Of a stretch of 33,592 bases of DNA, positions 1 through 33,592 are shown piece after piece. The DNA lies in NCBI GenBank assembly GCA_026709915.1, contig JAPORZ010000030.1, forward strand, positions 1-33,592, given 5' to 3'. The translations under genes and the position numbers were made by a program. The first letter of the stretch is position 1, and each line of letters opens with the position of its first letter. This DNA comes from Gammaproteobacteria bacterium (GTDB lineage: Bacteria > Pseudomonadota > Gammaproteobacteria > Eutrophobiales > Eutrophobiaceae). The notes below the pieces were generated by a model. That model worked only from the letters and a program-made list of their open reading frames with translations, was not told the origin of the DNA and did no database searches.

Positions 1-32
1 AAAAAAACATGCAGTCCCGCCTCTCAACGGGC

Positions 33-38
33 TATAAT
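33..38 (+). promoter_or_regulatory. Candidate -10 box for the small-protein/efflux operon
   Basis: A perfect TATAAT lies at 33-38, about 85 bases before the first start codon. No good -35 hexamer is visible 16-18 bases upstream, so this is a half-supported promoter. If used, transcription would start near 45, immediately before the palindromic repeat at 46-76. Confidence 0.4.
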
Positions 39-45
39 CACTCTT

Positions 46-76
46 GGGCACCTCTAAAAATTAGAGGTCACCTCTT
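46..76. repeat. Short copy of the ACCTCTAAA palindromic repeat
   Basis: The segment holds GGGCACCTCTAA, AAA and then TTAGAGGT, followed directly by CACCTCT, so it contains one whole small palindrome and the start of a second (AGAGGTCACCTCT is itself symmetric). Its left arm equals the first hairpin of the long copy at 8116-8274. It sits in the presumed 5' leader of the efflux operon, between the TATAAT at 33-38 and the ribosome site at about 111. Confidence 0.75.
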
Positions 77-123
77 GAAATTCAAAACAAAGGAGTCGTC
101 ACGGATTCCGGGAGATAATACAG

Positions 124-414
124 ATGGACAAACAGACCATACACCTGATAACGCTGATCATAGCCATTATAGGCTCCAACGCTTGGAGCCATGCCAACCT
201 GTCCGGGCGCATCGGCGCGGTGGAAGACAGGCTGTCCGTTAGGATCAGTGAGGTAGAGAACAGCCTGTCTGATCGGATTGCTGCTTTGGAGACACGCGTA
301 GACAACATAGACAAGCGCCTTGTTATCGTGGAAACCAGCCTGAAGGCCAACAACCAGTATATTGCCAGTTTCCTCGGTCAACGGTTGCTGCGCGCTGACA
401 TTCCCGGCGAGTAG
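124..414 (+). CDS. Small membrane-anchored coiled-coil protein, hypothetical
   Basis: I do not recognise this 96-residue protein. Residues 6-20 form one hydrophobic segment suitable as a membrane anchor. Residues about 29-61 are three consecutive 11-residue repeats, each beginning R-I (RIGAVEDRLSV, RISEVENSLSD, RIAALETRVDN), followed by a less regular fourth stretch. Such hendecad spacing is typical of long helical coiled coils. The start is supported by GGGAG 9 bases upstream of ATG. Its 3' end overlaps the longest reading of the following efflux lipoprotein gene, so the two are probably co-transcribed. A role in the efflux operon is only an inference from position. Confidence 0.7.
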   Translation: MDKQTIHLITLIIAIIGSNAWSHANLSGRIGAVEDRLSVRISEVENSLSDRIAALETRVDNIDKRLVIVETSLKANNQYIASFLGQRLLRADIPGE

Positions 415-1825
415 TAACGGGCTCCATTGTCTCAAGGGTTTTATTCTGACCCCAGCTATCATTCCACAATTATTTGTCCTCATTGCGGCTTTGTTCCTGG
501 CCGGGTGCGCGGGCTCTGCCGTCTCGCCCGAAGTGCGGGAGCGGGACTTGCCAGAAAGCTGGCGCGGGGTGGCTGAGTATGGCGCGGTTCAGGACGGTTG
601 GCTGGCTGAGCTGGGTAGCGCCCGGCTTGACGAACTGGTGGCCACTGCCATGGCACAAAATTACCAGTTGGCGCAACTGGCTGCGGAGGTTGCCGCGGCG
701 CGGCAGGCGGTCAGCGTCAGCGGCGCGGCGCGCTGGCCGCAACTGAACCTGACGTTTGATTCCTCGCGCCGGCGCGTCATCAGCAACCAGTTCGGCATCA
801 CGCGCACAGCCAGCAACTTTGAGATCGGCGCCGACCTGTCCTGGGAAATTGATGCCTGGGGCAGGCTGCGGGACGCAGAGCGGCAGGCCGGCCTGAACCT
901 GCTGGCCGCGCAGGCGCGTTATGAGGCGGCCCGGCGCCAGGTGGCCGGCAATGTGGCGCGGGCCTGGTTCAACGTAATCGGCGCCGGGGAGTTGCTGGCG
1001 CTGCTGCGCGAGCGCCTGGCGAACCTGGAAGAGGACCTGGATATTATCGAAAGCGCCTACAACCAGGGCTTGACCGGGGCGCTGGACGTTTACCTGGCCC
1101 GCGCCAACACCGACCAGGAGCGCGCCCGTATCGCCGCCCAGGAGCAAACATTATCGGAACACCAGGTGGCGCTGCAATTACTGCTGGGCGCCTACCCGGA
1201 CGGGAACATGACAACCGGCGCAACGCTGCCGATTATTGCAACGCCCGTCCCCGCGGGCCTGCCGTCGGAACTCATCAGCCGCCGGCCGGACTTGCAGCAG
1301 GCCTGGGCCAACCTGTTGGCGCGGGACGCGGCGGTGGCGATCGCACACAAGCAACGCTTCCCGCGCCTGGCGCTGGCGGCGTCCGGCGGTGATGTCTCGC
1401 AAGACCTGGATAGCCTGCTGAACGGCACCCCGCTGGCCTGGTCGATACTCGGTAACCTGACCCAGCCGTTGTTCAACGCCGGCCGCCTGAGAGCGCAGGA
1501 GCAACAGGCCCGTGCGCGCTTGACGCAGGCCGAACATCAATACCTGGAAAATCTGTACCGGGCCTTCTCCGAAGTGGAAAACGCCCTCAGCCGCGCCCGC
1601 GCGCTACAAACCCGCTACCAGGTTACCCTGGCTGCGGAAAAAAATGCCGTGGCGGCGCTGACCCTGGCGTTTGCCCAATACCAGCGCGGCCTGGTCCCTT
1701 ATACCACGGCGCTGGAAGCGCAGCGCCGGGCTTTTGATATACAATCGGGGGTGATCGAATTACGCAACCAGCTGTTGCAGAACCGCATTACCCTGTATCT
1801 GGCCCTGGGTGGCAACTTTGGTTAA
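362..1825 (+). CDS. RND efflux outer-membrane lipoprotein (NodT/OprM-like, TolC superfamily)
   Basis: This is the outer-membrane channel of a tripartite RND efflux system; it would trimerise and span the outer membrane and periplasm. A hydrophobic signal segment ends in the lipobox LAGC, with the lipid-bearing cysteine encoded at 506-508. The rest shows the family pattern of two related halves rich in helical A/Q/R/L stretches, with the usual SRRPDLQQA and LTQPLFNAGRLRAQ signatures. The start is uncertain: the longest reading begins with TTG at 362 and overlaps the preceding gene, while ATT at 443 has AAGGG just upstream and would give a normal-length signal peptide. No in-frame ATG precedes the lipobox. 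The fusion protein gene starts 7 bases after the stop, as expected of an operon. Confidence 0.92.
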   Translation: MPVSSVNGCCALTFPASSNGLHCLKGFILTPAIIPQLFVLIAALFLAGCAGSAVSPEVRERDLPESWRGVAEYGAVQDGWLAELGSARLDELVATAMAQNYQLAQLAAEVAAARQAVSVSGAARWPQLNLTFDSSRRRVISNQFGITRTASNFEIGADLSWEIDAWGRLRDAERQAGLNLLAAQARYEAARRQVAGNVARAWFNVIGAGELLALLRERLANLEEDLDIIESAYNQGLTGALDVYLARANTDQERARIAAQEQTLSEHQVALQLLLGAYPDGNMTTGATLPIIATPVPAGLPSELISRRPDLQQAWANLLARDAAVAIAHKQRFPRLALAASGGDVSQDLDSLLNGTPLAWSILGNLTQPLFNAGRLRAQEQQARARLTQAEHQYLENLYRAFSEVENALSRARALQTRYQVTLAAEKNAVAALTLAFAQYQRGLVPYTTALEAQRRAFDIQSGVIELRNQLLQNRITLYLALGGNFG

Positions 1826-1832
1826 GACGACA

Positions 1833-3032
1833 ATGAGCAAACTGGCTCCCATTATTATCCTGGCTGCGCTGGCCGGTCTGGCTTACCTGATCCTGCACAA
1901 CCCACCTCAGGCAGAGCGGGCGCCGGCGCCGGCCGCGCCGCAACTGAGCGTAGCTGTGCTGGAGCTGGAACGGCGGCCGTATCGCGTGCTGTTGCAGAGT
2001 TACGGCACCGTGCAGCCGCGTACCCGCAGTATGCTGGTGGCGCAGGTGTTCGGGGAGATCACGTCCATCAACGACAGCCTGCGAACAGGCGGTTTTTTCG
2101 AGCAAGGCGAGGTATTGCTCAACATCGACCGGCGCGATTACCTGGCCAATGTCAAAATTGCCGAAGGCTCGCTGTTGGACGCCAAACAGGCGCTGATCCA
2201 GGAACAGGCCCGGGCCGCGCAGGCGCTGGAAGACTGGCAACGGCTGGGCAATCAGGGGCAGGCGCCGGCCCTGGTGCTGCGCCAGCCGCAACTAGCCGCG
2301 GCCGAGGCGCGCGTGGCGTCGGCGCAGTCCACGCTGGACAAGGCGCGCCTGGAACTGGAACGCACCCGGGTGGTGGCGCCCTATGCCGGGCGGGTGATGA
2401 ACAAACTGGTGGACCAGGGCCAGGTGGTGAACAGAAACTCGTCGCTGGCGGAGATCTACGCGGTGGATTACGTGGAAGTGCGCCTGCCGCTGCGCAATCG
2501 CGACCTGCCCTTTATCGACCTGCCCGAAAACTACCGGTTTGAAACCGGGGCTACACCCCCCGGCCCGCGCGTGACGCTCCGTTCCGAACTGGGCGATGGG
2601 GCTGGCTGGTCGGGCCGGGTGGTGCGCACCGAAGGCGCCATTGACGAGCGCGCCCGGCAACTGCATGTGGTGGCGCAGATAGATGACCCCTTCGGCATTC
2701 ACGCGCGCGCCGGGGCGCCGTTGAAAATAGGCCAGTACGTCACCGCCGAAGTGGAGGGCACACTGCTGCACGACGCCCTGTTAATCCCGACCGGGGCGAT
2801 TTACCAGGGCGGTTACGTTTATATCGTGGCAGACGGGATATTGCAGCGGCGCGATATTGAGATCGCCTGGCAGAACCAGACCGAGGCGCTGGTCGCAAGC
2901 GGCCTTGAACAAGGTGAACTGCTGGCGCTGACGCCGCTGGGCCAGGTCACCTCCGGGGTGCGCGTGACGGTTTCAAAACAACCGCCCCGGGCGGCGCGCG
3001 CGGCCGCCGGCCAGCCGGCAGCGCAACCCTAA
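1833..3032 (+). CDS. RND efflux periplasmic adaptor (membrane fusion protein, HlyD/AcrA family)
   Basis: The 399-residue protein would link the inner-membrane pump to the outer-membrane channel. An N-terminal hydrophobic segment (about residues 3-20) acts as anchor or signal. It is followed by a barrel/lipoyl half, a coiled-coil hairpin rich in A, Q, E and R (about residues 110-175), the typical VVAPYAGRV return strand and a C-terminal beta-barrel region. The N-terminus has no cysteine lipobox. I chose ATG at 1833 over the upstream GTG at 1809 because the latter lies inside the previous gene. The pump gene begins 17 bases after the stop. Confidence 0.93.
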   Translation: MSKLAPIIILAALAGLAYLILHNPPQAERAPAPAAPQLSVAVLELERRPYRVLLQSYGTVQPRTRSMLVAQVFGEITSINDSLRTGGFFEQGEVLLNIDRRDYLANVKIAEGSLLDAKQALIQEQARAAQALEDWQRLGNQGQAPALVLRQPQLAAAEARVASAQSTLDKARLELERTRVVAPYAGRVMNKLVDQGQVVNRNSSLAEIYAVDYVEVRLPLRNRDLPFIDLPENYRFETGATPPGPRVTLRSELGDGAGWSGRVVRTEGAIDERARQLHVVAQIDDPFGIHARAGAPLKIGQYVTAEVEGTLLHDALLIPTGAIYQGGYVYIVADGILQRRDIEIAWQNQTEALVASGLEQGELLALTPLGQVTSGVRVTVSKQPPRAARAAAGQPAAQP

Positions 3033-3049
3033 CGCATGAACAACCACAC

Positions 3050-6000
3050 ATGATCGACTGGTTTGCCCGGAATCACGTCGCCGCCAACCTGTTGCTGTTC
3101 AGCATCATTCTCGGCGGCCTGTATTCGCTCAATACCTCGTTGCTGCTGGACATGTTTCCGGAAACCGAACCGGATGTCATCACCGTATCCGTACCGTTGC
3201 GCGGCGCCACCCCGGAAGACCTGGAGCTGGGCGTCGCCATCCGTATTGAGGAAGCGGTGCAAGACCTGGAAGGCATTGATGAGATTGTCAGCCGTTCCGT
3301 GGAGGGCAGCACCTCGGTCAGCATAGAAGTGGATTCCGATTATGACCCGCGCGCCTTGCTCAATGATGTCAAGAACCGGGTCGATTCCATCAACACGTTT
3401 CCCGCCGATACCGAAAAACCGGTGGTCAGCCTCGGGCAGCGCACCCGCTCGGTCATCTCGGTGGTGGTTGCGGGCGCCTATCAGGAACAGGAAATCCGCG
3501 GTTTTGCCGAGCAGGTGCGCGATGAGCTGCTGCGTATCGACGGCATTACCCAGGTCTCGCTGGATGCGGTGAGAAACTACGAAATCAGCATCGAGGCGTC
3601 CCAGGATAGTTTGCGTGAATTTCAACTGACCCTGGCGGACATTGCCCAGGCGGTACAGCGCAGTTCGCTGGATGTCTCTGCCGGCAACGTGCGCACCGAT
3701 GGCGGCGATGTGCTTATCCGCGCCAAGGGTCAGGCCTACCGGCGCGCCGAGTTCGAAGATATTGTGGTCAAGACCAACCCGGACGGCAGCATCATACGCG
3801 TGGCCGATGTCGCCACGGTCAACGACGGTTTTCAGGAAGTGCTGCTGAAAGCCGGCTTTAACGGCGAGTTTGCCGCGGTCGTGCAGGTTTACCGGATCGG
3901 TAACCAGGACGTCATCGACATTGCCGACAAGGTCAAGCATTACATCGCCGGCAAGCAGGCGACACTGCCGGCCGGCATTACCCTGGGCTACTGGAACGAC
4001 AGGTCGCAGTACTTAAAGGCGCGGCTCGGCACCTTGTTGCAGAATGGCATACAGGGCGGCATCCTGGTAATCCTGCTGCTGGCAATGTTTCTCAGGCCGG
4101 CGGTGGCGCTGTGGGTCTTCATCGGCATTCCCGCCAGTTTCTTAGGTGCGCTGATCATCATGCCGTTGAGTGGCGTCACCATAAACATGATCAGCCTGTT
4201 CGGGTTCATCATCGTGCTGGGTATCGTCGTGGACGATGCCATCGTCACCGGCGAGAACATCTATGCGCGCCTGCGTCGGGGCGAGGACCCTCTGCAAGCC
4301 TCCATACAAGGCACCAGACAGGTGGCGGTGCCGGTCACCTTCGGCATCCTCACCACCATCGCCGCCTTCAGCCCGTTGGCCTTTGTAGAAGGGCGCATGG
4401 GTGATTTCATGGGGGCGATACCGGCCGTGGTCATTCCGTGTCTGCTGTTTTCCTTAATCGAGTCGAAACTGGTATTGCCGGCGCACCTGAAAACCGTCAG
4501 GGTACGCAACAGCGACGCCACGCTAACCGGCTTCAGTGGCTTTCAGCAGCGTTTTGCCGACGGCTTTGAACGCTGCATACTGGACTATTACCGGCCACTG
4601 TTACGTTTTGCTCTGGCGCACCGTTACTCGGTTATCGCCGCTTTCCTGGGCGTGTTGCTGATCACGCTGGCGCTGGTGCTGAGCGGCTGGGCCAAATTCG
4701 TCTTTTTCCCCCGCATTGAAGGGGACACGGCCATCGTCACTCTGACCATGCCGGCCGGCACCCCATTCGAGGTCACCGACCGGCACATGCAACGCATCAC
4801 CGGGGCGGCCTTTGACCTGCAGCGCAAACACACCAACGGCGCCGGCGGGGAGTCACTGATACGCAATATCCTGTCCACCACCGGCTCGGCCGGCATGAGG
4901 ATGGGCGGCGGCCCGGCCACGGGCGCTGCCGGCGGCGGCGATAATCGCGGCCAGGTCATGATCGAGACCGTTCCTTCCGACGCACGCCGCACCGACGTGA
5001 GCACCACTGATCTGCTACGGGAATGGCGCCGCGCGGTCGGCGTCATTCCCGGGGCCGAATCCCTGACTTATCGCGCCGAACTGATCCGCACCGGCGACCC
5101 GCTCGATATCCGGTTCAGCGGTCATTCGCTGGAGACACTGGCAGAGCTCGGCGAGCAGGTCAAACAGCGTCTGGCCACCTACCCCACCGTGTTCGATATC
5201 GCCGATAGCCTGTCCGACGGCAAGGAAGAAATACAGATTGAACTGACCCCACAAGGTCACGTGCTGGGGCTGACCCGCGCCGCCATTGCCAGCCAGGTCA
5301 GCCAGGCCTTTCGCGGCTTTGAGGCGCAACGCATTCAGCGTGGGCGCGATGATATCCGCGTCATCGTGCGCCTGCCCAGAGAGGAACGTAGCGTCACGTC
5401 CACCCTGGATGAGTATCTGATCACCACCCCGGAGGGCCGGCGGGTGCCACTGGCTCATGTAGCCACCCTGACGCCGGGCAAAGGCCCGTCCGCCATCAAG
5501 CGCATCAACCGCTACCGCACCATGAACGTCACCGCCGATGTTGACAAGGAAGAAACCAACATGACGGTGTTGAAGGCCGACCTCGATGCCTACCTGCAAA
5601 CGCTGTTGCAGAACTATCCCGGCGTCACCTACACACTGGAAGGCGAGGCCCGGGAACAACGCCGCTCCTTCGAAAGCCTGCAATGGGGGATGATCGCCGT
5701 GCTGTTTGTGATCTACATGTTGCTGGCGCTGCCGTTGAAATCATATATTCAACCCCTGATCGTCATGTCGGTCATCCCGTTCGGCATCATCGGCGCCGTG
5801 TGGGGACACTGGATCATGGGACGCGACCTGACCTTTCCGAGTATGCTGGGCCTGATGGCGCTGACCGGCGTGGTCGTCAACGACAGCCTGGTGCTGGTGG
5901 ATTTTATCAATCAGCAAAAGGCCCAGGGCAAAACCACCCTGGAAGCAGTGTTGAATGCCGGCGTGGCCCGCTTCCGGGCGGTGCTGCTGACCTCACTGAC

Positions 6001-6205
6001 CACCTTCTTCGGCCTGCTGCCGTTGCTGTTCGAGAAGTCGGTACAGGCACAGTTCCTGATCCCCATGGGCATCTCGCTGGCCTTCGGCATCCTGTTCGCA
6101 ACCCTCATCACGCTCATCATGATCCCGGTAAACGTCATCATCGCCGACGACCTGCGGCGCCTGCTGTCGATACCTCCCACTCCGCGCAGGCAGGAATCTG
6201 CATAG
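3050..6205 (+). CDS. RND efflux pump, inner-membrane permease (AcrB/HAE-type)
   Basis: At 1051 residues this has the usual RND length: twelve membrane helices with two large periplasmic loops. The proton-relay helix 4 reads GIVVDDAIVTGENI with the family's acidic pair, and helix 10 reads GVVVNDSLVLVDFIN. Both halves begin with a helix followed by a long porter domain. The acidic pair and the absence of metal-pump signatures argue for a drug/hydrophobe exporter rather than a CzcA-type metal pump, but the substrate cannot be read from sequence. A glycine-rich stretch (GMRMGGGPATGAAGGG, about residues 620-635) lies in the second periplasmic loop. The gene ends convergently with trmJ, 28 bases apart. 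Confidence 0.95.
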   Translation: MIDWFARNHVAANLLLFSIILGGLYSLNTSLLLDMFPETEPDVITVSVPLRGATPEDLELGVAIRIEEAVQDLEGIDEIVSRSVEGSTSVSIEVDSDYDPRALLNDVKNRVDSINTFPADTEKPVVSLGQRTRSVISVVVAGAYQEQEIRGFAEQVRDELLRIDGITQVSLDAVRNYEISIEASQDSLREFQLTLADIAQAVQRSSLDVSAGNVRTDGGDVLIRAKGQAYRRAEFEDIVVKTNPDGSIIRVADVATVNDGFQEVLLKAGFNGEFAAVVQVYRIGNQDVIDIADKVKHYIAGKQATLPAGITLGYWNDRSQYLKARLGTLLQNGIQGGILVILLLAMFLRPAVALWVFIGIPASFLGALIIMPLSGVTINMISLFGFIIVLGIVVDDAIVTGENIYARLRRGEDPLQASIQGTRQVAVPVTFGILTTIAAFSPLAFVEGRMGDFMGAIPAVVIPCLLFSLIESKLVLPAHLKTVRVRNSDATLTGFSGFQQRFADGFERCILDYYRPLLRFALAHRYSVIAAFLGVLLITLALVLSGWAKFVFFPRIEGDTAIVTLTMPAGTPFEVTDRHMQRITGAAFDLQRKHTNGAGGESLIRNILSTTGSAGMRMGGGPATGAAGGGDNRGQVMIETVPSDARRTDVSTTDLLREWRRAVGVIPGAESLTYRAELIRTGDPLDIRFSGHSLETLAELGEQVKQRLATYPTVFDIADSLSDGKEEIQIELTPQGHVLGLTRAAIASQVSQAFRGFEAQRIQRGRDDIRVIVRLPREERSVTSTLDEYLITTPEGRRVPLAHVATLTPGKGPSAIKRINRYRTMNVTADVDKEETNMTVLKADLDAYLQTLLQNYPGVTYTLEGEAREQRRSFESLQWGMIAVLFVIYMLLALPLKSYIQPLIVMSVIPFGIIGAVWGHWIMGRDLTFPSMLGLMALTGVVVNDSLVLVDFINQQKAQGKTTLEAVLNAGVARFRAVLLTSLTTFFGLLPLLFEKSVQAQFLIPMGISLAFGILFATLITLIMIPVNVIIADDLRRLLSIPPTPRRQESA

Positions 6206-6233
6206 GGCGGCAGCTATACGCCATTCCGTTTGC

Positions 6234-7025
6234 TTAACCCCTGCTGTTCCCGATTGCCGTCAGGATTCCCCGCAGGATATTATATTCGTTGCTGTCAAGC
6301 CGGGCGCGGTTGAACAGGCGGCGCAGGCGGCGCATCAGGTGGCGGGGTTTTTTGCGGTCGAGGTAACCGACCCGGTCCAGGGTTTGTTCAAGATGTTCAT
6401 ACAGGTACTCCATGTCTTTGGTCGTTACCGGGGCTACAGTGCCATCATCACCGGGGGACGCATTAACGTCCGTGTCCGGTGCTGCGGGTCGTGGCCCGGC
6501 GCCTGCGGAGACACCTGTTAATCCGTCCTCAGCCGCGGCGGCCCGGGCCAGACGCTGCTTGTTGATCTCATAACAGATGATCTGCACCGCTGCGGCAATA
6601 TTCAACGAGGCAAAGTCGGCGTTGGTCGGTATGCGGATCATGGCATGGCAGACTTCCAGTTGCTCGTTGGACAGGCCGGAACTCTCGCGCCCGAACAGGA
6701 TGGCCGCGCCGCCGCCGTTGCCAACCTGATCGAGTATCTGAGTGGCGGCGGTTTCCGGCGTGACTTCCGGCCAGGCGATGCTGCGGGTGCGGGCGCTGGC
6801 GCCGAATACCAGCGCGCAATCTGCCACCGCGTCTTCCAGGCTGGAGAACACTTCGGCCCGGGCCAAAAGGTCGTCCGCGCCCGCAGCCCGGGCCGTGCAC
6901 TCGGCGCTGGGAAAACGCTGCGGGGATACCAGCGTCAAGCGCTCCAGGCCCATGGTTTTCATGGCCCTGGCGCCGGCGCCGATATTGCCGGGGTGGGTGG
7001 TATCTACCAGAACGATCTTTATCAT
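6234..7025 (-). CDS. trmJ: tRNA (cytidine/uridine-32-2'-O)-methyltransferase TrmJ
   Basis: A SPOUT-class RNA methyltransferase that would methylate the ribose of nucleotide 32 in the tRNA anticodon loop using S-adenosylmethionine. Diagnostic segments are NIGAGARAMKTMGL near the N-terminus, GRESSGLSN in the middle and IPTNADFASLNIAAAVQI, which together form the knotted cofactor site. A low-complexity linker rich in A, G, P, D and T (about residues 175-205) separates the catalytic domain from a C-terminal helical extension containing the LMRRLRRLFNRARLD motif. The linker is the main oddity and is probably flexible. It is transcribed divergently from suhB. Confidence 0.93.
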   Translation of the reverse strand: MIKIVLVDTTHPGNIGAGARAMKTMGLERLTLVSPQRFPSAECTARAAGADDLLARAEVFSSLEDAVADCALVFGASARTRSIAWPEVTPETAATQILDQVGNGGGAAILFGRESSGLSNEQLEVCHAMIRIPTNADFASLNIAAAVQIICYEINKQRLARAAAAEDGLTGVSAGAGPRPAAPDTDVNASPGDDGTVAPVTTKDMEYLYEHLEQTLDRVGYLDRKKPRHLMRRLRRLFNRARLDSNEYNILRGILTAIGNSRG

Positions 7026-7032
7026 CGGCGTT

Positions 7033-7062
7033 ATTGTAAACCAGTTACAATGACTCTTTTAT
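7033..7062. promoter_or_regulatory. Palindrome and candidate promoter between trmJ and suhB
   Basis: ATTGTAA at 7033-7039 and TTACAAT at 7045-7051 form a perfect 7-bp inverted repeat around ACCAG. On the plus strand TTGTAA (7034-7039), a 17-base spacer and TTTTAT (7057-7062) could serve as -35 and -10 for suhB. The palindrome would then overlap the promoter, as an operator or as back-to-back -35 boxes for the divergent genes. Confidence 0.35.
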
Positions 7063-7079
7063 GGTTACTGGAGCAAACT

Positions 7080-7859
7080 ATGCACCCGATGTTGAACATG
7101 GGTATCCGCGCGGTGCGTGCCGCCGGTGATTATATCGTCCGTTGCATGGAACGCATGCACGGCATTGAAGTGATTACGAAGAGTCGCAATGACTTTGTCA
7201 GTGACGTGGACCGGCGCGCCGAGGCTATCATCATCGATGTCTTGCACAAGGCCTATCCCGGTCACGCCATTTTAGCCGAAGAGAGCGGCGCGCAAGGGGA
7301 CAGTGAGTATCGCTGGATCATCGACCCTCTGGATGGCACTACAAATTACCTGCACGGCTTCCCACAGTTTGCGGTGTCGCTGGCGCTGGAGCACAAAGGC
7401 GTGCTCGACCAGGGCATTGTTTACGACCCGTTACGCCAGGAGCTGTTCACCGCCAGCAGGGGAGACGGCGCACACCTGGACGGCCGCCGCATTCGGGTGA
7501 CCCGCAGGGATACCCTGGACGGCGCGCTCATCGGCACCGGCTTTCCGTTTCGGACACTGGATAAAATGGACAACTACATCGGCATCTTCAGGGAACTGAC
7601 CCAAGTTACCGCCGGCATCAGACGCCCCGGCGCGGCGGCGCTGGATCTGGCTTATGTCGCCGCCGGACGCCTCGATGGTTTCTGGGAATACGGCCTGGAA
7701 CTCTGGGACATTGCCGCCGGCGCCCTGCTCATCCGCGAAGCCGGCGGCTACATCAGCGACATGGATAGCGGCGAGCCCTGGCGCAATTCAAGCAATGTCG
7801 TGGCCGGTAACCCGGTGCTGCATGACCGCTTGCTGGAGATTATCCGCAAGCAGTGCTAA
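7080..7859 (+). CDS. suhB: Inositol-1-monophosphatase family protein SuhB
   Basis: A 259-residue Mg2+-dependent phosphatase of the inositol monophosphatase family; in gammaproteobacteria SuhB also takes part in ribosomal RNA transcription complexes. The metal-site motifs are complete: EES at residues 67-69, WIIDPLDGTTN with the two acidic ligands at residues 82 and 85, and ELWDIAAGALLIREAGG near the C-terminus. The reading frame stays open upstream through trmJ, but ATG at 7080 gives the usual family N-terminus (MHPMLNMGIRAVRAAG) and follows a CTGGAG ribosome site. The neighbouring trmJ is its common genomic partner. Confidence 0.95.
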   Translation: MHPMLNMGIRAVRAAGDYIVRCMERMHGIEVITKSRNDFVSDVDRRAEAIIIDVLHKAYPGHAILAEESGAQGDSEYRWIIDPLDGTTNYLHGFPQFAVSLALEHKGVLDQGIVYDPLRQELFTASRGDGAHLDGRRIRVTRRDTLDGALIGTGFPFRTLDKMDNYIGIFRELTQVTAGIRRPGAAALDLAYVAAGRLDGFWEYGLELWDIAAGALLIREAGGYISDMDSGEPWRNSSNVVAGNPVLHDRLLEIIRKQC

Positions 7860-8083
7860 ACTGGCGGCTTGCTTTTAGATGCGCCCTTGTGCTCTTCACA
7901 GCAATAGTAGCGCGCCGCGTGTTTGACCGCAGAGTTATGCGGGACGTAAGTCTGACAATAATCGCATTGCACCATTTTCGCGATATGTTTTTCATCCTGC
8001 CGGGGCAGTTTTTTGGAGAACAGCCGCGTCAACAGGGCAACCAGCAAGACCAGCGACAGGATAATAATCAACAGGCGTAGCAA
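7856..8083 (-). CDS. Small zinc-ribbon-like membrane protein (PP0621-type)
   Basis: A 75-residue protein with one N-terminal membrane helix (LLIIILSLVLLVALL) and a C-terminal cysteine cluster, VQCDYCQTYVPHNSA...YYCCEEH, that resembles a small zinc ribbon. This matches the short PP0621-type proteins of proteobacteria, whose function I do not know. I chose TTG at 8083 because AGAGGT lies 9 bases upstream. The frame also stays open to a GTG at 8125, but that start would lie inside the structured repeat. The 3' end overlaps the suhB stop codon by 4 bases on the opposite strand. Confidence 0.75.
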   Translation of the reverse strand: MLRLLIIILSLVLLVALLTRLFSKKLPRQDEKHIAKMVQCDYCQTYVPHNSAVKHAARYYCCEEHKGASKSKPPV

Positions 8084-8115
8084 CGCGTGACAACCTCTAC
8101 TATTCAAACAAAGCG

Positions 8116-8274
8116 TTAAGGGCACCTCTAAAAATTAGAGGTGCCCGTGCAGTATAGGGATATACTGCCATTTTTAATCACGTAAGTGATTGAAAATGAA
8201 GGAAACGGAAAATCGCATTTTTCCGTTTCCGTCTCTAAAAATGCCACGGAGGGCATTTTTAGAGGTTACTTTAA
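8116..8274 (+). repeat. Long structured repeat, copy 1, five consecutive hairpins (sucC leader)
   Basis: Five hairpins follow one another. H1 is at 8120-8146 (12 bp, AAA loop). H2 is at 8149-8168 (8 bp, GGGA loop). H3 is at 8169-8198 (13 bp, GTAA loop, one G-U pair). H4 is at 8201-8230 (12 bp, 6-base loop). H5 is at 8233-8264 (13 bp, ACGGAG loop). The ends TTAAGGGCACCTCTAAA and TTTAGAGGTTACTTTAA match as inverted repeats at 14 of 17 positions. The same element occurs on the other strand at 28023-28194 with compensating changes in its stems. It ends 27 bases before the sucC ATG. Whether it is a mobile repeat, a transcribed RNA or a regulatory leader is not settled by the sequence alone. Confidence 0.85.
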
Positions 8275-8301
8275 TAATACCGTACCAGGAGTATTGAGGA
8301 A

Positions 8302-9470
8302 ATGAACCTGCATGAGTATCAGGCAAAAAATCTGTTTGCAGAGTATGGCATTCCCGTGCCTGCGGGCAAACCTGCCCATTCCGTTGACGAGGCGCTGGCA
8401 GCTGCGGCGCAGCTGGGCGGCGACAGCTGGGTGGTCAAGGCCCAGGTCCATGCCGGCGGGCGCGGCAAAGCTGGCGGCGTGCGGCTGGTGCGCGACAAGG
8501 CCGAACTGGAAGATTACGTGCAGAACCTGCTGGGAAGCGTGCTGGTCACCCAACAGTCCGGCGCTGAGGGCAAGCCGGTACATTGCGTGCTGGTGTCGTC
8601 GCTATCGGACATCGCTGCTGAACTTTACCTGGGGCTGCTGGTGGACCGCAGCCAGCGCCGGGTAGCGGTGATGGCTTCAGCCGCCGGTGGCGTGGACATT
8701 GAAGAAGTGGCGGCCACCGAGCCGGAAAAGATCTTCACGTTTGCCATCGACCCGGTAATGGGCTTGCAGCAGTATCAATGCCGGGCGCTGGGCGCTGCCC
8801 TGGGGTTGAACGATGCCCAGGGCAAGCAACTGGCGGCAATGCTGTCGGGCCTGCACCGTTTGTTTGTGGACAAGGACCTGAGCCTGATTGAAATAAACCC
8901 CCTGGTCATCACCGCCGCCGGTGACCTGGAGGCCCTGGACGCCAAGGTGGCCGTCGATGACAATGCCTTGTATCGCCAAAAGGAGTTGGAAAGCTGGCGC
9001 GACCCCAGCCAGGAAGATGAAAAGGAGAACAAGGCCAAAGTGTTCGACCTGAATTACGTGGCGCTGGACGGCGATATCGCCTGCATGGTGAACGGCGCCG
9101 GCCTGGCCATGGCGACCATGGACATTATCAAGCTGCACGGCGGGGAGCCGGCGAATTTTCTGGATGTGGGCGGCGGCGCCACCACGGAGCGCGTGGCCGA
9201 AGCGTTCAAGCTGATCATGTCCGATACCCGGGTCAAGGCGATCCTGGTCAATATTTTCGGCGGCATCGTGCGCTGCGACCTGATCGCCGAGGGCATCATC
9301 AATGCCGTGCGGGAAACCGGCCTGACGCTGCCGGTGGTGGTGCGGCTGGAAGGCACGCGGGTCGCGGAAGGCAAGGCGCTGCTCAACGATAGCGGCTTGA
9401 AGATTATTTCCGCAGACGGCCTGAGCGATGCGGCGGACAAGGTTGTGGCAGTGAGCCAGGGAGCGAACTG

Positions 9471-9471
<1 letters not shown>
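8302..9471 (+). CDS. sucC: Succinyl-CoA synthetase beta subunit
   Basis: The beta subunit of the TCA enzyme that converts succinyl-CoA to succinate while making ATP or GTP. At 389 residues it has the standard length. The N-terminal ATP-grasp domain starts [12 protein letters not shown] and contains [17 protein letters not shown], the nucleotide loop. The metal and nucleotide region LIEINPLVI is in the middle, and the C-terminal CoA-ligase domain carries [16 protein letters not shown] and VRLEGT. GAGG directly before the start may serve the ribosome. The stop overlaps the sucD start by one base, implying coupled translation. The long structured repeat forms most of its upstream region. Confidence 0.97.
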
Positions 9472-10355
<884 letters not shown>

Positions 10356-10390
10356 CGCCTTGCAGAATGATAAAGAGTCCCCCAGCCATT

Positions 10391-10415
10391 CCCGCTAAAT
10401 GCCAATGTTAGTGGG
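10391..10415. other. Weak hairpin after sucD
   Basis: CCCGCTAA and TTAGTGGG form an 8-bp stem with one G-T pair around a 9-base loop, 36 bases after the sucD stop. There is no T run, so it is not a standard intrinsic terminator; it may be part of the repeat that follows. Confidence 0.3.
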
Positions 10416-10435
10416 CGCTACTGCAAAGCTCCTTT

Positions 10436-10500
10436 CGTCATTCCTGCGCAAGCAGGAATCCAGCAGCATAATCTGTCTCGAAGAGACACCTTACGAAGTC
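10436..10500 (+). repeat. Dispersed hairpin repeat, second family, copy 1
   Basis: ATTCCTGC-GCAA-GCAGGAAT (10440-10459) is followed by CCAGCA and a second hairpin TGTCTC-GAA-GAGACA (10474-10488), then CACCTTACGAAGT. The same order (CGTC, ATTCC-type hairpin, AATCCAG, G-TC-C hairpin, GACAC, AAG) appears at 17420-17483 with different stem bases that still pair. It fills the sucD-nadE gap and ends 8 bases before the nadE ATG. It resembles the common class of ATTCC...GGAAT intergenic repeats of proteobacteria. Confidence 0.65.
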
Positions 10501-10507
10501 GGATTAA

Positions 10508-12130
10508 ATGAACCGGATCGCTATCGCCCAGGTTGACCCCTGTGTCGGCGCCATGGAAGATAATACGGCGCTGCTCGTCAAGTATATCGCCGAGGCCAGG
10601 GACGTTGCCGGCGCCGATACCGTCATTTTCCCGGAACTCGCTGTGACCGGTTATCCGCCGGAAGACCTGTTGTTGCGCCCGCATTTCCATGTACAGGTGC
10701 AACGGGCCTTGCAGCGCGTGACCGACGCGGCGCGGGGTATCGACGTCATTCTCGGTTATCCGCAGCCGCTTGGCGCAAAGCTGTATAACGCTTGCGGCCT
10801 GCTGCGCGACGGGGAAATTATCACCGCCTACCACAAGCGCAACCTGCCCAACTACGGCGTGTTCGACGAAAAACGCTATTTTACCGAGGGCACAGAGTTG
10901 AACCTGCTGACTACCCCGCACGGCAAGGTTGCGCTGAGCGTATGCGAAGACCTGTGGACCGAACACCACGCCCGGGAGGCGGCGCAGGCCGGGGCGGAAC
11001 TGCTGATCAATATCAATGCCTCGCCCTACCACACCGACAAGGCTGCGGTGCGCGAGGAACTGCTGCGTCGCCGCGCCCGCGACTGCGGTCTTGCCATTAT
11101 TTATGTCAACCTGATCGGCGGCCAGGATGAGCTGGTGTTCGACGGCGGTTCGCTGGTGGTCGATGCTCGCGGGGAATTCGTGCTCAAGGCGCCACAGTTC
11201 GAACAGGGGTTGTATCTGGTAGAGCTGGAACGCGCTGCCGGGCGTCTGAAGTTGACCGCCAAATCGCCGCGGGCGCGCGGGGCGGACTTCAATGGCAGCG
11301 TGTACCGGGCGTTGACGCTGGGCGTTAAGGATTATGTATCGAAAAACGGCTTTAAGGGCGCGGTGATCGGCCTGTCCGGCGGCATCGACTCGGCGCTGAC
11401 CCTGGCCGTTGCCGTGGACGCGCTGGGCGCGGAGAATGTGGCCGTGCTGCTTATGCCGTCACGCTATACCGCAGACATGAGCGTCGAGGACGCGCAGGAC
11501 ATGGCCGGGCGGCTGGGCGTTGCCTGCCATATCGTCAGCATTGAGCAACCGTTCACGGCTTTTGCGGCAATCCTGGCGCCCATATTTGAGAACCTGCCCG
11601 CAGATACGACCGAAGAGAACATCCAGGCCCGCTGTCGCGGCCTGCTGCTCATGGCGGTTTCCAACAAGACCGGAAAACTGGTGCTGACCACCGGCAACAA
11701 GAGCGAGCTGGCAGTCGGCTACGCCACCTTGTACGGCGACATGGCCGGCGGCTTCGCCCCGCTCAAGGATGTGCCCAAGACACTGGTGTACGCGCTATCC
11801 CGCTGGCGCAACCGCAACGGCGAGGTCATCCCGCAGCGCATCATCGACCGCCCACCCACAGCAGAACTGCGCTTCGACCAGAAAGACGCGGATTCACTGC
11901 CCGACTACGAGATCTTGGACCCGATACTGGAACAATACATAGAACTCGACCGCACCCCGGACGAGATTATCGCCGCGGGTTACGACCAAGATACCGTTCA
12001 CCAGGTAGCCGCACAGGTGGACAAAAACGAATACAAACGCCGCCAGGCCGCCCCCGGCGTCAGAATTACCGAACGCGCCTTCGGCCGCGACCGCCGTTAT
12101 CCGATTACTTCACGTTACCGGGAGAGGTAG
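10508..12130 (+). CDS. nadE: Glutamine-dependent NAD+ synthetase
   Basis: A 540-residue two-domain enzyme that amidates nicotinic acid adenine dinucleotide to NAD+, drawing ammonia from glutamine. The N-terminal nitrilase-type glutaminase has its catalytic glutamate (FPELAVTG, residue 43), lysine (YHKRNLPN, residue 110) and cysteine (LSVCEDLW, residue 146). The C-terminal synthetase domain has the ATP pyrophosphatase loop GLSGGIDSALTLAVA, TTGNKSELAVGYATLYGDMAGG and the C-terminal FGRDRRYPITSRYRE. Everything needed is present. There is only a weak ribosome site (GGA) before ATG because the dispersed repeat reaches almost to the start. It converges with bamD. Confidence 0.97.
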   Translation: MNRIAIAQVDPCVGAMEDNTALLVKYIAEARDVAGADTVIFPELAVTGYPPEDLLLRPHFHVQVQRALQRVTDAARGIDVILGYPQPLGAKLYNACGLLRDGEIITAYHKRNLPNYGVFDEKRYFTEGTELNLLTTPHGKVALSVCEDLWTEHHAREAAQAGAELLININASPYHTDKAAVREELLRRRARDCGLAIIYVNLIGGQDELVFDGGSLVVDARGEFVLKAPQFEQGLYLVELERAAGRLKLTAKSPRARGADFNGSVYRALTLGVKDYVSKNGFKGAVIGLSGGIDSALTLAVAVDALGAENVAVLLMPSRYTADMSVEDAQDMAGRLGVACHIVSIEQPFTAFAAILAPIFENLPADTTEENIQARCRGLLLMAVSNKTGKLVLTTGNKSELAVGYATLYGDMAGGFAPLKDVPKTLVYALSRWRNRNGEVIPQRIIDRPPTAELRFDQKDADSLPDYEILDPILEQYIELDRTPDEIIAAGYDQDTVHQVAAQVDKNEYKRRQAAPGVRITERAFGRDRRYPITSRYRER

Positions 12131-12147
12131 TCTGTGCCATCTGCGGA

Positions 12148-12936
12148 CTAATCCTCAACCACAATATCCCTGACCTCGTAGATGCCGTGGTGGTTGGGGT
12201 AGTTCAGTTCCAGCACGCGCAGGGCGCCGGCGGAGAGGTCGGGCATTTCCATGACTTTGTACGCCTTGGCCATAAGCACCAGGGCGTCGGGGACTGAGGG
12301 AGTGCGCGAGTAGGATTCCACCACGTTACTGGCGCGGTTGATGGCTGCCAGGTAGGCGCCGCGTTTCATGTAGTAGTCGGCAACGTGCATTTCGTGCCGG
12401 GCCAGACGGTTGCGCAGAAACACCATGCGTTTTTTTGTGTCTTCGGCGTACTGGCTCTGCGGGTATCTCTCCAGGAGCTCGGCGAAAGCCTGGAACGAAG
12501 TCATTGCCGAGCTCTGGTCGCGCTGGCTGGAATCGATGGGGAGGAACCGTTCCGTCAGGCCTTTGCCGCGGTTGAAGTTGACCACGCCTTTCAGGTAGTA
12601 GGCATAGTCGATATGAATGTTCTGTGGGTACAGACGAATGAAACGGTCGCAGGCTGACATGGCTGAATCAAATTCTTCGGTCTTGTAATAGGCATAAGCC
12701 AGGTCCAGCAGCGATTGCTGCCCATACACGCCGAACGGAAAGCGGGTTTCCAAAAATTCGTAATACTCCACCGCCTTGCTGTAATAACCCGAATCCAACG
12801 CGCCTTTGGCCTCGGAGTAAAGACGTTCCACCGTCCAATTGCTGGCCTCATCGTCCTTGTCGCCAAACCAGGCGCAACCGCCGAGCAGCAGGGCGGCTGC
12901 GAAAATACAACAAAGAGCGTTTTTAGAGGTTCCCAT
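12148..12936 (-). CDS. bamD: Outer membrane assembly lipoprotein BamD
   Basis: BamD is the essential TPR lipoprotein of the BAM complex that inserts beta-barrel proteins into the outer membrane. The 262-residue protein has a signal peptide ending in the lipobox LGGC, then tetratricopeptide repeats: EAKGALDSGYYSKAVEYYE, LDLAYAYYKTEEFDSAM, LKGVVNFNRGKG and the LLERYPQSQYAEDTKKRM segment typical of the family. I chose ATG at 12936. It lies inside the stop region of the upstream antitoxin (14-base overlap) and inside a copy of the palindromic repeat, so the protein begins MGTSKNA, as does the internal start of petC. No ribosome site precedes it, so re-initiation after the antitoxin gene is likely. 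A GTG at 12957 is the alternative. Confidence 0.93.
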   Translation of the reverse strand: MGTSKNALCCIFAAALLLGGCAWFGDKDDEASNWTVERLYSEAKGALDSGYYSKAVEYYEFLETRFPFGVYGQQSLLDLAYAYYKTEEFDSAMSACDRFIRLYPQNIHIDYAYYLKGVVNFNRGKGLTERFLPIDSSQRDQSSAMTSFQAFAELLERYPQSQYAEDTKKRMVFLRNRLARHEMHVADYYMKRGAYLAAINRASNVVESYSRTPSVPDALVLMAKAYKVMEMPDLSAGALRVLELNYPNHHGIYEVRDIVVED

Positions 12937-12938
12937 AT
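12899..12938 (-). repeat. Degenerate palindromic repeat at the antitoxin/bamD junction
   Basis: Read on the minus strand, TATGGGAACCTCTAAAAA is followed by a decayed second half (GTATTTTCGC in place of GCATTTTTAG). The left half is the same as that at 15970-15987 in petC. One frame gives the antitoxin ending TAT GGG AAC CTC TAA; the next gives the bamD start ATG GGA ACC TCT AAA. Confidence 0.65.
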
Positions 12939-13306
12939 AACAGTCGCTGATAATCACAGTCCAGTGCTTGCGCCAGCCTGCTGGCCATCGCTTGGTCCAT
13001 GGTCCGTTTGTTGTTCTCCATCTCAGAGATACGGCGCTGATGGATGCCTGTTTGACCCGCCAGTTCTGCCTGGGTCAATTCGGCCCGGAGACGGTACATC
13101 CGCAGAAAGTAACCCGGAGTTCTGTAGTAATCACCATGACGCAGCCTTGCTTCATCGTGTATGACCTGGGCGGGCACGCGATCATCACTCAGATAATTAT
13201 CCAGAGTCGACTGTATCATCCGTTTCAGACGCGCCCGATTCACATCCACAACGGGTTTGACCAGCACGTCACCAAGGTCGTGGTGAATTTCCAATGCATG
13301 AATCAT
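12923..13306 (-). CDS. XRE-family helix-turn-helix antitoxin
   Basis: A 127-residue protein whose C-terminal half holds a helix-turn-helix of the XRE/Cro type: LRAELTQAELAGQTGIHQRRISEMENNKRTM. The start overlaps the stop of the upstream toxin gene by 4 bases (ATGA), typical of HigB-HigA-like order with toxin first. It would neutralise the toxin and repress the shared promoter. Its last codons (YGNL, stop) come from the palindromic repeat, so the original C-terminus may have been replaced. Its end overlaps the bamD start, placing an essential gene downstream in the same transcript. Confidence 0.85.
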   Translation of the reverse strand: MIHALEIHHDLGDVLVKPVVDVNRARLKRMIQSTLDNYLSDDRVPAQVIHDEARLRHGDYYRTPGYFLRMYRLRAELTQAELAGQTGIHQRRISEMENNKRTMDQAMASRLAQALDCDYQRLLYGNL

Positions 13307-13569
13307 CTGTAGGCTTCTCGTCGATGTCCGACATAAAAAACTTCAATTTCCATGATCTGCTTTGTCAGTACGCGATAACGCATTCGATATCTGTAATTCA
13401 GACGCAGGCGGTATTCATCTTTGCCGGTCTTCAACGTATCCCATCCTTGAGGCTTGATACCCTGTTCCCCGAGATCAGTGATGGCAAAGTCAACCACATC
13501 CTGCACCACCAGAGGCAACTTCTCCAGCTGCTTGTGCGCCTTTTTGGTCATGTAAACAGTCCATGTCAT
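13303..13569 (-). CDS. RelE/ParE-family toxin (mRNA interferase-like)
   Basis: An 88-residue basic protein with the RelE/ParE fold pattern: MTWTVYMTKKAHKQLEKLP at the start, then a helix, GWDTLKTGKDEYRLRLNYRYRMRYRVL and a C-terminal strand IEVFYVGHRREAYR. Family members of this kind cleave ribosome-bound mRNA or inhibit gyrase; which one cannot be told here. RLNYRYRMRYRV and the terminal HRR-Y match active RelE-like toxins. ATG at 13569 is preceded 7 bases upstream by a perfect TATAAT on the minus strand, so the transcript may be nearly leaderless. It overlaps the antitoxin gene by 4 bases. Confidence 0.88.
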   Translation of the reverse strand: MTWTVYMTKKAHKQLEKLPLVVQDVVDFAITDLGEQGIKPQGWDTLKTGKDEYRLRLNYRYRMRYRVLTKQIMEIEVFYVGHRREAYR

Positions 13570-13576
13570 GGCTTGG

Positions 13577-13582
13577 ATTATA
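13577..13582 (-). promoter_or_regulatory. Candidate -10 box of the toxin-antitoxin-bamD operon
   Basis: The minus strand reads TATAAT here, within GACATGG...CCATGAC, a near-palindrome that could bind the XRE antitoxin. The box ends only 7 bases before the toxin ATG, which predicts a very short or absent leader. No convincing -35 lies 16-18 bases away; a TTGACT lies only 9 bases upstream. Confidence 0.35.
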
Positions 13583-13593
13583 TACCATGTCAG

Positions 13594-13698
13594 TCAATGG
13601 GTGTTGATGGACTCGTGGCGAGTTAGCTGACCATCTGCAACACCAGCCATCCAGCCTGTTACATTTGCGTCCTGTACTTGCCATACTCTACTCATCAT
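13594..13698 (-). pseudogene. Possible remnant of a Phd/YefM-type antitoxin
   Basis: An ATG with AAGG just upstream opens a 34-codon frame starting MMSRVWQVQDA, the usual beginning of Phd/YefM antitoxins, which normally continue with a lysine-rich SEVVDRA-like helix. Here the match is lost after QDA, while a shifted frame picks up NRL and then SPRVHQH, a loose match to the GPQVITRHG segment. It lies directly upstream of the RelE-type toxin on the same strand. I read it as a frameshifted relic, with modest confidence because the match is short. Confidence 0.35.
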
Positions 13699-13757
13699 TA
13701 CCTTACCGTACATTTGATATGACCAGTTTTATAACCTGTCGGCAAGTCAGCGTCAAG

Positions 13758-13786
13758 TTCCCAATTCCTGTCTGACCTGATATACT
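13758..13786 (+). promoter_or_regulatory. Candidate promoter of the pet (bc1) operon
   Basis: TTCCCA (13758-13763), a 17-base spacer and TATACT (13781-13786) lie 38 bases before the petA ATG. Four of six and five of six bases fit the sigma-70 consensus. Confidence 0.45.
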
Positions 13787-13824
13787 TATCCCTTTTTATC
13801 GCATAGGTTCCGGGGACTTGCTCA

Positions 13825-14430
13825 ATGAGGAATGATGGCGTTAACAGTGAGCGGCGGCGTTTTCTTACCACCACGGCTTCGGTTGTGGGGGGCGCCGGCG
13901 CGGTGGCTGCTACCGTGCCGTTTGTATCGACCCTGACGCCTAGCGCCAAGGCCAAGGCGATTGGCGCGCCGGTTGAGGTGGATATTGGCGATTTGGCGGT
14001 CGGTGAGCGCAAAATAGTCAAATGGCGCGGCAAACCGGTGTGGATACTGAGGCGTGATGACGCTGCTGTGGATGATCTGGTCAGCCTTGATGAGGTAGTG
14101 AAGGATCCGGCGTCAGACAGCGAACAACAACCGTCTTACGCCCGCAACGAATACCGTTCACAGCGCCCCGAGTACCTGATCGTGCTCGGTATCTGCACCC
14201 ACCTGGGCTGTTCCCCCGTGTACGCCAGAAAAGGCGAAGGTGAAGCCCACAACCTGGGCGCGGACTGGCAGGGCGGTTTCTTCTGCCCCTGTCACGGCAG
14301 CCGCTTTGACCTGGCCGGCAGGGTGTATAAGGGCATGCCGGCGCCGTCTAACCTGGTGGTGCCGCCGCACCAGTACCTGAGCGACAGCCGGGTGCTGATC
14401 GGCGATGATTCGGGGCTGGCGCAGTCATGA
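13825..14430 (+). CDS. petA: Ubiquinol-cytochrome c reductase, Rieske iron-sulfur subunit
   Basis: This 201-residue subunit takes an electron from quinol and passes it to cytochrome c1 in the bc1 complex. The N-terminus has a twin-arginine signal-anchor (ERRRFLTTTASVVGGAG) followed by a hydrophobic helix that stays as membrane anchor. The [2Fe-2S] ligands are complete: CTHLGC at residues 124-129 and CPCHGS at 154-159. The C-terminal PAPSNLVVPPHQYL is the proline loop of the family. The stop codon overlaps by 4 bases (ATGA) a 45-codon reading frame; petB starts only at 14667, an unusually wide gap for this operon. Confidence 0.97.
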   Translation: MRNDGVNSERRRFLTTTASVVGGAGAVAATVPFVSTLTPSAKAKAIGAPVEVDIGDLAVGERKIVKWRGKPVWILRRDDAAVDDLVSLDEVVKDPASDSEQQPSYARNEYRSQRPEYLIVLGICTHLGCSPVYARKGEGEAHNLGADWQGGFFCPCHGSRFDLAGRVYKGMPAPSNLVVPPHQYLSDSRVLIGDDSGLAQS

Positions 14431-14564
14431 CTAACCCGCATATCCCACCAAGTGATGCGAAGATCGCGCCGGATTTTTTCCGCCTGCGGGCGCCTGCGAC
14501 CGAAAGCATAGCCGTAGCTATGGTTGAGGAAGCACGTGTCCGCAGGCGGAAAAAAGACAAGTGA
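14427..14564 (+). CDS. Hidden 45-residue ORF inside a long inverted repeat between petA and petB
   Basis: ATG at 14427 overlaps the petA stop as ATGA and opens 45 codons ending at TGA 14562-14564. The product begins MTNPHIPPSDAKIAPDFF, continues with ATESIAVAMVEEARV and ends RRRKKDK, a hydrophilic, basic-tailed peptide I do not recognise. The same DNA carries a 16-bp perfect inverted repeat (14474-14489 and 14540-14555) and an inner hairpin CATAGC-CGTA-GCTATG. Either a coupled small gene exists here, or a palindromic repeat inserted after petA happens to be open in this frame. The absence of stops and the ATGA overlap favour translation; the symmetry favours a repeat. Confidence 0.4.
   Translation: MTNPHIPPSDAKIAPDFFRLRAPATESIAVAMVEEARVRRRKKDK
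14474..14555. repeat. Long inverted repeat between petA and petB
   Basis: TTTTTTCCGCCTGCGG at 14474-14489 pairs perfectly with CCGCAGGCGGAAAAAA at 14540-14555 across a 50-base loop that itself holds CATAGC-CGTA-GCTATG (14507-14522). Shorter matches (GCGCC/GGCGC and GATGCG/CGCATC) continue outside the arms. The T run precedes the stem and the A run follows it, the reverse of an intrinsic terminator. Confidence 0.75.
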
Positions 14565-14666
14565 GGGCGCATCAAGCGTCGCGTGTTATATCGAATTGCT
14601 ATCACTATTGCCATAACTTATTGACGAAAAATATGTTTCAGATTGCAACAAGCGACTTGGTGAGAT

Positions 14667-15890
14667 ATGTGGGTTAAACAGCTGGCGGCATTGCGCGATT
14701 GGGTGGACGCGCGCTTCCCGTTGTCTCAGCTTTGGAACGACCACCTGGCCCGCTACTACGCCCCGAAAAATTTCAACTTCTGGTATTTCTTCGGTTCGCT
14801 GGCCCTGCTGGTGCTGGTGTTGCAGATCGTCACCGGGATCTGGCTGACCATGAACTACAAGCCGTCTGCGGAGCTTGCCTTCGCCTCGGTCGAATACATC
14901 ATGCGCGATGTGGAGTGGGGCTGGTGGATACGTTATATGCACTCCACCGGCGCCTCGGCGTTTTTTATCGTCATTTACCTGCACATGTACCGGGCGTTGC
15001 TGTACGGTTCCTACAAGCGGCCGCGGGAGCTGCTGTGGATCATCGGCATGCTCATCTACCTGACCCTGATGGCCGAAGCGTTCTTTGGTTACCTGCTGCC
15101 CTGGGGGCAGATGTCTTACTGGGGCGCGCAGGTCATCATCTCGCTGTTCGGCGCCCTGCCGTTGGTGGGCGACGATCTGGCTTTGTGGATACGGGGCGAT
15201 TTCGTGGTGTCGGACGTAACCTTGAACCGGTTCTTTTCCCTGCACGTTATTGCCTTCCCACTGGTGCTGTGCGGACTGGTAGGCGCGCACCTGATCGCCC
15301 TGCATGAAGTAGGCTCGAACAATCCCGACGGCATCGAGATCAAAGACTACAAGGATGCCAACGGCGTGCCCTTGGATGGTATCCCGTTCCACCCTTATTA
15401 CACTGTCAAGGATATCGTCGGGGTGGTGGTGTTTCTCATTATTTTCTGCGCCGTGGTGTTTTTCCAACCGGAAATGGGCGGTTATTTTCTCGAAGCCAAT
15501 AACTTTATTCCCGCCGACCCGCTGAAGACGCCGGAACATATCGCGCCGGTGTGGTATTTCACGCCGTTCTACGCCATCTTGCGGGCGGTGCCGAGCCAGT
15601 TCGGCGGCGTAGTTGCCATGGGCGCCGCTACCATGCTGTTCTTTTTTCTGCCCTGGCTGGATCGCAGCCCGGTCAAGTCGATACGTTACCGCGGCTGGAA
15701 ATACAAGACCGCACTGGCCTTGTTCACGGTCAGTTTCCTGATACTGGGCTGGCTGGGCCTGCAAGCTCCCACCACGCTCTATACCTGGATGGCGCGCTTT
15801 TTCACCGTGGTCTATTTCCTGTTTTTCCTGCTGATGCCGTTTTATACCGCAACCGACAATGACAAACCGGTGCCGGAGCGGTTGACATGA
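14667..15890 (+). CDS. petB: Ubiquinol-cytochrome c reductase, cytochrome b subunit
   Basis: The 407-residue membrane core of the bc1 complex, holding two haems and both quinone sites. About eight membrane helices are visible. Haem-ligand histidines fall in RYMHSTGASAFFIVIYLHMYR on one helix and in HVIAFPLVLCGLVGAHLIALHE on the partner helix. The Qo-site motif appears as PEH (TPEHIAPVWYF), close to the family PEWY motif. GGTGAG precedes ATG. The stop overlaps the longest petC start by 4 bases (ATGA). Confidence 0.97.
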   Translation: MWVKQLAALRDWVDARFPLSQLWNDHLARYYAPKNFNFWYFFGSLALLVLVLQIVTGIWLTMNYKPSAELAFASVEYIMRDVEWGWWIRYMHSTGASAFFIVIYLHMYRALLYGSYKRPRELLWIIGMLIYLTLMAEAFFGYLLPWGQMSYWGAQVIISLFGALPLVGDDLALWIRGDFVVSDVTLNRFFSLHVIAFPLVLCGLVGAHLIALHEVGSNNPDGIEIKDYKDANGVPLDGIPFHPYYTVKDIVGVVVFLIIFCAVVFFQPEMGGYFLEANNFIPADPLKTPEHIAPVWYFTPFYAILRAVPSQFGGVVAMGAATMLFFFLPWLDRSPVKSIRYRGWKYKTALALFTVSFLILGWLGLQAPTTLYTWMARFFTVVYFLFFLLMPFYTATDNDKPVPERLT

Positions 15891-16756
15891 GTGCCCGGTG
15901 TACAGTGGGTTCCCGGCACGGGTGGAACCTGGTTTGCGCACACACACGGAATTTGCTGCCGGCCCCTGTTATGGGAACCTCTAAAAATGCCCCCCATGGC
16001 ATTTTTAGAGGTGGCCTTATCCTGCTGTTACTGCTGGTTGCCGGCCCTGGCTGGACAGCCGGCGGCGGCGATTACCTGATGCATGCTGAGGTTGACCTGT
16101 CTGACCGCAAATCATTGCAACGCGGCGCCCGTACCTTTGTGAACTACTGCCTGAGTTGCCATTCTGCTGCGTTAATGCGCTACAACCGCCTGGGTCGGGA
16201 TCTGAACATCAGCGAAAATGTGCTCAAGGAGAATTTCATGTTCGGCACGGACAAGACGGGCGACACCATGACCGTTGCCCTGAACAGGATGGAGGCGGAA
16301 CAATACTTCGGCATCGTCCCGCCCGACCTGTCGGTGACTGCCCGTTCCCGCGGCGCAAACTGGTTATACACTTACCTGCTGACGTTCTATCGGGATACAT
16401 CCCGCCCCACCGGCGTCAACAATCTGGCTTTCCCCGACACCGCCATGCCGCATGTGTTGTGGGAGTTGCAGGGCTGGCAGGAACCCGTTTACAGAGAGGA
16501 AATTCGCAAAGACGGCAAGGTCACCCGGGTCATCGACCACCTTGAAGTCGTCACCAAACCACAGCAAAAACCGGCCCCCTACCAGGATGAACCCTACGAG
16601 GAAACCGTGCGCGACCTGGTCAACTTCATGGTTTATCTGGGTGAGCCCATCAAGCTCAAACGCAATACCATCGGCGCCTGGGTCATCGTTTACCTGCTGA
16701 TATTGCTGGTGATCGTCTATCTGCTCAAGCGCGAGTACTGGCGGGACGTGAAATGA
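15887..16756 (+). CDS. petC: Ubiquinol-cytochrome c reductase, cytochrome c1 subunit
   Basis: Cytochrome c1 accepts the electron from the Rieske protein and hands it to a soluble cytochrome c. The haem site CLSCH is at residues 88-92 of this reading. MPHVLWELQG is the region of the distal ligand, and one C-terminal helix (IGAWVIVYLLILLVIVYLL) anchors the protein with a basic KREYWRDVK tail. Two starts compete. ATG at 15887 overlaps the petB stop and has GGAG upstream, but puts about 45 residues before the signal helix. ATG at 15971 gives a normal signal peptide beginning MGTSKNA, yet has no ribosome site and lies in a palindromic repeat copy. I give the coupled start. The sspA ATG overlaps the stop by 4 bases. 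Confidence 0.93.
   Translation: MSARCTVGSRHGWNLVCAHTRNLLPAPVMGTSKNAPHGIFRGGLILLLLLVAGPGWTAGGGDYLMHAEVDLSDRKSLQRGARTFVNYCLSCHSAALMRYNRLGRDLNISENVLKENFMFGTDKTGDTMTVALNRMEAEQYFGIVPPDLSVTARSRGANWLYTYLLTFYRDTSRPTGVNNLAFPDTAMPHVLWELQGWQEPVYREEIRKDGKVTRVIDHLEVVTKPQQKPAPYQDEPYEETVRDLVNFMVYLGEPIKLKRNTIGAWVIVYLLILLVIVYLLKREYWRDVK
15971..16019. repeat. Palindromic repeat copy inside the petC signal-peptide region
   Basis: ACCTCTAAAAATGCC (15977-15991) and GGCATTTTTAGAGGT (15998-16012) form a perfect 15-bp stem around a 6-base loop. The copy corresponds to hairpin H5 of the long elements plus the GGCCTTA right end. It is in frame with petC and encodes MGTSKNAPHGIFRGG, the basic n-region before the hydrophobic core. 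Confidence 0.85.
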
Positions 16757-17391
16757 CGACCTTGCTCAACGGCGGGCCGATAGTCGTACTGTATTCGGAC
16801 CGGGCCGGCCTGTACAGCCACTGCATTCGCCTGACGCTGGCGGAGAAAGACGTAGAAACCGACATCCGGTACGTCGATGAAGGCGCCGTCCCGGAACATC
16901 TGGCAGAAATGAACCCTTATGCCACCACGCCTACCCTGGTGGATCGCGATCTGGCTCTGTACGACACCCAAATCATACTGGAATACTTAGATGAGCGTTT
17001 CCCGCATCCGCCGTTGATGCCGGTTGACCCCATGTCCAAGGCCATGAACAGGCAATTGCGCTACCGTATCGCGCGCGACCTGTATGAACCGGCCGAGGCC
17101 CTGGGCGGTGACAATGAAATCGCCGCAGCCAGCGCCAGGAAAAACCTGCGTGTCAGGCTGACGGAACTCGAACCGGTGTTCGCCAATATGCCTTATTTTA
17201 TGTCGGAAGAATTTACCCTGGTGGACTGCTGCATGGCGCCATTGCTATGGCGTTTGGAGGCGTTCAATATCAAACTACCCGCTGAGGCCCGCGGCCTGCG
17301 TAAGTACACGCGCGCATTGCTCAAACGCAGGGCCTTCCGCGTCAGCCTGACTGACCTGGAACGCGCCCTGAGGCAGAACCCGACGGCCTGA
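16753..17391 (+). CDS. sspA: Stringent starvation protein A homologue (glutathione-transferase fold)
   Basis: A 212-residue protein with an N-terminal thioredoxin-like domain (VVLYSDRAGLYSHCIRLTLAEKDV, NPYATTPTLVDRDLALYDTQIILEYLDERFPHPPLMP) and a helical C-terminal domain (about residues 90-205). SspA binds RNA polymerase and helps cells in stationary phase and acid stress; it is not an active transferase. The PHPPLMPVDP segment is the surface typical of SspA. Placement after the bc1 genes is common in gamma- and betaproteobacteria. sspB, its frequent partner, does not follow here. The start overlaps the petC stop (ATGA), so it is probably part of the pet operon. Confidence 0.93.
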   Translation: MTTLLNGGPIVVLYSDRAGLYSHCIRLTLAEKDVETDIRYVDEGAVPEHLAEMNPYATTPTLVDRDLALYDTQIILEYLDERFPHPPLMPVDPMSKAMNRQLRYRIARDLYEPAEALGGDNEIAAASARKNLRVRLTELEPVFANMPYFMSEEFTLVDCCMAPLLWRLEAFNIKLPAEARGLRKYTRALLKRRAFRVSLTDLERALRQNPTA

Positions 17392-17419
17392 TTGGGAAGG
17401 GATGGAACTGCTTCAGGCG

Positions 17420-17483
17420 TCGTTCCGGGCTTGACCCGGAATCCAGTAAAAAGCCGTCCCGGAGGGACACTTCATAAGGTGTG
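17420..17483 (+). repeat. Dispersed hairpin repeat, second family, copy 2
   Basis: TTCCGGG-CTTGA-CCCGGAA (17423-17441) is followed by TCCAGTA and GTCCC-GGA-GGGAC (17456-17468), then ACACTTCATAAGGTGT. Order and spacing match the copy at 10436-10500, with stem bases changed in pairs. It occupies most of the 118-base gap between sspA and dolP, which otherwise shows nothing. Confidence 0.65.
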
Positions 17484-17509
17484 GAAAGAGTGCCGGGTCA
17501 GGAGTTAGA

Positions 17510-19080
<1,571 letters not shown>

Positions 19081-19091
<11 letters not shown>

Positions 19092-20664
19092 CCAACAGCT
19101 CCGGCCGACCGTTGACGATTTTACCCCAGGGCAGTGTTCTGGTGATGGCGCCGTCTGCCGACATACTGAGCCGGCCGGTGGCGCCGTTGAAACTGGCCTC
19201 GTCCTCGTAGGCAAGGCGCGGCAGCTGCGGGATCAGATTGAACGCGTCCGCGCCGAACGCGTACAGGCGCTGATATGCGGATGCGGCAGCCCGGAAATTG
19301 TCGTTGACCAGAGATTTGACGGAGGGCGTCCCGGTAGCCGGCGTTAAAATCCAGGGTAAATCGGGGAATACCACGCCATCCATATCCGCGTCGGCTTGCG
19401 GGTTTACATTGCCGCTAAAAATATGCGAGGTGGCATACACGGGGATGTGTGCGGCTTCATAAAAGCGTAACTGCGGGACAATCTGGCGCGCGTCCACAGG
19501 AAACGCAGCTATGAAGATCACGTTGGCGTCCTGGCGCCGGCGTGCGCGGGACTCCAGCCTCTGGCCCAACAACTGCCGTAGCGCCTGTATCCGGGCCTCG
19601 CTGGCATCGACATTCAGCGCCTGCTTTACCGGCCCGGCATAGTCATTGTGCTGAGGATTATACCTGACGGTTTCAAGCAGAACGCCGCCGGCCGCAGTCC
19701 AGCCTGCCCGGAATGCGCCGGACAGACGCCGACCCCAGGAGTCATCCGGAACAATTACCAGCGCCTTGTCGTAGCCGTCCGCGTAAGCTCGTTGCGCCAC
19801 CTGGCGCGCTTCGTCTTCCGGTGACAGGCTGAATTGCATCAGCGGCGGGAGCAGCTCATCCGGCGTGCGCCGCGCCGCTTCCGGCACGGCCTCAATCCGG
19901 TTCAGAGCAAGCGTCGGCGCCGTCAGGCGCGTTGTTGCAGACAGCCTGGTCAACGCCTGTTTGTCCAGCGGCCCGACAATAAAATCCGCGCCTTCGGCCA
20001 GCGCTTGCGTGTAGGTCTGCTCAATATTCAGTGAGTTGGCCTCATAGACCCGGAGTGGTGGCCGGTAGCGGCCGGAATTGTACCAGGCGGTCATAAAACC
20101 GTCCCGGACCGCAGTCGCCGCCTCCCGCAGCGCGCCGCGCAAGGGTAGCAGCAGGGCTATCTGTTGTGGCCGCGTATTGATGCGCCGCCCGGTCTCGCGT
20201 AGTTGCCCGACGATGGTGAAGTTGGCAGGGTGCGCCGGGTAGTTCTGTTGCCAGGACGTCAGCGCTCGTTGCAGCACATTAAGATCGGTGAGCAGGGTGC
20301 GCTTGATAAGGGCAAGCTCGACCCATCCGGACAAGGCGCGCGGTTCGGCCTGGTAGCGCGCGCGCAGGGCCTCCTTGTTGACCCGGTTCAGGTTCTCCCA
20401 GATTTTGGTCGAATTGACCTTGATCGCAGCGCTCTCATCGAGGTATTTGTGATAGCTCAAGCGCGCCTGCGCGGCGTTGAGGAAATCCTGCTGTTGTTCA
20501 TGTTCCAACGCCTGCGCCAGATATTGTTGCGCCTGCCGGCGCCGGTCGTCTTGCGGCTGGCTGCCGGTCAGCTCAGCCGGGACCGGCTGCGGGGACTTTC
20601 TGATATCAAGCGTGCAGCCTTGCAGCAACGCGGCTATAAGTAGAACTTGGAGAAACACGGGCAT
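19081..20664 (-). CDS. lpoA: Penicillin-binding protein activator LpoA
   Basis: An outer-membrane lipoprotein that reaches through the periplasm and activates PBP1A in cell-wall synthesis. The 527-residue protein begins with a short lipoprotein signal (MPVFLQVLLIAALLQGC). A helical TPR-like N-terminal domain follows (about residues 30-170), then a type I periplasmic-binding fold starting at IALLLPLRGALREAATAVRDGF, with VGPLDKQALTRL and ALVIVPDDSWGRRL as typical strands. It is somewhat shorter than enterobacterial LpoA. It is divergent from rsmI with 42 bases between start codons, as in many gammaproteobacteria. Confidence 0.93.
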
Positions 20665-20706
20665 GGCCGTATTCTATAGTCTCCAGAAAATTAAATCTTG
20701 CGCAAA

Positions 20707-21564
20707 ATGGCAAAGCATACCGCCGGCGCTCCCGGCGCCTTGTATATCGTGGCAACACCGATCGGCAATCTTGAGGATTTGAGTCCGCGCGCGCAGAGAA
20801 TCCTGGCGAGTGTTGACCTGATTCTGGCGGAAGACACGCGCCACAGCGCCAGATTGTTGCGTGCGTTTGATATCCGTACCAGGACGCTGGCATTCCATGA
20901 GCACAACGAGGCGCGCCTGACCCCGCGCATTGTGGAACGCTTGCTCAATGGCGAGAGCATGGCCCTGATTGCCGATGCCGGTACGCCGTTAATCAGCGAC
21001 CCCGGCTTCAAACTGGTGCGAGCGACCCAGGCACGGGACCTTACGGTAACGCCGGCGCCGGGGCCCAGTGCGCTGGTTGCAGCCCTGTCCTGCGCCGGGA
21101 TCTCCCCGGGGAAATTCCTGTTTGAAGGTTTTATGCCGCCCCGCGAGCAAGCCCGGCGCCGGCGGCTGTCAGAGCTGACCGGCGTTGCCCAAACCCTGGT
21201 TTTTTATGAAGCCCCACACCGGATCAAGGCCTTTATGGCTGATGCCGCGTCGACCCTTGGCGCCGAGCGGGAAGCCTGCATCGCCCGGGAGCTGACCAAA
21301 ACGTTCGAAACCATACGCCGGGGAACGCTGGGCGGGTTACGCAACTGGCTGGAACAGGACCCGGAGCAGAGCCGGGGCGAGTTTGTGGTGATCATCGCCG
21401 GCGCCGCGCCGCAAAGTGCAGACCGGGCCGAGCTGGTCAGGCTGTTGCAAGTCCTGCTCGCATCTTTGAGCTTGAAACAGGCGGTGCGCATCGCCACCGA
21501 GCTCAGCGGCGCTGGCAGGAACGAGGTGTACGACCTGGCTGTTGAACTGATTGGTGAGAAATAG
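20707..21564 (+). CDS. rsmI: 16S rRNA (cytidine-1402-2'-O)-methyltransferase RsmI
   Basis: A 285-residue SAM-dependent methyltransferase of the tetrapyrrole-methylase fold that modifies C1402 in the ribosomal decoding site. Signatures: GALYIVATPIGNLEDLSPRA, AEDTRHSARLL, IADAGTPLISDPGF and FYEAPHRI. I start at ATG 20707 rather than TTG 20698. The stop codon TAG lies at the edge of a partial palindromic repeat (AATAGAGGTGGCCTA), so the original end of the protein may have been altered. It converges with gcvP, 17 bases apart. Confidence 0.95.
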   Translation: MAKHTAGAPGALYIVATPIGNLEDLSPRAQRILASVDLILAEDTRHSARLLRAFDIRTRTLAFHEHNEARLTPRIVERLLNGESMALIADAGTPLISDPGFKLVRATQARDLTVTPAPGPSALVAALSCAGISPGKFLFEGFMPPREQARRRRLSELTGVAQTLVFYEAPHRIKAFMADAASTLGAEREACIARELTKTFETIRRGTLGGLRNWLEQDPEQSRGEFVVIIAGAAPQSADRAELVRLLQVLLASLSLKQAVRIATELSGAGRNEVYDLAVELIGEK

Positions 21565-21574
21565 AGGTGGCCTA
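21560..21574. repeat. Remnant of the palindromic repeat at the rsmI stop codon
   Basis: AATAGAGGTGGCCTA matches the right end TTTAGAGGTGGCCTTA of the copies at 15998-16019 and 28011-28026 with two or three changes. The TAG inside it is the rsmI stop. It is short enough to need comparison with other genomes. Confidence 0.4.
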
Positions 21575-21581
21575 CTGCCTT

Positions 21582-24473
<2,892 letters not shown>

Positions 24474-24522
24474 TTTCTGTCTGATCCTTGTGAGGTCGGG
24501 AGGTGTCTGTTCCCGGGTCAGG

Positions 24523-25614
24523 TTATGGTCGATAATACCGGTGTTTGATAAAAGGCAGTTGCGCGCTGCGGATAACGTGTGTACGCCCGCGAATTGCCAC
24601 TTGCAGCGCCGTTCCCGGTTCAGCGTATTCCCGCGCCACGTATCCCATGGCTACCGGCGCGCCGACACTGGGCCCAAAACCGCCGCTGGTTATCCTGCCC
24701 ACTGCCTGCTGTTGCTCATTGAGTATGACCGCGCCCTCCCGTACCGGGACCTTGCCTTCGACCCGGAAGCCGCAGCGCAAGTCCCGGGGCGTGGTCTTGA
24801 GGATTTTCTCGGCGCCGGGAAACCGTGCCGGCTCTGAGCCGTCCCGGTATTTTTTCGCGATCACCCAGGTCAGACCTGCTGCTACCGGGGATGTTGCCTC
24901 ATCAATATCGTGGCCGTACAAACACAATCCCGCTTCCAACCGTAGTGAATCCCGGGCGCCCAGTCCGATCAAAGCCACTTCCTCGCGCTGCAACAGGGTT
25001 TGTGCGAATTGCGCGGCGCGGTCATTGGGGAGGGAAATCTCGAAACCGTCCTCGCCGGTGTAGCCGCAACGGCTGATACAGGCGCCCCCCCCGTCAAAGC
25101 TGGTTTCCAGCGCGCTCAGAAACGGCATGGTTGTGCACTGTGGGAACAGGTCGGCCAGTACTGCCGCCGCCCGTGGCCCCTGTAATGCCAACAGCGCCCG
25201 GTCGTGCAGCAGCTCCACCTCGTAGCCCGCTCCCAGCGCCTGCCAGAGATAAGCATGGTCGGTGTCCCGGCGGGCGGCGTTCACGACCAGCAACAGCCCG
25301 TCCGCGGTGCGGGTCAACATCAGGTCGTCGATAATGCCGCCTTGTTCGTTGGTGAGCAGCGTGTAGCATTGCCGGTAGGGTTTGAGCGCGCGGACATCGC
25401 CGGTGAGCGCCCGCTCCAGCGCCTGCGCCACGTTATTCCCCGACACGCGTAACTGCCCCATGTGGGACACATCGAACAGGCCGGCGCCGCTGCGGGTATG
25501 CAGATGCTCCGCCATGATGCCGCGCCGGTATTGCAACGGCATGGTATAACCGGCAAAGTCCGTGAAGCGGGCGCCGTGCTGCCGGTGCAGGTCATATAAA
25601 GGTGTTTTATTCAT
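24523..25614 (-). CDS. gcvT: Glycine cleavage system aminomethyltransferase, T protein
   Basis: This 363-residue protein transfers the methylene group from aminomethyl-GcvH to tetrahydrofolate and releases ammonia. Typical segments: TPLYDLHRQHGARFTDFAGYTMPLQY at the N-terminus, GLFDVSHMGQLRVSG, the folate region GYTGEDGFEISLP and LRLEAGLCLYGHDID, and the C-terminal VGRITSGGFGPSVGAPVAMGYV. It is first in a two-gene gcvT-gcvP unit. Its start lies 54 bases from rnpB on the other strand, with no room for the glycine riboswitch that controls many gcv operons. Confidence 0.96.
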   Translation of the reverse strand: MNKTPLYDLHRQHGARFTDFAGYTMPLQYRRGIMAEHLHTRSGAGLFDVSHMGQLRVSGNNVAQALERALTGDVRALKPYRQCYTLLTNEQGGIIDDLMLTRTADGLLLVVNAARRDTDHAYLWQALGAGYEVELLHDRALLALQGPRAAAVLADLFPQCTTMPFLSALETSFDGGGACISRCGYTGEDGFEISLPNDRAAQFAQTLLQREEVALIGLGARDSLRLEAGLCLYGHDIDEATSPVAAGLTWVIAKKYRDGSEPARFPGAEKILKTTPRDLRCGFRVEGKVPVREGAVILNEQQQAVGRITSGGFGPSVGAPVAMGYVAREYAEPGTALQVAIRGRTHVIRSAQLPFIKHRYYRP

Positions 25615-25632
25615 CGCTTACTGCAAAAGTAT

Positions 25633-25662
25633 CTGGCATGACGCCCATCTGTGGACTATTAT
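25633..25662 (+). promoter_or_regulatory. Candidate rnpB promoter
   Basis: CTGGCA (25633-25638), an 18-base spacer and TATTAT (25657-25662) lie 6 bases before the predicted 5' end of RNase P RNA. Confidence 0.45.
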
Positions 25663-25668
25663 ATACCG

Positions 25669-26011
25669 GGGAGTCAGCCAGGCAATCGCTGTCGCACCGG
25701 TTGCGGCAGAGGAAAGTCCGGGCTCCACAGGGCAGGGCGCCAGGTAACCCCTGGGCGGCGCGAGCCGACGGCAAGTGCAACAGAAAATATACCGCCGGAC
25801 ATCTGTCCGGTAAGGGTGAAATGGTGCGGTAAGAGCGCACCGCGTGGCTGGCAACAGACACGGCAGGGTAAACCCCGCCTGGAGCAAGGCCAAATAAGGG
25901 GGCGATAATGTGGCCCGCATTGTTCCCGGGTAGGCTGCTAGAGGTGTACGGCGACGTACATCCCAGATGAATGATTGTCCAGGACAGAACCCGGCTTACC
26001 GGCTGACTCCC
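25669..26011 (+). ncRNA. rnpB: RNase P RNA, bacterial type A
   Basis: The catalytic RNA that trims the 5' leader of tRNA precursors. The ends pair as GGGAGTCAGCC (25669-25679) with GGCTGACTCCC (26001-26011), helix P1. Universal core segments are present: GAGGAAAGTCCGGGCTC, AGGGTGAAA followed by GCGGTAAGAGCGCACCG, GGCAACAGAC, GGAGCAAGGCCAAATA, GGGTAGGCTGCT, AGATGAATGATTGTCC and ACAGAACCCGGCTTA. Length near 343 fits type A RNA of proteobacteria. Ends are given to the limits of P1; a few flanking bases may belong. Confidence 0.97.
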
Positions 26012-26035
26012 TGTCTCTAAGGACCCCTTGGTACA

Positions 26036-27415
26036 TTGCGTAAATTAACAACCGGCTCCATCATGCTCTACGCCGCCCCGCTGGCGGCGGTATTGCTGTT
26101 TCTGTTATTGCGCCATGCGGGTGTTGAGTACGTTATTGCCGCTACCGCGGCGATCACCTTGCTCACCGCGACCTGGTGGGTGACGGAAACCATCCCGATA
26201 CCGGCGACCTCGCTGATTCCGTTTTTTGCGTTCCCGCTGGCCAATGTCCTCACCCACAGGGAGGCTGCCGCCGGCCTGGGCAGCCCGGTCATCCTGCTGT
26301 TGATGGGTGGGTTCATGCTGGCGCGGTCGCTGGAACGAGCCGGCGTGCACAAACGCTTCGCCCTGGCCATTCTGCATGCGGTAGGCGGCAGTGGCAAACG
26401 CATCGTGTTTGCCTTCATGCTCACTGCCGCGTTGTTGTCCATGTGGATCAGCAATACGGCCACCACCTTGATTCTCATACCGATTGCACTGGCAGTGCTG
26501 AAACAGGTGGAGGACAAGACGTTGGCAATTGCCGTGGTGCTGGGGCTCGCCCATGCCTCCTCGCTGGGCGGCGTGGCAACCCTGATCGGCACGCCACCCA
26601 ACATCATTTTCGCGGGCGTCTATACCGAGTTCACCGGCCTGGAATACTCGTTCCTGGACTGGATGAAGATCGGCTTGCCGGTAGTCCTGTGCGGCCTGCC
26701 GTTAATGGCGCTGTGGCTGACCCGCAACGTCACCTGGAAGGAAACGCTGGACCTGCCCGCAGCCGCCCCCTGGCAGGTGAACGAAGTGCGCGTGCTGGCC
26801 GTATTCGGCATTACCATCGTACTGTGGATCACGCGCGCCGAACCGCTGGGCGGCTGGTCGGGATTGCTGGGCACCCCGCATGTGGGCGATGCCACCGTGG
26901 CGCTGGCCGCGGTGACAGCCATGTTTATCCTGCCGTCCGGCAAGGGCGATAACCTGCTCGACTGGAAAACGGCCGTGGACATCCCCTGGGGCATGCTGCT
27001 GTTGTTCGCCAGTGGCATCACTATCGCCAAGGCGTTTGCTTCCAGTGGTCTGGCGGAATTGATCGCGCAACAACTGGTGGTGCTGGCAGGCTTCCCCTTG
27101 CCGCTGCTGCTGTTGTGCATCTGTCTGGGCGTGACCTTCCTGACGGAAATTACCTCGAACACCGCCACCACCACCTTGCTCATGCCTATCCTCGCAGCCA
27201 CCGCGCTGGCCGTGGGGGTCAGTCCGGAACTGATGATGATACCCGCCGCAATGTCAGCTTCCTGCGCCTTCATGCTGCCGGTTGCCACCGTGCCCAACGC
27301 CATCGTATTCGGCACCGGTCACGTCACCATCCGGGAAATGGTACGGGGCGGCTTTGTGCTGAATCTGATCCTGGCGGTGGTGATAACGGTGGTGTGTTAT
27401 CTGGCTTTGGTTTGA
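26036..27415 (+). CDS. SLC13/DASS-family sodium:dicarboxylate or anion symporter
   Basis: A 459-residue transporter with about eleven membrane helices. The two SNT signatures of the family, which form sodium and substrate sites, are present as WISNTATTLILIPIAL and TSNTATTTLLMPILAA. TWWVTETIPIPATSLIPFFAFPL is the typical first hairpin region. Substrates in this family include succinate, malate, citrate and sulfate; sequence alone does not choose. The start is uncertain: TTG at 26036 adds a basic leader (MRKLTTGS) and has AAGGA 12 bases upstream, while ATG at 26063 starts at the first helix without a clear ribosome site. It follows rnpB by 24 bases and may share its transcript. Confidence 0.9.
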   Translation: MRKLTTGSIMLYAAPLAAVLLFLLLRHAGVEYVIAATAAITLLTATWWVTETIPIPATSLIPFFAFPLANVLTHREAAAGLGSPVILLLMGGFMLARSLERAGVHKRFALAILHAVGGSGKRIVFAFMLTAALLSMWISNTATTLILIPIALAVLKQVEDKTLAIAVVLGLAHASSLGGVATLIGTPPNIIFAGVYTEFTGLEYSFLDWMKIGLPVVLCGLPLMALWLTRNVTWKETLDLPAAAPWQVNEVRVLAVFGITIVLWITRAEPLGGWSGLLGTPHVGDATVALAAVTAMFILPSGKGDNLLDWKTAVDIPWGMLLLFASGITIAKAFASSGLAELIAQQLVVLAGFPLPLLLLCICLGVTFLTEITSNTATTTLLMPILAATALAVGVSPELMMIPAAMSASCAFMLPVATVPNAIVFGTGHVTIREMVRGGFVLNLILAVVITVVCYLALV

Positions 27416-27423
27416 GGAGTTAC

Positions 27424-27436
27424 GGGCACCTCTTTA
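27424..27436. repeat. Remnant of the palindromic repeat at the cytochrome b561 stop codon
   Basis: GGGCACCTCTTTA resembles the left arm GGGCACCTCTAAA seen at 48-58 and 8120-8132. On the minus strand the b561 stop TAA is directly followed by AGAGGTGCCC. The fragment also separates the convergent transporter gene. Confidence 0.4.
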
Positions 27437-27979
27437 TTTCCATAACATCCGTCGCAGCGTCTCATCCCTGTTAATGAAGTGGTGTTTCAGCGCCGCGCCG
27501 GCATGGCCGCTGACCAGGAGCAAGGTGGCGTAGGCCAGGTAGAAATGGATGTCGATGGCAAGTTCTCTCAACGTCTCATCCACATCCACAATGGCGGGGA
27601 TGGCAAACCAGTTGAACAGTTGAATGGGCTTGCCGGCGGAGGTGGAAATGAGGTAGCCGGTGATGGGGATGAGCGCCAGCATGCCCCATAACAGGTAGTG
27701 CATCACCTTTGCTGCGGTTTTTTCCCAGGGTTGCAGATGCGCCAGTGACCCCGGCGCCGGCGTATAAACCTGCCAGCCGAGCTTGACCGCAGCCAGGGCC
27801 AGTACCAGGATGCCCAGTGACTTGTGGTAATGCAGCGACGCGTTGTACCACTTGTCATAGTAGGTCAGGTCCACCATGTACCAGCCCAGCCAGATCAAGC
27901 CGAGCATAAGCAGCGCCAGCGTCCAGTGCAGCAACTTGCTGAACAGGCCAAACCGCAGTCGGGTATTGGTAATCAGCAT
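27434..27979 (-). CDS. Cytochrome b561 family protein
   Basis: A 181-residue di-haem membrane protein with four helices. Haem-ligand histidines fit KLLHWTLALLMLGLIWLGWYMVD (helix 1), SLHYHKSLGILVLALAAVKLGW (helix 2), VMHYLLWGMLALIPITGYLIS (helix 3) and HFYLAYATLLLVSGHAGAALKHHF (helix 4). Such proteins oxidise quinol or handle superoxide in the inner membrane. Partnership with a YceI gene, found here upstream on the same strand, is common. AAGGG lies 10 bases before ATG. A short repeat hairpin and the long structured repeat fill the gap to yceI. Confidence 0.93.
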   Translation of the reverse strand: MLITNTRLRFGLFSKLLHWTLALLMLGLIWLGWYMVDLTYYDKWYNASLHYHKSLGILVLALAAVKLGWQVYTPAPGSLAHLQPWEKTAAKVMHYLLWGMLALIPITGYLISTSAGKPIQLFNWFAIPAIVDVDETLRELAIDIHFYLAYATLLLVSGHAGAALKHHFINRDETLRRMLWK

Positions 27980-27991
27980 GACTCAGCCCTT

Positions 27992-28026
27992 TTAAGGCCA
28001 CCTCTAATTTTTAGAGGTGGCCTTAA
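27992..28026. repeat. Minimal palindromic repeat unit, 35 bp
   Basis: TTAAGGCCACCTCTAA (27992-28007), TTT, then TTAGAGGTGGCCTTAA (28011-28026) is a perfect 16-bp stem ending in TTAA on both sides. It abuts the long element, sharing the right TTAA, and looks like the terminal repeat of the family without its interior. Confidence 0.85.
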
Positions 28027-28194
28027 GGTAACCTCTAAAAATGCCCTCCGTGGCATTTTTAGACACGGAAATGAAAAAGTGTGATTTTTCATTTCCTTCA
28101 TTTTCAAGCACTTACGTGCTTAAAAATGGCAGCACATCCCTGTGCTGCACGGTCACCTCTAATTAATAGAGGTGACCTTTAGAGGTTACCTTAA
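28023..28194 (-). repeat. Long structured repeat, copy 2, with 17-bp terminal inverted repeats
   Basis: Perfect inverted ends TTAAGGTAACCTCTAAA (28023-28039) and TTTAGAGGTTACCTTAA (28178-28194) bound 172 bases. Read on the minus strand the hairpins occur in the same order as in copy 1: H1 28177-28151, H2 28148-28129 (GGGA loop), H3 28128-28099 (GTAA loop), H4 28096-28067, H5 from about 28063 to 28034. Between copies, six stem pairs change on both sides. It sits between yceI and cytochrome b561 and is read in the same sense as both genes. Confidence 0.88.
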
Positions 28195-28212
28195 CCGAAC
28201 CCTGCCCAGCCG

Positions 28213-28806
28213 TTATTTCTGACAGGTATCCCGGCACCCCTCGATATACAGGTCCAGCTGCATTTCATCCGATTTGGGGCCCAGGTCGTACATCATACCG
28301 AAGTCGGAGCGGCGGATGGTCACGCTGCCCTCAAAGCCGGCCCGGTAACCGCCCCAGGGGTCATCCCCTTCGCCGATGAATGTTACGTCAATAGCAATAG
28401 GCTTGCTGACGCCATGCAGGGTCAGTATCCCCTCCAGCGTGCCGCTATTGGCATCGCCGTTATATTGCGTGCTTGCGAACGTCGCCTCCGGGTATTTTGC
28501 CACGTTCAGAAAGTCCTCTTCCCGCAGGTGCTTGTCCCGCTCGGCGTGGTTTGAATCGATACTGGCCGTTTGCACCGTCACCTTGATGGACGCGGCCCCG
28601 GGATTGTCCGGGTCCCAGGTGAAGGAACCGCTGAAGTCGTTGAAGCGGCCGGTCAGTACGCTATAACCCAGATGCAGGATGCGGAATTGTATGGCTGCGT
28701 GCATACCGGGAATATCGATCTCGTAGTCGGCGGCAACGGCGCTCTTGCCAAAGACAGTACAGGTCGTCGCCAGCAGGAGGATATTGATACTACGTCGTAA
28801 TGTCAT
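28213..28806 (-). CDS. YceI-family periplasmic lipid-binding protein
   Basis: A 197-residue exported protein. The signal peptide RRSINILLLATTCTVFGKSAVA precedes ADYEIDIPGMHAAIQFRILHLGYS, the start of the YceI lipocalin-like barrel that binds isoprenoid quinone-type lipids. Later motifs are SIKVTVQTASIDSNHAERDKHLREEDFLNVAKYPEATF and GYRAGFEGSVTIRRSDFGM. ATG at 28806 has AAGGAG 7 bases upstream; the frame remains open to 28902 but that part is unlike a leader. The C-terminal GCRDTCQK has two cysteines that might form a disulfide. Confidence 0.94.
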   Translation of the reverse strand: MTLRRSINILLLATTCTVFGKSAVAADYEIDIPGMHAAIQFRILHLGYSVLTGRFNDFSGSFTWDPDNPGAASIKVTVQTASIDSNHAERDKHLREEDFLNVAKYPEATFASTQYNGDANSGTLEGILTLHGVSKPIAIDVTFIGEGDDPWGGYRAGFEGSVTIRRSDFGMMYDLGPKSDEMQLDLYIEGCRDTCQK

Positions 28807-28879
28807 GGTGGGTCTCCTTAAGTATTGAGCATATTCGGGGCATGTTCTGGGCACATTCCGGGCATGTTCGGAACTGATG

Positions 28880-28906
28880 GCTAAAAATGCCACAGATGGC
28901 ATTATT
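28880..28906. repeat. Decayed palindromic repeat upstream of yceI
   Basis: CTAAAAATGCC, ACAGAT, GGCATT matches the inner part of hairpin H5 (CTAAAAATGCC, ACGGAG, GGCATTTTTAG); the outer arms ACCTCT/AGAGGT have been lost. It lies 74 bases upstream of the yceI start, in the presumed promoter region. Confidence 0.55.
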
Positions 28907-28965
28907 CACGGGTCACTGTAACACACCCTGAGGGGTAATAAAATGGCGTCCCCCGGTAGTTCCCG

Positions 28966-30537
28966 CTAACCAACCAGCCCGCCCCAATGCTCGGCAATAT
29001 GCCGGGCGGAACGCAGTGCCACGGCGTGGGCGGTGAAGGTGGAATTGACGCTGGAGCTGGTGGGGAACACACTGGGGCCGCCGATGATGACGTTGGGTAC
29101 ATCGTGCAGTTGCGCGTACTCGTTGGTCACCGAGGCAGTGCGATCAGCGCCCATGATGGTGCCGCCCATGATGTGCTGGCCGCCCGGAGGGCTGTGCCAG
29201 GCTTCCGTGGCGCCGGCGGCCTGGAAGATCTGCACACCCAGGTCAGCCGTCTGTTGCCACAGGTTGCGCGCATAGTCATCCAGATTAAAGTTGACCCGGG
29301 CCAAGGGCATACCGAACCGGTCCTTGCCGTCTGCCAGTTCGATGCGGTTGGCCGCATGGGGCAGGCATTCACAGACCCCGACCATAGCGCCAAAGTGGCG
29401 CACGCCGTGCCTGACGAACTCGTGCAGGTCATTACCGAACAGGTCGGCCCGGCTCATGGCAACGCCCAGCAGGTCATTGGGCTTGGTGCCCAGGCCAATC
29501 TCCCACTGGCGGCTGCCGAATATGTCTTTGCTTTTGTCCTTCTCAAACCCATCCTGGCTGAACAGCTGGCCGCCGGTGACGCCGTAGTAGCAGTGCGTCT
29601 CTTCCTTAAACAGGCCAAACACGCTGACTGCGGGATGCGACATCAGATAATGGCCCAATGTGCCGCTGGAGTTGCCCAGACCGTCACTATGGACACCGGT
29701 GGCGGAGTTCAGCAGGATGCGGCAGTTCTCGACGGTAAACGCGGCCACGACCACTGCGTCCGCGGCTTGCTCATGGCGCACGCCATCGTTGTCATAGTAT
29801 TCCACGCCAGTGGCTTGCTTCCCGGCCCGATCGGTCAACACCCGGGTCACGTAGCTGTGGGGCTGCATTACAGCGCCGGCCTGCACCGCCCGGGGCAGAT
29901 ATTCCACCAGCGGGTTGGCCAGCGCGCCGGTCGGGCAGCCGGCATCACACCAACTGTCGTAGATACAGGCCGGCCGGCCCTTGTATTCCCGCGACAGGAT
30001 AGCCATCGGCACCGGCGAGGTGCGCAGGTCCAGCGCCGCAAAGCCGCGCGCCAAAATCCGACCATGCTCAAACACAGGCAACGGCGGCAGCGGGTAGGGC
30101 GCGCCCGGCGGGCGCCAGATTTCCTTGTCCGCATCGCCGGACATGCCCACGTCTTCCTGCACCTGGTCATACCAGGGACGCAGTTGTTCGTAGTCAAAAG
30201 GCCAGTCCAGCCCCTTGCCGTACCGCGTCTGTTCCAGCATGTCTTCAGGGTGATAGCGCGGCCAGACGCCATAATGGTGCATGGCTGCGCCGCCGTAGCC
30301 GTGTCCGGCGTTGAAGTTATACCAGATGCTGTCCTTGCCTTCTTCAACTACATGGGGCGCCGCGGACTTCAGGCGCCGCGCCCAGATTTGCGAACTGTAC
30401 AAGTCGCTCAGCTTGCGGTCGGCGCCTTTCTCCAGCACCAGCACGCTTTTCCCGGCCTCGGCCAGGACTGCCGCATAAACACTGCCGGCGGCGCCACTGC
30501 CGACCACCACCACATCCACTTTTGCGCGCTGTGTCAT
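28966..30537 (-). CDS. GMC-family FAD-dependent oxidoreductase (gluconate 2-dehydrogenase-type large subunit)
   Basis: A 523-residue flavoprotein. The FAD-binding fold opens with VDVVVVGSGAAGSVYAAVLAEAGKSVLVLEKG (GxGxxG). The active-site region reads GGQHIMGGTIMG, with the histidine typical of gluconate 2-dehydrogenase and fructose dehydrogenase subunits, and NVIIGGPSVFPTSSSVNSTFTAHAVAL forms the C-terminal GMC signature. A cysteine pair occurs in YDSWCDAGCPTG, which could hold a metal cluster. It has no signal peptide and would be exported with the Tat-carrying small subunit, whose stop it overlaps by 4 bases. The substrate, likely a sugar or polyol, is unknown. Confidence 0.9.
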   Translation of the reverse strand: MTQRAKVDVVVVGSGAAGSVYAAVLAEAGKSVLVLEKGADRKLSDLYSSQIWARRLKSAAPHVVEEGKDSIWYNFNAGHGYGGAAMHHYGVWPRYHPEDMLEQTRYGKGLDWPFDYEQLRPWYDQVQEDVGMSGDADKEIWRPPGAPYPLPPLPVFEHGRILARGFAALDLRTSPVPMAILSREYKGRPACIYDSWCDAGCPTGALANPLVEYLPRAVQAGAVMQPHSYVTRVLTDRAGKQATGVEYYDNDGVRHEQAADAVVVAAFTVENCRILLNSATGVHSDGLGNSSGTLGHYLMSHPAVSVFGLFKEETHCYYGVTGGQLFSQDGFEKDKSKDIFGSRQWEIGLGTKPNDLLGVAMSRADLFGNDLHEFVRHGVRHFGAMVGVCECLPHAANRIELADGKDRFGMPLARVNFNLDDYARNLWQQTADLGVQIFQAAGATEAWHSPPGGQHIMGGTIMGADRTASVTNEYAQLHDVPNVIIGGPSVFPTSSSVNSTFTAHAVALRSARHIAEHWGGLVG

Positions 30538-31088
30538 GTCACCGCTGGGGGTTCGATATGGGCCAGGAAGGGAATGCCCAAATCCGCAAAACCTTCCATG
30601 GTGCCGTACACCACATCCACCGCGTCATTGCGTAGCGCGTGATAGACCAGTGGCGGCGGCGGGCCGTTCCAGTCTTCTGTCGTGCCATCCCGTAGCGACT
30701 CGATCAACCTGGTGGCGCTGGCTTCATCAAGGTCTGCGACAGCCCGGCTGTATGTCGCTTCACTCAAGCGAACAATTTCCGCCAACGCTGACCTGTAAAA
30801 CGCCAGGTACGGCGGCTCCACGTTAAAGCACTTAAGAAACAGCAAACTGTCGTTAGGGTCCAGCGCCAACTGCTTGTCAACAAACTGCGCCACGCCTTCC
30901 TCCCTGGCCCCCGGCAGCAACCGCTCACAAATCGCTTCTAAGGTATCGACCTCGACCTGACTGAGGTTGGTAAAAGCCACCCCCTGAGCATAAGCCTGAC
31001 GCGGCGTCAGGCACAACGTCTTCCCCGCCACCGTAACCGACAAGGCAAGCCCGGATTGTTTGACAAAGTTTCTGCGGGTTAAGGGCAT
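30534..31088 (-). CDS. Gluconate 2-dehydrogenase subunit 3 family protein, Tat-exported
   Basis: A 184-residue small subunit with twin-arginine signal LTRRNFVKQSGLALSVTVAG, cleaved near AYA-QG. The mature part, VEVDTLEAICERLLPGAREEGVAQFVDKQL..., matches the Gluconate_2-dh3 family that accompanies GMC large subunits. It would carry the flavin subunit across the membrane as a folded partner. The cytochrome c subunit that passes electrons onward in three-part enzymes is not next to it, so electrons may reach another cytochrome. It is first in the operon. Confidence 0.88.
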   Translation of the reverse strand: MPLTRRNFVKQSGLALSVTVAGKTLCLTPRQAYAQGVAFTNLSQVEVDTLEAICERLLPGAREEGVAQFVDKQLALDPNDSLLFLKCFNVEPPYLAFYRSALAEIVRLSEATYSRAVADLDEASATRLIESLRDGTTEDWNGPPPPLVYHALRNDAVDVVYGTMEGFADLGIPFLAHIEPPAVT

Positions 31089-31245
31089 CGGCGGTTATTG
31101 TAAATTTCCGGTTTCGAGGTAGTATACGAGTAATCAGACCTGCATTATTGCACAAATGTTATGCCGATTGCTGTTTCAATCTTTCATTGCCAACAGCTTG
31201 CGCGTCAGCGCCATGGCCGGCGCCGGTTCATCTCTTCAAATCGAC

Positions 31246-31374
31246 TTACTTTGGCTTAATAAACTTCAGCGTCATTCTGTCGCTCTCGCCGATGGCGGTG
31301 TATTGCTCCCGGTCTTCAGCGCCCGTGCGATAAAAATACTATACTACTTTATCCGGCAGTTTCGAATCCATCAT
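31246..31374 (-). pseudogene. Gene remnant with an internal stop, unknown family
   Basis: Minus-strand frame from ATGATG at 31374 to TAA at 31246 reads MMDSKLPDKVV, an in-frame TAG (31341-31339), then YFYRTGAEDREQYTAIGESD and RMTLKFIKPK. The part after the stop looks like a real protein C-terminus by composition. I cannot name the family. The rest of the 299 bases between the GMC operon and the ATPase shows only a possible -10 box (TATACT, minus strand, 31126-31121). Confidence 0.3.
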
Positions 31375-31396
31375 CCGGCGCCACCTGTTGTTTACA

Positions 31397-31429
31397 TGTC
31401 ATTTTCGTGAGATGATCACGAAAATGACA
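31397..31429. promoter_or_regulatory. 14-bp inverted repeat at the start of the ATPase gene
   Basis: TGTCATTTTCGTGA (31397-31410), GATGA, TCACGAAAATGACA (31416-31429) is a perfect palindrome. Two candidate start codons lie in it: ATG 31412 in the loop and ATG 31424 in the right arm. It could be an operator or an mRNA hairpin that masks translation. Confidence 0.6.
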
Positions 31430-32656
31430 GACAAAAACAGAAATCTCTACTCCAAATGCCTTAAACTGTTGGAATGGTTCCCGGCAGTGGCCATCTTGGG
31501 CGCAAGACAGACCGGGAAAACCACGCTTGCCAAAGCGCTCGGAAAAAACTGGACTTATGTAGATCTTGAACGTCCTGAGGATATGGATCGTTTGAGCTAT
31601 GATCCGTCATTTTTTTTCACTGAGCACCCGGCCTCACTGATTCTTGACGAGGCTCAGGAATATCCTGAAATCTTCAAGACACTGCGTGGCGTCATTGATG
31701 CCGACAGGAAGAAAAACGGGCGGTTTATTCTCACGGGCTCAAGTAGTCCCGCTTTGATCACTGAAATATCGGAAACCCTGGCAGGCCGCGTGGCCATCGT
31801 TGAACTGGGTACGTTCAAGAGTAATGAGTATTACGAGCTACCGTTGAGTCCGTTTTACTCACTTTTTGAAACCGGATTGAGCAAGGCAGTGCCCGTCGCC
31901 GGTACGCCCCCGCTCAGCAGAAGGCAAATACAACGCTGCTGGTTGTACGGAGGATACCCGGAACCAGCGCTTGCCGACGACCCACAACGCCATGCAGTCT
32001 GGATGGATAATTACCGGGATACGTATATCAACCGGGATATTGCAAAGCTGTTTCCAAAACTCAATCGTCAGAGATACCGGCGATTTCTTACCATGTTGTG
32101 CAAGTTATCCGGCACACTTATCAACAAAAGCCATATAGGAAGAGCGGTTGAAGCAAGTGAATCGACCATCCGCGACTATCTTGATATTGCTCATGGCACG
32201 TATATCTGGCGAAAACTAAGCTGCTTCGAGGGTTCCGTCACCAAGTCCATCACAAAAATGCCCAAAGGGTACATAAGGGATTCCGGCTTGCTGCATCACC
32301 TGCTTGGGATACACAGCGTGGATGAATTGATGACAGACCCGGTCGTCGGCGCTTCTTTCGAGGCTTACGTGTGTGATGAGTTGATTAAAGGCATTGAAGC
32401 GACCCTGGTAAGCAACTGGTCCGCACACTATTACCGAACTCGCGGCGGCGCAGAAATTGATTTGATCATTGAGGGCCCCTTCGGCGTTTTGCCCGTTGAA
32501 ATCAAGTACGGCAGCTCAGTCAAACGCAGCAGCCTGAAATCCTTGACAGGTTTTGTGAAGGATAACGGCTTGCCGATGGGCTTGCTGGTTAATCAGGGTG
32601 AACAAGTTGAATGGGTTACACCCGAAATAGTTCAAGTGCCGGCGGGGTGGTTGTAG
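31412..32656 (+). CDS. AAA-type ATPase with C-terminal DUF4143 domain
   Basis: A 414-residue soluble protein of the ATPase/DUF4143 group. Walker A is AILGARQTGKTTLAKAL, Walker B LILDEAQEYPEIF and the sensor strand FILTGSSSPALI. The C-terminal DUF4143 half has RRFLTMLCKLSGTLIN, VEASESTIRDYLDIA (winged-helix-like) and a nuclease-like end, GAEIDLIIEGPFGVLPVEIKYG, with the E-x-D-x(n)-E-x-K pattern of the restriction-endonuclease fold. Such genes are scattered and highly mobile; a defence or toxin-like role has been suggested but is not proven. Starts at 31388 (TTG) and 31424 are possible. Its base composition is less GC-rich than the core genes, fitting transfer. Confidence 0.88.
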   Translation: MITKMTDKNRNLYSKCLKLLEWFPAVAILGARQTGKTTLAKALGKNWTYVDLERPEDMDRLSYDPSFFFTEHPASLILDEAQEYPEIFKTLRGVIDADRKKNGRFILTGSSSPALITEISETLAGRVAIVELGTFKSNEYYELPLSPFYSLFETGLSKAVPVAGTPPLSRRQIQRCWLYGGYPEPALADDPQRHAVWMDNYRDTYINRDIAKLFPKLNRQRYRRFLTMLCKLSGTLINKSHIGRAVEASESTIRDYLDIAHGTYIWRKLSCFEGSVTKSITKMPKGYIRDSGLLHHLLGIHSVDELMTDPVVGASFEAYVCDELIKGIEATLVSNWSAHYYRTRGGAEIDLIIEGPFGVLPVEIKYGSSVKRSSLKSLTGFVKDNGLPMGLLVNQGEQVEWVTPEIVQVPAGWL

Positions 32657-32743
32657 TGATGTGAGGTTAAACAAATCCTTGAAGTTGTTGCTGCCATGTT
32701 AGAATGGGGCGCCTGTAGTCGAATTATCAGAGAGAGTTCCATT

Positions 32744-32935
32744 ATGCGACAAGTCGTTGTTTACCCGGGTGAAGATAACTATTGGGTGGTAGAATGCCCC
32801 AGCCTTCCCGGCTGTATCAGTCAAGGCAAAAGCCGCTCAGAGGCGCTGGTGAATATCAAGGATGCAATTGAAGCTTATACCGCAGTTATGGAGGAAGATA
32901 ATTTGGAGATTCCATCCGTTACCCAGGGCTGTTGA
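32744..32935 (+). CDS. HicB-like antitoxin, orphan
   Basis: A 63-residue protein with the HicB partial-RNase-H-fold signature MRQVVVYPGEDNYWVVECPSLPGCISQGKSRSEALVNIKDAIEAY. No HicA toxin lies on either side, so it is unpaired. The family usually continues beyond VMEEDNLEIP; here it stops soon after in a hydrophilic tail that overlaps the end of the next, convergent gene by 17 bases, suggesting truncation at a recombination point. ATG at 32744 has AGAGAG upstream. Confidence 0.8.
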   Translation: MRQVVVYPGEDNYWVVECPSLPGCISQGKSRSEALVNIKDAIEAYTAVMEEDNLEIPSVTQGC

Positions 32936-33104
32936 CCGCACGCCTGGAACATGGCGAGAGAATTTCCATATTTGTTTGAGCGGCAACCTCAAAAGCGGCT
33001 TCATCCTCTGCTACGGCTTCTTCCTCTGTCTGCGACTCATAATGGGCGAGGGTCTCTTTGACGCGCCTATCGTCCCAGCCCAAGGGAAGTTTGTTCTGTT
33101 TCAT
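32919..33104 (-). pseudogene. Antitoxin partner of the DUF4258 protein, frameshifted C-terminus
   Basis: A 61-codon frame starts MKQNKLPLGWDDRRVKETLA with HYESQTEEEAVAEDEAAFE, a small antitoxin-like family often next to DUF4258 genes. Such proteins usually end with MEVPxELVPAVREL-like residues (from memory). Here MEIL is followed by SPCSRRAVNSPG, while a shifted frame reads VPGVR, so a frameshift after MEI likely destroyed the conserved end. Its start overlaps the toxin stop by 4 bases. Confidence 0.6.
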
Positions 33105-33382
33105 TGTCTCTTTATTCGATGACGACGCTTGTAGGCCCTGAGTGGCTTGCCGCGCAGAGCGTAGGCTGTTATGACAAACAGGTCATTCAGACCCTTCTGT
33201 GTATAGATAACCCTCAGATAACGTCCATCCAAGGTTTGCCCGATTGCGACTCGTGCACCATTATACCCTGGGCGGTCCTCGCCAGGTCGCTCTAATATCT
33301 CTTCAACTTCCTGCTCTGAAACACCATGTTGATAGATATGTGGTAACCCTGTTTTCGTATCCCTGTAATAGCGGACTTCCAA
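33101..33382 (-). CDS. DUF4258 protein, probable BrnT/RelE-like toxin
   Basis: A 93-residue protein with the DUF4258 pattern: GLPHIYQHGVSEQEVEEILERPGEDRPG, ARVAIGQTLDGRYLRVIYTQKG and FVITAYALRGKPLRAYKRRHRIK. The arrangement strand-strand-helix-H-G-V-E-E-V resembles BrnT and RelE ribonuclease toxins. The start is TTG at 33382 with GGAAGG upstream. The partner gene overlaps its end. With the partner damaged, the toxin is either weakly active, silenced, or neutralised elsewhere. Confidence 0.72.
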   Translation of the reverse strand: MEVRYYRDTKTGLPHIYQHGVSEQEVEEILERPGEDRPGYNGARVAIGQTLDGRYLRVIYTQKGLNDLFVITAYALRGKPLRAYKRRHRIKRQ

Positions 33383-33519
33383 GTTTGCCTTCCCTATTTT
33401 ATGTGTTAACGGCCGCCACCCGACAACCCGTAACCTAAACTATCATGGGCGGTTCATCTATGTCAATCGCTTTTCGCCAAAAGAACCAGAAATGCGATTT
33501 TACCGCGGCCGAATTCCGA
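33383..33519. other. Intergenic, no gene seen
   Basis: I see no gene here. A TAAAAT on the minus strand near 33398 could be a -10 for the DUF4258 gene, without a good -35. CTTTTCGCCAAAAG is a small palindrome at about 33471-33484. Confidence 0.4.
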
Positions 33520-33592
33520 TGACAGTTTGATCCCAAACCCGTAGAAGCCATTAAATTCAGGATGGAGCAGATGAACCTGACAAGAAAGGACC
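33520..33592 (+). pseudogene. HigA-like antitoxin fragment, cut by the window edge
   Basis: The frame after TGA at 33520-33522 reads DPK then PVEAIKFRMEQMNLTRKD and runs off the end. This is the conserved entry into the helix-turn-helix of HigA antitoxins, which normally have about 50 more residues before it. Those residues are missing: the frame is closed by the TGA just upstream. Either the gene is N-terminally truncated or it restarts at ATG 33562 (MEQMNLTRKD). Confidence 0.55.

Follow-up and report, generated by a model that had tools for sequence, protein, structure and literature searches.

MITEs, short non-autonomous DNA transposons with no gene of their own, are usually regarded as decayed transposons without a function. 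The repeat described here, an element of five hairpins (H1 to H5), resembles the MITEs derived from IS5-family insertion sequences in its terminal inverted repeats, 4-bp target duplications, lack of coding sequence, intergenic placement and high copy number. Unlike those MITEs, its interior is not an IS deletion derivative, and its five-hairpin body is conserved and covarying, carries GGA loops, ranges from Gamma- to Zetaproteobacteria and is also found between unrelated ends. CsrA is not among the subjects of a review on MITEs in prokaryotes published in 2024 (PMC10969869).

Three further systems invite comparison. The CsrA-antagonist RNAs CsrB, CsrC, RsmX, RsmY and RsmZ also present GGA in hairpin loops, and the apex CAGGAUG of many H5 hairpins can be set beside the CAGGA(U/A/C)G repeated in the loops of CsrB (PMC7652899). 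Those RNAs have up to about 20 GGA hairpins and come from one regulated gene, whereas our element has two per copy and is dispersed and mobile. REP/BIME sequences (GTAG or CGTC palindromes) are likewise short, intergenic, palindromic and multicopy, but the five-hairpin element differs from them in having target duplications, IS5-type ends and a fixed order of hairpins. Assignment to the REP elements was rejected, as no GTAG or CGTC foot was seen and the ends are GG..CC with 4-bp target duplications. Last, the small RNA derived from the 5′ part of IS200 tnpA is a structured transposable-element RNA for which CsrA titration has been raised as a possibility (PMC12594629); unlike the five-hairpin element, it belongs to the transposase transcript of an IS200 element, and no relation in sequence or structure is expected.

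MITEs and CsrA-antagonist RNAs are both already known. A MITE superfamily that joins a deeply conserved RNA fold to CsrA-type loops was found neither in Rfam nor in the literature searched. In that literature we found no description of the terminal repeat, of the five-hairpin repeat or of CsrA linked to MITEs. A preliminary description of this DNA knew of no named RNA family with such a layout, and none came to light in Rfam, which gave no match in the window (the whole 33,592-nucleotide stretch analysed) at the gathering score; seven diverse loci, searched at E ≤ 1, likewise matched no family, CsrB/Rsm included.

The first window copy is a 151-bp element at 8120–8270 (+), delimited by a covariance-model match over model positions 1–151, its fold and its terminal repeats, GGGCACCTCTAAAAAT and AGTAACCTCTAAAAAT. 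It lies between TTAA target duplications at 8116–8119 and 8271–8274. Fold and covariation show H1 (8120–8146) to be a 12-bp hairpin formed by doubling of the left terminal repeat. The same evidence defines H3 (8169–8198), a 13-bp hairpin with loop GTAA and a T·G pair, and H4 (8201–8230), a 12-bp hairpin with loop TCGCAT. H2 (8149–8168), recognized from sequence and GGA conservation, is an 8-bp hairpin with AGGGAU at its apex, and H5 (8233–8264), recognized from fold and GGA conservation, is the folded right terminal repeat, a 13-bp hairpin with loop ACGGAG; both apices contain the ANGGA motif. All five lie on the plus strand.

The second copy, at 28027–28190 (−), is a variant with an additional outer terminal repeat, GGTAACCTCTAAA, supported by covariance-model match, sequence and fold, and its five hairpins occupy 28027–28177 by the model match. 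Its TTAA duplication stands at 28191–28194 at the element's 5′ end and at 28023–28026, where it is common to the copy and an adjoining solo palindrome. The spans first given for the two copies, 8116–8274 and 28023–28194, included these 4-bp duplications along with the elements proper. Both copies have co-directional flanking genes; one stands upstream of sucC, and the other has yceI on one side and a gene for cytochrome b561 on the other.

The preliminary description held that both copies have the same five hairpins in the same order, and both indeed fold this way, with a minimum free energy of −84.5 kcal/mol for copy 1 (8112–8270; z = −13.2 against shuffled sequence) and −118.3 kcal/mol for the copy 2 locus (z = −17.5). 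Compared base by base, 8120–8270 (+) and 28027–28177 (−) agree at 133 of 151 positions and differ at 18. Of the fourteen differences in stems, twelve make up six matched pair changes, exactly those reported earlier: one in H1 (G-C to T-A), two in H2 (T-A to C-G), one in H3 (T-A to G-C) and two in H4 (C-G to T-A and G-C to A-T). Six matched pairs were reached 0 times in 200,000 random placements of 14 stem substitutions. Only one unmatched stem change had been seen, at the outermost H5 pair (C-G to G-G); it is real, but there is a second at the innermost H1 pair (A-T to T-T).

The repeat is a MITE related to the IS5 family. Where two copies had been described, a covariance model built from 26 own-genome copies has 132 matches in the 2.6-Mb genome. 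These copies start with GGNNACCTCTAAAAAT and finish with its inverse, and those of relatives have the terminal inverted repeats GGAANCTCTGA. Of 63 own-genome sites, 43 have a perfect 4-bp target duplication, where shuffled pairing would give 5.3, and shifting the right end by one base reveals more duplications in relatives. The duplicated site has the consensus T/A-T-A-A in this genome; other hosts have CTAG and CTAA. The earlier account understated the repeat: it overlooked that this is mobile DNA, with its terminal repeats, target duplications and relatives in the IS5 family.

Members of other Eutrophobiaceae genera have the ends GGAANCTCTGATTAA, and autonomous IS5-family elements there carry exactly such ends. 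These autonomous relatives are 1.05–1.18 kb long, encode a DDE transposase and have TTAG/CTAA-type flanks; H2 to H4 are absent from them. One, L196:160-1308, has the ends GGAACCTCTGATTAAGTCCC and flanks TTAG/CTAA, and its transposase reaches 340 bits with NF033581, for which the cut-off is 140. L196, L179, L178 and L195 are all IS5-family elements that share the general form of the MITE ends. No DDE_Tnp_1 transposase (PF01609) was found in the window's own genome, which is a draft assembly. Another short element, at L002:446-605, has ends GGGCACCTCTGAAAA and a different interior; on its minus strand, the loop of a terminal hairpin contains ACGGAT.

Copies are nearly always intergenic (only 4 of 221 sites lie inside an ORF), and across the sites examined their orientation relative to neighbouring genes is random, with 43 co-directional and 52 opposed. 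A strict gene-orientation bias, considered as a sign of cis-regulation, was rejected on these counts. By crude ORF calls, 48 of the own-genome copies (alignment A3) have the H1-side gene directed away from the element and 17 have it directed toward the element, a bias not present in relatives (32/32) or in the wide set (35/38).

We found the five-hairpin element in 25 of 53 Eutrophobiaceae genomes. A pattern scan of named genomes added Thermomonas haemolytica and Rehaibacterium terrae among the Lysobacterales, as well as Pseudohongiella, Methylothermaceae, Acidiferrobacterales and Mariprofundaceae. The pattern used to search the genome_contigs collection required GGAT, so the H2 GGA statistic of that set was set aside. 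A second covariance model, built from 44 diverse copies, matched 74 of 369 Gammaproteobacteria genomes (about a fifth) and 41 of 299 genomes in a phylum-wide draw. Most carriers in this draw came from one non-gammaproteobacterial family (f196), which we infer to be Mariprofundaceae, and the architecture extends to Zetaproteobacteria. A blastn search of the general consensus against plasmids and phages gave no match.

In G018, G004 and one further genome, the H2–H5 body is enclosed by ends that have no relation to those of IS5 type (GCAGGCTGTTGAAAAA, GTTAGTGTCCATC and GTGATGCAAAACC). In each of these versions doubling turns the first end into a hairpin, and the loop of the second usually includes GGA. 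Because the same core stands between unrelated terminal repeats, this argues that the body of the element has a role of its own. Loci with such a core are L250:2009-2171(−), L254:2030-2182(+), L143:3412-3545(−), L039:1501-1656(−) and L250:2590-2748(−). Other copies vary in length. Those at L259:1675-1934, L118:6011-6213, L093, L132 and L152 have apical insertions of 50–100 nt in H2 or H3 that form extra hairpins, with the remaining fold kept. L063, L064, L097, L103, L109 and L158 are shortened to scarcely more than H1, H2 and H5, without H3 and H4.

The matched changes had been read as a sign of selection on a folded single strand, with covariation among further copies as the check, and further copies support that reading. 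In a structure-fitted alignment of 91 diverse copies, double changes occur in 56 of 58 pairs and 94.7% of cells are paired (69% with shuffled partners). The covariation score of 0.629 compares with 0.178 for shuffled and 0.05–0.07 for slid partners. The 44-copy set (A8), whose members are on average 61% and at minimum 35% identical in pairwise comparison, gives 55 of 58. When 48 copies were aligned by MAFFT without guidance and folded with RNAalifold, 25 of 26 predicted pairs had double changes. Stem sequences are nearly wholly different between lineages, with about 95% of pairs preserved.

The strand on which the fold is selected can be read from wobble pairs. Stems were scored with G·U and A·C counted equal and only pairs inside stems examined; on this footing the H1-to-H5 strand of 75 cluster representatives has 88 G·U pairs against 27 of A·C (P = 1e-8). 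At two coarser clusterings the ratios are 68:21 and 40:10, and the family set, which was not chosen by any motif pattern, has 30 G·U and 5 A·C. Among own-genome copies, by contrast, single-side changes are divided between G·U and A·C at 15 and 16 (Fisher P = 0.004 for the contrast with the between-lineage counts). Since these within-genome changes are balanced, there is no mutational bias, and since the excess of G·U arises between lineages and not within the genome, we see the source elements as selected for the fold of a single strand. H5, which is also a transposase end, has no G·U excess in the cluster representatives (7 against 8 A·C). The selected fold of the H1-to-H5 strand is most likely RNA. 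Individual copies look unselected because their single-side changes are symmetric; the simple reading is that lineages still transposing are selected for the fold, and inserted copies decay neutrally.

Two of the five loops are conserved in sequence. Across 70 representatives, GGA is present in the apical loop of 53 of 54 parsed H2 hairpins and 51 of 56 parsed H5 hairpins, as opposed to 9 of 192 loops of H1, H3 and H4. For H2 we prefer the figures of the family set, which was picked by covariance model and not by motif pattern: GGA in 22 of 23 (ANGGA in 21 of 23), with H5 at 21 of 23. A further representative set has GGA in 36 of 38 H5 loops. Within the genome, the H2 GGA shows 0 changes in 37 copies and the base before it has changed in 15, and in the unguided alignment, which contains some rows chosen by pattern, just seven columns are invariant, those of the H2 GGA among them. 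The loop GGGA of H2 had been taken for a GNRA tetraloop; in fact its first base is free and GGA is fixed (AGGA, CGGA, TGGA), which makes it an NGGA loop. GGA is missing from H2 in three of 32 elements of the class and phylum sets. The Zetaproteobacteria-like L304, L309 and L310 have H2 loops CATTGATG, CATAGATG and CACCCATG, which lack GGA, on a retained stem.

Published CsrA/RsmA sites are ANGGAN hexaloops, with the SELEX consensus RUACARGGAUGU (PMC7652899, PMC3791407). Among 64 representatives, partly selected by pattern, 50 have CANGGAUG as the plus-strand apex of H2 and none has it on the minus strand; CANGGATG has the same counts (50 of 64 plus-strand, 0 minus-strand), compared with 0.9 in shuffles, and the full 12-base consensus is exact in 8 of 64. 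We therefore regard the H2 and H5 loops as candidate CsrA/RsmA sites on the H1-to-H5 strand, a prediction from loop sequence; this apparent match to the motif was missed in the preliminary description. The genome has a csrA gene (C31:7379-7534), and the encoded CsrA has L4 and R44, the RNA-binding residues. No csrA was found in 7 of 74 element-bearing genomes, all of them draft assemblies 85–98% complete. Co-occurrence with csrA was dropped as a test, as the gene is nearly universal in the class and the comparison has little power. One property counts against a CsrA reading: the stems of the element are longer than those of most SELEX hairpins, which have at most 4 contiguous pairs (PMC7652899).

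Alongside the observed mobility anatomy, wide distribution, one-strand selection, GGA conservation and csrA gene, we infer transcription, CsrA binding and a benefit to the element. The explanation we consider probable is a superfamily of MITEs that display two sites of CsrA type when transcribed, with an RNA that captures CsrA to the element's advantage. IS5-family DDE transposases would move the MITE in trans through its terminal repeats, leaving 4-bp target duplications of the TTAA/CTAG type. Both ends are doubled into hairpins (H1 and H5) that enclose H2, H3 and H4. Transcription from H1 to H5 would then yield a five-hairpin RNA with GGA exposed in the H2 and H5 loops, through which CsrA dimers may be captured. 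Such capture could aid the spread of the source element by titrating CsrA locally or by protecting and insulating the host transcript; transposase expression is a further candidate effect. Random gene orientation counts against the CsrA reading, as any transcription of many copies would come from the wrong strand. The symmetric single-side changes within the genome, the lack of a G·U excess in H5, the elements with no GGA in H2, the carriers in which csrA was not found and the absence of a DDE_Tnp_1 transposase from the search of this genome weigh on the same side. A larger version is possible but tentative: selfish elements across Gamma- and Zetaproteobacteria may encode a CsrA-capturing RNA, the core having been adopted by several transposon systems, and hundreds of copies may jointly act as a genome-wide CsrA sponge or rewire the CsrA regulon.

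Other explanations account for part of these data. The fold might be that of single-stranded DNA, with hairpins of the H1-to-H5 strand, exposed at replication or in a transposition intermediate, recognized by transposase or a host factor partly through the GGA loops. Random gene orientation and symmetric variation within the genome fit selection at transposition, DNA likewise tolerates G·T better than A·C, and H1 and H5 are the terminal repeats themselves. We nevertheless judge this unlikely: IS5-family DDE transposases act on double-stranded ends, H2 to H4 are internal and missing from the autonomous relatives, the CANGGAUG loop is an RNA–protein motif and many H3 loops are GNRA. A mechanical origin, in which template switching in palindromes at the replication fork copies one arm to the other, would produce covariation without any function. 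All five units are near-perfect palindromes and young copies are rich in matched changes (73 double-changed Watson–Crick cells against 56 single-side cells), so template switching may supply part of the raw changes. As a strand-symmetric process, though, it would give equal G·U and A·C, not the 88:27 seen between lineages, and it fails to predict either the fixing of GGA in just two of five loops or the constant arm lengths and hairpin order across classes. It is already disfavoured, and we hold it to be very improbable.

We give equally little credence to the idea that, as with REP or BOX elements, these are cis-regulators, terminators or mRNA stabilizers that benefit the host and are inherited at fixed sites. 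Copies are rarely inside an ORF, and both in the window are between co-directional genes, as that reading would have it, but orientation is random over the 221 sites, the target duplications mark recent insertion and individual copies are without a sign of selection. As most copies are intergenic and randomly oriented, a cis-regulatory role in the host is unlikely for them.

Here the body of a MITE has been kept in an exact fold, most likely as RNA, over deep time, with a recognizable regulator motif, in about a fifth of the sampled genomes of the class. The exploitation of CsrA by selfish DNA thereby becomes directly testable. If the CsrA-capture explanation is true, a family of selfish elements communicates with a central bacterial regulator through RNA. 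For genome annotators and RNA-family curators, the repeat is a large uncatalogued family. It is also a warning for CsrA-target prediction, as many ANGGA hairpins sit in mobile repeats.

The window also contains three solo palindromes built from the element's ends, each with a perfect 4-bp duplication. Two are 27-bp palindromes of the H1 type, found by sequence and pattern search. The one at 27996–28022 (−), GGCCACCTCTAAAAATTAGAGGTGGCC, adjoins copy 2 and is followed by TTAA at 27992–27995, and the other, at 46–72 (+), is flanked by TCTT (42–45 and 73–76). Both are perfect palindromes that consist of nothing but two fused terminal repeats, yet have clean 4-bp duplications. The third, a 44-bp palindrome of the H5 type with terminal repeats at 15973–16016 (−), was identified by sequence and repeat search and has the target duplication TTAT (15969–15972 and 16017–16020). 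A degenerate H5-type remnant at 12902–12938 (+) is probable but weak, seen in the repeat search and the sequence only. The window also has a class A RNase P RNA at 25670–26014 (+), adjoining the glycine cleavage genes.
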